From: an uncultured Acetatifactor sp. | GTDB lineage: Bacteria; Bacillota; Clostridia; Lachnospirales; Lachnospiraceae | Length of the DNA: 60,514 nt | Direction of reading: 5' to 3' | NCBI GenBank assembly: GCA_934394815.1 | Contig: CAKRRD010000013.1 | Coordinates: 1-60,514, forward strand | Part shown: positions 1 through 60,514 of the stretch, piece by piece | How the letters are laid out: every line of letters begins with the position of its first letter | Position numbering within the stretch: position 1 is the stretch's first letter | Program-made: the position numbers and the translations under genes | Notes under the pieces: model-generated | Told to the model about the DNA's origin: nothing | The model's input: the letters and a program-made list of their open reading frames with translations, nothing else | Database searches by the model: none

Positions 1-2
1 AC

Positions 3-185
3 ATGACATTTGAAGATTCACAAATAAATGAAGCTATTTGTTCTTATCTAAATTGTAAACAACAGATGGATTTAATTGCCTATGAGGATAATGATAAAGC
101 TGTGATTGAACAGCAAAAAGATTTTTATGATGATAAGATTAACAGATTGCTCTTATTTAACGAATGTATTAAAAAAATCCGCTAA
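3..185 (+). CDS. Small hypothetical protein, possibly partial at its 5' end
   Basis: This is a 60-residue open frame, acidic and Lys/Asn-rich, ending at an Ile-Arg before the stop. I do not recognise a family. The first ATG lies at the window edge, so it may be an internal Met of a longer protein. A strong terminator overlaps the stop codon, which supports real transcription on the plus strand. It is more AT-rich than the genes from position 342 on, so it may be cargo at the end of an integrated element. No function is proposed. Confidence 0.4.
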   Translation: MTFEDSQINEAICSYLNCKQQMDLIAYEDNDKAVIEQQKDFYDDKINRLLLFNECIKKIR

Positions 186-199
186 ATTGCGGATTTTTT
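172..199 (+). terminator. Rho-independent terminator after the left-edge ORF
   Basis: An 11-bp perfect stem (172-182 with 189-199) has a 6-nt loop and an A run on one side and a T run on the other, so it could work in both directions. It sits on the stop codon of the small left-edge ORF. Confidence 0.7.
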
Positions 200-341
200 C
201 TTTGCTAGGACTCTATTATAATACTTCTCTTTACATATCCTGAGTAGTTTATCCCCTACTCAAATAGCTTTGGTAAATCGTTGGTAAAAATCTACTGTAA
301 CATCCCCAAAACACTGTAAAATCAAGTATTTTTAATCAAGG
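200..341. other. Non-coding junction with short direct and inverted repeats
   Basis: There is no gene here. The stretch holds a hairpin (TGAGTAG at 241-247 with CTACTCA at 256-262) and two closely spaced copies of TTGGTAAA (270-277 and 281-288). A truncated gene ends at 342 just beyond it. Short arm-like repeats next to a broken gene resemble the end of an integrated element, but no integrase is in the window, so this is inference only. Confidence 0.3.
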
Positions 342-1106
342 TTAGTATATTGCCGTGGCAGTATAACCGTGGAACAGCTTTTGTCCCACTGACCACTGTG
401 CATAATCCGGAATCCAGGTTCCGTAGGTATTCATACGGAAACGATGTCCCGGTGCAAAATACAGCGCCGCATATCCGAGAACTGATGCAATCTCTTCCAG
501 CCACAACAGGCCTCTTACCTTCCGAAGGCTGTCGTTTTTCCAAGATACGATCAGTAAAATCGTCAGAAAAAAGATCAGGGAGATGGCATACTGATCCTGA
601 TTTGTGGTATAAATGATCGAAAGGATCACAGCCAGATACATCCACCATGGGGTCTTTCCCCTGACAATCTTCTGTTTTATGGCGGTGAACACTACCAGCA
701 TCGTAAAAAACGGATACAGGTAGTTGGCGATGGTTGCAATATATCCGGCGGTTGACAGAATCTGAAACGGAAACAGTAAAAAGGCAGCGCACACAAACAG
801 TGTGTTCTCCGCACTGTTTTTCTCCGTAAACAGATACCTGAGCATCCCTACGATTCCGACGATAACCGCAATGTCCAACAGTTTCCATAGCTTGGAGGGC
901 ACAAAACAGCTCACCCATGCCACTGCATCCGTCAGCACTCTTCCGCTGTCCTGCCATCTTTTTTCCACCAGTTCCCCAAAGGTCTGGTTCAAAAGCTTCA
1001 GATCATCCCCGCTGTAATGAAAGCAGAAATGGATTCCTGCCACCAACAGTACAAAAGCGGCCCATACGATTCCTTTCCTGCGAAGATCATCTTGCTCCCT
1101 TGTCAT
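342..1106 (-). pseudogene. DUF6056-like polytopic membrane protein, truncated at the C-terminus
   Basis: The 254 residues show at least five hydrophobic membrane segments (near 13-30, 76-92, 103-120, 127-145 and 155-190) and an early SGDDLKLL motif like the acidic DD motif of membrane glycosyltransferase-like DUF6056 proteins. Such proteins are usually clearly longer, and this frame stops right after a predicted loop at position 342, where AT-rich repeat-containing DNA begins. The start overlaps the 3' end of the upstream permease gene by 20 bp, so it was probably translated as the last gene of that operon. The family assignment is from memory of motif and topology. It could instead be a naturally short member. 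Confidence 0.5.
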
Positions 1107-2046
1107 AGATTACCCCCAATGCTCTCGGAGCACCGTTCTGTTTGGAAAAGAATACCAGCAGCAAAAGTGTCAGTACATAAGGCAGGATCATCACCAGATC
1201 CTGATAGCTGCTGGGCATCTGCAATACCTGTACCAGACGGTAGCCGCCGGATCTGGCAAAGCCGAACAGGAGGCATGCACCCAGCGTCGGCAGGATACGC
1301 CAGTTACCGAAGATCAGTGCCGCAATGGCCAGATACCCATAACCAACATAAATGCTGGAGGAAAAGTTCGCGGAAATGGAATATGCGAAACAGATACCAC
1401 CCAGTCCGGATAATGCTCCGCAGATCATAATGGCCGCCAGGCGGATCTGTCCCACCTGTCTTCCGGCTGCATCCACTGCGTGAGGATTGTCACCGCAGGC
1501 ACGCAGATGCATGCCGAAACGGGTCTTGTACATCACAAACCAGGCAATAAACGCCACGGCCACGATCACGATCTCAAAAGGATACAGATTGGTAAATAAC
1601 GCTCCCAGCACCGGAATCTTCGAAATTCCCGGAACCGTGATCCTGGAGGAAACAGTCAGTACAAACTTATCGGAGGTAGCCCCGAAGATCACTCTGTTGA
1701 GCAGCTTCGTCAGATAAGCTGTCAGCGCCATCGCCAGAATATTGACTACCACACCACTGATGACCTGATTGGCCTTGAATTTCAGACACAGCAGCGCATG
1801 GATCAATGCAAAAATGCTTCCGCCTACGGCTGCCATGACCATGGCAATGTAGAAAGGCACCGGGGAATCTCCGGCAAAGTTACCCGCAATGGCAACCGCC
1901 ACAAAGGCACCGATAAAGGCACCAAAACCCTGTAAGCCCTCTACAGCCAGCATCGTCACACCGGATTTCTCACAGTAGATACCGCCGATGGCCATGATAA
2001 ATAAAGGCAGTGCAAAGGATAAACCGTCAATGATCACAATATCCAT
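1087..2046 (-). CDS. ABC transporter permease, BMP/nucleoside type (NupQ-like)
   Basis: This 319-residue, very hydrophobic integral membrane protein belongs to the BPD_transp_2 permease family that includes B. subtilis NupQ/YufQ. It begins with the family-typical short helix and a GGIYCEKSGV(T)ML loop, and has the cytoplasmic EAA-like stretch around GRQVGQIRLAA. With the preceding permease it should form the heterodimeric channel of a nucleoside or simple-sugar importer. Its ATG directly follows the TAA of the upstream permease gene, which indicates tight translational coupling. The transported substrate is inferred from the binding protein family, and nucleosides are most likely. Confidence 0.9.
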   Translation of the reverse strand: MDIVIIDGLSFALPLFIMAIGGIYCEKSGVTMLAVEGLQGFGAFIGAFVAVAIAGNFAGDSPVPFYIAMVMAAVGGSIFALIHALLCLKFKANQVISGVVVNILAMALTAYLTKLLNRVIFGATSDKFVLTVSSRITVPGISKIPVLGALFTNLYPFEIVIVAVAFIAWFVMYKTRFGMHLRACGDNPHAVDAAGRQVGQIRLAAIMICGALSGLGGICFAYSISANFSSSIYVGYGYLAIAALIFGNWRILPTLGACLLFGFARSGGYRLVQVLQMPSSYQDLVMILPYVLTLLLLVFFSKQNGAPRALGVIYDKGAR

Positions 2047-3153
2047 TTATTTATCCTCCTTTGTCTTGTTCGTTTTCTCTCTTCTGCTTCGTTCCATCTT
2101 CCATTTGATGTAGGCATTACATGCACTGAACAGAAGGATGATGCCGGTGATAACGGATGCAATCTCCGCATCCACTCCGGCCGCAGATTTCATATAAGTG
2201 CTTCCCTTGCTGATCAGAGTGATCAGCATGGTGGAAAATACGATGCCAAAAGGATTGTTATTGCCAAGCAGTGATACCGCAATGGCATCAAATCCTGTGC
2301 TGATCAGTACCTTGGGCTGGATGGATCCCACATAGCCCAGATAATAGGTCACACCGGCAAGTCCGGCCAGTGCTCCGGAGATTGTCATGGACAGTACCAT
2401 GCTTCTGCCCACTTTGATACCGGCATATTTTGCAGCACTGCGGGAATAACCCACAGCCTTCAGTTCATAGCCAAGCTTCGTCTTCTCCAGCAGAAACCAT
2501 ACCGCCACCACCGTAAGCAGTGCCAGAATAATTCCCAGAGGAATATCCATCTTCAGATTCCCTGCCACCGTATCCATCAGTGTCAGTCTGGAAGCTGCAG
2601 AGATCTCCTTTGACTGCCTGGACACCGGGTCCACGAAAAAGGTATTGATAAAGAAGCTGATCACATACTGAAACGTATAGTTTAACATAATGGAAGAAAC
2701 GACTTCATTGATATTAAAACGATACTTTAAAAAGCCGATCAGCGCTCCCACCAGGCCACCGACAATCAGGCCGATGATCACTACCAGAGGCTTTGCCAGT
2801 ACAGCGTTTAAGCTGCTGTAGCCCACAACGATACTTGCGGTAAATCCGGCTGCCAGCATCTGTCCGGAGACACCAATGTTAAACAGTCCGGCCCGGAGTG
2901 CTACCGCTACCGCCAGCGCCGCGAAGATCATGGGGGTAAAATAGTTCACATAACTCATAAAGTCCGTCAGCATACTTTTGTAGCTGGCATAGGAGGACTT
3001 GGGTGCCAGTCCGCTTCCCTGTAACAGTGCATAATAAGCCTTAAAGGGATTGGAGCCGGTCACGGCAATGATCACACCGCCCACCACCAGACTGCAAAGA
3101 ATCGCAAGGAGAGGAATCTTTACCGCATTCCAGAATTTTGTCATTTTTTTCAT
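2047..3153 (-). CDS. ABC transporter permease, BMP/nucleoside type (NupP-like)
   Basis: This 368-residue permease has an N-terminal basic stretch, one early helix near 13-30, a roughly 45-residue outer loop and a C-terminal core of about eight helices, the usual layout of NupP/YufP. The core carries LFNIGVSGQM and YSRSAAKYAGIKVGR, which are typical of the family. It lies 4 bp downstream of the ATPase gene and ends in a basic, Lys-rich tail. It works as the partner of the shorter permease that follows it. Substrate assignment (purine nucleosides) is inference from the operon. Confidence 0.92.
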   Translation of the reverse strand: MKKMTKFWNAVKIPLLAILCSLVVGGVIIAVTGSNPFKAYYALLQGSGLAPKSSYASYKSMLTDFMSYVNYFTPMIFAALAVAVALRAGLFNIGVSGQMLAAGFTASIVVGYSSLNAVLAKPLVVIIGLIVGGLVGALIGFLKYRFNINEVVSSIMLNYTFQYVISFFINTFFVDPVSRQSKEISAASRLTLMDTVAGNLKMDIPLGIILALLTVVAVWFLLEKTKLGYELKAVGYSRSAAKYAGIKVGRSMVLSMTISGALAGLAGVTYYLGYVGSIQPKVLISTGFDAIAVSLLGNNNPFGIVFSTMLITLISKGSTYMKSAAGVDAEIASVITGIILLFSACNAYIKWKMERSRREKTNKTKEDK

Positions 3154-3157
3154 GGTC

Positions 3158-4702
3158 TTATGCCTCCTTCTCCCTGTTTTTTACGCCCATCATGAACTCT
3201 CCCACCTCATTGGTGGTCAGTTCACTGGCTTTGGCGATCTTCTGTATGCTGCCGTTATAAATAACGGCGATGGTATCCGCGCAGTTCATGATCTCATCCA
3301 GTTCCAGAGAGATCAGAAGGATCGCCTTGCCTTTGTCTCTCTCTGCAATGATCTGCCTGTGGATATTCTCTATGGCACCGATATCCAGTCCGCGGGTAGG
3401 CTGTACGAAGATCATCAGGGAGGAATCCTGCTCTACTTCTCTGGCGATGATGGCTTTCTGCTGATTACCGCCGCTCATGGAGCGTACCACCGTCTTGCTG
3501 CCCTGGCCGCTTCGGATATCGTATTTTTCTATCAGTTTTTCACTGTTATCTTCAAAAATCTTCTGGTCCAGTACTCCCTTATGACAGAAAGGCTCTTTAT
3601 AATAATTGCGCAGTGCCAGATTCTCCGAAAGGGTGAAATCCATGACCAGTCCGTAATTCTGTCTGTCCTCGGGAATATAGGAGATTCCCTCCGTCGTACG
3701 TTCGCGGATGGATAAATTCGTAATATCTCTGCCGTTTAACAGGATCTTGCCGGAACGAGCCGGTACCAGCCCCGCAATGGCGTCTGCGATCTCTACCTGT
3801 CCATTGCCTGCAACACCCGCGATGGCAACGATTTCTCCGGAATGTACCTCCAGGGATACATCCTTTACCACCTGAAAATCCTGTTTGTTATAGACATTCA
3901 GATGTTCTATGCTGAGTATGGTCTTCCCCGGCTTTGCGGGTTCTTTTTCCGTCTCAAAATTCACTTCACGGCCTACCATTTTGTTGGCCATGACTTTGGT
4001 GGATGTGGTTGCCACATCCATAACGTCCATCAGACGTCCGCGGTTTAAAACAGCACACCTGTCCGCGATCCGTTTGATTTCTTCCAGTTTGTGTGTAATG
4101 AGGATAATGGTCTTGCCGTCATCCCGCAGAGACTTGATAATGTCTAACAGGAAATCAATCTCCTGCGGTGTCAGAACCGCTGTGGGTTCATCAAAAATGA
4201 GGATTTCCGCTTCTCTGTAAAGCATCTTTAAGATCTCTACTCTCTGCTGGGTAGAGACATTGATATCACTGATCACGTCGGTAGGATTCACTGCCAGTCC
4301 GTATTTCTCCGAAAGATTCCGGATATCCTGATTGGCCTTCTTCATATCTACTACCGGAATGCATCCCAATACCTTCTTCACCGGTTCCATACCCATAACG
4401 ATATTCTCCGCAATGGTGTAATTGGAGACCAGTTTAAAATGCTGGTGTACCATACCGATATTTAATTTGGTGGCATGGTTGGGAGATTCCAGCTTCACCT
4501 TTTCGCCCCGGATATAGATCTCTCCTTCATCCGGTTCGTACATTCCGAACAGCATACTCATTAAGGTGGATTTTCCTGCACCATTTTCTCCCAGAAGGGC
4601 AAAGATCTCTCCCTTTTTGATCCGGATCGTCACATCGTCATTGGCAATGATCCCGGGGAAACGTTTGGTGATGTGTTTCATCTCAACAATATATTCCGAC
4701 AT
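3158..4702 (-). CDS. ABC transporter ATP-binding protein, duplicated nucleoside/sugar type (NupO-like)
   Basis: This is a 514-residue double ATPase. The first half has Walker A GENGAGKST (38-46), an altered signature VSTQQ, and Walker B ILIFDEPT. The second half has a degenerate P-loop GVAGNGQ but a good signature SGGNQQ and the QPTRGLDIG motif typical of RbsA/NupO proteins. I chose the ATG at 4702 because GAGG lies 6 nt before it; an in-frame ATG exists 87 nt upstream but would add a spurious hydrophobic leader. A terminator-like hairpin separates it from the lipoprotein gene upstream, so it is probably expressed at a lower level than that gene. Confidence 0.92.
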   Translation of the reverse strand: MSEYIVEMKHITKRFPGIIANDDVTIRIKKGEIFALLGENGAGKSTLMSMLFGMYEPDEGEIYIRGEKVKLESPNHATKLNIGMVHQHFKLVSNYTIAENIVMGMEPVKKVLGCIPVVDMKKANQDIRNLSEKYGLAVNPTDVISDINVSTQQRVEILKMLYREAEILIFDEPTAVLTPQEIDFLLDIIKSLRDDGKTIILITHKLEEIKRIADRCAVLNRGRLMDVMDVATTSTKVMANKMVGREVNFETEKEPAKPGKTILSIEHLNVYNKQDFQVVKDVSLEVHSGEIVAIAGVAGNGQVEIADAIAGLVPARSGKILLNGRDITNLSIRERTTEGISYIPEDRQNYGLVMDFTLSENLALRNYYKEPFCHKGVLDQKIFEDNSEKLIEKYDIRSGQGSKTVVRSMSGGNQQKAIIAREVEQDSSLMIFVQPTRGLDIGAIENIHRQIIAERDKGKAILLISLELDEIMNCADTIAVIYNGSIQKIAKASELTTNEVGEFMMGVKNREKEA

Positions 4703-4749
4703 GTTCATCCTCATTTCTGTACATTTTTCTGCCAAAAGCGGCAAATAAA

Positions 4750-4795
4750 CAATAAAAACAAGAAGAAGGTGACAGTTCCTCACCATCACCTTCTT
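4750..4795 (-). terminator. Attenuating terminator between lipoprotein and ATPase genes
   Basis: A 10-bp stem (4763-4772 with 4786-4795) is followed on the minus strand by CTTGTTTTTATTG. It lies after the BMP lipoprotein stop and before the ATPase gene of the same operon. This arrangement is common where much more binding protein than membrane transporter is needed. Confidence 0.65.
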
Positions 4796-4810
4796 GTGAA
4801 TTCATTCTTC

Positions 4811-5992
4811 CTACCAGGTAAAGGTCTCCGGAGTTACACCGTTAAAGTTTGCCGCAGGAACGATCTTGCCTTCCTTTAACAGAGCCTGTGCCGCACTGAT
4901 CTTCTCAATAGCCTCTGCGGTGAGCTGGCATCTGCCTTCCTCACTTACGAAACCGGTAGCATCATCTGCCGCGGTCAGAGTCACATTCGCACCCTTGAAG
5001 GAACCGTCTTTTACTTCGTTCAGTACGTTGTAAACAGTATCATGCATTACCTTCAGGCCACTGGTCAGAACGATATTGCTGTCGCCGTTTGCACCGTCAT
5101 CATACTGGTCAACATCACAACCGATTACCTTTACGCCGTCAGCTTCCTTTGCAGCGGTGAATACACCGTTACCGGAACCGCCTGCTGCTACGAACAGGAT
5201 GTCTACGCCTTCAGCGATCAGAGCATTGCCCAGTACTTTACCGGTAGCTTCGTCAGAGAAGTTACCAACATAGTTGCCGCCCACATTAGCGCCGGTAACA
5301 TCGGTACCTGCGTAAGAAGGAAGCTCTACTACTTCTACATTCATGCCTTCGGTACCATTCACATACTTAACACCGCACTCGAAACCATACTGATAGTTCA
5401 CGTTGGAAGGATATGCGATACCGTTTACTACTGCTACCTTACCTGTAGTGGTAGACAGAGCTGCAGCCATACCTGCATAGAAACCGCTCTCCTGCTCAGC
5501 ATAGTAAGCAGCGTATACATTGTCGATCACCTGATCAGCAGTTACTTCGGTACCGTCAATGGTAGGCCAGGAATCGATCAGGATGAACTTGGTATCCGGA
5601 TTCTCCTGTGCCAGATTACCGATGCCGGCGAACTGGAAACCACAGCATACAATAACATCATAATCAGCTACAACATCAGCTACTGCCTGAACAGCTGCTG
5701 CGCTGTCACCGGTCTCCTCACGAATGGGGGTTACGGTTGCATTCGGATTCTCCTCGATGAACTTCAGAACACCGTTGTAGTTGTCCTGGTTGAAGGAACC
5801 GTCATCCACGCCGGAGGGGCTGGATACGATAGCGATCTTCAGACCGGGTTCTTCACTGCCGCTCTCTGTAGCTGCTGCAGTGGTGGTAGCTGCCACGCTG
5901 GATTCTGCATTGGTGTCAGCATTGGTGCTGCCGCATGCTGCCAGAGAAACAGCCATGACAGATGCAAGTGCAAGTGCCAGAAACTTTTTCAT
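4811..5992 (-). CDS. BMP family lipoprotein, substrate-binding protein of a nucleoside-type ABC importer
   Basis: This 393-residue exported protein has a lipoprotein signal peptide with a lipobox ending LAAC; Cys20 is the predicted lipidated residue. A Thr/Ala/Ser/Glu-rich linker follows, then the Bmp fold with the typical motifs GVDDGSFNQ near the start and DVDQYDDGANGDSN later. Known BMP proteins bind purine nucleosides (TmpC/PnrA, NupN). It is the first gene of the importer operon, with AGGAGG just before the ATG and a consensus-like promoter upstream. Acidic extra sequence near 28-48 is a flexible surface tether. Confidence 0.93.
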   Translation of the reverse strand: MKKFLALALASVMAVSLAACGSTNADTNAESSVAATTTAAATESGSEEPGLKIAIVSSPSGVDDGSFNQDNYNGVLKFIEENPNATVTPIREETGDSAAAVQAVADVVADYDVIVCCGFQFAGIGNLAQENPDTKFILIDSWPTIDGTEVTADQVIDNVYAAYYAEQESGFYAGMAAALSTTTGKVAVVNGIAYPSNVNYQYGFECGVKYVNGTEGMNVEVVELPSYAGTDVTGANVGGNYVGNFSDEATGKVLGNALIAEGVDILFVAAGGSGNGVFTAAKEADGVKVIGCDVDQYDDGANGDSNIVLTSGLKVMHDTVYNVLNEVKDGSFKGANVTLTAADDATGFVSEEGRCQLTAEAIEKISAAQALLKEGKIVPAANFNGVTPETFTW

Positions 5993-6032
5993 AATTTTTT
6001 CCTCCTAAAATGTTACATTTACTACAACGGTA

Positions 6033-6061
6033 ATATTATCATTACCTTCTGTAAAATTCAA
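6033..6061 (-). promoter_or_regulatory. Sigma-A-type promoter of the BMP importer operon
   Basis: On the minus strand there is TTGAAT (6056-6061), a 17-nt spacer and TAATAT (6033-6038), followed about 40 nt later by the AGGAGG and ATG of the lipoprotein gene. Confidence 0.65.
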
Positions 6062-6074
6062 TAAAAATTTTCAA

Positions 6075-6932
6075 TTACCGCATGTGTACATCCATCTGCG
6101 GGAACGGGATCTCGATTCCGGCTTCATCCAGCACATACTTGCACTGTTCCGTGATCCGCCATTTTCCCTGCCAGAAATCCTCATTTTTGAACCAGCACCG
6201 CACACAGAGATTGATCCCTGAGTCCGCCAGTGCATCCACAAAGACAAAGTGTTCCCGGTCCTTCATGGCATCCGGATCCTCGGAAAGCATCTTCGTCAGG
6301 ACTTCCTTTGCCTTTTTCAGATCCGCACTGTAGGAGACAGACACCATCACATCACAGCGTCTGCATTCCGCGGCTGTGACATTCACGATGGTATTATTGG
6401 CCAGATTGCCGTTTGGCAGAATGATGGTCTGGTTGTCATAGGTCAGCAATTTTGTGTAGAAGATCTGGATCTCCCTCACCGTACCTTCCTTGCCGGAAGC
6501 GCCTTCCACGATATAATCTCCCACCCGGAACGGTTTCAGTAACAGGATCAGCACACCCCCCGCCAGATTGGACAGGCTTCCCTGTACCGCCAGGCCGATA
6601 GCCACACCGGCGGAACCTAACAGTGCCACAATGCTGGCAGCATCTACCCCGAAGGAGGATGCCAGCGTCAGAATCAATACAATATATAAAGAAGCTTTTA
6701 CAAAGGAATCCACGAACTGGATCACTCCGGTCTCCGCTCCCGCCCGGTTCATGGACTTGCGGATGACCTTGCGGATCAGTTTGATCAGCTGCACACCGAT
6801 GAAAAAGAACACCAGCGCCAGTCCGATCCGGATACCAAGATTCCATGCCTTTTCCGGCAGAGTTTCCAGAAAGGACGCAATCAGTCCTTCTTTTTTCTGC
6901 ACCTCTTCAATTACGTTATCTGTCAGGTCCAT
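6075..6932 (-). CDS. Small-conductance mechanosensitive channel (MscS family)
   Basis: This 285-residue protein has three membrane helices (about 33-52, 73-93 and 97-130). The third is the pore helix, with the Gly/Ala-rich pattern GSAGVAIGLAVQGSLSNLAGG that lines MscS channels. A C-terminal MscS beta and alpha-beta domain follows, with the FRVGDYIVEG motif. It would open on membrane tension to release solutes during osmotic downshock. It starts 6 bp after the glgB stop and shares that transcript; the AGGAG used as its ribosome site is inside the last glgB codons. The link to glycogen metabolism is positional only. Confidence 0.93.
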   Translation of the reverse strand: MDLTDNVIEEVQKKEGLIASFLETLPEKAWNLGIRIGLALVFFFIGVQLIKLIRKVIRKSMNRAGAETGVIQFVDSFVKASLYIVLILTLASSFGVDAASIVALLGSAGVAIGLAVQGSLSNLAGGVLILLLKPFRVGDYIVEGASGKEGTVREIQIFYTKLLTYDNQTIILPNGNLANNTIVNVTAAECRRCDVMVSVSYSADLKKAKEVLTKMLSEDPDAMKDREHFVFVDALADSGINLCVRCWFKNEDFWQGKWRITEQCKYVLDEAGIEIPFPQMDVHMR

Positions 6933-6938
6933 GTTGTC

Positions 6939-9287
6939 TTATTTCTCCTGTTTCTTTTTTGTGGTTCTGCCTGTTGTCTTGCCTGCAGCCTTCCGGATGG
7001 GTGTATTTTTACGGATACGTTTCTCGATCACCTTCTCCAGTTCCGCCTCGGTATAAGGAATGAACTGCAGAATACTTAAGGACAGAGGTGCCAGTTTCAC
7101 GGTAACGGACTGCTTTTTGTCATCCCACTCCACATCCTCTGCACGTTTCACGCGGTCATTCACCACACCGGTACCACCGTAACAGACGGCATCCGTATTC
7201 AGGATCTCCTTATATTTTCCCTCGTAAGGTACTCCCGTGGTGATCTCTCTGGGGACACCGGAAAAGTTCGCGACGACTAAAAGCAATTCCTCCGCCTCTT
7301 CTCCCTTACGTACAAAGCTTACATAGCATTCATTGGCGGAGATCTCATTCATCCACTGGAAGCCCTTCGCCTGATCGTCACACTCGTACAGCGCCTTGTT
7401 CTCTCTGTAAAGTGCATTCAGATCCTTCACCAGTCTCTGAACCCCGGCATTCTCCTTCTGTTCCTCCAGCTGCCACTCTACCTGACGCATTTCGTTCCAT
7501 TCCTTCTCTTCCGCCAGATCCTGTCCCATGAAGAGAAGCTTCTTACCGGGATGTGTCATCATGTAGCCGTAGGTCAGCCGTAAGTTGGCAAGCTTCTGTG
7601 CTCTGTCCCCGGGCATCTTACCAAGCAGGGTTCCCTTGCCGTGTACCACTTCGTCATGGGAAAATACCAGCATAAACCTCTCACTGTAAGCATAGATCAT
7701 GCTGAAAGTAAGTTCTCCGTGATGGTGGCTGCGGAAATAGGGATCGTATTTGATATAATCCAGATAATCGTTCATGAAGCCCATGTTCCACTTCAGGTCA
7801 AATCCCAGTCCGCCCTCTTCCAGGGATCCGGTGATCATGGGGAATGCCGTACTTTCCTCTGCGATGGACAGCACACCGGGCTCTCTCTTTTTGAGGATGG
7901 AATTAAAGTGTTTGATCAGTTCGATGGCTTCCAGATTCTCGTTGCTGCCGTACATATTGGGGATCCATTCCCCGTCCTGTTTGCCGTAGTCGAGATAGAG
8001 CATACTGGCCACTGCATCCATCCGGATACCGTCCGCGTGATATTTTTCCACCCAGAACAGTGCATTGGCGATCAGATAATTGGATACCTGGGGTCTGCCA
8101 TAATTATAAATCAACGTTCCCCAGTGAGGATGGCTTCCCTGTCGGGGATCCTGATGCTCATAGAGGCAGGTGCCGTCAAAGCCGGACAGTCCGTAAGTAT
8201 CTCTGGGAAAATGAGCAGGCACCCAGTCAAGGATCACACCGATCCCCGCCTTGTGCAGTTCGTTAATGAAGAACATAAAGTCCTCCGGTGTACCATACCT
8301 TGCGGTAGGGGCATAATAGCCGATCACCTGATAGCCCCAGGAGGCATCGAAAGGATGCTCCATGACCGGCATCAGTTCCACATGGGTGTATCCCATCTTT
8401 TTAACATAGTCGATGACCTTCGGAGCGATCTCACGATAGTTCGCGTAATCCTGTCCCTCCTGTGGGGTCACAAAGCTTCCCAGATACATCTCATACACAC
8501 TGACCGGTGCATTCCCGCACTGATAGTTTTCCCGGTTCTTCAAAAACTCACCGTCATCCCACTGGAAATCCCGCAGATCGGCGATCACTGAAGCCGTCTC
8601 CGGTCTCTTCTGTGCCGCGTTGCCGTAAGGATCCGCCTTGAGGTAGGTCAGTCCTCCTTTGATCTTCAGTTCGTATTTATAGCAGTCTCCGGCCTCCGCT
8701 CCGGGAATGAACAGTTCAAAGATACCGGAATCTCCCAATCTTCTCATCTGGTGGATCCGTCCGTCCCATTCATTGAAATCCCCTACCACGCTGATGCGCA
8801 TGGCATTCGGTGCCCACACGGCAAAATAGGTTCCGCTCTCTCCGTCCAGTTCCATGGGATGAGCGCCCAGCTTTTCATAGATCGTATAATGAATGCCGTT
8901 GGCAAAACGATCCATATCTTCCTTCGTGATCTGGGGAACATGCCGGTAAGCATCCCCGCAGATTCTTCTGTAGGCTTCGTGTTCTTCTGTCTTCCCGTAT
9001 TCCACCACATATTCATAAGGGGCCATCTTCCCCGCATTCACCAGAGCAGCAAAATAGCCTTCTTCGTCCGCCAGTTCCATAGGCACATCCGCCAGGAAGG
9101 CTTCTCCCACCTGTCCGGTCTTCTTCCAGTGGATCGTCACCTTTTCCGCTCCCGGGAAATAAGCCTGTACCAGCATTTTGCTTCCCTGTTTATGAGGGCC
9201 TAACAGTTCATGGGGATTATCACATTCGGAATACGTGATCTCTTCTATCTTGGGCCAGTTCATCAGTTTGTAAAGTTTGTTTGTCAT
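6939..9287 (-). CDS. glgB: 1,4-alpha-glucan (glycogen) branching enzyme, GH13
   Basis: The 782-residue protein cuts alpha-1,4 glucan chains and re-attaches them through alpha-1,6 bonds. Order of parts: an N1 domain near 30-105, a CBM48 near 150-215 (NAMRISVVGDFNEWDG), the GH13 barrel, and a C-terminal beta domain. All catalytic residues are present: nucleophile Asp424 in GIRMDAV, acid Glu477 in SIAEES, and Asp545 in FSHDE. I chose ATG 9287 because AGAGGG precedes it; an in-frame ATG 33 nt upstream has a poorer site. It ends with a basic Lys/Arg/Thr tail of about 35 residues that I do not associate with the enzyme core. Confidence 0.96.
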   Translation of the reverse strand: MTNKLYKLMNWPKIEEITYSECDNPHELLGPHKQGSKMLVQAYFPGAEKVTIHWKKTGQVGEAFLADVPMELADEEGYFAALVNAGKMAPYEYVVEYGKTEEHEAYRRICGDAYRHVPQITKEDMDRFANGIHYTIYEKLGAHPMELDGESGTYFAVWAPNAMRISVVGDFNEWDGRIHQMRRLGDSGIFELFIPGAEAGDCYKYELKIKGGLTYLKADPYGNAAQKRPETASVIADLRDFQWDDGEFLKNRENYQCGNAPVSVYEMYLGSFVTPQEGQDYANYREIAPKVIDYVKKMGYTHVELMPVMEHPFDASWGYQVIGYYAPTARYGTPEDFMFFINELHKAGIGVILDWVPAHFPRDTYGLSGFDGTCLYEHQDPRQGSHPHWGTLIYNYGRPQVSNYLIANALFWVEKYHADGIRMDAVASMLYLDYGKQDGEWIPNMYGSNENLEAIELIKHFNSILKKREPGVLSIAEESTAFPMITGSLEEGGLGFDLKWNMGFMNDYLDYIKYDPYFRSHHHGELTFSMIYAYSERFMLVFSHDEVVHGKGTLLGKMPGDRAQKLANLRLTYGYMMTHPGKKLLFMGQDLAEEKEWNEMRQVEWQLEEQKENAGVQRLVKDLNALYRENKALYECDDQAKGFQWMNEISANECYVSFVRKGEEAEELLLVVANFSGVPREITTGVPYEGKYKEILNTDAVCYGGTGVVNDRVKRAEDVEWDDKKQSVTVKLAPLSLSILQFIPYTEAELEKVIEKRIRKNTPIRKAAGKTTGRTTKKKQEK

Positions 9288-9360
9288 ATTCCCTCTTTTC
9301 TGCGGCATCACTTCTGCCACATTCTATTTCTGTCGCTTTTTCTGCTTATTGTCCCTCTTC

Positions 9361-10602
9361 TTATCGTTCTATCTCGTGCAAAAACAGTCCGCTGCGCAGC
9401 TTCGGTTCAAACCAGGTGGACTTCGGGGGCATCAGCCGTCCCGCATCCGCCACCGCAAAAAGTTCCCCGATGGAGGTTGGATACATGGAAAATGCCACTT
9501 TCATATCCGTATGTACTCTCCGTTCCAGTTCCGTAAGTCCCCGGATGCCCCCGACAAAGTCGATGCGCTTGTCCGTCTTCGGATCTTCGATTCCCAGAAC
9601 AGGGTTCAGCAGGTAATTCTGCAGCAGCGATACGTCCAGTCCTTCTACGGCATCCTCACTCAGGATCGCCCCCTTCGCCGTAAGGCAATACCACTCGTCC
9701 TCCAGATACATGCCAAAAGTCCCTTTTTTCTCAGGCCGGTAAGGGGTTCGGCCTTTTTTCTCTACCGTAAAATGTTCCTCAATCTTTGAAAGGAACGTTT
9801 CGGTGTCCATGCCGTTTAAATCTTTTACCACACGGTTATAGTCCAGAATCCGCAGTTCTTCATCCGGGAAGATCACCGACAGGAAATAATTGAATTCCTC
9901 GTCCCCGGTATAGTCCGGATGCTGCTCTCTGCGTTTCAGGCCGACTTTTACCGCGGAGGCACAGCGGTGATGACCGTCGGCAATATAAATGGCCGGAATC
10001 TTCGCAAATACTTCTTCAATCCCTGCCACATCCGCCTTATCGGAGATCACCCACATCCGGTGTCCGATGCCGTCCTCACTGACAAAATCATATACCGGTG
10101 CCTGCTTTTTGATCTCCGTGATCTTACGCTGCAGTTCCTCCTTTGCCCGATAGGCCAGAAAGATCGGTCCCGTCTGCATGCTGCAGGTATCCACATGGCG
10201 GATGCGGTCTTCCTCCTTGTCTGCTCTGGTGTTTTCATGCTTCTTGATCACATTGTTCCGGTAATCATCAATGGAAGCACAGGCTACCACACCGGTCTGG
10301 CTGTTCCCGTCCATCGTCAGTTCATACAGGTAAAAACAGGGTGTCGGATCCTTGACAAATTTCCCTTCCCTGATCTTCTCCCGAAGCATCTGATCCGCCT
10401 TCTCATAAACGCAGGGTGCGTATATATCCACATCGTCGGAAAACTGTGTCTCCGCCCGGTCGATTGCCAGAAAAGATTCCGGATTCTTCTTCACCACTTC
10501 ACAGGCTTCCTGTCTGTTATATACATCATAAGGAAGCGCCGCAATTTTCTCTTCCATTCCCTTGCAGGGACGATATGCCATAAATGGTCTGATCTGTGCC
10601 AT
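9361..10602 (-). CDS. DUF1015 family protein
   Basis: This 413-residue protein begins with IRPFMAYRP and contains the family hallmark YIADGHHR around residue 208, with clustered His residues that suggest a metal or phosphate site. DUF1015 proteins are common in Firmicutes, often annotated SpoIVD-like or hypothetical, and their reaction is not established. It lies 73 bp upstream of glgB on the same strand, with a terminator between it and the lactonase gene further upstream, so it probably heads the glgB-mscS transcript. No signal peptide or membrane segment is seen, so it is likely cytoplasmic. Confidence 0.85.
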   Translation of the reverse strand: MAQIRPFMAYRPCKGMEEKIAALPYDVYNRQEACEVVKKNPESFLAIDRAETQFSDDVDIYAPCVYEKADQMLREKIREGKFVKDPTPCFYLYELTMDGNSQTGVVACASIDDYRNNVIKKHENTRADKEEDRIRHVDTCSMQTGPIFLAYRAKEELQRKITEIKKQAPVYDFVSEDGIGHRMWVISDKADVAGIEEVFAKIPAIYIADGHHRCASAVKVGLKRREQHPDYTGDEEFNYFLSVIFPDEELRILDYNRVVKDLNGMDTETFLSKIEEHFTVEKKGRTPYRPEKKGTFGMYLEDEWYCLTAKGAILSEDAVEGLDVSLLQNYLLNPVLGIEDPKTDKRIDFVGGIRGLTELERRVHTDMKVAFSMYPTSIGELFAVADAGRLMPPKSTWFEPKLRSGLFLHEIER

Positions 10603-10642
10603 GTTCTACCTCCCGAATATTCAGATAAATTCATTCTAACAA

Positions 10643-10678
10643 AAATGAGACTATATCACAAGGGATATAGTCTCATTT
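10643..10678 (-). terminator. Strong bidirectional-looking terminator
   Basis: A 15-bp perfect stem (10643-10657 with 10664-10678) has a 6-nt loop and A/T ends. It follows the lactonase stop on the minus strand and separates it from the DUF1015-glgB-mscS unit. Confidence 0.8.
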
Positions 10679-10709
10679 ATTTCACGGATATCTGTGTCCT
10701 ACACAACCT

Positions 10710-11762
10710 TTATCCCAGCTTGTGGAACAAAATACAGTTGGGCATATTGACCTTCATGGCCGGTCCGTTCATGATCATGGTTCCATGCTCCAGATCAATA
10801 TGGAAGAAGGTCATGGTGTTGCTCTCATGATTTAAGGATACCAAAAACTTGTTGTCCGGGAAAAACTCCGCATCCTTCGGATACTCGCCGCTGACCGGCA
10901 GCAGAAAGTTCTTCTTCAACAGTCCCGTTTTCTTGTCCACATCAAACACAATGACAGAGTTGTCACCTGCCACAGAACTGAGCAGATAATTATAATCCAG
11001 AGAGAAACTGAAAGCGCTGGCGCTGTTGGTATTGCCTCTGGTCAGCTTGATAATCTCTACCGTCTGGATCTTCTCAAAGGTAGGATCGTTATTGTTGTCC
11101 GTATACTCGTAAACATCAATGTAACACTTTAATTCATGCAGAATATAAATATATCTGCCATCCTCGGAGATCTTGATATGACGGGGTGCGGACTCCATCT
11201 CACTGCGGATGATGTCCTCCAGCTTTACCTTGCCCTTCTCCACGTCAAAACGGTATACATTGACGTGATCCATCCCCTGATCCGCTACCAAAAGGTACTT
11301 ATTATCATGTGTCATGCGGGCACAGTTGATATGGGGACGGAAATTCCGCTCCGCCATGCTGCCCAGACCCTTGTGATAAATCTCATCGGTGATCTCGCCG
11401 ATGGATCCGTCCTCCTTCAGGCGGAGCACGGTCAGTTTGCCGTCATGGTAACCGGCCACAAACAGATACTGATCCGTATAATCCGTGGAAACATAGCAGC
11501 CTCTCATACCGTTGATCGGTGCGAAATTGATCAGTTCCAGATCTCCGTCCGGCTGAATCGTATAGGCCTCCACGCCGAAATCCGTTATAGAATAAAGAAA
11601 CTTTCCGTTGTGGGAAATGGTCAGGTAGGAAGAGTTCGTGATCTCTACCTTGTCCTTCTCCTTAAAACGGCCGTTTTTCATGTCCACATCATATATTCTG
11701 ATACCGTGACTGTCCCCCTGTGTATAACTGGAAACGTAGGCAACATATTTTTCCTTGCTCAT
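10710..11762 (-). CDS. Beta-propeller lactonase family protein (6-phosphogluconolactonase-like)
   Basis: The 350 residues read as a seven-bladed propeller of the YbhE/Pgl type. Repeated blade motifs include LTISHNGKFLYSI, HDNKYLLVADQGMDHVNVY, PRHIKISEDGRYIYIL and PKDAEFFPDNKFLVSL. E. coli YbhE hydrolyses 6-phosphogluconolactone in the oxidative pentose phosphate pathway, but many clostridial relatives occur without that pathway, so the substrate here is open. The start ATG has AAGGAGG 8 nt upstream. It has its own terminator and is divergent from the potA operon. Confidence 0.85.
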   Translation of the reverse strand: MSKEKYVAYVSSYTQGDSHGIRIYDVDMKNGRFKEKDKVEITNSSYLTISHNGKFLYSITDFGVEAYTIQPDGDLELINFAPINGMRGCYVSTDYTDQYLFVAGYHDGKLTVLRLKEDGSIGEITDEIYHKGLGSMAERNFRPHINCARMTHDNKYLLVADQGMDHVNVYRFDVEKGKVKLEDIIRSEMESAPRHIKISEDGRYIYILHELKCYIDVYEYTDNNNDPTFEKIQTVEIIKLTRGNTNSASAFSFSLDYNYLLSSVAGDNSVIVFDVDKKTGLLKKNFLLPVSGEYPKDAEFFPDNKFLVSLNHESNTMTFFHIDLEHGTMIMNGPAMKVNMPNCILFHKLG

Positions 11763-11924
11763 GACCGTATCCTCCTTAGCGTTCTATGTCTTTTTATGTT
11801 TATAAATATAGCACAATTCTGAAAATTGTGAAACATTTTTTCTGCAAAATTCCCGAAAAATACACCTGTTTTTTCCCCCTGGTAAAGTTTAGGTAAATTA
11901 GGGGACAAAATGCAAAACTTCACA

Positions 11925-11953
11925 TTGACTTTCCGTGTATTTACGTATAATAT
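11925..11953 (+). promoter_or_regulatory. Probable sigma-A promoter of potABCD
   Basis: TTGACT (11925-11930), a 17-nt spacer and TAATAT (11948-11953); an overlapping TATAAT at 11946 would give a 15-nt spacer. About 80 nt of AT-rich leader follows before potA. The whole gap from 11763 to 12034 is AT-rich and shared with the divergent lactonase gene. Confidence 0.6.
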
Positions 11954-12034
11954 TAATTCGACTTGCAAAAAATTTTCATTTAGGTTTTTCGAGGATTTTT
12001 TGCAGGATTTTTTACATCAGGAAGGAAAAAATTG

Positions 12035-13108
12035 ATGAAAAATGCTTTAGTCAATTTAGTGAACATTTCAAAATCATTTGACAATCAGATGGTTCTGGAT
12101 GATCTCAATCTGTACATCCGCGAGAACGAGTTCCTGACCCTGTTGGGACCCAGTGGCTGCGGAAAGACTACAACCCTCCGTATTCTGGGCGGTTTCGAGA
12201 CCCCTGACAAAGGTCAGGTCGTTTTCGAAGGCCGGGATATCACTAACCTTCCACCCAATAAGCGCAATTTAAATACCGTATTCCAGAAGTATGCCCTGTT
12301 CCCCCATATGACCATTGCGGAAAACATTGCCTTCGGATTAAAGATCAGCGGTAAAAGCAAATCTTATATTAACGATAAAATCAAGTATGCCCTGAAGCTG
12401 GTAAATCTGGACGGTTTCGAGAACCGTATGCCGGATTCCTTAAGCGGCGGCCAGCAGCAGCGTATCGCCATCGCCCGCGCTATCGTAAATGAGCCCAAGC
12501 TTCTACTCTTAGATGAGCCTCTGGGTGCTCTGGATCTGAAACTGCGTCAGGACATGCAGTACGAACTGATCCGCCTGAAGAACGAACTGGGCATTACCTT
12601 TATCTATGTCACCCACGATCAGGAAGAAGCTCTGACCATGTCTGACACCATCGTGGTCATGAACCAGGGCTATATCCAGCAGATCGGTACTCCCGAAAGC
12701 ATCTACAATGAGCCGGAAAACGCTTTCGTTGCCGACTTTATCGGTGACAGCAACATCATCGGTGCCACCATGATCCGTGACCGTCTGGTAGAGATTCTGG
12801 GTGCACGCTTCGACTGTGTAGATACCGGTTTCGGAGAAAACAGACCCGTCGATGTCGTCATCCGTCCTGAAGACGTGGAACTGGTAGCTCCGGAGGAAGG
12901 TATCATTCAGGGTACTCTGACCCACTCCATCTTCAAGGGTGTCCACTATGAAATGGAAGTGATGGCCAATGGTTTCGAGTGGCTGGTTCAATCCACAAAA
13001 ATGGTTCCCGTGGGAACCAAAGTCGGCATCAAGGTAGATCCGTTCAACATCCAGATCATGAAGAAGCCGGAATCCGAGGATGAGGAGGCCATTGGAGTCA
13101 ATGAATAA
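12035..13108 (+). CDS. potA: Spermidine/putrescine ABC transporter ATP-binding protein
   Basis: This 357-residue ATPase has Walker [10 protein letters not shown] (38-46), the signature LSGGQQQR, Walker B LLLLDEP, the switch His in YVTHDQEEA, and a C-terminal TOBE domain after about residue 240, all as in PotA. It drives polyamine import with PotB, PotC and PotD encoded next. AGGAAGG precedes ATG 12035 by 9 nt; a TTG directly before it is a less likely start. First gene of a four-gene operon. The substrate is a family-level inference; related operons also move other cationic amines. Confidence 0.95.
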
Positions 13109-13913
13109 AAAATTATTATCGCTCCCTTTTATCTTCTGGTCAGCCATGTTCATCATCGTGCCCCTGTGCATGGTCTTCTACTATGGTCTGACCGATAAAA
13201 ACGGCGCATTTACCTTTGATAATATTCTGGCAATTGCTACCGCCGAGCATTCCAAGGCTCTGTGGGAGGCTCTGAAGTTATCTGTGATCAGCACGGTGAT
13301 CTGCCTGCTTCTGGCATACCCCCTTGCCATGATCCTGTGTAACATAAATGTCAACCAGAATTCCTTTTTAGTATTGATTTTCATTTTGCCCATGTGGATG
13401 AATTTTCTGCTTCGTACCCTGGCATGGCAGACTTTACTGGAAAAGACCGGTGTTATCAACAGCATTCTCTCCACTCTGCATCTGCCGGCATTAAATATCA
13501 TCAATACGCCCTCTGCCATCGTACTGGGTATGGTATATAACTTTTTGCCTTTTATGGTACTTCCTTTATATAACGTACTGGTCAAGATTGACAAGAATGT
13601 GATCAATGCCGCCTATGATCTCGGGGCCAACGGCGCACAGACATTTGTCCGGATCATTTTCCCCTTAAGTCTGCCCGGTATGTTCAGCGGTATCACCATG
13701 GTATTCGTTCCCGCCCTGACCACCTTCGTTATCAGTAAGATCTTAGGTGGCAGCAAGATTCTGCTCATCGGTAATGTCATAGAGCAGGAATTCACCCAGA
13801 CCGGCAACTGGAATCTGGGAAGCGGACTTTCCATCGTACTGATGCTGTTCATTATCTTCAATATGGTGATCTCCGTGATCACGGATAAAGACGGGGAGGC
13901 GAACGCATTATGA
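13101..13913 (+). CDS. potB: Spermidine/putrescine ABC transporter permease
   Basis: This is a roughly 270-residue permease with about six membrane helices and the cytoplasmic EAA loop ([26 protein letters not shown]) that docks on PotA. I take ATG 13101, which lies inside the last codons of potA (8-nt overlap), with GGAGG-like sequence just upstream; an in-frame ATG at 13080 would overlap further. It pairs with PotC to form the channel. Confidence 0.94.
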
Positions 13914-14686
13914 TCAGAACAACGGCACAGAAAATTTATCTGGGGCTGATCTTTATCTTTTTGTATGCCCCCATCATTACCCTGATCGTACTCTCCTTCA
14001 ACGCCAGCAAGACCCGTGCCAAATGGGGAGGTTTTACAACCAAATGGTACGCAGCTCTGTTCCAGAACGAACAGATCATGCAGGCACTGTGGAATACGCT
14101 GGCATTGGCCATGCTGTCTGCGCTGATCGCCACTTTTATCGGCACAATTGCCTGCATCGCCATGCAGTCCATGAAGCGTACCGGCCGTACGATCCTTATG
14201 GGAATCACAAATATTCCCATGTTGAATGCGGAGATCGTTACCGGTATCTCTCTGATGCTGCTGTTTTTAAGCCTGGGAGCCAAATTCGGTTTCGGTACGA
14301 TCCTGCTGTCCCACATTACCTTTAACATCCCTTATGTGATTTTAAGTGTAATGCCCCGCATGAAGCAGTTGAATCCAAGCACTTACGAAGCTGCTCTTGA
14401 TCTGGGGGCTTCACATACTTATGCTTTTTTCAAGGTGGTATTTCCGGATATCCTTCCAGGTATCCTGTCCGGTTTCCTGATGGCATTTACCATGTCACTG
14501 GATGACTTTATCATTACCCACTTTACCAAGGGTCCCGGTGTCGACACACTGTCTACCAAGATCTATACCGAGGTAAAGAAGGGAATCAAGCCGGAAATGT
14601 ATGCACTGTCCACCATTATTTTTGTGACTGTACTGATTCTTCTTTTACTGGTGAACTATATGCCCATGGCAAAGAAGAAGAAATAA
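13910..14686 (+). CDS. potC: Spermidine/putrescine ABC transporter permease
   Basis: This 258-residue permease has about six helices and an EAA loop (YEAALDLGASHTYAFFKVVFPDILPG). It overlaps potB by the 4-nt ATGA arrangement, a sign of coupled translation. It ends in a short Lys-rich tail on the inner side. Together with PotB it forms the membrane pore for polyamine uptake. Confidence 0.95.
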   Translation: MIRTTAQKIYLGLIFIFLYAPIITLIVLSFNASKTRAKWGGFTTKWYAALFQNEQIMQALWNTLALAMLSALIATFIGTIACIAMQSMKRTGRTILMGITNIPMLNAEIVTGISLMLLFLSLGAKFGFGTILLSHITFNIPYVILSVMPRMKQLNPSTYEAALDLGASHTYAFFKVVFPDILPGILSGFLMAFTMSLDDFIITHFTKGPGVDTLSTKIYTEVKKGIKPEMYALSTIIFVTVLILLLLVNYMPMAKKKK

Positions 14687-14718
14687 TTCTTTGGAAATAA
14701 AATTCAGGAGGAAAAGAA

Positions 14719-15783
14719 ATGAAAAAATTTATTGCACTGCTTCTGTGCGGTATCCTTACCGCGACTGCTCTGACCGGCTGCGGATCCTCTTCCACCGGTG
14801 GTGGCAACGGTGAAGTCATCGTCTACAACTGGGGCGAATATATTGACCCCGATACCCTCACCATGTTCGAAGAAGAGACCGGGATCAAGGTGGTCTACGA
14901 TGAATTTGAGACCAACGAGATCATGTACCCCAAGGTAGAAGCCGGTTCTTCCGCTTACGATGTGGTATGTCCTTCCGACTACATGGTACAGAAAATGATC
15001 GAGAACGATCTGATTCAGGAACTGGATTACGACAAGATCCCCAATGCCAAAAAAAATATCGGGGCTCAGTACTATGAGCAGGCTGCTGCTTACGATCCCG
15101 GCAACAAATACTGTGTTCCCTACTGCTGGGGAACTGTAGGAATTATCTACAATAAGACTATGGTAGATACTGCTCCCACCAAGTGGGCCGATCTGTGGGA
15201 TGAAAAATATGCCGATAGCATTCTGATGATGGATTCCATCAAAGACTGCTTCATGGTTGCTCTGAAAAAGAACGGTTTCTCTTCCAACAGTCTGGATGAA
15301 TCCGAATTACAGATTGCCACAGAAGATCTGATCGTCCAGAAGCCTCTGGTACAGGCCTATGTAGTAGATCAGGTACGTGATAAAATGATCGGTGGAGAAG
15401 CTGCCCTTGGTGTCATGTTCTCCGGCGATGCGCTCTATGTTATGAGTGAAAATGAGGATCTGGATTATGTGATTCCCGAAGAAGGCACCAATGTATGGAT
15501 CGATGGATGGGTAATTCCCAAAAATGCTCCCAACAAGGAAAATGCAGAGAAGTTCATCGACTTCATGTGTCGTCCGGATGTAGCTCTGAAGAATTTTGAG
15601 TACATCACTTACGGTACTCCCAATACCGCTGCAAGAGAGTTGATTGAGGATGAAACCCTGAAGAATTCTCCCATTGCTTTCCCTGATCTGACCCAGTATA
15701 ACAATCTGGAAACCTTCCTGTATCTGGGGGAAGACGGTGAAGAGCTTTACAACAAATACTGGAAAGAAGTTATGTCCAACTAA
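14719..15783 (+). CDS. potD: Spermidine/putrescine-binding lipoprotein
   Basis: The 354 residues start with a lipoprotein signal ending LTGC (Cys21), followed by a short Ser/Gly linker and the PotD-type two-lobed fold (VIVYNWGEYIDPDTLTMFEEETG at the start is characteristic). Acidic and aromatic residues such as those in YCWGTVGIIYN and WIDGW would line a polyamine site, as in E. coli PotD. Unlike many importer operons, the binding protein is the last gene. AGGAGG lies 8 nt before the ATG, and a strong terminator follows. Confidence 0.94.
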   Translation: MKKFIALLLCGILTATALTGCGSSSTGGGNGEVIVYNWGEYIDPDTLTMFEEETGIKVVYDEFETNEIMYPKVEAGSSAYDVVCPSDYMVQKMIENDLIQELDYDKIPNAKKNIGAQYYEQAAAYDPGNKYCVPYCWGTVGIIYNKTMVDTAPTKWADLWDEKYADSILMMDSIKDCFMVALKKNGFSSNSLDESELQIATEDLIVQKPLVQAYVVDQVRDKMIGGEAALGVMFSGDALYVMSENEDLDYVIPEEGTNVWIDGWVIPKNAPNKENAEKFIDFMCRPDVALKNFEYITYGTPNTAARELIEDETLKNSPIAFPDLTQYNNLETFLYLGEDGEELYNKYWKEVMSN

Positions 15784-15803
15784 TTCTTTTTGAGACAAAT
15801 CAG

Positions 15804-15838
15804 GCCCCTGAACTGTGAATGCAGTTCAGGGGCTTTTC
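15804..15838 (+). terminator. Terminator of the potABCD operon
   Basis: A GC-rich 12-bp stem (15804-15815 with 15822-15833) is followed by CTTTTCTG. It ends the pot operon and lies just before the convergent Cys-rich small gene. Confidence 0.85.
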
Positions 15839-15852
15839 TGTTGTCCATATTT

Positions 15853-16125
15853 TCAGGAATTCTGTTCACATCCGCAGGTCTCGCATCTTCCATCATTTCT
15901 TCTGGAAAACGCAGGATCATCCACCGGTGTAAAATTCGGGAAATCCGGTCTGGGAGGTCTGCGGTCTCTGTCTCCGCAGCGTCCGTCCTCTTCCGGGCGG
16001 CGTGCACCACAGGCATTCGAGCTGCCACAGGAGTTGTTGCTGTTTCCGCAGGAGCTGTTGGAATTGCCGCTGCCGCAGGAATTTCCGCCACAAAATAGTA
16101 ACAATAACAGAATGATACAGTTCAT
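15853..16125 (-). CDS. Small Cys/Asn/Gly-rich protein with an N-terminal hydrophobic segment
   Basis: The 90-residue frame starts with a hydrophobic stretch (IILLLLLF), followed by a low-complexity region of about 35 residues made of Gly, Asn, Ser and regularly spaced Cys (CGGNSCGSGNS-like units), then an Arg/Asp/Pro-rich part and a CETCGC end. Ten Cys in all. AGAGG lies 6 nt before the ATG, which supports translation. I do not recognise a named family; similar Cys-rich short proteins occur in Lachnospiraceae by my recollection. The hydrophobic start could be a signal or anchor, and the Cys pattern could bind metal. It lies between potD (convergent) and the DUF5662 gene. Confidence 0.5.
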   Translation of the reverse strand: MNCIILLLLLFCGGNSCGSGNSNSSCGNSNNSCGSSNACGARRPEEDGRCGDRDRRPPRPDFPNFTPVDDPAFSRRNDGRCETCGCEQNS

Positions 16126-16157
16126 AGGATCCTCTATTTACCACTGTTTTTACTATT

Positions 16158-16733
16158 CTATTCCGCTTTCTCCAGCCGGTGCCAGTCCACACACCGTTTG
16201 TGCTGTACCAGTTCCTCCTTCACGAACCGAAAGGTCTTCTCCTCTCCCTGCTCTGCCAGCATCTCCAGCACATACAAAAGCTTTGCCTTTGTCTCCGGAT
16301 GGATGGGGGCTTTGTCAGTACCACGATAATAATACTCCAGTGGTGACCTGTCTGTATACGCCTCCCCCATATAGACCTTGCTGGCAGCTATCCGGTCCAT
16401 GATCATTTCTGCTATATAACGATCCGGCATGGGTACCGGTGCCATGCCTCCGGGCAACGCCTGCATACTGTAATCAATCCAGTACTCGTAATGATGCTTA
16501 TTCCTGCCCTTATGGTGCAGCCAGGCGCTGGAATAACCGATATCCTCTCGCTCCGCATTATTGGGGCTGCGGGTTCCCTGATAATATTTCACGCCCACCC
16601 GGAATTCTGTGGGACTGTATTTCGACATATCATGCAAAAGTCCCTGCTTATACAAGCCTACCTTAAAGCAGCCCTTTGCCACCAGGATCTTATGGTGTGT
16701 GATCGTCTTAAAATGTTTCCAGATATTATGCAT
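16158..16733 (-). CDS. DUF5662 family protein
   Basis: The 191 residues contain many conserved His/Asp pairs: THHK near 13, GLLHDMSKYSPTEF near 32-45, WLHHKGRNKHHYEYW near 71-85. The HD-like pattern suggests a metal-binding site similar to HD-domain hydrolases, but no reaction is established for this family. It ends with RFVKEELVQHKRCVDWHRLE. It is encoded 9 bp after the GH13 pseudoenzyme stop and is probably co-transcribed with it. No membrane segment, so a cytoplasmic location is likely. Confidence 0.8.
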   Translation of the reverse strand: MHNIWKHFKTITHHKILVAKGCFKVGLYKQGLLHDMSKYSPTEFRVGVKYYQGTRSPNNAEREDIGYSSAWLHHKGRNKHHYEYWIDYSMQALPGGMAPVPMPDRYIAEMIMDRIAASKVYMGEAYTDRSPLEYYYRGTDKAPIHPETKAKLLYVLEMLAEQGEEKTFRFVKEELVQHKRCVDWHRLEKAE

Positions 16734-16742
16734 TTCGTGTTA

Positions 16743-18689
16743 TCATCTTTCTCCGACAGCATCCTCTTTCTTTTTTCCGGATCTTGCCGAACCTTTTTTC
16801 CTCTTTTCAGGCGATGCTCCCATCACCCCCTCATAGACCGCAATACTGCGGGGTGCAATCGTCCCGATCTGCTCCTTGGACGATTCTTCCTTTTCCTGTA
16901 CCGTCAGCGTATCCACTGCCTTCTCCGTGGTCAACACCGGCTTCCATTCCATGCCCTTCGGCAGTTTGGGAAATGCCAGTTTCTGAGGTTCCCAGTGCAT
17001 ATTCATCGCAACATAGAGGAAGGAATCTTCGTCTCCCTGCGGGGTCTTTGCATATTTTCCACAGTACATGATACCCACATGCCGGTTATAACTCTCCGTC
17101 TGAGGCCTCCAGGCATTCCGCCCATGATAGGACAGATCCGGATAGCCACAGGATAAAGTATCCAGGATCCGAAGTTCCTCTTCCGGATGCAGGATCGGAT
17201 GTGCCTTACGGAAGGCGATCATCTGCTTCCAGAAAGCAAACAGTTCCCCATTTTTCTCCAGTTCCTGCCAGTTCAGCCATGTGATTCTATTGTCCTGACA
17301 GTAGGGGTTGTTGTTACCCTGTTGGGAATTACCAAATTCATCCCCCATGAAAATCAACGGTGTGGACTGCGTCAGAAGCAGCATACAGAAAGCATTCTGC
17401 AGCTGTTTTTTCCGGAGTGCCAATACCTTCTTGCGTCTGGACGGCCCCTCTTCCCCACAGTTCCAGCTGCAGTTATAGTCGTTGCCGTCCCGGTTGCCTT
17501 CTCCGTTGGCCTCGTTATGCTTGTGGTCATAGGAAACCATATCCATCAGGGTAAAGCCGTAGTAATTGGACAGATAATGGATTCGTCCCATGTAGTTGGG
17601 AATATGACGCATCTCGTACAATACGCCGGAAAGCATATTGTCATCCCCCTTAAGGAAACGGCGCATGGTATACAGATAATCATCCCGGTACTCCGCCAGA
17701 TTGCGGTATTCCGGCTTTGCCGACGGGGTATAAGTTTCCGATGGATCAAAAGAGTAATACCACAGTTTCGTTCCGGACAGCGACGGATCCCTTGCAAGTG
17801 TCTGAGCCGGGACTCCCTCTCCCATCAGATGAAAACCGTCCACATGATAAGATAAAACCCAGAATCTGAGAATATTCCCAATTTCTGCAGCATCCATTCC
17901 CTTAGGGAAATAGAACTGTAGGATCACTTCCATTTTTCGCTTATGGAATTCTTTCACCATATTGCGCAGTTCCTCTGCCGGGTCATCGGCTGCCGCATAG
18001 GCTGCCTTGGGTGCATAATAAAAGCCTTCCTGGTAACCCCAGTAATTTAATACCCGGTAGCCGGGACGTTTCCCCTCTGCGTCCTTTTCCCCAGTTCTGG
18101 CGGTCAGATCCCCGGCAGTCTTCGGCACTGTCTCCTCCGGTGTCTCATCAAATTCATAGACCGGCTGAAATTCCACGGTGGTAATCCCTATCTCCTGCAA
18201 ATAATCCAGCTTCTCCACAACTCCCGCAAAGGTTCCCCGGTGTACTGCCCCGGAGGAAGCATGCATGGTAAAACCGCGGACATGCAGACAATAGCATACA
18301 CTCTCTCCATAAGATAACATCGGATGTCTGTCCTGTTCCCAGTCAAAATCCTCTCCCGGAAATACAGCGATACGATCCGCATTCTTCCGTGTCCTTCCGT
18401 ATGACGGTTTACTCAGGAATCCCCGGGCATACCGATCCGTCACCTGCACATTCTCTTCATAGAACTGATACCCAATCTGTTCCGGATCCAGTTCCAGATA
18501 TTTACAGTATACATTTCCCATCCGTTCTTCCTGCCGGAACGGGATCCTGTGCAGTTTTTTTCCGTTCTTTCTGTCATATAGGATAATACCGCAATCCTTT
18601 CTTCCGGACGCATAGGTAAAACGGATCGCTCCGTCCTCCACATGGGCTCCCAGGGGATAAGGCTTTATGGCATGTTTTTTTTCTGTCAT
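16743..18689 (-). CDS. GH13 isoamylase/GlgX-like protein lacking all catalytic residues
   Basis: This 648-residue protein follows the debranching-enzyme layout: an N-terminal CBM48-like domain (about 10-110), a barrel, and a C-terminal beta domain. It keeps GlgX-like stretches such as SYDHKHNEANGEGNRDG, WNCGEEGPS and FMGDEFGNSQQGNNNPYCQDN. However, the nucleophile motif DGFRFD reads DGFHLM (Met near 289), the acid motif AEPWD reads YYSFD, and AHDGF reads NYYGF. It therefore should not hydrolyse glycosidic bonds by the normal mechanism. ATG 18689 is preferred because GGAG lies 7 nt upstream. The role is unknown; glucan binding or a scaffold is possible. The tail is Lys/Arg-rich. Confidence 0.85.
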   Translation of the reverse strand: MTEKKHAIKPYPLGAHVEDGAIRFTYASGRKDCGIILYDRKNGKKLHRIPFRQEERMGNVYCKYLELDPEQIGYQFYEENVQVTDRYARGFLSKPSYGRTRKNADRIAVFPGEDFDWEQDRHPMLSYGESVCYCLHVRGFTMHASSGAVHRGTFAGVVEKLDYLQEIGITTVEFQPVYEFDETPEETVPKTAGDLTARTGEKDAEGKRPGYRVLNYWGYQEGFYYAPKAAYAAADDPAEELRNMVKEFHKRKMEVILQFYFPKGMDAAEIGNILRFWVLSYHVDGFHLMGEGVPAQTLARDPSLSGTKLWYYSFDPSETYTPSAKPEYRNLAEYRDDYLYTMRRFLKGDDNMLSGVLYEMRHIPNYMGRIHYLSNYYGFTLMDMVSYDHKHNEANGEGNRDGNDYNCSWNCGEEGPSRRKKVLALRKKQLQNAFCMLLLTQSTPLIFMGDEFGNSQQGNNNPYCQDNRITWLNWQELEKNGELFAFWKQMIAFRKAHPILHPEEELRILDTLSCGYPDLSYHGRNAWRPQTESYNRHVGIMYCGKYAKTPQGDEDSFLYVAMNMHWEPQKLAFPKLPKGMEWKPVLTTEKAVDTLTVQEKEESSKEQIGTIAPRSIAVYEGVMGASPEKRKKGSARSGKKKEDAVGER

Positions 18690-18775
18690 TATCATACTCC
18701 ATCTTCCGGTTTTCTATCATTTACTGTCTCTTTATCCATTTTTATTATAGTCGGTAACTGTGAGAAAAACAAGCA

Positions 18776-18804
18776 TTGCAAGAATATACGTAAACGGTTA
18801 TAAT
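18776..18804 (+). promoter_or_regulatory. Sigma-A promoter of the DUF1292 gene
   Basis: TTGCAA (18776-18781), 17-nt spacer, TATAAT (18799-18804). The ribosome site AGGAGG and the ATG at 18854 follow. Confidence 0.75.
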
Positions 18805-18853
18805 AAAGGAACAAAATACTGTTACACCCAATAAACATAACAGGAGGATTCCC

Positions 18854-19186
18854 ATGGGTAAAAAAGAAAGCTATGAAGATGAAGAAATGACCGTTGAGCT
18901 GGAGCTGGAGGACGGCACCGTCGTCAACTGTGCCATCATTACCATTCTCACCGTAGAGGCTGAGGATTATATCGTACTGTTACCTCTGGATGAGGACGGT
19001 GAAAACGAAGACGGAGAAGTATGGTTCTACGGCTACTCCGAGAATCCGGAGGATCCGAACGAAGAGCCTATTCTCGCATATATTGAAGATGATGATGTCT
19101 ATGAAAAGGTTGCAGATGCTTTTGATGAATATCTGGACAGCTGCGAATTCGACGAAATCATCGACGATAACGATTCAGAGGATTAA
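18854..19186 (+). CDS. DUF1292 domain-containing protein
   Basis: The 110-residue, strongly acidic protein (Asp/Glu over a third) carries the DUF1292 core: MTVELELEDGTVVNCAI, YIVLLPLDEDG and EVWFYGY. In many Firmicutes such proteins are encoded near tRNA or recombination genes, but their function is unknown. It has a consensus promoter and AGGAGG 7 nt before the start. Its last 29 bp overlap, tail to tail, the end of the helicase gene, and its terminator lies inside that gene. Confidence 0.9.
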   Translation: MGKKESYEDEEMTVELELEDGTVVNCAIITILTVEAEDYIVLLPLDEDGENEDGEVWFYGYSENPEDPNEEPILAYIEDDDVYEKVADAFDEYLDSCEFDEIIDDNDSED

Positions 19187-21092
19187 GGAATCTGGAAGGG
19201 AACCTGGGGCGCTCTGCTGTACCTGTAAGGCAGAGAAGCTCCAGGTCTTTTTTTGCCCTGGTCATGGCCACATAAAAAAGTCGGCGTTCCTCTTCGCAAT
19301 GTTCCTCATCCCCGGCATCCCCGTGAGGAAATGTCTTCTCATTGCAATCCGGAATCCATACGTGATCAAACTCCAGTCCTTTGGCTCCATGCACGGTAAG
19401 CAGCCGGATCCCACTGTTTTCCACTTCCTCCCTTCCAACACGCTTTTCCCGTTCCTGTCTCTGCAGTCCTTCCCGGTAGACCTCCTGCGCCTCCTGCCAC
19501 TCTTCCAGATTTCTGTATTTTCCGGCATCCTCCGTGATAAACTCCAGTACTTCCATCCATTCCGTCAGATCCGTTTTTCCTTCCTGTGCAGCTCTGATCC
19601 GCAGATATTTCTCGTAACCGCAGGCTTTCCGCAGAAAAGGAATCGCCAGCTTCAGTTCCGTATTTTTTACAAATTCCATCTGTCGTATCCATAACCTGAC
19701 CGCTTTTATGGCCTTTTGCATCCCTTCGTCCCGGATTCCCAAGATCTGTTCCCCATAATATTTTTCCAGAGCCTGCAGGGACGCTTCCGTTCCGAAGGCC
19801 TCTCTGGAAATATTCCGGTAAGGTCTGTTACATACCCGCAGATAATCCGCCCTGACAGCGCTCCCCTGTGCGATCCGCAGATAAGCCAGAATATCCTGCA
19901 CGATAAAATGGTCATAGATATTCCTGCCTTTTTCTTTCATGGAAAAAGAAATGCCCTCTCCGGTAAGCCTTGCCGCCACGCTCTGCATGGCCAGATTCGT
20001 CCGAAACAGCACGGCACAGGTCTCCTCTTTTGTCCGTTCTTTCAGGCTTTGGATCAGATACCTCATTTGTTCCGGAGCCTCTCTGAATTCCCGGATTCTC
20101 ACCTGATATCTGTTCCGGTATCCGTCATCCGCTTTTGGATCCCCCAACTGTCGTCTGTGGGCTTCGCAGGGCTCCAGCTTCTTGGGAAAACGATCTTTAT
20201 TTTCCCCGATCACCGCCAGCGACGCTTCCACAATGTCCTGATGGCTGCGGTAATTTGTCCCAAGCAGGAGCTGTTTTGCACCGAATTCCTGTACAAACAG
20301 CTTCATACAGGCCGGTCTGGCTCCACGGAATCCGTAAATGGCCTGATCGTCATCCCCCACGGCAAACACATTTTTATGTTTTTCCGCCAGTATTTTTACA
20401 ATGCTGTACTGCCGGTAATTGATGTCCTGAAACTCATCAATCAGGAGATGTGCAAACCGATTCTGCCAGACAGCCCGCTGTGTGGCATCATTTTGTAAAA
20501 GTTCTTCACATTCCCTGAGCATATCATCGAAATCCAGTCCCCGGATGTCCTTTCTTGCCTTCTCATAGGCATCGAAGATCTGTGAAAAATATTCTCTCCA
20601 TTCCTGTGAAAGCTTCTTTGTGCTGTTTTCCGCATCGCCGGTATTTTTATAATAACCGATGGCCGCAAGAAAGCTTCCGGCAATATCCGTCATTTCCGCT
20701 GCGGATAATCTTTTACAGTTCTTTTGCTTCTTGAGAATGGGAAGAATCAGTGAATATTTTTGTCTGTCGCTTAATATATTGCCTGTTGAAATTCTGCCTG
20801 ACTTAAGCAGGATCTGATAGAATACGGAATGAAATGTTCCAAAATTGACGGTATGTGCTTCCTGTGGAGAGATCTGTGCAAAACGCTGCCTCATGGACAA
20901 AGCTGCTTCTCTGGTAAAGGTGATCACCAGAAGCTTCTCCGGGGCGATCTGCCGTTCCCGGAGCAGATACTGGATCCTCCGGGTGATGGTAAATGTCTTG
21001 CCGGAGCCGGGACCCGCCAGTAATAACAGCGGCCCCTCTCCGAACATTACAGCCTCCCGCTGGGAGGGATTGCAGTCTGTCAGATCAGACAT
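19158..21092 (-). CDS. UvrD/PcrA-type superfamily 1 ATP-dependent DNA helicase
   Basis: The 644 residues show SF1 helicase motifs in order: Q-motif NPSQREAV, Walker A AGPGSGKT, Ia [56 protein letters not shown] and [17 protein letters not shown]. It unwinds DNA with 3'-5' polarity by family knowledge. It is about 90 residues shorter than PcrA and may be a distinct paralog. ATG 21092 overlaps the gltX stop by 8 bp; a longer in-frame start would overlap gltX much more. Coupled with gltX. Confidence 0.92.
19202..19254 (+). terminator. Terminator embedded in the 3' end of the helicase gene
   Basis: ACCTGG (19202-19207) pairs with CCAGGT (19241-19246), with an inner TCTGC/GCAGA stem, followed by CTTTTTTT. 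It would stop DUF1292 transcripts, and it overlaps codons of the convergent helicase gene. Confidence 0.65.
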
Positions 21093-22545
21093 TTGCCTGT
21101 AATAACTCAATTCCTTTGCGGATTCTTGCAAGAGATTCCTCTTTGCCCAGAACTTCCATGATCTCCGTAGCACCGGCGGGGGTCATCTGCCTGCCGGATA
21201 CTGCAGTACGGATCGGCCACATAACGTAGCCGTTCTTGCAGCCCTTCTCCTCCACATATTTTACAAGAGTCTGATACAGCCCGTCATTGCTGTAATCCTC
21301 CTGTGCCTCCAGGATCGGAAGTAGGTCTTTTAATACCTCCAGAGAACTCTCTGCGGTAGTCTTCATCTTCTTATGTGTGTACATTGCCACATCGTACTCC
21401 GGAAGTTCCTCGAAGAAGTCTACCAGTCCGGCGATATCCGGGAATACTTCAATCCGGGTCTTTACCATGGCTGCGATCTTTTTCAGATCCAGAGGCTTAC
21501 TGATCGCCGCCTTCAGATAAGGCTCGGCCATCTCATAAAACTTATCGAAATCCATAGCCTTCAGATATTCACCGTTCATCCAGCGCAGCTTCACAATATC
21601 AAAGACTGCGGGGGACTTGCTGATACGATGGTAATCGAATTCCCTGATCAGTTCCTCCAGAGAGAAGATCTCACGGTTGTCCTCCGGGCTCCATCCCAGA
21701 AGTGCCACATAGTTCACGATAGCTTCGGTAAGGAATCCCTGCTCGATCAGATCTTCAAAGGAAGCATGTCCACTTCTCTTGGACAGCTTCTTGTGATTCT
21801 CATCGGTGATCAACGGCAGATGGATATATACCGGTACCTGCCAGCCGAACGCGTCATACAGACGTACATACTTCGGAGAGGAAGACAGATATTCGTTGCC
21901 TCGTACCACATGAGTGATATTCATGGTGTGGTCATCTACCACATTGGCAAAGTTGTAAGTAGGATAACCGTCGGATTTGATCAGGATCATATCATCCAGC
22001 TGGGAATTATCTACGGTAATGTCTCCGTATAGCTCATCATGGAAAGTGGTAGTACCTTCCCTGGGGTTATTCTGGCGGATGACAAAAGGCTTGCCTGCCG
22101 CAAGATTTGCCTCGATTTCTTCCCTGGACAGAGACAGGCAGTGCTTGTCGTATACAGTGATCTCTTTGCCGTCCACCACTTCGGTCTTCAGGGAAGCCAG
22201 TCTCTCCTTGTCACAGAAGCAATAGTATGCCTCGCCCTTATCGATCAGCTCCTTGGCATATTTCATATAGATGCCGGTCTTCATGCGTTCACTCTGCACG
22301 TAAGGACCATAGCCGCCGTCCTTGTCGGGGCCTTCATCATGTACCAGTCCGGTCTTCTCCAGGGTACGGTAGATGATCTCGGTAGCACCTTCCACATAAC
22401 GCTCCTGATCGGTATCTTCGATACGGAGCATAAAGTCTCCGCCGGCATGCTTTGCAATCAAAAATTCATATAATGCGGACCGCAGATTACCTACATGCAT
22501 CTTACCGGTAGGGCTGGGTGCGTATCTTGTTCTGATCTTTGTCAT
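21085..22545 (-). CDS. gltX: Glutamyl-tRNA synthetase
   Basis: This 486-residue class I synthetase charges tRNA-Glu, and often tRNA-Gln for later amidation in Firmicutes. Motifs: [12 protein letters not shown] (HIGH box) near residue 8, and KKLSKRSGH (KMSKS-like) near 240. The C-terminal helical anticodon-binding part is present. ATG 22545 has GAGGAG 3-4 nt upstream; the open frame continues 105 nt further up without a family match. It heads a short unit with the helicase gene. No T-box features are evident in the short upstream gap. Confidence 0.96.
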
Positions 22546-22688
22546 TTTCTCCTCATTTCCGCAGGGAATCCATATCCGGGCTGCAGTCTTCCGGCGTACG
22601 CTTTCCTGCTTATATAATCCTGTCCGCTTCCTCTCAGAAAGCGAAACCACTTTCTTATTCTACCGCCTTTTTTCAAAAACTGCAACTA

Positions 22689-23339
22689 TTAAGACAAGGA
22701 TTTCGGATGGGGAAGATTCCATCGGAAATGCGCGGCCAGAAACCGGATTGCCATGACCACGAAGGCGGCGGTAAATACGGCGGGAAGTCTGCCAATGCTG
22801 CGGTACAGCCAGACACAGCAGATACCGCCCACCAGAGACGCGCAGGCGTAAATATGTTTTACAAAAATATAAGGTTCCACTCCCGCCATCATGTCACGCA
22901 TCAGTCCGCCGCCCACACCGGTAAGCATGCCAATGAACACCAGTAAAAAAGTATTGTCCGGATATCCGTTGTCAATGCCGGACATCACGCCCAGAGAGGT
23001 GAAGATTCCAAGTCCTATGGAGTCCATGATCAACATGGCCTTATCGTAAAAGTTTCCCAGTCTGCCGCTTAAAAGATCCTGCTTGATATAAAGCAGGACA
23101 AAAATAGCCAGTGCTGTAGCAACCGAAACACCCACATATACCGGTTTTTCCAGTGCTGAAGGGAGTTTTCCCAGAATCACATCTCTGGTCATACCACCCC
23201 CCACAGCCGTCACTACGCCCAGCACGCAGATGCCGAAGATATCCATTTGTTTCCGGATCCCCACCATGGCGCCCGATGCAGCAAAAGCGATGGTTCCCAG
23301 AATTTCCATAAAAAATATAATACTGTCCTGAATATTCAT
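22689..23339 (-). CDS. Trimeric intracellular cation (TRIC)-type channel family protein, UPF0126
   Basis: This membrane protein of about 216 residues has seven helices and two repeated glycine motifs, AVGGGMTRDVILG and GVGGGLMRDMMAG, which are the duplicated signature of bacterial TRIC/YadS proteins. Bacterial TRICs form homotrimeric K+-conducting channels. ATG 23339 is chosen because AGGAG lies 10 nt upstream and the first helix begins at once; an upstream in-frame ATG would add a basic leader. It is monocistronic, with the hydrogenase terminator behind its start. Confidence 0.92.
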   Translation of the reverse strand: MNIQDSIIFFMEILGTIAFAASGAMVGIRKQMDIFGICVLGVVTAVGGGMTRDVILGKLPSALEKPVYVGVSVATALAIFVLLYIKQDLLSGRLGNFYDKAMLIMDSIGLGIFTSLGVMSGIDNGYPDNTFLLVFIGMLTGVGGGLMRDMMAGVEPYIFVKHIYACASLVGGICCVWLYRSIGRLPAVFTAAFVVMAIRFLAAHFRWNLPHPKSLS

Positions 23340-23425
23340 AATGTGTTTTCTCCTAAAAGTTCTCCACGCTATTTTATAGTATCTTTCCCGAAATAACAAT
23401 ATCCTTTTTTATTTTTTCCCACAAT

Positions 23426-23453
23426 AAAACCGCCACGATAATGTGACGGTTTT
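23426..23453 (-). terminator. Terminator of the hydrogenase gene
   Basis: An 11-bp stem with one mismatch (23426-23436 with 23443-23453), A/T-flanked and usable in both directions. It sits 8 bp after the hydrogenase stop. Confidence 0.75.
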
Positions 23454-23460
23454 ATAATCA

Positions 23461-24990
23461 TTATTCTTTCTCCAGTTCCACCATTTCCTGATCCACGTTT
23501 TCATCCGGAACCTTTTTCTCCGCTTCGTTCTTGAACTTATCCACGGCTTTTGCGGCAACGGGAATGGCAATGTTGGTACCGGCTCCGGCGATACAACCTC
23601 CGGGACAGGCCATGCCCTCGATCAGGCAGCCGTTCATCTTGCCGGCCTTGGCCAGAAGCAGCGCCTTCTTACATTCCGCCAGGCTTTCCGCGTGTTGGAT
23701 ATTGACGGGAGTGCCTGGATAATATTTCTCGATGCAGTCCTTGATGGCATTGGCAACGCCGCCTGCCACACCATAACCTCTTCCTGCGGAAGTGGCATCC
23801 TTCATCTCATCCATGGCCTTGATTTCATCCAGTAAAATTCCCTTAGCCTCGAACATACCGGTCAGTTCCTCAAAGGTAATGACAAAATCCACATCAGAAC
23901 GAACCGTACGTCTGCTGGCTTCCAGCTTCTTGGACGCGCAGGGTCCGATAAATACCACGGAGGCCTCCGGATGCTCCTGTTTGATCAGCCGGGCTGTCGC
24001 CACCATAGGGGTCAGTTCATTACTGATCTTGTCAATCGTCTCGGGGAACAGATTCTTCGCCATTACTGACCAGGACGGGCAGCAGGAGGTCAGGGCAAAC
24101 TGCTGCTTACCAGTAGCAACTTCCTTCACATAGTGTTCTGCTTCCGCCATACATCCCATATCCGCACCCAGTGCTGTCTCGTAGACATCTGCAAAACCCA
24201 GTTCCTTTAGTGCGGTCTTGAACATTTCCGGGGTCACCCTGGGACCGAACTGTCCCGCAAAGGCCGGTGCCACCTGTGCAATGATGGTACGCCCGGACTG
24301 CATGGCGCGGATCAGCTGGAAGATCTGGGACTTGTCCGCAATAGCACCGAAGGGGCAGCTTACCATACACTGACCGCAGGACACGCATCTCTCATTATCA
24401 ATAACGGCTCTTCCCACATGATCCGACCTGATGGCCGCCACACCGCAGGCTGCCTTACAGGGACGTTCCTTGTGGCAGATGGCATCGTAAGGACAGATTT
24501 CACGGCATTTTCCGCACTTGATACACTTCTCCTGATCGATGACGGATTTTCCGTTTTTCATGGAAATCGCGCCCTTGGGGCAGACGCTCTGGCAGGGATG
24601 TGCCAGGCATCCCATACAGGAACTGGTTACCTCATAACGGTTCTCCGGGCAGGCATTGCATGCCGAAGGAATGACCTGCATCAGAGGGGGCTCATAATAT
24701 TTTTCGTCAATATTACTCTCTTCCAGCCCCTGGGTCAGATGACCGGGATGCTCACGATTCTCCGGACGTAAGCTCATACCCATAGCCAGACGGATACGTT
24801 CACGAATGATCGCTCTGTCACGGTAAACGCTCTCCCAGAACTCCGACTCCTCATAGTCTACGATCTTATACGGCAGAGCTTCCATATCATCCTTCAGATT
24901 TTTGGAATTGTAGGCCAGATTGGCCACTTCCTTAAACACCCTTCTTCTCCGCTGTCTTACCGGAGTATCAATCCCTCTCATGCTGCTCAT
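23461..24990 (-). CDS. Monomeric [FeFe] hydrogenase with N-terminal ferredoxin-like domains
   Basis: The 509-residue protein carries Cys-rich [4Fe-4S] motifs (an N-terminal cluster near 111-137; CIKCGKCREICP near 156; CVSCGQCMVSCP near 202), followed by the H-cluster domain with TSCCPSW (301-307), GPCASKKLEA (349-358) and MACPGGC (460-466), which supply the four cluster Cys. It would reduce protons or oxidise H2 with ferredoxin. The altered L1/L2 motifs and N-terminal layout match what I recall of clostridial group B enzymes. No maturase (HydEFG) is in the window. It is monocistronic, with its own promoter and terminator. Confidence 0.93.
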   Translation of the reverse strand: MSSMRGIDTPVRQRRRRVFKEVANLAYNSKNLKDDMEALPYKIVDYEESEFWESVYRDRAIIRERIRLAMGMSLRPENREHPGHLTQGLEESNIDEKYYEPPLMQVIPSACNACPENRYEVTSSCMGCLAHPCQSVCPKGAISMKNGKSVIDQEKCIKCGKCREICPYDAICHKERPCKAACGVAAIRSDHVGRAVIDNERCVSCGQCMVSCPFGAIADKSQIFQLIRAMQSGRTIIAQVAPAFAGQFGPRVTPEMFKTALKELGFADVYETALGADMGCMAEAEHYVKEVATGKQQFALTSCCPSWSVMAKNLFPETIDKISNELTPMVATARLIKQEHPEASVVFIGPCASKKLEASRRTVRSDVDFVITFEELTGMFEAKGILLDEIKAMDEMKDATSAGRGYGVAGGVANAIKDCIEKYYPGTPVNIQHAESLAECKKALLLAKAGKMNGCLIEGMACPGGCIAGAGTNIAIPVAAKAVDKFKNEAEKKVPDENVDQEMVELEKE

Positions 24991-25033
24991 ATCACATTAC
25001 CGCCTTTTGATATTTTTTTAACACACTAACCAT

Positions 25034-25062
25034 ATTAAACCATACTGCCACGGTAAAAGCAA
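25034..25062 (-). promoter_or_regulatory. Promoter of the hydrogenase gene
   Basis: Minus strand TTGCTT (25057-25062), 17-nt spacer, TTTAAT (25034-25039), upstream of the hydrogenase start at 24990. Confidence 0.55.
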
Positions 25063-25075
25063 GAAAAATATCAAT

Positions 25076-25110
25076 AAAAAACAGGATCCTCCATAGTTTC
25101 CGGAAGATCC
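25076..25110 (-). terminator. Terminator of tyrS
   Basis: A stem (25084-25092 with 25102-25110, one G-U pair) is followed on the minus strand by a T6 run. It lies 20 bp after the tyrS stop. Confidence 0.75.
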
Positions 25111-25129
25111 CGTCTGTGTGGTTCCTTAT

Positions 25130-26356
25130 TTATTTGCTCATAACGACTCTCTTGAAGTTCTTCTTACCTCTGCGGACCACCATGCCTTCTCCGTCGAACT
25201 GTTCGGGAGCATAAGCGGTCTTTACATCGGTGACCTTCTCATCCGCTACAACAACACCGCCCTGTTCTACCGCACGTCGTGCCTCACTGCGGGATGCGGA
25301 CAGTCCGGATTTTACCAGAACACCGAGAATATCGATCTTACCCTCGGTAAAGTCAGCCTCAGTCAGTTCGCTGGTAGGCATTTCTGCGGCATTGCCACCG
25401 GTAAACAGCGCTCTTGCACTCTCCTGTGCCTTCTTTGCTTCTTCCTCGCCGTGTACCAGATTGGTCAGCTCGTATGCCAGAATTTCCTTCGCCTGATTCA
25501 ACTGGCTGCCTTCCCATTTGTCCATCTCGTTGATCTTCTCCAAAGGCAGGAAGGTCAGCATACGCAGACACTTCAGGACATCGGCATCTGCCACATTTCT
25601 CCAGTACTGGTAAAACTCGAAAGGTGTGGTCTTGTTGGGATCCAGCCATACAGCACCCTTCTGGGTCTTACCCATCTTCTTGCCCTCGGAATTCAGCAAC
25701 AGAGTGATCGTCATGGCATAAGCATCCTTACCCAGCTTTCTGCGGATCAGTTCGGTACCGCCTAACATGTTGCTCCACTGGTCATCGCCTCCGAACTGCA
25801 TATTACAGCCGTATTTCTGGTATAAGGTCAGGAAATCAAAGCTCTGCATGATCATGTAGTTAAACTCTAAGAAGCTTAAGCCCTTCTCCATTCTCTGCTT
25901 GTAGCACTCTGCGGTCAGCATACGATTGACGCTGAAGTGTGCTCCCACATCTCTTAACAATTCCACATAATTCAGATTCAACAACCAGTCCGCATTGTTG
26001 ACCATCAGTGCCTTACCATCACTGAAATCAATAAAACGGCTCATCTGTTTCCTGAAGCAGTCTACGTTATGCTGAATGGTCTCCCTGGTCATCATGGTAC
26101 GCATATCGCTTCTGCCGGAAGGGTCACCGATCATTGCGGTACCGCCACCGATCAGGGCAATGGGCTTATTGCCTGCCATCTGCATTCTCTTCATCAGGCA
26201 CAGTGCCATGAAATGTCCCACATGAAGGCTGTCTGCGGTGGGATCAAAACCGATGTAGAAAGTAGCCTTTCCGTTATTGATCAGTTCCTTAATCTCCTCT
26301 TCATCTGTCAGCTGGGCCAACAATCCTCTTGCTTTCAATTCGTCAAATACTGTCAT
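25130..26356 (-). CDS. tyrS: Tyrosyl-tRNA synthetase
   Basis: This 408-residue class I synthetase of the bacterial TyrS type has the HIGH-like box in [12 protein letters not shown] (about 38-49), the tyrosine-pocket region [27 protein letters not shown], a KMSKS-like KMGKTQKGA near 230, and a C-terminal S4 RNA-binding domain from about 340. It attaches Tyr to tRNA-Tyr. It is preceded by a T-box leader and a consensus promoter and followed by a terminator, so it forms a single-gene transcription unit controlled by tRNA charging. Confidence 0.97.
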
Positions 26357-26431
26357 TTTCGTTTTCTCCTTTACTGATTCCTTTTCCTCTGTATGCCTTT
26401 TCTGTTCTCAGGAACCGGCTCCAAAGACACT

Positions 26432-26739
26432 AAAAAAGCCCGCCCCTTTTTTCAAAAGGACGAGCTTAATCCACTCGTGTTACCACCTAATGTTCCCGCC
26501 AGACTCACATCTGACAGCTCAGTAAGTATCTATCAATACTCCGGCCGATATCGGTGCCTGCCGTCCTGATCTACTTGTTCGGGATCCGTGGACCCTTCCC
26601 TTTCCACCGGCTGCTCCGGGATGTATTCCTGCTCTGCTTCTGTGCGCCTCTCACCTGCCGGCTGCTCTCTGTCAGAAGTGGGGGAACAGTACTTCTTCCC
26701 TTCATTGCATTCTTCTTATAATATGTTTACGCTGAACAT
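26432..26739 (-). promoter_or_regulatory. T-box riboswitch of tyrS (tyrosine-specific)
   Basis: The leader has the T-box core TAGGTGGTAACACG (on the minus strand around 26472-26492), a terminator of 10 bp with G-U pairs (26435-26467) followed by a T6 run, and a long stem I. The specifier loop shows GAATACATCC with the Tyr codon TAC at 26623-26625. Uncharged tRNA-Tyr pairs with the specifier and with the T-box bulge, which stabilises the antiterminator and raises tyrS expression. Confidence 0.9.
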
Positions 26740-26745
26740 GAGCCT

Positions 26746-26774
26746 ATTATAGCCAGTTTCCGTTTTTCTGTCAA
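26746..26774 (-). promoter_or_regulatory. Consensus sigma-A promoter of the tyrS leader
   Basis: Minus strand TTGACA (26769-26774), 17-nt spacer, TATAAT (26746-26751): a perfect consensus. Transcription should begin near 26739 at the start of the T-box. Confidence 0.85.
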
Positions 26775-26812
26775 CACCCAAATTCCACTGTCGGCAGGAT
26801 CCGCCACCGAAT

Positions 26813-27826
26813 CTACTCTTCCGGCCAGGGCAGATGGGATACTTCCAGCTTCTTGTCCCGCAACATCAGTTCCTTCACCGCCTGATCCGCAGGCTTGCCG
26901 TCAAACAGTACTGCATTCACCTGTTCGATAATGGGAAGCTGGACATCATATTTTTTGGACAGTTCCATGGCAGCCTTGGCGGAATACACACCTTCTACCA
27001 CCATCTGTACTTCCTTCATGGCTTCCTCATAGGTCTTGCCCTGTCCGATGAGAATACCGGCGCGGCGGTTACGGGAATGCATGCTGGCGCAGGTCACGAT
27101 CAGATCCCCGATACCGGTCAGTCCGCAGAAGGTCTCGAAATTGCCGCCCATAGCGGTACCGAGCCTTGCGATTTCCGTAATGCCTCTGGTGATCAGCGCC
27201 GCCTTCGTATTATCTCCATAGCCCAGTCCGTCGGCGATACCGGCAGCCAGTGCCACCACGTTTTTCAGAGCACCACCCAGTTCAATGCCCAGTACATCCG
27301 GGCTGGTATAGACACGGAACACTTCGTTCATGAACAGATTCTGCACATATTCCGCACAGCTTTTGCTCTTTGAGCCCGCCACAATGGTAGTGGGAATTCC
27401 ACGGCTGACTTCCTCCGCATGGGTAGGTCCGGACAACACTGCTACCTGGGCCTGAGGGATCTCGTCTTCGATGATCTGTGCCTGGGTCATCAGGGTATGC
27501 TCCTCGATTCCCTTGGAGACACTGACGATCCTCTGTCCCTTCGCCACCAGCGGGCTGATGCGGTGTGCCGTGCTTCTGGTGTAGGAGCTTGCCACCGCCA
27601 TAACTAACAGATCCTTGCCCTCGATGGCCTGTTTGTCATCCGTCGTAAAGATCATATCCTCCGGAAGCTTTACTCCCGGCAGCATCTTATGCTCATGATT
27701 CTCCTGAAGCATCGTAATCTCCGCAGGAACCGCAGACCATACGGTTACTTCATGACCGTTCTTATGTAATACCACTGACAAACCGATGCCCCAGCTTCCA
27801 CCACCTAATATACATACTTTTGCCAT
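26813..27826 (-). CDS. gpsA: NAD(P)+-dependent glycerol-3-phosphate dehydrogenase
   Basis: The 337-residue enzyme reduces dihydroxyacetone phosphate to sn-glycerol 3-phosphate for phospholipid synthesis. It shows the Rossmann start CILGGGSWGIGLS (4-16), SGPTHAEEV (about 141), the catalytic-Lys region LGIELGGALKNVVALAAG and GDNTKAALITRG. Cytoplasmic. Its ATG follows plsY by 3 bp. PlsY uses its product, so the order der-plsY-gpsA places substrate maker and user in one operon. Confidence 0.96.
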   Translation of the reverse strand: MAKVCILGGGSWGIGLSVVLHKNGHEVTVWSAVPAEITMLQENHEHKMLPGVKLPEDMIFTTDDKQAIEGKDLLVMAVASSYTRSTAHRISPLVAKGQRIVSVSKGIEEHTLMTQAQIIEDEIPQAQVAVLSGPTHAEEVSRGIPTTIVAGSKSKSCAEYVQNLFMNEVFRVYTSPDVLGIELGGALKNVVALAAGIADGLGYGDNTKAALITRGITEIARLGTAMGGNFETFCGLTGIGDLIVTCASMHSRNRRAGILIGQGKTYEEAMKEVQMVVEGVYSAKAAMELSKKYDVQLPIIEQVNAVLFDGKPADQAVKELMLRDKKLEVSHLPWPEE

Positions 27827-27829
27827 AGC

Positions 27830-28516
27830 TTATTTGTCCTCCCCGGAAATCTCCTCCTGCACTTCTGCAGACTTCTTATTCTTAATCAGATAGGTCTTTC
27901 TCTCGTTTCCATGGATCAGACGGACGATATTCTGTCTGTGCTTCCAATATGCCATAACGGTCAGGAATGCAGTGATGGCATACATTTCATACAGCTGCGA
28001 CTGTGGCATGGTACCGAACAGTCCCATCTGTCCGCAGACTACCATCTGGATCATAAATCCGGCATATACCAGCAGTGATCCCAGAGACACATAATGTGTA
28101 GTCAGGAAAGTACCGAAGAACAATACCACACCCATCACAATGAAATAGGGGTGGAATGACAGAATCAGTCCTGCGGTGGCAGCGATTCCCTTTCCGCCCT
28201 TGAATCCCATATAAAACGGGAAGTTGTGTCCGATAATGGCTCCCGCGCCGGTATACAGGCACAGCAGATAAATATTTTCCGGATGCCCGGTGCTGAATAA
28301 GGCTCTGGTAATGCACACGGCGATGATACATTTCAGGCAGTCTCCCGCCAGCACGATCAGTCCTGCCTTGGTTCCCAGTACTCTTAAGGCATTGGTGGTA
28401 CCGGCATTGCCGCTTCCGTACTTACGGATATCAATTCCCTTTGCCTTTCCGTAAAAGTATGCGGTCTGAAACAGGCCGAACACATAGCCGATGAGTAAAC
28501 AGATAACACGTTCCAT
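27830..28516 (-). CDS. plsY: Acyl-phosphate:glycerol-3-phosphate acyltransferase
   Basis: The 228-residue membrane enzyme transfers acyl groups from acyl-phosphate to glycerol 3-phosphate, making lysophosphatidic acid. Motifs: GSGNAGTTNALRVLG near 36-50 and GHNFPFYMGFKGGKGIAAT near 97-115, as in PlsY; about five membrane helices. A basic and acidic C-terminal tail of some 30 residues (KNKKSAEVQEEISGEDK) extends past the usual end. It overlaps the der stop by 1 nt, and gpsA follows. Confidence 0.96.
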   Translation of the reverse strand: MERVICLLIGYVFGLFQTAYFYGKAKGIDIRKYGSGNAGTTNALRVLGTKAGLIVLAGDCLKCIIAVCITRALFSTGHPENIYLLCLYTGAGAIIGHNFPFYMGFKGGKGIAATAGLILSFHPYFIVMGVVLFFGTFLTTHYVSLGSLLVYAGFMIQMVVCGQMGLFGTMPQSQLYEMYAITAFLTVMAYWKHRQNIVRLIHGNERKTYLIKNKKSAEVQEEISGEDK

Positions 28517-29856
28517 TATTGATCTTTTTCCTTTCGTTCTCTGATAATAAACCGGAGGGGGGTACCCTTGAAGCCAAAGGTCTCCCGGATCTGATTCTCA
28601 ATGTATCTGGTGTAGGAGAAATGCATCAGCTCCTTATCATTTACAAAGATCACGAAGGTAGGGGGCTTTACCGCTACCTGGGTAATGTAATACAGTCTGA
28701 GTCTCTTACCCTTGTCGGAAGGGGGCTGCTGCATCGCTACTGCCTCTGCCATGATCTCATTCAGCACACCGGTAGCCACACGCATGGCATGGTTCTCGCT
28801 GACGATATCGATGGTCTCGAACAGCTTGGGCAGTCTCTGCCCCGTCTTCGCCGAAACAAACAGAAGCTCTGCATAGGGCATAAAGGATAAAGTATTGCGT
28901 ACCTTTTCGGTAAATTTATAAATGGTCTTATCGTCCTTCTCAATGGCATCCCATTTGTTCACTACGATAATCGTCGCCTTGCCTCTCTCGTGGGCGATTC
29001 CGGCAATCTTTGCATCCTGCTCCGTAACGCCTTCCTCCGCATCGATCATCAGCACCACTACCTCGGCACGCTCCACGGCACTGACGGTACGTACGATCAT
29101 ATAGCGCTCCAGTTCTTCCTTGATCTTATTTTTCCGGCGCAGGCCCGCAGTGTCAATAAAGACATATTCCTTGCCGTTGTAGGTGATCTCGGTATCTACC
29201 GCGTCCCTGGTAGTACCCGCGATATCAGATACAATCAGACGGTTCTCACCAAGCAGCTTGTTGATCAGGGAAGACTTACCGACATTCGGCTTGCCGACAA
29301 TGGCCACACGGGTGCGGTCATCCTCTTCTTCCTCTGCCTGTTCCTTATCAAAATATTCCGTCACGGCCTCCAGCATGTCTCCGATTCCCAGACGGTTCAC
29401 CGCAGAGATCGGATGCGGATCGCCGATGCCCAGATTGTAAAATTCATAGACATCTGCCATATACTTCTGGAAGCTGTCTACCTTGTTGACTACCAGTACC
29501 ACAGGCTTGTGGGAACGGCGCAGCATGTCTGCCACCTTGGAATCCGCATCCACCAGTCCCTGTTTCACATCTACCAGAAAAATGATTACATCCGCCGTCT
29601 CCATGGCGATCTCCGCCTGTTCCCGCATCTGGGACAGGATCACATCCTTGCTGTCCGGCTCGATACCACCGGTGTCAATCAGGGTGAAGGTCATATCCAG
29701 CCAGTGGATATCCGCGTAAATACGGTCTCTGGTAATACCGGGCGTATCTTTTACAATAGATATATTTTCGCCAGCCAGTGCATTGAACAGGGTGGACTTA
29801 CCGACATTCGGACGTCCCACCACCGCAACGATGGGCTTGGTTTTTCTTTTTGCCAT
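28516..29856 (-). CDS. der: Ribosome biogenesis GTPase Der (EngA)
   Basis: The 446-residue protein has two tandem GTPase domains. Domain 1 starts [12 protein letters not shown] (13-24) with DTPG and NKVD; domain 2 has [14 protein letters not shown] near 190 with DTAG and NKWD. A C-terminal KH-like domain follows. Der helps assemble the 50S subunit. The layout and length are normal. It lies in an operon with DUF512 upstream and plsY-gpsA downstream. Confidence 0.97.
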
Positions 29857-29900
29857 AATTTCCTCCGTTTCTTATTCCATTCCATTTCTTATTCCGCGAA

Positions 29901-31253
29901 TTATTCGGATGCCTCTTCTCCAAGCAAAGCATCCACAAGATCATATCCGCTTGATTTTACAATATTCACGGGCACTTGTAAAGCCCCCTCAACATCCGCC
30001 AGCGTATAATCATCCAGAAACAGATCTGCTCCGCTTCTGAGCACATTTCGTGGAAGGTACAATGCTTCTCCCAGATTTTTGTCCTTTAACTGTTTTACGA
30101 TATCCTCTCCTGTCAGAAGTCCGGATACCGTGATCAGTTCTCCGAAAAATTCATTGATAATCTCATAGACATGGATCTGCAGTCCCGCATATTCCGCCAT
30201 GAGTTCCTCCGCCATCTTCTTTAAATAAGGAAACGCCAGCCTTCCCGTAGCCAGGGAGATCTCTCTGGTGCCTTCCCAGGACGTTTTTTTCCCCGATGCC
30301 TTCTCTGCCTTGCGCCTCTTTAGTCCATCGTCGAATTCATCCAGCAACAGACGGATCATTCCCACGCCATTCTCCAGCTGCAGATATCCGTCGTAACGTT
30401 CTTCTTCCGGTACTTCTCTGCCCGCCAGAATATACCACTCATCACTGGCGTGGATAAAATGTGTCCCATATTTTTCCATACAGATTTTCTGGTATTTCTC
30501 GATCAGATCAATGACCTCACAGGCATCCTGGGCCGTAAAAGGCTCTAACGGATATAAGCCCTCACGATACCTGGATAAGCCCACCGGCACCACGGAAACG
30601 CTCTCCACATTGGGCAGATACTCCATCAGCTTCTGAATGCTGTATTCCAGTTCCCTGCCGTCGTTCACGCCCTTGCAGAGCACGATCTGTCCGTTCATCC
30701 GGATTCCTGCTTCATTCAGGATATCCACCTTTTTCAGGGCCTCTCCCGCAAAACGGTTGTTCAGCATCTTGCAGCGAAGCTCCGGATTCATGGTCTGGAA
30801 GGAAATATTGATGGGGGACAGATGGTATCTGCAGATCCGGTCAATATCGTGATCCGACATATTGGTCAGTGTCACGTAATTGCCCTGCAAAAAGGACAGT
30901 CTGGAATCGTCATCCTTAAAATACAGCGTATCCCGCATGCCCTCCGGCATCTGATCGATAAAGCAGAAAATGCATTTGTTATGGCAATGTCTGTATTCAT
31001 CCATCAGGCCGTTCTCGAATTCGATTCCCAGATCCTCGTCAAACTCCTTGTCGATCTCCAACAGCCACTGTTCTCCGTCCGGCTTTTCCACCAGCATCTC
31101 TATATAGGTGTCCTGGGTCAGAAACTGATAATCGAAAATATCCTCGATTTCTGTGTTATCTATGGCCAATACTTTATCTCCGGGAGTGATCTCCAGTTCT
31201 TCGGCAACGCTTCCCGGTTTTACTGTTTTTACAATATGTTCTTTTTTCTTCAT
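29901..31253 (-). CDS. DUF512 protein with PDZ and radical-SAM-like domains
   Basis: This 450-residue protein starts with a PDZ-like domain (VKPGSVAEELEITPGDKVLAI, about 10-30), then has a Cys-rich motif CHNKCIFCFIDQMP near 88, and a TIM-barrel-like region with SFQTMNPELR and VSVVPVGLSRYR, ending in the DUF512 domain. The CxxxCxxC-like motif suggests a [4Fe-4S] radical-SAM relationship. Function is not established. It is often found next to der, as here, which hints at a role around ribosome or GTPase biology. Confidence 0.9.
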   Translation of the reverse strand: MKKKEHIVKTVKPGSVAEELEITPGDKVLAIDNTEIEDIFDYQFLTQDTYIEMLVEKPDGEQWLLEIDKEFDEDLGIEFENGLMDEYRHCHNKCIFCFIDQMPEGMRDTLYFKDDDSRLSFLQGNYVTLTNMSDHDIDRICRYHLSPINISFQTMNPELRCKMLNNRFAGEALKKVDILNEAGIRMNGQIVLCKGVNDGRELEYSIQKLMEYLPNVESVSVVPVGLSRYREGLYPLEPFTAQDACEVIDLIEKYQKICMEKYGTHFIHASDEWYILAGREVPEEERYDGYLQLENGVGMIRLLLDEFDDGLKRRKAEKASGKKTSWEGTREISLATGRLAFPYLKKMAEELMAEYAGLQIHVYEIINEFFGELITVSGLLTGEDIVKQLKDKNLGEALYLPRNVLRSGADLFLDDYTLADVEGALQVPVNIVKSSGYDLVDALLGEEASE

Positions 31254-31284
31254 TCTGTTTCACCTGACTAGCTTTCTTCTATCC

Positions 31285-31313
31285 ATTGTACAAGAAATTC
31301 CTTGACGTGTCAC
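31285..31313 (-). promoter_or_regulatory. Promoter of the DUF512-der-plsY-gpsA operon
   Basis: Minus strand GTGACA (31308-31313), 17-nt spacer, TACAAT (31285-31290). It physically overlaps the promoter of the divergent prs gene. Confidence 0.6.
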
Positions 31314-31330
31314 TAGCATAATGATATAAA
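31302..31330 (+). promoter_or_regulatory. Promoter of prs
   Basis: TTGACG (31302-31307), 17-nt spacer, TATAAA (31325-31330); the AGGAGGG ribosome site follows at 31388-31394. Confidence 0.7.
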
Positions 31331-31399
31331 TTAATTGTCGCTTTGACAAATTTCTACAAAATTGCAAGAGTAATTACTTTCTCGTCCAGGAGGGACATC

Positions 31400-32599
31400 A
31401 TGCCTAATTTACACGAACTGGAAAATGCCATGCCCGTGGCTCCCTTAAAGATCATAGCTCTGCCTTCCGCAGAAAAAATGGGACGCCGCATCAACGATTA
31501 CATGGTAGAATTCCGTAAGAGTATCCATAATGACAAAGTGAAAAACGATCCTGCCTTTCATGGCTACATCGAGAGCAATTATCTCGTAGACGTGGATGTG
31601 CCCCGTTTCGGAAGCGGCGAGGCCAAGGCACAGATCAGTGAGACCATCCGCGGTAAGGATCTGTTCATTCTCACAGATGTATGCAATCATAGTATTACGT
31701 ACAACATGAACGGCTATACCAACCACATGTCACCCGATGACCACTATCAGGATCTGAAGCGTGTCATCGCAGCCTGCAACGGCAAGGCCAGACGTATCAA
31801 CGTTATCATGCCCTTCCTTTATGAAGGCAGACAGCATCGCCGCAGCGGCAGGGAATCTCTGGATTGTGCTTACGCATTGGAAGAGCTCAGAGACATGGGA
31901 ATCGACAACTTTATCACCTTTGATGCTCACGATCCCCGGGTACAGAATTCCACTCCCCTGAACGGATTTGATAATTTTACCACCCCTTACCAGTTCATCA
32001 AGTCCCTGTTAAATTCCGAGGATGATATGATCGTGGACAAGGATCATCTGTTAGTCATCAGCCCGGATGAGGGTGCTCTGGACCGTGCCATTTACTTTGC
32101 GAGCGTCCTGGGTGTCGATACCGGTATGTTCTACAAGAGACGTGACTACTCCACCATCGTTAACGGCAAGAACCCCATTGTTGCTCACGAATTTCTGGGC
32201 GACAACATTGAGGGCAAGGATATCATTATCATTGACGACATGATTTCCTCCGGCGGAAGCATGTTAGACACCGCCAGGCAGTTAAAGGCCATGAAAGCCC
32301 GACGCGTGTATATCTGCTGTACTTTCGGTCTGTTCACCGATGGTCTGAAGAATTTCGATGCTGCTTATGAGCATGGCGATTTCGATAAGGTTATTACCAC
32401 GAATCTTACTTATCTGCCTCCTGAGATTTACACCAGATCTTATTTTCTAGAGGCTGATATGAGCAAGTTCATTGCGTCTCTGATCGACTTTATGAACCAT
32501 GACGCTTCTCTGTCCAATGTCATGGCCACCACCGAAAAGATCCACGGTATCGTCGAAGCCTACAACAACCGTAAAGAAATGAACGAGTTTCATTTTTAA
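31400..32599 (+). CDS. prs: Ribose-phosphate pyrophosphokinase (clostridial long type)
   Basis: The 399-residue enzyme makes PRPP from ribose 5-phosphate and ATP. It keeps the PRPP-binding loop DIIIIDDMISSGGSMLDTA (about 272-290) and the ATP/metal region with ITFDAHDPRVQN and MPFLYEGRQHRRSGRE. It is about 80 residues longer than E. coli Prs, matching a variant common in clostridia. ATG 31400 is chosen because AGGAGGG lies 5 nt upstream; the open frame before it has no support. Monocistronic, with a terminator right behind. Confidence 0.93.
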   Translation: MPNLHELENAMPVAPLKIIALPSAEKMGRRINDYMVEFRKSIHNDKVKNDPAFHGYIESNYLVDVDVPRFGSGEAKAQISETIRGKDLFILTDVCNHSITYNMNGYTNHMSPDDHYQDLKRVIAACNGKARRINVIMPFLYEGRQHRRSGRESLDCAYALEELRDMGIDNFITFDAHDPRVQNSTPLNGFDNFTTPYQFIKSLLNSEDDMIVDKDHLLVISPDEGALDRAIYFASVLGVDTGMFYKRRDYSTIVNGKNPIVAHEFLGDNIEGKDIIIIDDMISSGGSMLDTARQLKAMKARRVYICCTFGLFTDGLKNFDAAYEHGDFDKVITTNLTYLPPEIYTRSYFLEADMSKFIASLIDFMNHDASLSNVMATTEKIHGIVEAYNNRKEMNEFHF

Positions 32600-32606
32600 G
32601 CATACA

Positions 32607-32637
32607 AAACGCAGAAGCCATTATGGTTTCTGCGTTT
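32607..32637. terminator. Bidirectional terminator between prs and the sensor kinase gene
   Basis: A 13-bp stem (32607-32619 with 32625-32637, one mismatched or wobble pair) with T runs on both strands ends prs and the convergent histidine kinase gene. Confidence 0.85.
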
Positions 32638-32659
32638 TTACTGTTTTTCTTACCCTCTC

Positions 32660-35320
32660 CTACGTTTCTGCAGGCAATGTCTTCTGCTCCGGTTCCCGAT
32701 ATTCCGGGAAATCCAGAATGATCTTGAACAGGTCTCCGTCCAACTGGATCTGGAACTCTCCGTGCTGCGCCTTTGTGAGATTCTTGGCGATATACAGGCC
32801 AAGACCGCTTCCCTCCGTCGTACGGGACGCGTCTCCTCTGATAAATCTTTCCGACAGTTCTTCCCCTTTCAGGTTCATGGGCCGGTCGGAAATATTTTTC
32901 AGGGAGGCGGTCACTCTGCCATTCTCCACTTTCATTTCCAGGTAGACACGGGTTCCCTCCAGCGCGTACTTGCAGATATTCTGGAACAGATTCTCGATAA
33001 TTCTCCACATTCTGCGGCTGTCCGCGTAGATCATGCCCGCCACATCATTTCCGTCAAAGATCACCTGTAACTTTTTTTCTTCCATTCTGTCGGAGAACTC
33101 TCCCACTGCCTGATTCAGCAGTTCGGTGAAATTCAGTTTTTCCAGATTCAGGACAATGTTACCTGACGATATCTTCGAAGCCTCCACCAGGTCATCCGTA
33201 AGCTGCTTCAATCTCTGGGATTTACTGTCCAGTACGGCAATATAACTTTTCGCCGGTTCCTCCGTGATCTTCAGTCGTTTCAACAGATCCACGTAATTGA
33301 TAATGGAGGTCAGCGGAGTTTTGATGTCATGGGAGACATTGGTGATCAGATCTGATTTCATCTGTTCGTCCTTCATGCTGGTGCTTACGGCCTTGCGGAT
33401 ACCTTCTCCGATATTATTGACCGCATCCGCCATCTCCCGGTTGTCCCCGTGGAGAGCTTCCACATCCAGCTTGTAATCCACCTCTCCGTCACGGATCCTG
33501 CGGATTCCTTCCACGATGTCGATCTGTTCTGCCTTCTGCTTGAAGCGCAATACACCCACAATGCCGTCCAGCACGATTGCCGCCAATGCAGGAAGCATCC
33601 ACCATGCCCCTTTTGCCCGCAGCAGATAGGCTCCAAGAATCCCCCCCAGATTGGCCAACAGGAACAAATTATAGGGGATCAGGGAACTAATGGCAGAATT
33701 TCTGTGGGATACCACAAAATGTACCGCCTTGCCAAAGCTGGTGACGATCCAGTGCAGGAAGCTGTCACTCCACATATTGTGGGATTTGATCCTGCGGATC
33801 AGGCTGTACCAGAAGACATTAAATCCCATGCTGGTGCAGAATCCGTAAAGGGCAAAGGCACCGTATGCCGTCAGTCTGGTGATCTCCCGTCCCTGTATTT
33901 CGGAATGGCTCAGATATACCTTATCAGCCACATTCATCAGATAGTTATAGCCGATCCTGCCGCCGTAGACAAATACCACGAAAAGCAGGAACATGAATTC
34001 TATCCAGATATGGTCGATGCCGTTCAGATACAGAACCGGCTCCTCCTCTTCATCATAGGTCACACCGGCTGTTACGGTAAGATAGATTCCCACTAACAGC
34101 CACAGTACCGACAAAAGAATTCCGCCTCCGATCAGATACCAGATATTCGGAACGATCCGCTGGAATACCACATTGGCATTGTAGAAAGCATCCCCCTCCA
34201 CCGGATAATCAGTATCCACCGCAATCCAGATATGGGTCATATCCGGATGTGCATAGTCATAATCCTTCAGATACTGGTAGATCTGTTCCTCCGTAGTTCC
34301 GGTATTGCCGGTAAATCCCAGGCTGTCCGGATAATAAATGAGATATCTTCTGTACTCTGAAAAATAATCGGTAATATCATTATCAGAACTGTTCTGGATC
34401 TGTGATACATTGGTATAGGTCTTCGTCAGGCCGTCCCTTGTCATCATCCGGACCGCATATTTCAGGTTACCTGCATTTTCCTCGTAAAGGTCATTACAGT
34501 TCTGGTACTGCTCATAGTTTGCCGACAAAGTGTTGATGGCCAGTGCCAGGTTGTTCTGCAGTGCCGTATATTCCACCCAGTTATCCACGCAGGCTGTCAG
34601 CTGTTTCTCCCCGTTTACGGTGGCATATCTGCATACGATCATGGGAAGATATACCGTCAGGGTTCCGTCGTCTTCTCTGGATACCCGGATATCCAGAACG
34701 CTCTCCTTGACGATATAGGTAAAGGCCAGGTCCTCCAGTCGCTCCGTTCTCTGACTCTCCGGTATAGCTTCAATGGCCCGTGCCACAGCTTCTTTCTGTT
34801 CTTCCGTCTGTTCCGCGCCGGGAGCATAGGCCAGCTGTCCGTCCGCATCCAGCCGGAAGTTGGATTCCACATCCACTGAACCGAAATAATTGACGAAATC
34901 TGACATACTCATAATACGGTCGGTGTATTCCACCCCATATTTTCCCCATTTGATCAGGTCTTCCAGTTCATAGACGGCTGTCACAGGACAGTCTGCACTC
35001 CCCGCCTTTCCCGCAGTAAACTCTGTAATATTGATATGTTTATAGGGATCAAAGATGCCATTGGTCTCCATCTGACCCTTGATCACCATCAACTGGATAA
35101 TATCTGATACCGAGCTTTGGAACAGATCATGAAAGATCACGGAATCTTCAAACTCAGTCTCTGCATCTAGCGGTGACAATTCGTATACTTTTGTTCCGTC
35201 GGCCGTATCCACCGCAAGATAGGAATTAAATAAAACCGCCGCGATTGCGACCAGCAAAAGTAAGGCTGCTGTCTGCTGTACCAGTCCCAGCATCAACCGT
35301 TTCAATGTAGGTCTTCTCAT
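32660..35320 (-). CDS. Membrane sensor histidine kinase with a large extracellular domain
   Basis: This 886-residue kinase has a first helix at about 11-33, an outer domain of about 360 residues (34-394) with no motif I recognise, then five or so helices between 395 and 592, a HAMP-like linker, HisKA with NVSHDIKTPLT (phospho-acceptor His664), and an HATPase with the N-box NLFQNICKYA and SGLGLYIA. It should phosphorylate the response regulator encoded just upstream, with which it overlaps by 4 nt. The signal is unknown. Confidence 0.94.
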   Translation of the reverse strand: MRRPTLKRLMLGLVQQTAALLLLVAIAAVLFNSYLAVDTADGTKVYELSPLDAETEFEDSVIFHDLFQSSVSDIIQLMVIKGQMETNGIFDPYKHINITEFTAGKAGSADCPVTAVYELEDLIKWGKYGVEYTDRIMSMSDFVNYFGSVDVESNFRLDADGQLAYAPGAEQTEEQKEAVARAIEAIPESQRTERLEDLAFTYIVKESVLDIRVSREDDGTLTVYLPMIVCRYATVNGEKQLTACVDNWVEYTALQNNLALAINTLSANYEQYQNCNDLYEENAGNLKYAVRMMTRDGLTKTYTNVSQIQNSSDNDITDYFSEYRRYLIYYPDSLGFTGNTGTTEEQIYQYLKDYDYAHPDMTHIWIAVDTDYPVEGDAFYNANVVFQRIVPNIWYLIGGGILLSVLWLLVGIYLTVTAGVTYDEEEEPVLYLNGIDHIWIEFMFLLFVVFVYGGRIGYNYLMNVADKVYLSHSEIQGREITRLTAYGAFALYGFCTSMGFNVFWYSLIRRIKSHNMWSDSFLHWIVTSFGKAVHFVVSHRNSAISSLIPYNLFLLANLGGILGAYLLRAKGAWWMLPALAAIVLDGIVGVLRFKQKAEQIDIVEGIRRIRDGEVDYKLDVEALHGDNREMADAVNNIGEGIRKAVSTSMKDEQMKSDLITNVSHDIKTPLTSIINYVDLLKRLKITEEPAKSYIAVLDSKSQRLKQLTDDLVEASKISSGNIVLNLEKLNFTELLNQAVGEFSDRMEEKKLQVIFDGNDVAGMIYADSRRMWRIIENLFQNICKYALEGTRVYLEMKVENGRVTASLKNISDRPMNLKGEELSERFIRGDASRTTEGSGLGLYIAKNLTKAQHGEFQIQLDGDLFKIILDFPEYREPEQKTLPAET

Positions 35321-36015
35321 GCCTGCTCCTTGTCGATCTTATAGCCTACGCCCCATACCACCTTTAAGTACCGGGGGTCCTTGGGATTGATCTCTATTTT
35401 CTCGCGGATGTGCCGGATGTGTACCGCCACGGTATTGTCCGCTCCGATGGCATCCTCATTCCAGATGCTTTCATAAATCTGGTTGATGGAAAATACCCGT
35501 CCCTGATTCTTCATCAGCAGCAGCAGAATATTGTATTCGATCGGTGTCATCTTCACCGGCTCGTCATCCACCGTAACCTGTTTGGTATCGTCATTCAGGA
35601 TCAGTCCGCCTACCTGATAGATGGCCTTGTTCTCCCCCGTAAGGCTTCCCAGCGAAGTATACCTGCGCAGATTGGACTTCACTCTGGCCACCAGTTCCAA
35701 CGGATTGAAGGGCTTACAGATATAGTCATCCGCTCCAATATTCAGTCCCAGGATCTTGTCGGTATCTTCGGATTTGGCCGACAGGATAATAATGGGAATA
35801 CTGCTGTATTCCCGGATCTTTAAGGTAGCCCGGATTCCATCCAGCTTCGGCATCATGATATCCATGATCAGCAGATGAATATCCTCTTTATCCAGAATCT
35901 GGATCGCCTGTTCCCCGTCATAAGCTTTATATATTTTATAACCGTCCTGACTTAAGTAGATCTCGATGGCGTCCACGATTTCTCTGTCATCATCACATAC
36001 TAAAATATTTGCCAT
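35317..36015 (-). CDS. OmpR/PhoB-family response regulator
   Basis: The 232-residue regulator has a receiver domain with the acidic pair CDDD near 8-10, phospho-acceptor Asp52 (LIMDIMMPKLDG), the Thr/Ser ILSAKSED and Lys in ICKPFNPLEL, then a winged-helix DNA-binding domain ending VWGVGYKID. It pairs with the overlapping kinase gene. Direct repeats upstream (TCTTAA at 36111 and 36121, 10 bp apart on the plus strand) could be its own binding sites, since OmpR-type regulators often bind direct repeats with this period. Confidence 0.95.
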   Translation of the reverse strand: MANILVCDDDREIVDAIEIYLSQDGYKIYKAYDGEQAIQILDKEDIHLLIMDIMMPKLDGIRATLKIREYSSIPIIILSAKSEDTDKILGLNIGADDYICKPFNPLELVARVKSNLRRYTSLGSLTGENKAIYQVGGLILNDDTKQVTVDDEPVKMTPIEYNILLLLMKNQGRVFSINQIYESIWNEDAIGADNTVAVHIRHIREKIEINPKDPRYLKVVWGVGYKIDKEQA

Positions 36016-36122
36016 ACTTCCCTCATTTCTGCGTTGCCACGCGGTTCCCCATCCTTTTCATTCCGTTATTTCCATTAAACCATAATTTTTTTAAGTATTT
36101 TCGTGTTTTTTCTTAAATTTTC

Positions 36123-36992
36123 TTAATTCCCGTCAGTCCTTCCGGACTCTTTCAGCATTAAAAATGCCGCCAGATTCCCCCGCTGTCCGTGACTTGCCCG
36201 GTGGGAAAACAGATACCTGGGATTGTGGCAGGTACAGACATCCGTCACCGCGATATGTTCCGGCCGGATCCCTGCCTTTAACAAAATGCTCTGATTGGCT
36301 TTCCACAGATCCAGCTGATATTTCCCCGGTGCCTTGCCCTGCTGCAGAACTTCCTCAGGAAAATCCACCCGGAATTGTTCCGCCACTTCTTCACTCACTT
36401 CATAACAGTCCACGCAGATGGAAGGACCAATGGCCGCCACCAGATCTTCCGGGCGGCTGTGAAACTGCTCCTGCATGAATTGTACCATACAGGCTCCCAT
36501 CCGCTCCACGGTTCCCCGCCAGCCGGAATGCGCCAGTCCGATAGCCCGATGCACCGGATCCACAAAATACAGAGGCACGCAGTCCGCGAAAAAGGTCACC
36601 AGTGCGATCCCCGGTCTGTCCGTAGCCAGTCCGTCAATATCGTCATACGCGGAAGGTCTGACGATCCCATTCCCCAGATCCTCCGGTGTTATCAGATGAA
36701 TGTTCGTGGTATGGGTCTGTTTCGATGCTGCCATGTGTTCCGGATCCACTCCCAGCACCTCACCGATCCGTCTGTAATTTTCCCTGACACATTCCGGATC
36801 ATCTCCTCTGGAAAAGCTTAAATTCATGGTGGAATAAATACCGCTGCTGACACCTCCGGTCCGGGTGGTGAACAGATGCTCCACCACACCGGTCTCTTCC
36901 AGCTTCGGGAACGTCAGATATTCCAGATCTCCCTTTTGTCTTTGCTGTATACTGCCTGTGTCCCTGTTACCTGTTCTGATCAATGGATACAT
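36123..36992 (-). CDS. pgeF: PgeF/YfiH family protein (LACC1-like multicopper-fold)
   Basis: The 289-residue protein has the YfiH metal-site pattern: KQTHTTNIH near 88-96, FADCVPLYF near 133, and AHSGWRGT near 152. Family members act as purine nucleoside phosphorylase/adenosine deaminase-like enzymes or as a peptidoglycan editing factor that discards L-Ser-containing precursors; which of these applies is not visible. It is the last gene of the core cluster, 3 bp after yraN. No terminator is clear before the response-regulator promoter region. Confidence 0.9.
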   Translation of the reverse strand: MYPLIRTGNRDTGSIQQRQKGDLEYLTFPKLEETGVVEHLFTTRTGGVSSGIYSTMNLSFSRGDDPECVRENYRRIGEVLGVDPEHMAASKQTHTTNIHLITPEDLGNGIVRPSAYDDIDGLATDRPGIALVTFFADCVPLYFVDPVHRAIGLAHSGWRGTVERMGACMVQFMQEQFHSRPEDLVAAIGPSICVDCYEVSEEVAEQFRVDFPEEVLQQGKAPGKYQLDLWKANQSILLKAGIRPEHIAVTDVCTCHNPRYLFSHRASHGQRGNLAAFLMLKESGRTDGN

Positions 36993-36995
36993 ATT

Positions 36996-37364
36996 CTAAC
37001 TCCTTGCACTGTAATGGTGGGGAAAAGCATTCCGGATCCAGCGGATCTGCCCTCCCTGGATGGCTACCACGTCATAGCGTACCCAGGTATCCTCCCCATA
37101 GCGGTGCAGACAGCGGTAATAGTCTGCCACCCTGCAGATGGTTCTCTGTTTTGCCTTTGTCACCGCCTCCGCCGCATTTCCTTTTTCGTCGCCGGAACGG
37201 TATTTCACTTCCACAAAGACAAGATATTTCCCTTCTCTGCCGATGATGTCGATCTCTCCGTTCCTGCCTCTGCGGAAATTCCGCTCCAGAATCTGTATTC
37301 CCTGTTTTTCCAGATAATCTGCGGCCATCTGTTCGTACCTGTTTCCCGTCTGTCTGGTATTCAC
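36996..37364 (-). CDS. YraN family endonuclease-like protein, UPF0102
   Basis: The 122 residues show the small PD-(D/E)XK-like core: GNRYEQMAADYLEKQG, RGRNGEIDIIGREGKYLVFVEVKYR (Glu, Asp, Glu-Val-Lys), typical of the UPF0102/YraN family related to Holliday-junction resolvase folds. Biological role unproven. It overlaps the FlhB-like gene by 4 nt and follows rnhB in the conserved order, as in many Firmicutes. Confidence 0.93.
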   Translation of the reverse strand: MNTRQTGNRYEQMAADYLEKQGIQILERNFRRGRNGEIDIIGREGKYLVFVEVKYRSGDEKGNAAEAVTKAKQRTICRVADYYRCLHRYGEDTWVRYDVVAIQGGQIRWIRNAFPHHYSARS

Positions 37365-37669
37365 GCCTTACGTTTTCCCCCATCTGCCACGCTTTCTTTT
37401 ACCATGCGATGATCTACGGCATCCACAAATACCAGGATCTCCGCCACGATTTCATACAGTTCCGGCGGGATCATCTCGCCGATATCCAGACGGGACAGGG
37501 TGTCTGCCAGTTTGTCATCCCGATGGATCGGCACATTGCTCTCCCTGGCTTTCTCTATGATCTTCTCTGCCAGGATTCCCCTGCCGCTGGCTACGACTCT
37601 GGGTGCCTCATCCGACGGATCGTATTCCAGTGCTATGGCCTGTTTTGCTTTCCTTTTCTCGTCATCCAT
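37361..37669 (-). CDS. FlhB C-terminal-domain-like protein (YlqH)
   Basis: This 102-residue soluble protein matches the cytoplasmic export-switch domain of FlhB/EscU: AIALEYDPSDEAPRVVASGRG, EKARESNVPIHRDDKLADTLSRLDIGEMIPPELYEIVAEIL. It lacks the membrane part and the NPTH autocleavage motif (the site reads EYDP). B. subtilis YlqH is the equivalent stand-alone protein in the same gene order. Possibly tied to a flagellar-like secretion apparatus, but no flagellar genes are in the window. Confidence 0.9.
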   Translation of the reverse strand: MDDEKRKAKQAIALEYDPSDEAPRVVASGRGILAEKIIEKARESNVPIHRDDKLADTLSRLDIGEMIPPELYEIVAEILVFVDAVDHRMVKESVADGGKRKA

Positions 37670-37714
37670 TCTGTTTCCTCTATGGCTTTGCCAAACCTAC
37701 ACGTTTTCTCCGTG

Positions 37715-39346
37715 CTACGTTCTTACGTCAAATGCATACTGTGCCACCGGAACGCTGCCTTCTGTCTTGAGAAGCGGCGCCATGGCCTGGGCGGTCTGCT
37801 GCAGTTTTGTCCGCAGATTCGTCTCGCACTTACAGTCGTAGCCTCTTTTTCTCAAACGTTCCGTCAATATATCCATATTAGCTTCCAGATAATCCAGAAT
37901 CGCATCATTCTGCACATAGAATTTTGTACTGACTTTTGTCTCCTGCAATGCTACATAGACATCCAGCGGTCCCAGATGCTCCATATCCAGATGCAGCAGT
38001 GCACTGACCTGTCCATCTTTTCTGGCAAGATTTTTCTTATTCGTATATACAAATAACTCCCCGGTCCTATGCTCTCCCTGCTGCAAATGCAGCGGCAGCT
38101 GGATATAAGCATACGTCTGATTGATCTGCTGTAAGAAATCCACATTCCGGCTTAAGGTCGTCACGGTCTGGTAAGGGGCGGAACCGCTCTGTCCATTCTC
38201 TTCCAGAATCCCCGATAAGCCCTTGAGCTGTCTGCCCAGCTTCTGATAAAGCTCCTCTACCTTTTCCGGGGACTCCACATCCTCCGGACGAAGGCTCCAT
38301 TGATCCAGCAACAGTTTTCCCGGCAGTTCCATTACTTTTGGATTCTGCAGAACGTTCCTGAGCAATGTCGTATTCTTCGTCTCCAGTCCCTGTTTCAGCA
38401 GCTTCAGCAGTGTCTGCAGCTTGGGCATTTCTTCCGTCTGCTGTGTTTTCCAGGCTCCGGTATCACCCTTTTCCTCCGGTATCCCACGTGCGGCTTCTTC
38501 CGTTCGTTCCTCCGTAATGATCTTCTGTGCCGGTATCTTGGTTTCCGCTGTTTCTTCTGTCACCGTCTGTGGCTGTGATGCAGCCACTGTCTGCTCCGGC
38601 TCCGGCAATCCTGCCGCCGTCGGTTGTCCATCCATGGTCTCTCCGGTTGGAATTCTGCCTTCGATTTCCGGAAGAAGCAGATCCAGGATCCCGCTGTAGA
38701 TTGTGGCTGCCTGTTCGACATCCCCGCCTGCCACCAGACTCTGCAGCATATTGGTCAGGCTCTCCGCAGTATCTGCGATTCCCTCTGTCAGTTGATGGGT
38801 CAGATTACGGTAGGATGCCATCTGGGTAAGATTTTCCTCCGTCACCGGCAGCTCCAGCCTGTGAAGATTCACAATGTCCAGAATCTCAGCATCCGGAAAC
38901 GCATTGCTTTCATGCCAGATCTGCTGCAGCGTGTTTCTGTCAATGGGAAATCCCGCATCCATCAGCTGTTTTGTCATTGTCACAGTGGTCTCATTGGCCG
39001 GAAGGGATGCCATATCCAGTGCTTTCAGTACTGTCCCTTCCGTCGCCATATTGGTGAACAGCGGACTTAAGTTCAACACCTGTCCGTTGTTCTTTACCTG
39101 AAATGTAATGTTCTGTCCCAGTTCCAGCCGGATATCTGCATCCACTTTCGCATCAATGAGAACATCCTGCAGCAGACGGATCTGCGCATTATTCCCTTCT
39201 CTGGAGACCACTTCTCCCCGCAGGGTCTGCCCCGGCACCAACGCCCGGATCTGGCGACTTATCTGTTCGGTATTTCCGCTGTTTCCTGCCTGTACTCTGC
39301 TGTTATCCGTTATTTTATCCTGTGAGAACCATCCTGTCAGTTTCAT
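37715..39346 (-). CDS. YlqG-like protein with a FliK-type C-terminal domain
   Basis: The 543-residue protein has an N-terminal part with a beta-rich segment (PGQTLRGEVVSREGNNAQIRL and QNITFQVKNNGQVLNLSPL), a low-complexity Thr/Glu/Gln-rich middle (about 255-330) and a C-terminal FliK-like domain (LDMEHLGPLDVYVALQETKVSTKF). FliK measures flagellar hook length. In B. subtilis, ylqG sits in this same order between rnhB and ylqH. ATG 39346 is chosen because GGGAG lies about 9 nt upstream. Function unknown. Confidence 0.8.
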   Translation of the reverse strand: MKLTGWFSQDKITDNSRVQAGNSGNTEQISRQIRALVPGQTLRGEVVSREGNNAQIRLLQDVLIDAKVDADIRLELGQNITFQVKNNGQVLNLSPLFTNMATEGTVLKALDMASLPANETTVTMTKQLMDAGFPIDRNTLQQIWHESNAFPDAEILDIVNLHRLELPVTEENLTQMASYRNLTHQLTEGIADTAESLTNMLQSLVAGGDVEQAATIYSGILDLLLPEIEGRIPTGETMDGQPTAAGLPEPEQTVAASQPQTVTEETAETKIPAQKIITEERTEEAARGIPEEKGDTGAWKTQQTEEMPKLQTLLKLLKQGLETKNTTLLRNVLQNPKVMELPGKLLLDQWSLRPEDVESPEKVEELYQKLGRQLKGLSGILEENGQSGSAPYQTVTTLSRNVDFLQQINQTYAYIQLPLHLQQGEHRTGELFVYTNKKNLARKDGQVSALLHLDMEHLGPLDVYVALQETKVSTKFYVQNDAILDYLEANMDILTERLRKRGYDCKCETNLRTKLQQTAQAMAPLLKTEGSVPVAQYAFDVRT

Positions 39347-39396
39347 AATGTTTTCTCTCCCGGCGCGCACATTCCCTGTCTACGGGCACAACGTTT

Positions 39397-40155
39397 TTAA
39401 AATCCGAAGTTTTTGATAAAGCTGTGTCGGTGGATCGGTGTCGGTCCGTATTCCTTCAATGCCGCGATATGTGCAGCACTGCCGTATCCCTTATTGGATG
39501 CAAAATCATATTCCGGGAATACATCGGCATACTGCTCCATCAGCCGGTCTCTGGTCACTTTTGCAACGATGCTGGCTGCTCCGATAGAGATACTTTTGGC
39601 ATCCCCCTTGATGATGGGGACCTGCCGGATCTCCACCCCCGGGATTACCACAGCATCGTTCAGCAAAAGGTCCGGCGCCGGATCCAGTTTGCCGATGGCC
39701 TCCCGCATGGCCTCATAGGTGGCCTGCAAAATATTGATCTCATCGATCCGCTCCGGGGACGCATATCCCACCGCCCAGGCTGTCGCTTCCTTCGTGATCA
39801 CATCGTACAGTTCTTCTCTCTTTTTTTCGGATAATTGTTTGGAATCATTAATGTATAAAATATCACAATCTTTGGGCAGAATGACCGCTCCGGCCACCAC
39901 AGGCCCCGCCAGAGGTCCTCTTCCCACTTCGTCGATTCCGCAGATGTACGCATACTGTGCGTATTCTCTTTCGTATTTTTTCAGATGTTCCACCCGCTGC
40001 CGTTCTTTTTCCAGAGCATCGATCTTTTTCTGTGCCGAAGCCACCAGCTTCTGTACGCCGCTTCTGGGATCATTCTCATATTCCGCTATAAATTCAGGCA
40101 GCTTTTCCACGGAAGCTGCCTGTAATATTTCTTTGATCTTTGCTGCACTTTCCAT
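39397..40155 (-). CDS. rnhB: Ribonuclease HII
   Basis: The 252-residue enzyme removes ribonucleotides and RNA-DNA hybrids. The catalytic core starts CGIDEVGRGPLAGPVVAGAVIL (about 73) with Asp-Glu, and has SKQLSEKKRE, the region LLNDAV (third acidic residue) and GDAKSISIGAASIVAKVTRD. The first 70 residues form a helical, Lys/Glu-rich N-terminal extension typical of Firmicute RnhB. Follows lepB in the cluster. Confidence 0.96.
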   Translation of the reverse strand: MESAAKIKEILQAASVEKLPEFIAEYENDPRSGVQKLVASAQKKIDALEKERQRVEHLKKYEREYAQYAYICGIDEVGRGPLAGPVVAGAVILPKDCDILYINDSKQLSEKKREELYDVITKEATAWAVGYASPERIDEINILQATYEAMREAIGKLDPAPDLLLNDAVVIPGVEIRQVPIIKGDAKSISIGAASIVAKVTRDRLMEQYADVFPEYDFASNKGYGSAAHIAALKEYGPTPIHRHSFIKNFGF

Positions 40156-40176
40156 AGGTTCATCCCCATTTCACGG

Positions 40177-40722
40177 TTATTGATGTTGTAATATGCCAAA
40201 GCTCTCCAAGGGCCAGATCCGTAACCAGGCTTTTCCGATAATATTCTCCCGCTTAATATTGCCTACCATATCCGTGCGGCTGTCGCTGGAGTTGTTACGA
40301 TTATCACCCATGACAAAATATTCATCCTCTCCCAATACAATAGGATCCGCCGCCCGGCCGATGGTCTCCGGCTTTATAACTTCCATTCCGTAGGATTCTT
40401 CCAGTTTTTCCCCGTTAATATAGATGCTTCCGTCTTCTTCGATCTGTATGGTCTCTCCCGGCAGTCCGATGATACGCTTGATATAATAAGTATTGTCCTG
40501 ATACTGAAACGGGAACACAACGATATCAAACCGTTCCGGATCATGAAACCGATAACTCAATTTATCTACGATCAGATTATCTCCGTTATGCAGGGTATTC
40601 TCCATGGAAGCGCCTTCCACTTCCGTACGCTGTCCCACAAAAGTAATCACCAGCCATACAGCTCCCAGCACACACAGCAGATAGATAGCCGTGCTTAATA
40701 ATTCCTTCATTACTCTGTTCAT
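40177..40722 (-). CDS. lepB: Signal peptidase I (first of two)
   Basis: The 181-residue type I signal peptidase has a single N-terminal membrane helix (about 8-28) and the Ser-Lys dyad: EGASMENTL (Ser about 39) and YYIKRIIGLPGE (Lys about 82), plus GDNRNNSSDSR near 139. It cuts signal peptides on the outer face. The gene lies 4 bp after rbgA. A second, distinct lepB is on the other side of rbgA. Confidence 0.95.
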   Translation of the reverse strand: MNRVMKELLSTAIYLLCVLGAVWLVITFVGQRTEVEGASMENTLHNGDNLIVDKLSYRFHDPERFDIVVFPFQYQDNTYYIKRIIGLPGETIQIEEDGSIYINGEKLEESYGMEVIKPETIGRAADPIVLGEDEYFVMGDNRNNSSDSRTDMVGNIKRENIIGKAWLRIWPLESFGILQHQ

Positions 40723-40726
40723 CTGT

Positions 40727-41566
40727 CTATATCCTCTCCATTGTCATTCGTCCCAGCTTACCGCTGCGAAAGTCATCCATCAAAATGCCGGATGCCTTTG
40801 TAAGATCCAACTGCTCTCCCTTTGCATAGCACTTGCGGCTCTCTGCCACTGCTTCAAGTATTTCTATGGGACTGCCCGCAGGGTCCGCCTCGTATCGCTC
40901 CTGCAATGCCTTCGGATACAGTTCTTTGATTGCTCCGATCAGGTCACAGGCCAGTTCGTCCGGGATCAGGATCTCATCGTTCATGGAACCGATAAATGCC
41001 AGACGCATTCCCACCTGCTGGTCTTCGAATTTAGGCCAGAGAATACCGGGGGTATCCAGGAGTTCCAATCCCTTGTTCAGTCGGATCCACTGTTTTCCCT
41101 TTGTGACGCCGGGCTTATTTCCCGTCTTGGCGCAGGCTTTTCCCGCAAAGGAATTAATAAACGTAGACTTTCCCACATTGGGAATCCCCACTACCATGGC
41201 GCGTACCGGGCGGTTGACGATACCACGTTTTCTGTCACGCTCGATTTTCTCCTTACATACTTCCTGTACCAGTCCCTGAATCGATTTGATGCCCATGCCG
41301 GTGCGGGAATTGATCTCCAATACTCCCATTCCCTGTCCCGCAAAATATTCGATCCACTTTTTATTCCATACCGGATCCGCCAGATCCGATTTGTTCAATA
41401 AAACAATGCGGGATTTTCCCTTTCCCAGTTCATCAATATCAGGATTTCTGCTGCTGATGGGAATTCTGGCATCCACAAGTTCGATGACCAGATCGATCAG
41501 CTTGATATTTTCCTGCATCATACGTCTTGCTTTGGTCATATGACCGGGATACCACTGATAATTCAT
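40727..41566 (-). CDS. rbgA: Ribosome biogenesis GTPase RbgA (YlqF)
   Basis: This 279-residue, circularly permuted GTPase has its motifs in the order G4 LLNKSDL (about 55), G1 GIPNVGKSTFINSF (about 125), and G3 DTPG (about 175). The start PGHMTKARR is the family hallmark. RbgA works late in 50S assembly. The gene is placed between two signal peptidase genes, which is less usual than its typical neighbours rplS and rnhB. Confidence 0.97.
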   Translation of the reverse strand: MNYQWYPGHMTKARRMMQENIKLIDLVIELVDARIPISSRNPDIDELGKGKSRIVLLNKSDLADPVWNKKWIEYFAGQGMGVLEINSRTGMGIKSIQGLVQEVCKEKIERDRKRGIVNRPVRAMVVGIPNVGKSTFINSFAGKACAKTGNKPGVTKGKQWIRLNKGLELLDTPGILWPKFEDQQVGMRLAFIGSMNDEILIPDELACDLIGAIKELYPKALQERYEADPAGSPIEILEAVAESRKCYAKGEQLDLTKASGILMDDFRSGKLGRMTMERI

Positions 41567-41589
41567 TGTCTGTTCTCCTACTGTCTTCT

Positions 41590-42165
41590 CTATTTGATAA
41601 AACCGATGCCATCCGTTCCGGAGCTTAAGTGGAACCAGGCCTTTCCTATCATATCGCTTTCCTCCACCGGTCCGATATTGGCCGATCTGCTGTCTTCACT
41701 GTTATTGGGATTATCTCCGATGCAAAAATACTCTTTATTCCCCAATATGATCTCATTCTCCGCAATGCCGGGATCCAGGATCCGTTCCGTCACCCACTTG
41801 CTTTCCTGTCCATTGACGTACAACGTTCCGTCTGCGATCCTTACCTTATCCCCCGGTCCTGCAACAACACGTTTGACATAGTAATGGGAATTCTCATTGC
41901 CGTTTGGCAGAAATGCTACAACGTCTCCCGCCTTGGGGGAAGATAACACATACAGGAAGCGGTTGATAAATATCTGCTGTCCGTTCTCCAGTGTCGGTTC
42001 CATGGACATGCCCACAACCCTGGTGGATTTGCCAAGAAAAATCACTACCACCGCAGCCAGAAAAACAGACAGGGCAATGCCGAAGATCCAGTTAAAAATC
42101 TCCCGGAGCAGTTCCCGGCTGATCTTTTTCTTCTTTTTATAAAAACTCAGTCCTTTATTTCTCAA
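41590..42165 (-). CDS. lepB: Signal peptidase I (second of two)
   Basis: The 191-residue type I signal peptidase starts with a basic stretch, a membrane helix (about 25-46) and the dyad Ser in VGMSMEPTL (about 55) and Lys in YYVKRVVAGPGD (about 98). It ends with GDNPNNSEDSR and AWFHLSSG. It is clearly diverged from the other lepB copy two genes away, so this is an old duplication rather than a recent one. First gene after the rplS terminator with its own promoter. Confidence 0.95.
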   Translation of the reverse strand: MRNKGLSFYKKKKKISRELLREIFNWIFGIALSVFLAAVVVIFLGKSTRVVGMSMEPTLENGQQIFINRFLYVLSSPKAGDVVAFLPNGNENSHYYVKRVVAGPGDKVRIADGTLYVNGQESKWVTERILDPGIAENEIILGNKEYFCIGDNPNNSEDSRSANIGPVEESDMIGKAWFHLSSGTDGIGFIK

Positions 42166-42202
42166 TGTTCTGTCCTATCTCGTATAATTTATTACAAGTC
42201 AC

Positions 42203-42231
42203 AGTGTACCATATCCGTATTCCTTTTTCAA
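42203..42231 (-). promoter_or_regulatory. Promoter of the lepB-rbgA-lepB-rnhB-ylqG-ylqH-yraN-pgeF unit
   Basis: Minus strand TTGAAA (42226-42231), 17-nt spacer, TACACT (42203-42208), just beyond the rplS terminator. Confidence 0.6.
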
Positions 42232-42235
42232 ATAA

Positions 42236-42266
42236 ATATAAAAGGCAGCTGTCCGAAACAGCTGCC
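42236..42266 (-). terminator. Terminator of rplS
   Basis: A perfect 9-bp GC-rich stem (42244-42252 with 42258-42266) is followed on the minus strand by TTTTATATTTATT. It lies 16 bp after the rplS stop. Confidence 0.85.
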
Positions 42267-42282
42267 CTCCCGGTCAATGCAA

Positions 42283-42630
42283 TTATTTAACTAATTCCTT
42301 AACCTTTGCCTTCTTACCAACACGATCTCTTAAGTAATTCAGCTTAGCACGTCTTACTTTACCTTTTCTTACAACTTCGATCTTCTCTACGTTGGGAGAA
42401 TGTAAAGGCCAAGTCTTCTCTACGCCGATACCGTTGGAAGTCTTTCTAACAGTGAAAGTCTCTCTGTTGCTGCCGCCCTGTCTCTTCAGTACAACACCTT
42501 CGAATACCTGGATTCTCTCACGGTTACCCTCTTTGATCTTGCCGTATACCTTAACGGTATCGCCGACTTCAAACTGATCAACGGCTGCTTTTAACTGTTC
42601 TGCTTCGATCTCTTTGATAATGTTACTCAT
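42283..42630 (-). CDS. rplS: 50S ribosomal protein L19
   Basis: The 115-residue protein has the full L19 pattern: [86 protein letters not shown] lies about 8 nt before the ATG. It has its own promoter and an approximately 80-nt leader, and ends at a terminator, so it can be expressed apart from trmD. Confidence 0.98.
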
Positions 42631-42709
42631 AATGAGCCTCCTTCATAAAATGGATGTTCTTAATACCCTTACCGGTAGCAGAGGACCATCTCGTTTTCAC
42701 AACATTCAG

Positions 42710-42738
42710 ATTTTACCATAAGCCCGCATAAAAAGCAA
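42710..42738 (-). promoter_or_regulatory. Promoter of rplS with a leader of about 70 nt
   Basis: Minus strand TTGCTT (42733-42738), 17-nt spacer, TAAAAT (42710-42715), just before the trmD stop. The following leader has a CCGGTAAGG-containing segment; autoregulation by L19 as known in some Firmicutes is possible, but I cannot confirm the motif. Confidence 0.6.
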
Positions 42739-42745
42739 GCTTTTT

Positions 42746-44128
42746 TTATCTGTAAAGCCACCAGATCACCGGCTCCGACAGATTCAGTCCCAGGTTCTCC
42801 TGCAGCTGGATAGAAGCCTCATTTCCATCCACAATGTGCGCGTATGGAACAAAGCCCTGCTCTCTCTGCCGGTTGATCAGATAACTTTCCAGGGATGCCG
42901 CCAGTCCCTGTCTGCGGTATGCATCTTCCACATACAGCATTCCCATACTGCCGTCATCGTGACTGCCGATAAATCCGCAGAGCATTCCTTCAATATAAAC
43001 ACCGAACACAGCTCCTGCACCGATTCTCTCCCGGACATATTCCTCAGAGCCAAGATGATAATGTTCCGTCACATAAGGGATCTGTTCCTCTGTCAGCTGT
43101 CGGATATCCTTATGCTTCACCGGGAGCGGTTCCCCTCTGGTATAGCAGGCCTGGGAACACAGCATGCTGCCATGATATCCCAAAGCTTCACTGATCCGGT
43201 CATTCCAGCGGTCTGTCACAGTCACCATACTATGTTCCCTGACTCCTGTCGGAATCAGGGGAAGCATTTTCTCCAGATGTTCCTCATCCTCTGCATTCAG
43301 CATGGCATTGCCGATCCCGGGCAGATAGATCAGTACATTTTTTCCTTCTGCATAGAGGACTTCTCCCCATCCTCTGGCCAGTGTCTCCATCATATGAATG
43401 TAGATACGTTTCTTTGAAGAAAGTTTTTTGATTACCCGCTGTTTTTCCTGATATTTGGCGTAAAGATCCGGACGACGTTCTTCCGTCCGTCTCGCGGACT
43501 GTTCCAGACGCCAGACATTGATTTTTTTATGATTGCCCGACAGAAGCACCTCCGGTACCTTCTTCCCGTGCCATTCCTCAGGGCGGGAATACTGGGGATA
43601 TTCCAGCAGATCATTATGGAAACTCTCCGTCTCAGCAGATTCGTCATTATTAAGCACTCCGGGCACCAGTCTCGCCACCGCGTCCACCACTACCATCGCT
43701 GCCAGTTCTCCGCCGGTAAGGACATAATCTCCAATGGAAACATAGTCGGTTACAATCTCTTCCAGAACTCTCTCATCAATTCCTTCGTAATGTCCGCAGA
43801 GCAGTACGAGTTCCTCCTCCCCGGACAGTTCCTTCGCCTTTTTCTGGGTAAAGGGTGTTCCCTGAGGAGTCAGATAGACACAACGCACGTTCCTGTCTCC
43901 GGCCACCGCCCGGTATGCGTCATACACCGGCTGTGCCTGCATCAGCATTCCGGCACCGCCGCCATAAGTATAATCGTCCACTTTTCCATGCTTATCCTGT
44001 GTGTAGTCCCGGATATTCACCGCATCAATGGAAATCAGTTCTTTCTCCGCCGCCCGGCCTAAGATACTGGTCGCCAGTCCCTGCTGTACCATCTCCGGGA
44101 ACAGGGTCAGAATATGAAACTTCATCAT
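42746..44128 (-). CDS. trmD: tRNA (guanine37-N1)-methyltransferase TrmD fused to a GNAT acetyltransferase domain
   Basis: The 460-residue protein has two parts in one open frame. Residues 1-240 are a complete SPOUT TrmD with the SAM-knot motifs CGHYEGIDERV (111-121) and SIGDYVLTGGELAAM (131-145), which methylates G37 of tRNAs. Residues 241-460 form a GNAT-like domain: the acetyl-CoA loop VEDAYRRQGLA at 400-410 and a C-terminal GNEASIQLQENLGL motif of FR47-like acetyltransferases. TrmD is normally about 240-250 residues, so the C-terminal half is an extra enzyme. It overlaps rimM by the 4-nt ATGA and is upstream of rplS. The acetyl acceptor is unknown. Confidence 0.92.
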   Translation of the reverse strand: MMKFHILTLFPEMVQQGLATSILGRAAEKELISIDAVNIRDYTQDKHGKVDDYTYGGGAGMLMQAQPVYDAYRAVAGDRNVRCVYLTPQGTPFTQKKAKELSGEEELVLLCGHYEGIDERVLEEIVTDYVSIGDYVLTGGELAAMVVVDAVARLVPGVLNNDESAETESFHNDLLEYPQYSRPEEWHGKKVPEVLLSGNHKKINVWRLEQSARRTEERRPDLYAKYQEKQRVIKKLSSKKRIYIHMMETLARGWGEVLYAEGKNVLIYLPGIGNAMLNAEDEEHLEKMLPLIPTGVREHSMVTVTDRWNDRISEALGYHGSMLCSQACYTRGEPLPVKHKDIRQLTEEQIPYVTEHYHLGSEEYVRERIGAGAVFGVYIEGMLCGFIGSHDDGSMGMLYVEDAYRRQGLAASLESYLINRQREQGFVPYAHIVDGNEASIQLQENLGLNLSEPVIWWLYR

Positions 44129-44637
44129 AAGTCAAGCAGTCCTTCCAGTACATGTACCTGCATCGTGCCGTTTTCCACGTCTACGTTCAGGATACACTGT
44201 TTGATGGCCGGTAGCAGCAGGCTCCTGCCGTCTGCCATTTCCACCTCATAAACATCATTAGCCCCGGTCTCGATCACATCTTTTACCGTGCCTAATTCTT
44301 TGCCGTCCTCATCCTGTACCTTCAGGCCGATCAGGTCCGCGATGAAGTACTCGTCTCTTTGCAGGCGCACCGCATTTTTGCGGGTCACATACAGGCTCTT
44401 CTGACGGTATTTTTCTATATCATTTATGTTGTCCAGTCCTTTGAATTTCAGAATGACAAACTGCTTAAAGAACTTGACACCTTCTATTTCCAGATTTAAT
44501 TTTTCCCTGCCGGTGTCCAGAATGACTTCCTTTAATCTGCGGAATCTTCTGGGATCATCCGTGGTAGGATATACCTTTACTTCCCCTCTCACCCCATGGG
44601 TGGAGGTGATAATACCGACCTGTAACAGATCTTCCAT
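44125..44637 (-). CDS. rimM: Ribosome maturation factor RimM
   Basis: The 170-residue protein has the RimM N-domain (LLQVGIITSTHGVRGEVKVYPTTDDPRRF) and a PRC-barrel C-domain (DEYFIADLIGLKVQDEDGKELGTV). It binds S19 during 30S maturation. Conserved order rimM-trmD with a 4-nt overlap. A terminator-like hairpin lies between it and khpA upstream, so expression may be partly separate. Confidence 0.97.
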   Translation of the reverse strand: MEDLLQVGIITSTHGVRGEVKVYPTTDDPRRFRRLKEVILDTGREKLNLEIEGVKFFKQFVILKFKGLDNINDIEKYRQKSLYVTRKNAVRLQRDEYFIADLIGLKVQDEDGKELGTVKDVIETGANDVYEVEMADGRSLLLPAIKQCILNVDVENGTMQVHVLEGLLDL

Positions 44638-44664
44638 ATAGTCTTACTCCATTCCGGCTTTTAG

Positions 44665-44702
44665 CCAAAAAACGGAGAAACACACACTTGTATGTTTCTC
44701 CG
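44665..44702 (-). terminator. Intra-operon terminator between khpA and rimM
   Basis: A perfect 10-bp stem (44673-44682 with 44693-44702) and a T6 run on the minus strand. It would lower transcription of rimM-trmD compared with ylxM-ffh-rpsP-khpA. Confidence 0.75.
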
Positions 44703-44731
44703 CTCAACGTCAGGGATCTCTCAATTCAAAA

Positions 44732-44959
44732 TTAAACGATCTCAACGTCCACTCTTGTGTTGTCTTTGGATGATGCTGCTTTCACAACGGAGCGGATTGC
44801 TTTTGCAATACGTCCCTGCTTACCGATCACCTTACCCATATCGGACGCAGCTACATGAAGTTCAAGGACGATATTTTTTCCTTCTGTCTTCTCAGTTACA
44901 ACTACTTCATCCGGATTATCAACGAGTGCCTTTGCAACTACTTCTACTAGTTCCTTCAT
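44732..44959 (-). CDS. khpA: KH-domain RNA-binding protein KhpA (YlqC)
   Basis: The 75-residue single KH domain shows the GxxG loop in VIGKQGRIAKAIRSVV (about 43-58). KhpA works with KhpB as a small RNA-binding pair affecting cell growth and small RNAs in Gram-positive bacteria. It lies in the standard place directly after rpsP. A GGAGG lies 5-9 nt upstream. Confidence 0.96.
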   Translation of the reverse strand: MKELVEVVAKALVDNPDEVVVTEKTEGKNIVLELHVAASDMGKVIGKQGRIAKAIRSVVKAASSKDNTRVDVEIV

Positions 44960-44990
44960 AATCCACCTCCGATGAATAGATATTTAGAAC

Positions 44991-45236
44991 TTATTTCTCG
45001 ATTCCTGCAACCTTGAAAAGCTTAGCAACCTGCTCGGTAGGCTGAGCACCGTTCTGTAACCACTTCTTAGCCAGCTCTTCGTTGATCTTGAAAGTGGAAG
45101 GATCGGTGGAAGGATCGTAGGTACCGATCTCCTCGATGAATCTACCGTCTCTGGGGGAACGGGAATCTGCTACGATAATTCTGTAAAAAGGAGCCTTCTT
45201 CTGTCCCATTCTTCTTAATCTGATCTTTACTGCCAT
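44991..45236 (-). CDS. rpsP: 30S ribosomal protein S16
   Basis: The 81-residue protein begins [19 protein letters not shown] and has [16 protein letters not shown], both typical of S16. ATG 45236 has GGAGG 8 nt upstream; a start 15 nt earlier is less supported. It is the third gene of the ylxM-ffh-rpsP-khpA unit. Confidence 0.98.
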
Positions 45237-45325
45237 TTCTTTTTCCTCCATTAATTAAAATAAAATAATTTATATGATAAGAACGGATTGTTCATATCGG
45301 ACTTAAGTTAGTTAAGCAAATCGTG

Positions 45326-46705
45326 CTAGAAAAATCTGCCGCCCATGCCGGGGAATTTTCCGCCGCCGAACATACCACCCATGCCGCCACGGCCTTTTTT
45401 GCCGCCGCCAAACTGCTTCATCATCTTCTGGGTCTGTTCAAACTGCTTGATAAAACGGTTCACCGTTGCAATATCCACACCGGCACCTTTTGCAATACGG
45501 TGCTTTCTCTGAGGAGTCAGAATCTTGGGATTCCGGCGCTCTTCCTTTGTCATGGATAATACGATGGCCTCCGTCCGTTTCATCTGGGTCTCATCAATGG
45601 CCCCTTCCAGATCCGATGCCTTGATGCCCATTCCGGGAAGCATTCCCAAGATACTGGACAGACCGCCCATGTTCCGCATCTGCTTCATGCTCTCCAGGTA
45701 ATCTTCGAAGTCGAATTTCCCTTTCTTCATGCGTCCGGCCATATCACGGCTCTTCTCTTCATCAATGTCGATGCTGGCCTGTGCCTTATCAATCAGGGAT
45801 AATACATCTCCCATGCCTAAGATACGGCTGGCCATACGGTCGGGGTAAAACTGCTCCAGATCGGACAGCTTCTCGCCCATACTTACAAAAAGGATAGGCT
45901 TACCGGTCACGGCCTTGATGGAAAGTGCCGCACCACCTCGGGTATCGCCGTCCATCTTGGACAGGATCACACCATCGACACCTACCTTTTCATCGAATTC
46001 TTTTGCCACATTTACGGCATCCTGACCGGTCATGGCATCGACTACCAAAAGGGTCTGATGCACAGTAACGGTCTCCTTGATCTCCTGCAGTTCCGCCATC
46101 ATGTCTTCATCCACATGAAGTCGTCCGGCAGTATCCAGGATCACTACATTATGACCATTCTTCTCCGCATATGCAATCGCATTCTGTGCAATCTCCGCAG
46201 GCTTATGATCCGTTCCCATGGAGAATACATCGACTTCCTGCTTCTTACCATTGATCTGTAACTGTTCAATGGCTGCGGGACGGTAGATATCGCAGGCTAC
46301 CAACAGGGGCTTCTTGCCTTTAAGCTTCAGTTTGCCGGCAATCTTGGCCGTTGCGGTGGTCTTACCTGCACCCTGAAGACCTGCCATCATAATAACGGTA
46401 ATGGCTTTACCTGGCTGCATGGCGATCTCCGTGGTCTCACTGCCCATGAGATTTATCATCTCTTCATTTACGATCTTGATCACCATCTGTCCGGGATTCA
46501 GACCGTTCATGACATCCTGGCCAATGGCACGTTCCTCCACTGCCTTCACAAACTGCTTTACTACCTTGAAGTTAACATCGGCCTCCAGGAGTGCCATCTT
46601 GACTTCCTTCAATGCGGACTTGACATCCTCTTCCGTCAGACGACCCTTGCTTCTTAAGTTTTTAAAAACATTTTGGAGTTTGTCTGTTAGACTTTCAAAT
46701 GCCAT
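45326..46705 (-). CDS. ffh: Signal recognition particle protein Ffh
   Basis: The 459-residue GTPase of the SRP has an N-domain, a G-domain with GLQGAGKTTATAKIAG (about 110-125), DTAGR, and TKMDG-type motif SKMDGDTRGGAALS, then a Met-rich M-domain (GLSSILGMLPGMG, and a Gly/Met tail MFGGGKFPGMGGRFF). It binds SRP RNA and signal sequences to target membrane proteins. It follows ylxM by 10 bp. Confidence 0.98.
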   Translation of the reverse strand: MAFESLTDKLQNVFKNLRSKGRLTEEDVKSALKEVKMALLEADVNFKVVKQFVKAVEERAIGQDVMNGLNPGQMVIKIVNEEMINLMGSETTEIAMQPGKAITVIMMAGLQGAGKTTATAKIAGKLKLKGKKPLLVACDIYRPAAIEQLQINGKKQEVDVFSMGTDHKPAEIAQNAIAYAEKNGHNVVILDTAGRLHVDEDMMAELQEIKETVTVHQTLLVVDAMTGQDAVNVAKEFDEKVGVDGVILSKMDGDTRGGAALSIKAVTGKPILFVSMGEKLSDLEQFYPDRMASRILGMGDVLSLIDKAQASIDIDEEKSRDMAGRMKKGKFDFEDYLESMKQMRNMGGLSSILGMLPGMGIKASDLEGAIDETQMKRTEAIVLSMTKEERRNPKILTPQRKHRIAKGAGVDIATVNRFIKQFEQTQKMMKQFGGGKKGRGGMGGMFGGGKFPGMGGRFF

Positions 46706-46715
46706 TTGCTGCTCC

Positions 46716-47084
46716 TTACCATTCCTTTAAAAGGGATCTGGATAATTCCCGGATGCGTTCCATCCGTTCCCCGGCATCTGTGTCACTCTGTGCAGTCAGC
46801 TGTTCGATCTCACCGATCTTCTCCTTGGCTGCCATGAAGCGTTCCACCAGATGAAGCTTGCTCTCGTAATCCTGCAGGATCCGGTCACAGCGCTTGATCA
46901 AATCATGGACGCCCTGTCTGCTGATGCCCTGTTCTCCCGCGATCTCGCCAAGAGACATATCATTATATACTGCATCCTCATACACTCTCTGCTGATGCTC
47001 GGTGAGAAGTTCACCATAGAAGTCATACAGCAGATTCTGTTCCAAAATCCTGTCCATCTTCTCCAGTGCCTTTCTATAGGTCAT
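46716..47084 (-). CDS. ylxM: YlxM family helix-turn-helix protein
   Basis: The 122-residue protein resembles sigma-70 region 4: LTEHQQRVYEDAVYNDMSLGEIAGEQGISRQGVHDLIKRCD near 27-67. YlxM is encoded before ffh across Firmicutes and is thought to act with SRP. It has a near-perfect promoter upstream and heads the operon. Confidence 0.96.
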   Translation of the reverse strand: MTYRKALEKMDRILEQNLLYDFYGELLTEHQQRVYEDAVYNDMSLGEIAGEQGISRQGVHDLIKRCDRILQDYESKLHLVERFMAAKEKIGEIEQLTAQSDTDAGERMERIRELSRSLLKEW

Positions 47085-47102
47085 GCGATATGCACCTTGG
47101 CT

Positions 47103-47131
47103 ATCATACTATAGAACGTCCGGGGTGTCAA
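47103..47131 (-). promoter_or_regulatory. Main promoter of the ylxM-ffh-rpsP-khpA operon
   Basis: Minus strand TTGACA (47126-47131), 17-nt spacer, TATGAT (47103-47108), only about 20 nt before the ylxM start. Confidence 0.85.
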
Positions 47132-47179
47132 GTATTTTTTCTTTACACTTTTGTACTGCTGACTTTCCGGTTAAAGCTT

Positions 47180-47680
47180 CTACAGCCAGCTTTCGATCAG
47201 GCTTCTGGAATTGTCCACACTGCTTCCGCGGATGGCAAGTCCTTCTTCCACAATCGCTCCCTTTGCGGTCTTGCGGATGTCGTCTTCGGTATGGGACAGT
47301 CCACTGCCTTCATGTGTGCAGAAGGGATAAATGGTCTTCCCTGAGAAATCATAGGCCTCTAAAAATGTGTACACTGCCATGGGCATGGTGCCACAGTAAT
47401 TAGGATATCCCAAGTAGATCTCATCATAGGTATTCAGATCCGCGGGCAGATCCACAAGTTCCGGTCTGGCATTCTCCTGAAAATCCTTTCTGGCCTCTGC
47501 CACACAGGTATCATAATCTGCAGAATAAGGTACCTTCTGCCGGATCTGAAACAGATCCGCTCCGATGATCTGAGCGATTATATTTGCTGCTTTTTCGGTA
47601 TTACCGACTTCGATGTAGCGATGCTGACCGCCAAAATAATTTTCATCTGCCCTGGAATAAAATGCTACTAATTTTGCCAT
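47180..47680 (-). CDS. Flavodoxin-like protein
   Basis: The 166-residue protein matches short clostridial flavodoxins: AFYSRADENYFGG start, EKAANIIAQIIGADLFQI, DEIYLGYPNYCGTMPMAVYTFLEAYDF and FCTHEGSGLS near the FMN site. It likely carries FMN and passes electrons, but the partner is not visible. It follows nfo by 20 bp on the same strand. Confidence 0.93.
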   Translation of the reverse strand: MAKLVAFYSRADENYFGGQHRYIEVGNTEKAANIIAQIIGADLFQIRQKVPYSADYDTCVAEARKDFQENARPELVDLPADLNTYDEIYLGYPNYCGTMPMAVYTFLEAYDFSGKTIYPFCTHEGSGLSHTEDDIRKTAKGAIVEEGLAIRGSSVDNSRSLIESWL

Positions 47681-47700
47681 TCTTCATCCTTCCTTTCTCT

Positions 47701-48567
47701 TTATTGTAACAGCCATGCAATCTCCTGTTTATACGGCGGAATCGTTTTCTTCGCTTCACCTTCCGCACACAGCCAGGGTGTCTCTAAGATCTTCGGCACC
47801 GTAGCAAACCGCTCGTCATGGACAATCCGGTGCAAAGCCTCATAACCGATGGTCCCCTGGCCGATATTGGCATGACGGTCCTTATGGGCTCCTAAGGGAT
47901 TGAGACTGTCATTCACATGGATTACTGCAATCTGATCCAGTCCCAGAATCTTGTCGAACTTTGCAAGCACACCCTCGTAGTCATTCACCAGATCATATCC
48001 GGCATCATTCACATGGCAGGTATCGAAGCATACCCGCAGTCTGTCCTTGCGCTCTACCCTGTCATAAATCATCCGCAGTTCCTCGAAGGTTCTGCCGACC
48101 TCGCTGCCCTTGCCGGCCATGGTCTCCAGTGCGATATTGACCTCACTTTCATCTGCATCAAGCACCAGATTCAACCCCTTTGCAATCTGCTCCGCAGAAG
48201 CTTCCACACCGGCATTCAGGGAAGACCCCGGATGCAGTACCAGTACCCTGCTGTGAAAGGCAGCGGTACGCTTTACTTCTTTCGCCAGAAATTCCACACC
48301 GAAGTCGAACATTTCCGGCTTCTCCAGATTCCCCAGATTAATGATATAGGGTGCATGAATGACAATTTCCCGGATGCCTGCCTTTTCCGCACAGGCAAGC
48401 CCTGCCTCCAGGTTCAGATCCTTTATTTCTTTCCGTCTCGTGTTCTGGGGTGCTCCGGTGTAGACCATCAGCGCGTTTGCGCCGTACTCTGCCGCTTCCT
48501 TCACAGACCCTAAGAACATCTCTTTTCCCGACATTCCCACATGGGAACCCAATAATATCTCAGCCAT
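47701..48567 (-). CDS. nfo: Deoxyribonuclease IV (endonuclease IV)
   Basis: The 288-residue AP endonuclease has the metal-site motifs of Nfo: IGSHVGM-like start (LLGSHVGMSG), VIHAPYIINLGN near 71, ALETMAGKGSEVGR near 144, CFDTCHVNDAGYD near 179 and HVNDSLNPLGAHKDRHANIGQG near 214. It cuts DNA at abasic sites in base excision repair. Paired with the flavodoxin gene. Confidence 0.97.
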   Translation of the reverse strand: MAEILLGSHVGMSGKEMFLGSVKEAAEYGANALMVYTGAPQNTRRKEIKDLNLEAGLACAEKAGIREIVIHAPYIINLGNLEKPEMFDFGVEFLAKEVKRTAAFHSRVLVLHPGSSLNAGVEASAEQIAKGLNLVLDADESEVNIALETMAGKGSEVGRTFEELRMIYDRVERKDRLRVCFDTCHVNDAGYDLVNDYEGVLAKFDKILGLDQIAVIHVNDSLNPLGAHKDRHANIGQGTIGYEALHRIVHDERFATVPKILETPWLCAEGEAKKTIPPYKQEIAWLLQ

Positions 48568-48641
48568 GATTTCTCCTTACCCTGGATTTTTTCAAAATTC
48601 ATTGTCAATACAGCTATCATTTTGGCACAATCAGTGATGTT

Positions 48642-48767
48642 TTACAAGATATCTACCGGTTTTTCTTCTCCTGGGAGCTGTCCTGTTTTACTCTCATCCA
48701 CCATAATGGCATCATAGAGGGTATCAGCTGGATCTATGCCAATATTTTCCGGGGAATCTGTTATCAA
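48642..48767 (-). CDS. Possible 41-residue ORF coupled to the yeiH stop
   Basis: A TTG codon 1 nt after the yeiH-type stop opens a 41-codon frame with coding-like composition (LITDSPENIGIDPADTLYD start; acidic). There is no clear ribosome site, and I know no homolog. It might be a remnant of a gene end or chance. The rest of the gap 48568-48768 shows nothing. Confidence 0.2.
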   Translation of the reverse strand: MITDSPENIGIDPADTLYDAIMVDESKTGQLPGEEKPVDIL

Positions 48768-48768
48768 T

Positions 48769-49806
48769 TTACCAGATTTTCATTATATGCTGCATCACAA
48801 GACTTACAATAGTAATCCCGCACCAGCAGGAGGCCCCGACAATAATCGGTTTCCCGCCTGTCCTGATGAGTTCTATCACATTGCTGTTCAATCCAATCGC
48901 TGCCATCGCCATAATAATCATAAACTTGGACAGCTCCTTGAGCGGGTTAAATACCACTGCATCCACGCCCATATGTACACAGACCGTTGTAATAACCGCT
49001 GCTATTACAAAATAAAGGATAAACATGGGAAATGCTCTCTTGAGACTGAATTTCGCCGTCTGCTTTCCCTCTTTTGCATTCTGTCTGGCACGGATCAGAG
49101 ATAATCCCAGTGTGATCGGTATGATGGCCAGTGTTCTTGTAAGCTTGACCGTTACCGCCTTGTTCAGCGTCTCACTTCCCAGATTCCACATACTGTCCCA
49201 GGTGGATGCCGCAGCCGTTACCGATGAGGTATCATTGATCGCTGTTCCCGCAAAGATGCCAAAGGCATCCCCATGCATGGTATCAAATCCAATCGCTTTT
49301 CCCAGAATCGGGAAGAAAATAGCTGCCAGCACGTTGAAAAAGAAAATGACTGCTATCGACTGCGCCACTTCATTGTCATCCGCATCAATCACCGGCGCGG
49401 TTGCCGCTATGGCAGAGCCTCCACAGATAGAAGACCCGACTCCTACCAGAGTAGCAGTATTGGCAGGTACCTTGAGGACTTTCTGCAAGATCCACGCAAT
49501 GACAAGTGAGGTTGTAATCGTACAGAGAATGATCGGAAGGGATTGCTTTCCCGTCTGAAAGATCACTCCCAGATTCATTCCAAATCCCAGCAGCACGACT
49601 GCTGTCTGAAGAATAATCTTTGACGTCCATTTAATTCCTGCTTCTGCCCTTCCCTTATTGCTCCAGAACATGGTAAGGATCATTCCCGCTATAATTGCTA
49701 TCACAGCGCCTCCCACCACCGGGAACTTTTTTCCAATCAGCCACGAAGGAATCGCTATTGCAAGACATACCAGAATACCGCTCCCATTCTTTTTCAAAAA
49801 ATTCAT
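48769..49806 (-). CDS. YeiH family putative sulfate exporter (UPF0324)
   Basis: The 345-residue polytopic protein has about ten helices and the UPF0324 patterns VVLLGFGMNLGVI, TATLVGVGSSICGGSAIAATAPVI near 130, and GTAINDTSSVTAAAS near 188. The family is annotated as putative sulfate exporter; substrate evidence is thin. A long inverted repeat lies in the leader before the start. Confidence 0.92.
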   Translation of the reverse strand: MNFLKKNGSGILVCLAIAIPSWLIGKKFPVVGGAVIAIIAGMILTMFWSNKGRAEAGIKWTSKIILQTAVVLLGFGMNLGVIFQTGKQSLPIILCTITTSLVIAWILQKVLKVPANTATLVGVGSSICGGSAIAATAPVIDADDNEVAQSIAVIFFFNVLAAIFFPILGKAIGFDTMHGDAFGIFAGTAINDTSSVTAAASTWDSMWNLGSETLNKAVTVKLTRTLAIIPITLGLSLIRARQNAKEGKQTAKFSLKRAFPMFILYFVIAAVITTVCVHMGVDAVVFNPLKELSKFMIIMAMAAIGLNSNVIELIRTGGKPIIVGASCWCGITIVSLVMQHIMKIW

Positions 49807-49851
49807 TTTCTAAAAAACCTCTCTTTCTTTTGATATAGAAAATTGTATCAC

Positions 49852-49908
49852 CGGGCAGTGATAACGTAAAATTATATAATGCTATAGAACGATAATTTTC
49901 CCTGCCCG
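49852..49908 (-). promoter_or_regulatory. Nested inverted repeats upstream of the YeiH-type gene
   Basis: CGGGCAG (49852-49858) pairs with CTGCCCG (49902-49908), and AAAATTAT (49868-49875) with ATAATTTT (49892-49899) inside it. This could be an operator for a LysR-type regulator or a structured leader. A further hairpin CCCGG/CCGGG follows near 49915-49930. The gap 49809-49985 holds no gene. Confidence 0.4.
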
Positions 49909-49985
49909 CCGTGTCCCGGCATATTCCGGGAAAAGCACAGCACTATACAGAAAAATATCTGTCGATCTGTGAAAAAATCATTTAA

Positions 49986-51344
49986 CTATCGTATCAGCAG
50001 TAACCACGCCAGACCATAATAGGTCACCACAGCCACCAGATCGTTCACCGTGGTGATCAGGGGACCGGAGGCCACTGCCGGATCCACTTTGATCTTATGG
50101 AAAAACATGGGAATCACCGTGCCCACAGCGCTGGAGATTGCCATGGCCACAAGGAGGGATACTCCCACGCAGCCGGAGATTCCGAATGCTCCCATCCAGG
50201 TATAACCCTTGAAGAAATGTACATAAACGCCAAGGCATAACAACGCCATCACACCTAACAGGATACCGTTCAGGGAGCCGGTCTTTACTTCTTTGACCAC
50301 CAGTTGAAACTTCTGTCTTCCTGTCAGGTTCTCATCCATCAGCACGCGGATGGTCACTGCCAGGGACTGAGTTCCCACATTTCCCGCCATATCCAGCACC
50401 AGAGACTGGAAACAGATCACAATGGGAAGCACCGCCACCACGTTTTCAAAAAGTCCTACCACCGAAGACACCGCCATCCCCAAAAACAGCAGGATGATCA
50501 GCCAGGGAAGACGTTTTTTCATGCTCTGGACGATAGGCTCCTTCAGATCCTCTTCTGCAGTCAGACCTGCCAGCTTTGCATAGTCCTCGCCCATTTCGTT
50601 GTCTACCATTTCGATCAGGTCTTCAGAAGTGATGACACCAAGGATCTTCTTCTCGGCGGACAATACGGGAATGGAATCCTCCGCATAATCCAGGATCCGG
50701 TCCATACATTCATCAATTTTCTCATGATCGGTAACATACGGGTAGGATTTCAACACCAGCGCATCCAGATGTGCATTTTCTCTGGCCCGGATCAGATCCT
50801 TGAGGTCGATGGCTCCGGCGAAAACATCCTTTTCATCCACCACGTAGATGGTCATGATGTTGTCGTTTTCTCCGGCCTGCTTCACCAGTTCGCTCATAGC
50901 CTGTTTGATGGACAGATTCTCCGGGATGCAGATGTAGTTCGTTGTCATGCAGCTGCCGATTTCTTCCTCATCATAAGACAGCAGCATTTTTACATCTTTT
51001 TTCGCATCCTCATCCAGCATCCGGACGATCTGTTCCTTTTCCTCCGGATCCAGATTCTCCAACAGGTCAACGGCATCGTCGGAATCCATTTCGGAAATCA
51101 CCCTTGCGGCACTCTCCACGGTCAGTTCCCTGATATATTTCCGGGGATCTTCGATATACTTGAAGATCTCCGCGGTCTTCTGTGCTCCCAGCAGATGATA
51201 CAGACGCTTGCGCTCTTCCTCGGTCATCCCCGCCATCATATCGGCGATATCGTTCTTATGAAAATTCAAGAGGAAATCCAGAATCTCCTCATCCGTTTTC
51301 TCGCTGCGGAATAATTCTGCCAGTTCGGAATATTTCCTGTTCAT
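49986..51344 (-). CDS. mgtE: Magnesium transporter MgtE
   Basis: The 452-residue protein has a helical N-domain (about 1-125), two CBS domains (about 130-255) that sense Mg2+, and a C-terminal five-helix membrane channel (about 280-450) with the typical LVLDMAGNVGTQSLAVTIR and GTVIPMFFHKIKVDPAVASGPLITT. It conducts Mg2+ and closes when internal Mg2+ is high. A short terminator and a 27-codon Cys-peptide gene lie upstream. Confidence 0.96.
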   Translation of the reverse strand: MNRKYSELAELFRSEKTDEEILDFLLNFHKNDIADMMAGMTEEERKRLYHLLGAQKTAEIFKYIEDPRKYIRELTVESAARVISEMDSDDAVDLLENLDPEEKEQIVRMLDEDAKKDVKMLLSYDEEEIGSCMTTNYICIPENLSIKQAMSELVKQAGENDNIMTIYVVDEKDVFAGAIDLKDLIRARENAHLDALVLKSYPYVTDHEKIDECMDRILDYAEDSIPVLSAEKKILGVITSEDLIEMVDNEMGEDYAKLAGLTAEEDLKEPIVQSMKKRLPWLIILLFLGMAVSSVVGLFENVVAVLPIVICFQSLVLDMAGNVGTQSLAVTIRVLMDENLTGRQKFQLVVKEVKTGSLNGILLGVMALLCLGVYVHFFKGYTWMGAFGISGCVGVSLLVAMAISSAVGTVIPMFFHKIKVDPAVASGPLITTVNDLVAVVTYYGLAWLLLIR

Positions 51345-51396
51345 AGTCTAAGTCTCCTTTCTCGTTTCCATTTTTTAATGCAACAGCAAAAAGGGC

Positions 51397-51425
51397 AAAA
51401 TAAAAGAAGCACCCTACGATGCTTC
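51397..51425 (-). terminator. Small terminator between the 27-residue peptide gene and mgtE
   Basis: An 8-bp stem with one G-U pair (51406-51413 with 51418-51425) followed on the minus strand by TTTTATTTT. It could end the peptide transcript or act as an attenuator for mgtE. Confidence 0.6.
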
Positions 51426-51467
51426 CTCTGCATAATTCTCTATGCAAAACAAATCAAAGTACGACCG

Positions 51468-51551
51468 TCACTTTCCACAGACAGCCGTACCCTGCTCGCA
51501 GGAAAAAGCACCACGTTTTCTACTTCGCCCATAACCGTCACAACTGTCCAT
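51468..51551 (-). CDS. 27-residue Cys-containing peptide
   Basis: A short frame, MDSCDGYGRSRKRGAFSCEQ followed by seven residues ending VCGK, with three Cys and a basic middle. It has an excellent ribosome site (GGAGGTGAATTTC before ATG), which is rare by chance. A terminator hairpin follows before mgtE. Not a recognised family. It could be a leader peptide of mgtE or an independent mini-protein. Confidence 0.45.
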   Translation of the reverse strand: MDSCDGYGRSRKRGAFSCEQGTAVCGK

Positions 51552-51602
51552 GAAATTCACCTCCATACTCTTTTTTCCGTGGTTATAGTAGCACTGCGCT
51601 TT

Positions 51603-51842
51603 TTATTTTGCAAGCCGTTTTTCTAATTTTTCCAATTTCTGGTATCTTCTTGACGGTCGATAGATCATCAGCGCAATAAATATCCATACTACCGTCGTGA
51701 CAAGGCCTGCCGGGTATGCCATCATGATTGTGCGGAAGATCCGGTTCTGTCAGAACACTGTATTGCCGAAGCACCGCTCTCCACCGAATTCGGATTCCAG
51801 CTGATTTTCCAAATAGGTTTTCCGGTCATCCAGAAATAATGT
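51603..51842 (-). pseudogene. Gene remnant with an in-frame stop and a membrane-helix end
   Basis: One minus-strand frame reads LFLDDRKTYLENQLESEF... to a TGA at 51750-51752 and then continues, in the same frame, into a hydrophobic helix (AYPAGLVTTVVWIFIALMIY) and a basic Lys/Arg tail. This looks like the end of a membrane protein gene broken by a stop and by loss of its 5' part. The family is not identified (a MATE-like end is only a guess). Confidence 0.3.
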
Positions 51843-51923
51843 TTACGCGTTGGAAAAGTTCTTTTTCTCCATCTGCTTCCATATGCAAACAGCTGACATA
51901 CATCTTTTTTCTACCAAGATGTC

Positions 51924-51964
51924 TAAAAAAACAGAACCGATCCACTTTTTATGGATCAGTTCTG
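51924..51964 (-). terminator. Strong terminator downstream of the Rpn-type gene
   Basis: A 13-bp stem with one wobble pair (51932-51944 with 51952-51964) and a T7 run on the minus strand. It is the first terminator after the nuclease gene at 52156. Confidence 0.8.
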
Positions 51965-52039
51965 CGTCCCGGCTTCTGGAATCTGGCTTCCGGATTTAAT
52001 GATCATTCCTGCATACTTTTCTTTTATCTTGTCCGTCAT
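51956..52039 (-). CDS. Possible 27-residue ORF after the Rpn-type gene
   Basis: MTDKIKEKYAGMIIKSGSQI and seven more residues, with GAAGG just before the ATG; the stop lies in the terminator stem. A second short frame of 18 residues (MDRYKEFEKIFREKGQIV, 52087-52143) with AGGAAG before its ATG lies between it and the nuclease gene. Both may be real micro-genes or a decayed tail of the upstream gene. No homolog known to me. Confidence 0.3.
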   Translation of the reverse strand: MTDKIKEKYAGMIIKSGSQIPEAGTQN

Positions 52040-52155
52040 CCTTCGTATCCTTCTTCCGGTGCTTTTCTACAGTATAAAATTGTCTCTTAAACAATCTGCC
52101 CCTTTTCCCTAAATATTTTCTCAAATTCTTTGTATCTATCCATCGGACTTCCTGC

Positions 52156-53055
52156 TTACTCTATTTCATACTTTTTCTTCATTTCTTCCAGAATCTTCGG
52201 ATCTTCCAGTTGCGGAATCTTGTCAGTATCTCCACCCGCGCTCATTTTTGAAATTAATATCAGCCATAACTTTCTCTCTTCTATACGTCCTTCTTCCCGT
52301 CCTTCTTCTCTTCCGCACTCTCGTTCAGCCTTACGGAGCTTCTTTTCCTCTTTTTCCTTATCATACTCAAATATACTCACCTTGTACACCTCCGCCCGAT
52401 TGTGCTGCAAAAATTCTGCAAGGATTCCCTCACGAATGCATTCAGTTATCGCCAGTTCCACCGCTTCATTCAGTGGCATTTCCGCTGCGTATTTTCTGAC
52501 TCTTGCCACGTACTGGGCATATTCCCACAGAACATGACAATTTTTCATTAACTCTTCGTTGTGTCCATCATTAATATTCAGCATCGTAACTTTCAGTTCC
52601 AGTGCCGGATCCTGCATCGGATTCTCAAAAGCATCTGACAGGCGTAACTCCGTCCGATCCGGAACATTCCGGTCTGTTCCATTATAAAATACCAGAAAAT
52701 TCGGTGTCGGGATCTTTTGGATTCCGGAGGAATACAACGACTTCTCATCTACCAGAGCCTGATATTCACTGGCTATGTAGAACAGATCCCGCAACGGAAT
52801 ATTTGGATTATAGGTAGACTGGTGTTCATACAAATACAATCCCATTTCCAATACGAATGCAAGATCATTCTTCATTCCCATATAGATGGCATTTTCCAGT
52901 GTCACGATCTTCAGATCTTCCGGATTCTGATAATTCTTCCCTGTCACTGCATTGTACAGAGACAGTAGATTCTCAATGATTGAAAAAATCCATCGGAAAA
53001 TGGTATCCTTATATTCTCTGTTGGCCATCAGTAATTCGTAACTGCGTTTCTTCAT
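52156..53055 (-). CDS. Rpn family (PD-(D/E)XK) nuclease/putative transposase-related protein
   Basis: The 299-residue protein has the Rpn-type start (EYKDTIFRWIFS), a possible active-site stretch KNDLAFVLEMGLYLYEHQST near 63-82 (Asp, Glu, Gln), PNFLVFYNG and LELKVTMLNIN. The C-terminal third is helical and highly charged (KEKEEKKLRKAERECGREEGREEGR, about 232-256). Rpn proteins are recombination-promoting nucleases, often in many copies in Lachnospiraceae and often within mobile or decaying regions. Active-site assignment is tentative. Confidence 0.8.
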   Translation of the reverse strand: MKKRSYELLMANREYKDTIFRWIFSIIENLLSLYNAVTGKNYQNPEDLKIVTLENAIYMGMKNDLAFVLEMGLYLYEHQSTYNPNIPLRDLFYIASEYQALVDEKSLYSSGIQKIPTPNFLVFYNGTDRNVPDRTELRLSDAFENPMQDPALELKVTMLNINDGHNEELMKNCHVLWEYAQYVARVRKYAAEMPLNEAVELAITECIREGILAEFLQHNRAEVYKVSIFEYDKEKEEKKLRKAERECGREEGREEGRIEERKLWLILISKMSAGGDTDKIPQLEDPKILEEMKKKYEIE

Positions 53056-53284
53056 AATGTCCTCCTGTTCTCATAGCACCTGAAATCAAGAGGGTACACT
53101 TCGGCTGTCCTATCCACTTGTCATTCAACGCACTATGCTATGCATGGTTAATGTGGTGTAAAAGCATAGAATTCATTGAAATGATATAGATGTGTGGACC
53201 AGCTCTCGCTGCCGGAATCGTTAGAATATATGCTTTGAAATTATAGTACTAACATCCCCATTCTTTGTCAAGATTTTTCCACAT

Positions 53285-53505
53285 CAGCCTATTCCAGCAG
53301 ATATTTTACCGATTCCCTTTGTAACCTGATGTCCAATAAATACCCAGGTGGACATCATTGCCAGATTCTGCAGGATAATCAACAGCCCTGACGTTTCATA
53401 ATCCAGCATCCCTGATTCATGATATTTATATCCGTTCACCTGAATAAGCCATTAGAAAAAGAAGCGCTACCGTCAATATTGGTGTTTCACCATCTGATAT
53501 ATTCC
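53285..53505 (-). pseudogene. Frameshifted remnant of a membrane protein gene
   Basis: Two overlapping minus-strand frames each contain a membrane helix: ILTVALLFLMAYSG (first, near 53440-53490) and LLIILQNLAMMSTWVFIGHQ (second, ending at a TGA at 53285-53287). Together they look like one two-helix end with a frameshift near 53440. No family is identified. The flanking DNA, 53056-53284, is AT-rich and shows no gene. Confidence 0.3.
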
Positions 53506-53526
53506 ATACTTCTGTTTCCTCCTGCT

Positions 53527-54069
53527 TTAGTCAAACATGGTTTTCCAGTCCGGATTCTCACTGGCATCAAAACACATCAGTATCTGTTCCCTGGTGGTCT
53601 TTTCGTCTGCCAGATTCTCTGGCAGTTCTTCTCTTGTAAAATACTGTATTTCTGTAGTCTCGATGTTCTCGTGAAATTCTCCGCCCAATGCCTTGCACAA
53701 TACAAATATCTTCACTACCAGTCCTGCCTCTTCCCTCGTCTCTTTTACGGCATTGGATGCCACAGACTGATCCACATCGCACCAGCCGCCGGGCAGCGAC
53801 CAGGTTCCGTTCTTCTCATGTACTAACAGTATTTTCCCATCCCGGAATACCGCTGCTCTGGTATCCACCTTGGGTGTCTGATAGCCGGTCTCATTACAGA
53901 AAAATGTCTTCACCGTTTCCACTGGAATTCCACTCTCGCAGGAAATCATCTCCGCAGCAATGTCCCTCAGTTCTTCATAACGTTCTCTGTCGTATCCCCC
54001 TTCTGTATAGGCAAGCCCCGCCTGTGCAATGCTCTGTACCCGGATTGCCAGATCTGTCCATTTACTCAT
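53527..54069 (-). CDS. Nudix hydrolase with an N-terminal Nudix_N domain
   Basis: The 180-residue protein has a helical N-terminal domain (about 1-65: WTDLAIRVQSIAQAGLAYTEGGYDRERYEELR) typical of a clostridial Nudix subgroup, then a Nudix box GGWCDVDQSVASNAVKETREEAGL near 92-115 with the REEAG core. It probably hydrolyses an NDP-X compound such as ADP-ribose; the substrate is not certain. It is in a small gene group with an HD protein and a second Nudix gene. Confidence 0.9.
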   Translation of the reverse strand: MSKWTDLAIRVQSIAQAGLAYTEGGYDRERYEELRDIAAEMISCESGIPVETVKTFFCNETGYQTPKVDTRAAVFRDGKILLVHEKNGTWSLPGGWCDVDQSVASNAVKETREEAGLVVKIFVLCKALGGEFHENIETTEIQYFTREELPENLADEKTTREQILMCFDASENPDWKTMFD

Positions 54070-54106
54070 GACTGTCCCTTTCTGTCCTCATTCTAATTTG
54101 AATAAA

Positions 54107-54595
54107 TTATTTCATTCCAAACATCTCTCTGCAGATCTTTTTCCCGGCTTCCGTCCGAAAAATATTCCGATAGGCATTCTGCATGGCTTCTTCGGGCAAT
54201 TCATCCTCATGCATATTTACAAGGAAATCCGCCTCCACCAGGATCTGGTAATCGATTCCGTCGATATTGTCGTAGGTATGATGATGGGCAATCAGATACT
54301 GCACCCGCTCGGAAACCTCTTTTGAAAAGCCCAGATCCGCCAGCAGTTTTTCGGCGATGGCCGGGCCTTCTTTTTCCTGCAGCTTTCCATTGCTGTTTCC
54401 GTATTTTTCTTCACACAGATGTATGCCTATATCATGGGTCAGGGCAGCTGTCTCCAGAATAAATAAAGTCTCCACATCCACATTTTCCGTCTCCGCGATC
54501 AGTTTCGCATAGCTGTGCACCTTGCAGAAATGCTGGATGCGTTTTGCATCTCCGTGGTAAAGTTCGATCATTGCCATATGTAATTTGTTGATCAT
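54107..54595 (-). CDS. HD domain phosphohydrolase-like protein
   Basis: The 162-residue protein has the HD metal motif: HFCKVHSYAK (His near 22), LTHDIGIHLCE (His-Asp near 53) and AHHHTYDN (His near 103), as in small YfbR/HD proteins. It likely hydrolyses a phosphate or nucleotide substrate that I cannot name. ATG 54595 has GGAGG 9 nt upstream; its start overlaps the stop of the upstream methyltransferase remnant. Confidence 0.88.
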   Translation of the reverse strand: MINKLHMAMIELYHGDAKRIQHFCKVHSYAKLIAETENVDVETLFILETAALTHDIGIHLCEEKYGNSNGKLQEKEGPAIAEKLLADLGFSKEVSERVQYLIAHHHTYDNIDGIDYQILVEADFLVNMHEDELPEEAMQNAYRNIFRTEAGKKICREMFGMK

Positions 54596-54596
54596 T

Positions 54597-54848
54597 TTAT
54601 TTTTCCTCCGCTCTTTCTTTCGTGATGACCGCAATGTCACAGGGCATCCGTCCCTCCACGATGGTAAATTCTGTCTTTGTCAAATGCATGTCCTCAAAAA
54701 AGCTCCTGTAAGAATCCGTATCCATCAGATGCTTACACCTGTCGGCTATATATCGGCTGATGCCTCCCGTCCCGCAGGCACATTCCAGTACCACGTCCGT
54801 TTTCTTTATTTTGTCGGCCACTCGTTGTCCCGTCTCCCCATCAGAATC
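54597..54848 (-). pseudogene. Class I SAM methyltransferase with an internal in-frame deletion
   Basis: The frame keeps a methyltransferase motif I region (VADKIKKTDVVLECACGTGG...) and then jumps, at about 54722, to a C-terminal part (SYRSFFEDMHLTKTEFTIVEGRMPCDIAVITKE). The middle of the Rossmann fold, some 100 or more residues, is absent, so the product cannot bind SAM normally. The start is probably lost under the Nudix gene. Gene context: its stop codon overlaps the HD gene start, so the old operon order is preserved. Confidence 0.7.
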
Positions 54849-54850
54849 CT

Positions 54851-55303
54851 CTACTGGATCTCTGATACGATGCCTTCCTCCGTCAATGTCTGCAGGCACT
54901 CCTGTGCCTCCTCGTCATGCATCATCTGCCACACCTGTTCCATGCCCGGTGCCAGCGGTCTCTTCAAAAATTCTTCCCCGGAGATCCAGTAGACCTTTCC
55001 TTCCTCGGAGGAAATCAGTTCTCCCTCGTATTCCGCCGCCTTATATAAAAATCCCACATTCCGGATGTCCCCGGTCATCCAGTGATAGATACCGGTCAGT
55101 CTGGGATTGCGGATCGTCAGGCCGGTCTCTTCATAGATTTCCCGAATCACCGATTCCTTGAAGGTCTCTCCCGGTTCCACATGTCCGCCGGGAAAAGTCG
55201 TTCCTGAATAGCCCTTTCCCACCTTGTCCAGCGCCAGTACATTGCCCTCTTTGTCATAGATCATGCACATATTCATAAAGACCACTTTCTCAATTCCAGC
55301 CAT
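54851..55303 (-). CDS. Nudix hydrolase (8-oxo-dGTP diphosphatase-like)
   Basis: The 150-residue protein has the Nudix box GGHVEPGETFKESVIREIYEETGL near 38-61 with the REIYEETGL core, and the preceding DKVGKGYSGTTFP typical of the YvcI/MutT-like group. ATG 55303 has GAGG 8 nt upstream. It leads the Nudix-(broken methyltransferase)-HD-Nudix group. Confidence 0.9.
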   Translation of the reverse strand: MAGIEKVVFMNMCMIYDKEGNVLALDKVGKGYSGTTFPGGHVEPGETFKESVIREIYEETGLTIRNPRLTGIYHWMTGDIRNVGFLYKAAEYEGELISSEEGKVYWISGEEFLKRPLAPGMEQVWQMMHDEEAQECLQTLTEEGIVSEIQ

Positions 55304-55375
55304 TGCATGCACCTCACTTGTGCTCATTTCTTCTTAAGCAAGTTAAATATAACATAATCCTACCATGACGGCAAA

Positions 55376-55480
55376 TTGAGTTACGTAACTGGAAAGTTAC
55401 GCGGGCAATGAGCCACGTATAGGCATAGTGAGGACAGCGATGAACGCTTGCGCACAAATCGCTGTCTTTACTTTTGCCGT
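55376..55480. repeat. Palindromic repeat unit left of the tandem array
   Basis: GACAGCGAT (55433-55441) pairs with ATCGCTGTC (55458-55466) around GAACGCTTGCGCACAA; a small GTAACT/AGTTAC hairpin precedes it at 55386. The arms and loop resemble the hairpin at 56009-56069, which suggests one dispersed repeat family. Confidence 0.6.
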
Positions 55481-55535
55481 GATGCGGCGAACACCCTCCT
55501 GTGCTTCGCTTCCGCCTCAGCGTAAATAATTTATG

Positions 55536-55841
55536 GGTATGAGTTGCTTATTTTGTTGCTGATACCCACGCTATGAAAAAATTGAGGGTATGAGAAGCTT
55601 GTTTTGCTGCTGATACCCACGCTATGGAAAAATTGAGGGTATGAGAAACTTGTTTTGCTGCTGATACCCACGCCATGGAAAAATTGAGGGTATAAGAAGC
55701 TTGTTTTGCTGCTGATACCCATGCCATGGAAAAATTGAGGGTATGAGAAGCTTATTTTGTTGCTGATACCCACGCTATGGAAAGTTTGATGGTATGAGAA
55801 GCTTGTTTTGCTGCTGATACCCAAATCGTGGAAACCGTAAG
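55536..55841. repeat. 51-bp tandem repeat array, about six units
   Basis: Units start at 55536, 55587, 55638, 55689, 55740 and 55791, exactly 51 bp apart, each beginning GGTATGAG and containing GCTGATACCC. Each unit has its own inverted pair GGGTAT/ATACCC. As 51 is divisible by three, a minus-strand frame (55531-55920) reads repeated 17-residue units (VGISSKTSFSYPQFFHS). There are no unique spacers. Coding use is doubtful: the frame starts in the neighbouring repeat and lacks a ribosome site that I can see. Confidence 0.9.
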
Positions 55842-55909
55842 GTATAACAAGGGAACTTTGTATTCCCAAATGCCTACGGTTGGTGTTCGTCAGTCTACGG
55901 CTCCCTACG

Positions 55910-56085
55910 TTACGAGCCATGCACTCAATTCATAAATGTGTCGCAAAGAGCGCTCCACATTTATTTCATTGACGGTTATCGAGTGTGTCCGTTGGACGCA
56001 CAGTATAAAGTCAAAAACAAAAACAGCGACGTATGAGCAAGCGCCCAGATCGCTGTTTCTGTTTTGACTTTGCATGGCTCGTAAC
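55910..56085. mobile_element. 176-bp MITE-like element with 15-bp terminal inverted repeats
   Basis: GTTACGAGCCATGCA (55910-55924) and TGCATGGCTCGTAAC (56071-56085) are perfect inverted repeats. Inside is a long hairpin (56009-56029 with 56050-56069, few mismatches). No protein is credible inside. No clear target duplication is seen. It may be a non-autonomous insertion or an extragenic palindromic repeat that can form RNA structure next to the hom stop. Confidence 0.6.
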
Positions 56086-56103
56086 TTCCCATTTACATAT
56101 CTT

Positions 56104-57390
56104 CTAGTACACACGGATAATACCAGAAATCTCTCTTACAACGGACATTCCCTCCATGATGCGGATGGCGTCATTGAAATGTCTCTCCGTCACGAGATCC
56201 GTGATGACCACAATCTCGGCAATGCCGTCGTGGCTGCGTTTCTGTACCATCTGGGCGATGCTGACATCATTGTTGCCAAGGACACCGGCGATATTAGCCA
56301 AGGCTCCGGCACGATTCTCCACCTGCAGACGCAGGAAGAAGCGGCTCTTTGTCTCCTCCACATCCAGTACCGGCAGCTTCTTGTGGCTGTCGCTGCCGAT
56401 CTTGCCACAGCTTCCGTGGATAATATTGCGCATCACGTCGATAACGTCTCCCAGTACCGCGCTGGCGGTAGGCATCTGTCCGGCGCCCCGCCCCATGAAC
56501 ATGGCATCGTCACAGGCCTGTCCATGCACGAACACAGCATTAAAGGAATCTCTTACCGTAGCAAGGGGATGGCTGTCCGGGATCAGAGTGGGATGTACTT
56601 TGACTTCGATCCCTTTGTCCGTAAGCTTCGTAATGCCCAACAGTTTGATCACATAGCCGAACTCCTTCGCATACTGAATGTCCTCTGCGGTGATCTTCGT
56701 GATGCCCTCCGTATAGACCTGAGGGAAAGTCACGCGGGAACTGAAAGCGATGGATGCCATAATGGCGATCTTACGTCCTGCATCATAGCCTTCCACGTCT
56801 GCCGTGGGATCTGCTTCCGCATAACCAAGTCTCATAGCCATATCCAGTGCTTCCTGATAGCCCATACCTTCCTCAGACATCTTGGTCAGGATATAGTTCG
56901 TCGTACCGTTGACAATGCCCATGATCTCTGTCAGCTGGCTTCCCGCCAGGCTCTGACGTAAAGGCCGGATAATGGGGATAGCTCCTGCCACTGCCGCCTC
57001 AAACTGTAAGTCGCATTTATTCTCTGTGGCGATCTCAAATAACGGATCCCCGTACTCCGCCAACAGATCCTTATTCGCTGTGACCACCTGTTTCCCGGCC
57101 TTCATAGCTTCTTCCACATAGGTTCTGGCCGGTTCGATGCCGCCCATGACTTCGATAACGATCTGGATCCCGGAATCCTCCAGAATCTCCTGCCAGTTAT
57201 CCGTGAACAGTTCCTGTGGGATTCCTTCTCTTACTTTTCCAGGATTCCTCACCAGAATCTTTTTGATCTCCAGCTGTGCTCCTGTTTTCAGGCAGATATC
57301 CTCTTCCTGCATTCCGGCCAGCTTATACACGCCGCTACCTACGGTTCCTGCGCCCAATAATGCTGCATATATCTTACGGTTCTCGCCCAT
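56104..57390 (-). CDS. hom: Homoserine dehydrogenase with C-terminal ACT domain
   Basis: The 428-residue enzyme reduces aspartate semialdehyde to homoserine on the way to Thr and Met. It has the Rossmann start AALLGAGTVGSGVYK, the catalytic part EAAVAGAIPIIRPLRQSLAG and GIVNGTTNYILTKM, LGYAEADPTADVEGYDAGRKIAI, and a C-terminal ACT domain (about 350-425: FFLRLQVENRAGALANIAGVLG) for Thr feedback. ATG 57390 has AGAGGAG 5 nt upstream; an in-frame start 30 nt earlier lacks one. No thrB or thrC is next to it. Confidence 0.96.
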   Translation of the reverse strand: MGENRKIYAALLGAGTVGSGVYKLAGMQEEDICLKTGAQLEIKKILVRNPGKVREGIPQELFTDNWQEILEDSGIQIVIEVMGGIEPARTYVEEAMKAGKQVVTANKDLLAEYGDPLFEIATENKCDLQFEAAVAGAIPIIRPLRQSLAGSQLTEIMGIVNGTTNYILTKMSEEGMGYQEALDMAMRLGYAEADPTADVEGYDAGRKIAIMASIAFSSRVTFPQVYTEGITKITAEDIQYAKEFGYVIKLLGITKLTDKGIEVKVHPTLIPDSHPLATVRDSFNAVFVHGQACDDAMFMGRGAGQMPTASAVLGDVIDVMRNIIHGSCGKIGSDSHKKLPVLDVEETKSRFFLRLQVENRAGALANIAGVLGNNDVSIAQMVQKRSHDGIAEIVVITDLVTERHFNDAIRIMEGMSVVREISGIIRVY

Positions 57391-57483
57391 GATTTCTCCT
57401 CTCGTCCTGCCATCGTACACGCCGTTTCCCTACGTCAAAGGATTTTTCGTGCTTTGTACAGTCTCAAAATATAACTATTTTTC

Positions 57484-57511
57484 ATTATAACAAAAACGGA
57501 TCATAACGCAA
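57484..57511 (-). promoter_or_regulatory. Promoter of hom
   Basis: Minus strand TTGCGT (57506-57511), 16-nt spacer, TATAAT (57484-57489). It directly follows the terminator of the upstream phosphotransferase gene. Confidence 0.5.
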
Positions 57512-57540
57512 CAAAAACCGTCCTTTACCGACGGTTTTTG
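57512..57540 (-). terminator. Terminator of the polyphosphate:AMP phosphotransferase gene
   Basis: A perfect 11-bp stem (57512-57522 with 57530-57540) with A/T ends, about 40 bp after the stop. Confidence 0.85.
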
Positions 57541-57582
57541 TCATAGTACCTTTTTTATCTGATTTCAATTCTGAATCTGATT

Positions 57583-59052
57583 CTATCCCAGTGCCTTTTC
57601 CAGTTCAGCAATGACGATCTTCAAGGCCTTGATCCGGGCGTACTTTTTGTCCACGGATTCCAGAATGTGCCAGGGTGCATACTCTGTGCTGGTCTTCTGG
57701 AGCATTTCGTTCACCGCGTCTTCATACTGATCCCATTTATCCCGGTTGCGCCAGTCTTCGTCCGTGATCTTCCACTGTTTTTCCGGGGTGTTCTGACGCT
57801 CTGTGAAGCGTTCCAGTTGGGTATCCTTGTCGATCTGCACCCAGAATTTGATGATTACCGCGCCCCACTGGGACAGTTCCTTCTCGAACTCGTTGATCTC
57901 GTTATAAGCCCGTTGCCAGTCGTTAGTACTGCAGAAACCCTCCAGCCGCTCCACCATGACGCGCCCGTACCAGGTGCGGTCAAAAATGGCAATGTGACCG
58001 GTCTTAGGCAATCTCGTCCAGAAGCGCCAGAGGTAATGTCTCGCTTTCTCATGGGGTTCCGGACTGGCGATGGGATGCACCTCGTAGCCTCTGGGATCCA
58101 GTGCTCCGGTAATCCGTTTGATATTACCGCCCTTGCCTGCGGCATCCCAGCCTTCGTAGGCAATGACTACCGGGATTTTCTTGCGATACAGGCGGTAATG
58201 CAGGGCATTCAGCTTCTTTTGCAGATGACGCAGTTCCCGCTTGTATTCTTCCTCGGAGATTTCCTTGTCCAGTTCCACCTCGGACAGCTTCGGCATTTTC
58301 AACAGAGGGAATACATTCTGTAAAATAGGTACCGCCAGACTCTCATTCTGTAAAGCTACATGGATACCACTACATAAGGTCTCAAGCACCTGTAACTCCG
58401 CCCACTTTTTGTCTCCGGAATCTATGATATACCAAGGCGCTACGGAAGCGTTCGTATCTGTGAGGTATTTGTCGTAGACTTCCTCACATTTGTCATAATG
58501 CTTGTTCTGCCACCAGTCGTTCTCACCCACACGCCATGCGGTATCCTTATTGCCTTCCAGCTCCTCCAGACGCTTTTTCTGTTCTTTTTTCCCGATCTGG
58601 AAAAAGAGTTTCAACACCAGATAGCCGTTGTCTGTCAGCTGTCGCTCAAAACGCTTGATGCTCTCGATACGTTCCGCGTACTGCTTATCCGATAGTTCGC
58701 CCCGGAGTCTTCCCTTCGTTACCTCATCCATCCAGCCGGAATCCAGGAACTCGAACTTACCGGCTTCCGGAATTTTCACAAAATACCGATATAGAAAAGG
58801 TTTCCGCTTCTCTTCCTCCGTCGGTGCGGACATGGACGCCACCTTGAAAAACCGCGGATCGATATTTTTAATAATCCCGCCAATGGTACTCCCCTTACCG
58901 GCCGCACCCCAGCCCTCGATCAGCACCAGCACCGGAAGCTTATGCTCCTTGATCTGCATCTGGAGTCTCCCAAGTTCCTCCTGTGCCGCATCCAGCCGTT
59001 TCTCCAGTTCCTCTTTTTCCGGCTTCACCGCCGGAACCCACTGTTTCAGCAT
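57583..59052 (-). CDS. Two-domain PPK2-type polyphosphate:AMP phosphotransferase
   Basis: The 489-residue protein holds two PPK2 domains. Domain 1 (about 35-245): Walker A GWGAAGKGS, lid region, and a changed Walker B-like LDSGWMDEV. Domain 2 (about 285-489): GWDAAGKGG, PEPHEKARHYLWRFW and the intact FDRTWYGRVMVER. In known class II enzymes (Pap), the C-terminal domain is the active one and converts AMP plus polyphosphate to ADP. ATG 59052 is preferred to one 21 nt upstream. Monocistronic, with a terminator. Confidence 0.92.
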   Translation of the reverse strand: MLKQWVPAVKPEKEELEKRLDAAQEELGRLQMQIKEHKLPVLVLIEGWGAAGKGSTIGGIIKNIDPRFFKVASMSAPTEEEKRKPFLYRYFVKIPEAGKFEFLDSGWMDEVTKGRLRGELSDKQYAERIESIKRFERQLTDNGYLVLKLFFQIGKKEQKKRLEELEGNKDTAWRVGENDWWQNKHYDKCEEVYDKYLTDTNASVAPWYIIDSGDKKWAELQVLETLCSGIHVALQNESLAVPILQNVFPLLKMPKLSEVELDKEISEEEYKRELRHLQKKLNALHYRLYRKKIPVVIAYEGWDAAGKGGNIKRITGALDPRGYEVHPIASPEPHEKARHYLWRFWTRLPKTGHIAIFDRTWYGRVMVERLEGFCSTNDWQRAYNEINEFEKELSQWGAVIIKFWVQIDKDTQLERFTERQNTPEKQWKITDEDWRNRDKWDQYEDAVNEMLQKTSTEYAPWHILESVDKKYARIKALKIVIAELEKALG

Positions 59053-59119
59053 ACTGTAACCACCCTTTCGCATAAATTATATGTTATTATCTGCATGTAC
59101 CTGCCACTATATACATAAA

Positions 59120-59350
59120 TCACTTTCCATGGTATCCGGCATTTTTCTCAGCATATTCCTGTTCCAGTTCCTCTGCCAGATAGACATCACTCATACAGTG
59201 CATATCAGATACACCATCACGGATCAGTTGATAGACCTGGGAATGATAAAAGAATTCCAAAGCCGCATCCAGAGAAAGTCCCTGCTGTTTAGCAAAGCAT
59301 TCAATAACACGGCTATATTTTTTCTGAAGCAAAATCGGGTTTGCTGTCAT
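59120..59350 (-). CDS. Small protein next to a DUF3990 gene, possible antitoxin or accessory
   Basis: A 76-residue, helical-looking protein (KKYSRVIECFAKQQGLSLDAALEFFYHSQVYQLIRDG, then MHCMSDVYLAEELEQEY). This short family is often beside DUF3990 genes by my recollection; I am unsure of its DUF number (DUF3791-like). Its ATG overlaps the DUF3990 stop by 4 nt. No enzymatic motif. Role inferred as antitoxin partner. Confidence 0.7.
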   Translation of the reverse strand: MTANPILLQKKYSRVIECFAKQQGLSLDAALEFFYHSQVYQLIRDGVSDMHCMSDVYLAEELEQEYAEKNAGYHGK

Positions 59351-59817
59351 AGCGTTTCACTCCCTTCAAAGCGCAACAGGGTCAGTGCTTTCTCTGTGCG
59401 AAAACAAATTTGCAGGTTCGGTTTTTCATACCGCAGGCGGTTGATAGCTTCCGTTTTATCAATCAGCCCGTCAAAGAACAGCTCCACGGTATTAAACACC
59501 TTATCATTGGCAACGCCACCCACAACAAGGTCATAATCTGTTGAATCTTTTCCGCTTCGGCAACTCAGAATGAAATCCAACCATTCTTCGGAATAGGAAT
59601 CAAATTTCAGTGTTTTCAGTTCGTTTTCCCGGCTTTCATCATATCCATACCGGGAGATAACGCCGTCTTTCCCACGACGTTTGAACTTTCCGCACCACTT
59701 CGCCGCCTGTTCATATAGCGGTGTGACATAGAAGCCACGCCCAAAGTCTACATTGGGGCGGGAATGAACCAGATCCGGTCTGGCAATCTCTAAAAAAGAA
59801 CCATGATAGAGAATCAT
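59347..59817 (-). CDS. DUF3990 protein, ADP-ribosyltransferase-like, candidate toxin
   Basis: The 156 residues begin MILYHGSFLEIARPDL, with VDFGRGFYVTPLYEQAAKWC near 23-42. The YHGS and GFYVT motifs resemble the His-Gly and Tyr-Thr motifs of ADP-ribosyltransferases. A later ELFFDGLIDKTEAINRL could supply an acidic third residue. It overlaps both neighbours by 4 nt in a three-gene unit. Fold-level similarity to toxins of TA systems is from family knowledge; activity and target are not known. Confidence 0.8.
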   Translation of the reverse strand: MILYHGSFLEIARPDLVHSRPNVDFGRGFYVTPLYEQAAKWCGKFKRRGKDGVISRYGYDESRENELKTLKFDSYSEEWLDFILSCRSGKDSTDYDLVVGGVANDKVFNTVELFFDGLIDKTEAINRLRYEKPNLQICFRTEKALTLLRFEGSETL

Positions 59818-60053
59818 ACCTCCACACCCCTTTCTTTCATCACATCAAGGAGGTCATCAACGATATATTCCCGGCTCTGGGTATGCAGTATTTCATATTC
59901 CGGCACAATATAACCGTTCAGAATGTCGCTCTTTTCAGTAAATGCCTGATAGACACGCTCTGCATCTACGCCCAGCTTTGCCGCTACATTTTCAATGCAA
60001 AATACAACAAACTCCAGCTCACTGGAATTTTTGATTTTTTCATCTGCCATCAT
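59814..60053 (-). CDS. DUF3791 family protein, candidate antitoxin
   Basis: The 79-residue protein has the DUF3791 pattern: FVVFCIENVAAKLGVDAERVYQAFTEKSDILNGYIVPEYEILHTQSREYIVDDLLDVMKE. It is the first gene of the three-gene unit, with AGGAGG 8 nt before the ATG. DUF3791 genes commonly sit before DUF3990 genes, as in toxin-antitoxin pairs. No DNA-binding motif is obvious. Confidence 0.85.
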   Translation of the reverse strand: MMADEKIKNSSELEFVVFCIENVAAKLGVDAERVYQAFTEKSDILNGYIVPEYEILHTQSREYIVDDLLDVMKERGVEV

Positions 60054-60254
60054 ATGCCAACCCTCCTTATCTTATTTTTGCCAATACATCCCGGAACATT
60101 ATATAATTCCTTTCCACACCATCATCCGGATTCTTGGAAATCCGACTTATTTTCTCCTGTCTTACCTCATCTAAAATAGTAATTTATATACAAATAGCTT
60201 ATCATGAAATTATACTTTAAACAACCAAATACGCCACAAATAAAACTGCATTTC

Positions 60255-60266
60255 TGCGATATCGCA
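60255..60266. promoter_or_regulatory. Perfect 12-bp palindrome upstream of the DUF3791 operon
   Basis: TGCGATATCGCA in an AT-rich gap (60054-60304). A TATAAT on the minus strand at 60209-60214 lies between it and the operon. It could be an operator for self-regulation of the operon. The gap holds no gene. Confidence 0.35.
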
Positions 60267-60304
60267 TTATGATATATATGAAATATTTTCTCCATATATA
60301 AATA

Positions 60305-60514
60305 TTATTTGTCTATCCGCTCTCTGATATTATCGTAGATCTCCCGCGTCTGCGCATCGTCTGTACCGTTTATAATAACGGAGCCTCCGTCTACTGTCAT
60401 GACTACATAAGTATCACAATCGTTATGGGTATAGCGAATGTAATCTCCATGGATTTCATCGCGAAAATGTCCCATGGAGTATTTCAGGTTGCCAAAACCG
60501 TTCGTCCGGATTGT
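60305..60514 (-). CDS. C-terminal part of a PH-domain-like protein (bPH_5 type), partial
   Basis: The last 69 codons of a minus-strand gene cut by the window edge: GFGNLKYSMGHFRDEIHGDYIRYTHNDCDTYVV..., ending INGTDDAQTREIYDNIRERIDK. The pattern of a compact beta domain with a VVMTVDGGSVIINGTDD strand and a final helix fits bacterial PH domains. Upstream parts (often membrane helices in this family) are not in the window. Function unknown. Confidence 0.6.
   Translation of the reverse strand, partial: TIRTNGFGNLKYSMGHFRDEIHGDYIRYTHNDCDTYVVMTVDGGSVIINGTDDAQTREIYDNIRERIDK

Follow-up and report, generated by a model that had tools for sequence, protein, structure and literature searches.

A predicted two-lobed GNAT unit of the GLYAT/FR47 type is fused to TrmD in Acetatifactor and other Lachnospiraceae

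We analysed a stretch of 60,514 nucleotides from an uncultured Acetatifactor sp., hereafter the window, in which trmD continues in frame into a GNAT acetyltransferase domain (Table 1). This TrmD::GNAT fusion is genuine and conserved, and its CoA loop is intact. Our preferred reading, held with modest confidence, is that of a bifunctional protein in which TrmD was joined, most simply once, to an accessory acyltransferase of the GLYAT/FR47 fold that has been kept by selection. Residues of about 246 to 460 would then form a complete, separately folding GNAT of two lobes, which would bind acetyl-CoA or another acyl-CoA and pass the acyl group to an amine. Its gene, initially free-standing, would have become attached downstream of trmD, at its 3' end, inside the Lachnospiraceae, and the fused GNAT would have been retained by selection in the Acetatifactor group. 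The observations that support this reading are the architecture, the predicted fold, the conserved CoA loop, the signs of purifying selection, the existence of free-standing and otherwise fused relatives, and the losses. We infer that the GNAT half is catalytically active, and take it to be, most probably, a functional N-acyltransferase accessory to TrmD.

Table 1. The fused gene, its parts and its immediate neighbours, in window coordinates.
Feature	Position	Strand	Basis
trmD::GNAT fusion gene	42746..44128	-	ORF list: 460 aa, ATG start, single unbroken frame
TrmD part, residues 1-230	43439..44128	-	TIGR00088 320.8 bits, NF000648 323.6 bits, 3ky7 E 1.8e-74
Joining helix, residues 220-251	43376..43471	-	One predicted helix leading from TrmD to GNAT
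GNAT N-lobe, from about residue 246 to 341	43106..43393	-	Alignment A3, model, fold match; common to free-standing relatives
Putative catalytic C-terminal GNAT lobe, residues 342-460	42749..43105	-	Pfam, model, fold match, residue comparison
Pyrophosphate (CoA) loop RRQGLA, residues 405-410	42899..42916	-	Agrees with the pattern Q/RxxGxG/A
His390, candidate active-site residue	42959..42961	-	Conservation
Tyr399	42932..42934	-	Residue comparison, fused vs non-TrmD relatives
His431	42836..42838	-	Residue comparison, fused vs non-TrmD relatives
rimM, upstream neighbour, overlapping the trmD start	44125..44637	-	TIGR02273 165.1 bits
rplS (L19), downstream neighbour	42283..42630	-	TIGR01024 153.3 bits

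The initial annotation had read this frame as a complete TrmD followed by a C-terminal GNAT/FR47-like domain with the loop RRQGLA, and the profile matches bear out both parts. Its coordinates were correct; it gave no strand, and the gene is on the minus strand. TIGR00088 matches residues 2-230 (model positions 1-228 of 233, cut-off 195 bits), Pfam FR47 matches residues 381-452 (38.6 bits, cut-off 22.1) and Pfam Acetyltransf_1 matches residues 352-447. It had also named, as a finding that would count against it, a structure prediction with no GNAT fold beyond residue 240. The predicted structure and its fold comparison place one there, after the TrmD part. Among the families in the fold listings, the match covers positions 1..231 of the predicted model, i.e. 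both the N-lobe and the C-terminal lobe, and the comparison recovers a two-lobed GNAT fold with the active lobe C-terminal, as in GLYAT. The earlier annotation was hence right about the presence of the GNAT and understated its extent, as the N-lobe also belongs to the unit. According to the model, a unit of the GLYAT/FR47 type is present in full, with both its lobes, in the added part. Within it, R405 is present in 54 and G408 in 52 of the 55 unique fused proteins (a set that lies apart from the excised loci described below). The only possible start codons within residues 216-275 are 246 and 247, and no Shine-Dalgarno sequence was seen before either of them.

The TrmD half looks like the rest of its family. 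Residues 2-230 agree with the TIGR00088 model, the match to the solved TrmD chain 3ky7 is very strong, and the fusion differs by the addition of about 215 residues as a second fold. By family membership, residues 1-230 would have the usual activity of TrmD, methylation of tRNA at G37. The catalytic position of the xxSF motif, which we take to be that of Asp169 of E. coli, is Glu in 40/40 non-fused loci and in 48 of the 55 fused proteins, the motif being unrecognised in the other seven. Because the non-fused relatives also carry Glu, this residue is not specific to the fusion, and we rejected a fusion-driven change of the catalytic Asp. TrmD is a drug target. It is essential in most bacteria, as stated in the accessible text of PMC10962704.

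The gene lies in the order ylxM, ffh, rpsP, KH protein, rimM, trmD::GNAT, rplS, lepB, rbgA/ylqF, lepB, rnhB, with all the neighbours scoring above their NCBIfam cut-offs. Upstream, the context is largely constant across 40 fused loci, short contigs included: rimM was found in 40/40, the KH gene in 37/40, rpsP in 36/40 and ffh in 35/40. Two further features of the window deserve mention on their own account. The signal peptidase I genes (40177-40722 and 41590-42165, minus strand) stand on both sides of rbgA/ylqF, and the same pairing occurs in 25/25 fused loci having rbgA and enough sequence. A T-box leader lies at 26453-26714 (minus strand, 100.8 bits).

We searched the databases with residues 245-460 and retrieved 104 proteins, 90 of which have a TrmD domain in the precomputed Pfam annotation. 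Four (P0022, P0032, P0033 and P0040) look chimeric; they are counted in the 104 and excluded from the alignments and partner counts. When genome contigs were scanned with five aligned GNAT cores, 40 loci came up, whose labels are Lachnospiraceae, genera of this family or, once, Bacillota; in all 40 the GNAT shares one frame with TrmD. These loci include those of Lachnospiraceae bacterium GAM79, whose genome is complete, and of Acetatifactor muris DSM 23669. A sample of 101 genomes from the genus of GAM79 (Acetatifactor muris included) had 93 with a TrmD match, and the GNAT match was in frame with TrmD in 91 of these. The remaining two (G471 and G411) are interrupted by contig ends. Among the 91, three (G402, G430 and G457) have only the N-lobe recognisable and in one (G423) the contig ends within the GNAT. 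Of 397 genomes sampled across the family, TrmD occurs in 385, and at least 16 have the TrmD-GNAT frame among the TrmD matches listed. The class sample of 391 genomes contains 20 with a relative at E <= 1e-15, fused to TrmD in three (G001, G026 and G202), all of which are also in the family sample. In G166, a contig opens with part of a GNAT followed directly by rnhB, and trmD is truncated by the end of a different contig. A sequencing error that removed a stop codon between two separate genes, as suggested earlier, was rejected since the identical fused frame occurs in many independent genomes.

Among the 104, ten metagenome proteins without the TrmD domain have a common linker junction (P0005, P0010, P0013, P0014, P0015, P0016, P0017, P0018, P0019 and P0024). 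The first 88 or so residues of P0005 share 49% identity with the beginning of a GAM79 ORF of 696 aa and resemble, by eye, the N-terminus of a metal-ATPase. These ten proteins may reflect a true rearrangement or a recurrent assembly chimera.

The databases already contain fused proteins, labelled simply TrmD where they are labelled. We found no description of a TrmD-GNAT fusion in the open-access literature, in agreement with the earlier remark that no function was described for one, and the accessible portions of PMC1829167, PMC5372735, PMC9508554, PMC11187310, PMC11184937, PMC1282579 and PMC10962704 name none. TrmD, described by the initial annotation as normally a stand-alone dimer, is not always so. 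Lachnospiraceae encode TrmD with other C-terminal additions: an HD domain (L162), a 4Fe-4S ferredoxin after a stretch that is flavodoxin-like by eye (L163, with L164 alike by eye), and a tail lacking any Pfam match (L161, with L157 and L160 alike by eye). Within the Lachnospiraceae, fusions seem to gather at the C-terminus of TrmD. Another fused TrmD is PDB 8b1n, presumably the TrmD-Tm1570 fusion of Calditerrivibrio nitroreducens. Fusions of TrmD to a second SPOUT domain have been published, and in TrmD-Tm1570 a whole second domain is also C-terminal to TrmD; it is another SPOUT knot (PF09936), in contrast to the GNAT of the present fusion (PMC11187310 and PMC1829167, in the parts available).

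The GNAT has relatives outside TrmD. A query with a NUDIX-GNAT relative retrieved 63 proteins, of which 54 have no other listed domain (229-240 aa), five have NUDIX, three TrmD and one dihydrofolate reductase. Examples are L064 and L086:8336-9589, where the same family is joined to NUDIX, and P0151, where it is joined to dihydrofolate reductase. A more complex case, L136:937-2517, combines a pyroglutamyl peptidase, the same GNAT and the DNA-binding domain of an O6-methylguanine-DNA methyltransferase. Because its partners include NUDIX, dihydrofolate reductase, TrmD and pyroglutamyl peptidase, this GNAT appears to be a module joined to various housekeeping enzymes. No neighbour recurs, by eye, around the free-standing and NUDIX-fused relatives at seven loci (L086-L092); a signal-peptidase match adjoins the relative in one of them (L089). 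We also considered a separate GNAT gene beside trmD as the state preceding the fusion, and rejected it, as the 40 non-fused loci have no match to the A3 alignment at E <= 1e-3.

We then placed the fusion on trees of its two halves. In the tree of 78 GNAT regions, the TrmD-fused state requires two changes: 33 of the 36 fused rows group together, with weak support (77/93), and three (L059, L070 and L077) stand apart from them when the tree is unconstrained. Constraining all 36 rows to one clade gave a slightly better tree, which was not rejected (p-AU 0.577). NUDIX fusions require two changes on the same tree, both imposed by starred branches. The TrmD tree (85 rows, first ~186 residues) has plain TrmD rows nested among the fused ones and needs nine changes between the fused and non-fused states, in rough counts of gain and loss given that 26 of its 82 inner branches are starred. 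As a consequence of these nine changes, a single origin of the fusion requires many losses or transfers. Early fusion followed by repeated loss fits both trees, and transfer may be an alternative history of the fused state.

The GNAT shows signs of purifying selection in the pairs compared. In 15 close pairs, some members of which are common to more than one pair, dN/dS is 0-0.17 in the catalytic lobe and 0.02-0.10 in TrmD; in the N-lobe it is 0.07-0.31 (13 pairs with finite dS). H390, a basic residue or Gln at 405, G408 and N436 are jointly kept in 42/55 unique fused proteins, and at least one of these four key residues is missing in 13/55. Five loci (L148, L149, L150, L158 and L159) carry an in-frame deletion of most of the residues from about 345 to 413, including the CoA loop, and retain the N-lobe and the final strands. 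The excision is clean in L149 and L150 and left short remnants in L148 and L158. A sixth locus, L155, has preserved its length and lost the CoA loop, and on the TrmD tree the six together correspond to four changes among the fused rows. Because of the 13 degenerate proteins and the five loop-deleted loci, acyltransferase activity is not needed everywhere. Taken with the retention of the key residues, the deletions suggest that the activity is dispensable in some lineages and that the site is maintained in most of the examples examined. The candidate acyltransferase is hence accessory to TrmD: many Lachnospiraceae lack it altogether, and in some fused lineages the CoA-binding lobe is gone and TrmD remains. 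The same excised and degenerate loci, and the unfused TrmD rows that branch between fused ones in a weakly resolved TrmD tree, could also be the mark of a decaying hitch-hiker, a domain that stays open as the tail of an important gene and has little function left. We consider this unlikely, as dN/dS is well below 1 in both lobes over the 15 pairs and retention across the genus sample is near-universal.

To compare the active sites, we mapped the residues of GLYAT by counting back from the CoA loop, using as offset what we take to be the position of this loop in GLYAT. In this mapping, the position of Glu226, the classical catalytic Glu, is Ser394 (Ser in 47/55 fused proteins), that of Arg228 is Gly396 (Gly in 53/55), and that of His263 falls near residue 431, which is His in 34/55 fused proteins and Gln in 40/42 non-TrmD relatives. 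GLYAT itself (7pk0/7pk1), as described in the available part of PMC12509317, has a Glu226-His263 dyad and an Arg228 that holds glycine, whereas the fusion, at 15% identity, has Ser, Gly and His or Gln at these positions. With Ser in place of Glu226 and Gly in place of Arg228, the amine would not be held as GLYAT holds glycine. His390 is present in 42/42 non-TrmD relatives and in 48/55 fused proteins. Residue 399 is Tyr or Phe in 46/55 fused proteins but Glu in 37/42 non-TrmD relatives. The differences at 399 and 431 point to a probable change in the pocket for the substrate or the donor in the fused enzyme. Among other proteins of similar fold, Drosophila CG14615 of the FR47 family (1sqh, entered as a hypothetical protein) has no TrmD part. 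HisAT/NAT16 likewise has two GNAT lobes with one active, although there, in the accessible text of PMC12219266, it is the N-terminal one, while the CoA loop of the fusion is in the C-terminal lobe.

A conserved CoA loop whose classical catalytic residues are missing or altered, in a domain connected to TrmD by a single helix, might instead describe a sensor: the lobe would bind acetyl-CoA without turnover and adjust the activity or stability of TrmD. This seems improbable, since the free-standing relatives have no cis partner to regulate and the excised loci retain TrmD without the CoA loop. We continue to favour an accessory acyltransferase, and consider which substrate it could have.

Fusions between enzymes often reflect a shared substrate, and the GNAT lobe directly continues the C-terminal helix of TrmD. 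Both points favour an acetyltransferase directed at tRNA, in which TrmD would supply the tRNA and the lobe would acetylate it on a base, on a modified nucleoside or on the amino acid that it is charged with. We searched ten fused genomes for the DTW family (PF03942), which we take to be that of the acp3U synthase through the TapT-DTW link, and found no match in any of them, with a positive E. coli control. A tRNA acetyltransferase is on record in AcpA of Vibrio cholerae, a precedent likened here by description, which makes acetylated acp3U in tRNA (PMC10962704, in the part available). Acetylated acp3U was rejected as the product, since an AcpA-type product is unlikely in genomes that have no DTW match. 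A tRNA substrate of any kind is quite improbable in our view: besides the missing DTW match, the GNAT family is mostly free-standing, its other partners (NUDIX, dihydrofolate reductase and pyroglutamyl peptidase) share no tRNA, and the lobe has been lost in several lineages.

The other substrate proposed by the initial annotation was L19, encoded by the next gene. The lobe would acetylate the N-terminus of L19 or of another ribosomal protein. Residue 2 of L19 is Ser in 55/71 fused against 5/26 non-fused loci (several genomes being counted twice), and on the rows of the TrmD tree in 15/22 fused against 5/31 others. It is Asn in 20/26 non-fused loci and in 4/4 excised loci where L19 was found. 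Of the fused proteins whose locus includes L19 (37 in all), those with an aromatic residue at 399 and His431 go with Ser2 in 22/23 cases (Val in the other), against 6/14 for the remainder, a comparison that sits within one clade. Kinship confounds these associations. Residue 2 is Asn in the fused lineages that fall outside the main clade, and the association is unsupported across independent pairs (two pairs only, p = 1), so the raw difference at residue 2 did not uphold L19 as a substrate. For a like comparison of RimM and S16, the non-fused loci provided just 3 and 0 sequences. The position of rplS also weakens the proposal. It lies within 700 bp downstream in 29/40 fused loci, and farther in one; in the other 10 no rplS was found, and six of these have 6 kb of downstream DNA. 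It also follows trmD within 300 bp in 19/40 non-fused loci. We therefore regard acetylation of L19 or another ribosomal protein as highly improbable. The co-occurrence of Ser2 with the aromatic residue at 399 and His431 may be a coincidence of kinship or a lead; it is not evidence.

More broadly, TrmD could carry the acetyltransferase to the translation machinery, where it would acylate TrmD-bound tRNA (at a target other than acp3U) or the exposed N-terminal Ser of L19, and decoding in gut bacteria of the Acetatifactor type would so bear a mark that depends on acetyl-CoA. We see this as a long shot. Studies of TrmD in gut Lachnospiraceae must in any case reckon with a conserved second half that resembles an enzyme, whose intact, degenerate, excised and absent versions provide a natural control series for finding its substrate. 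If a mark on tRNA or on a ribosomal protein were true, the supply of acetyl-CoA would be linked to decoding; otherwise, the fusion would be a clear case of an accessory enzyme carried on an essential gene.
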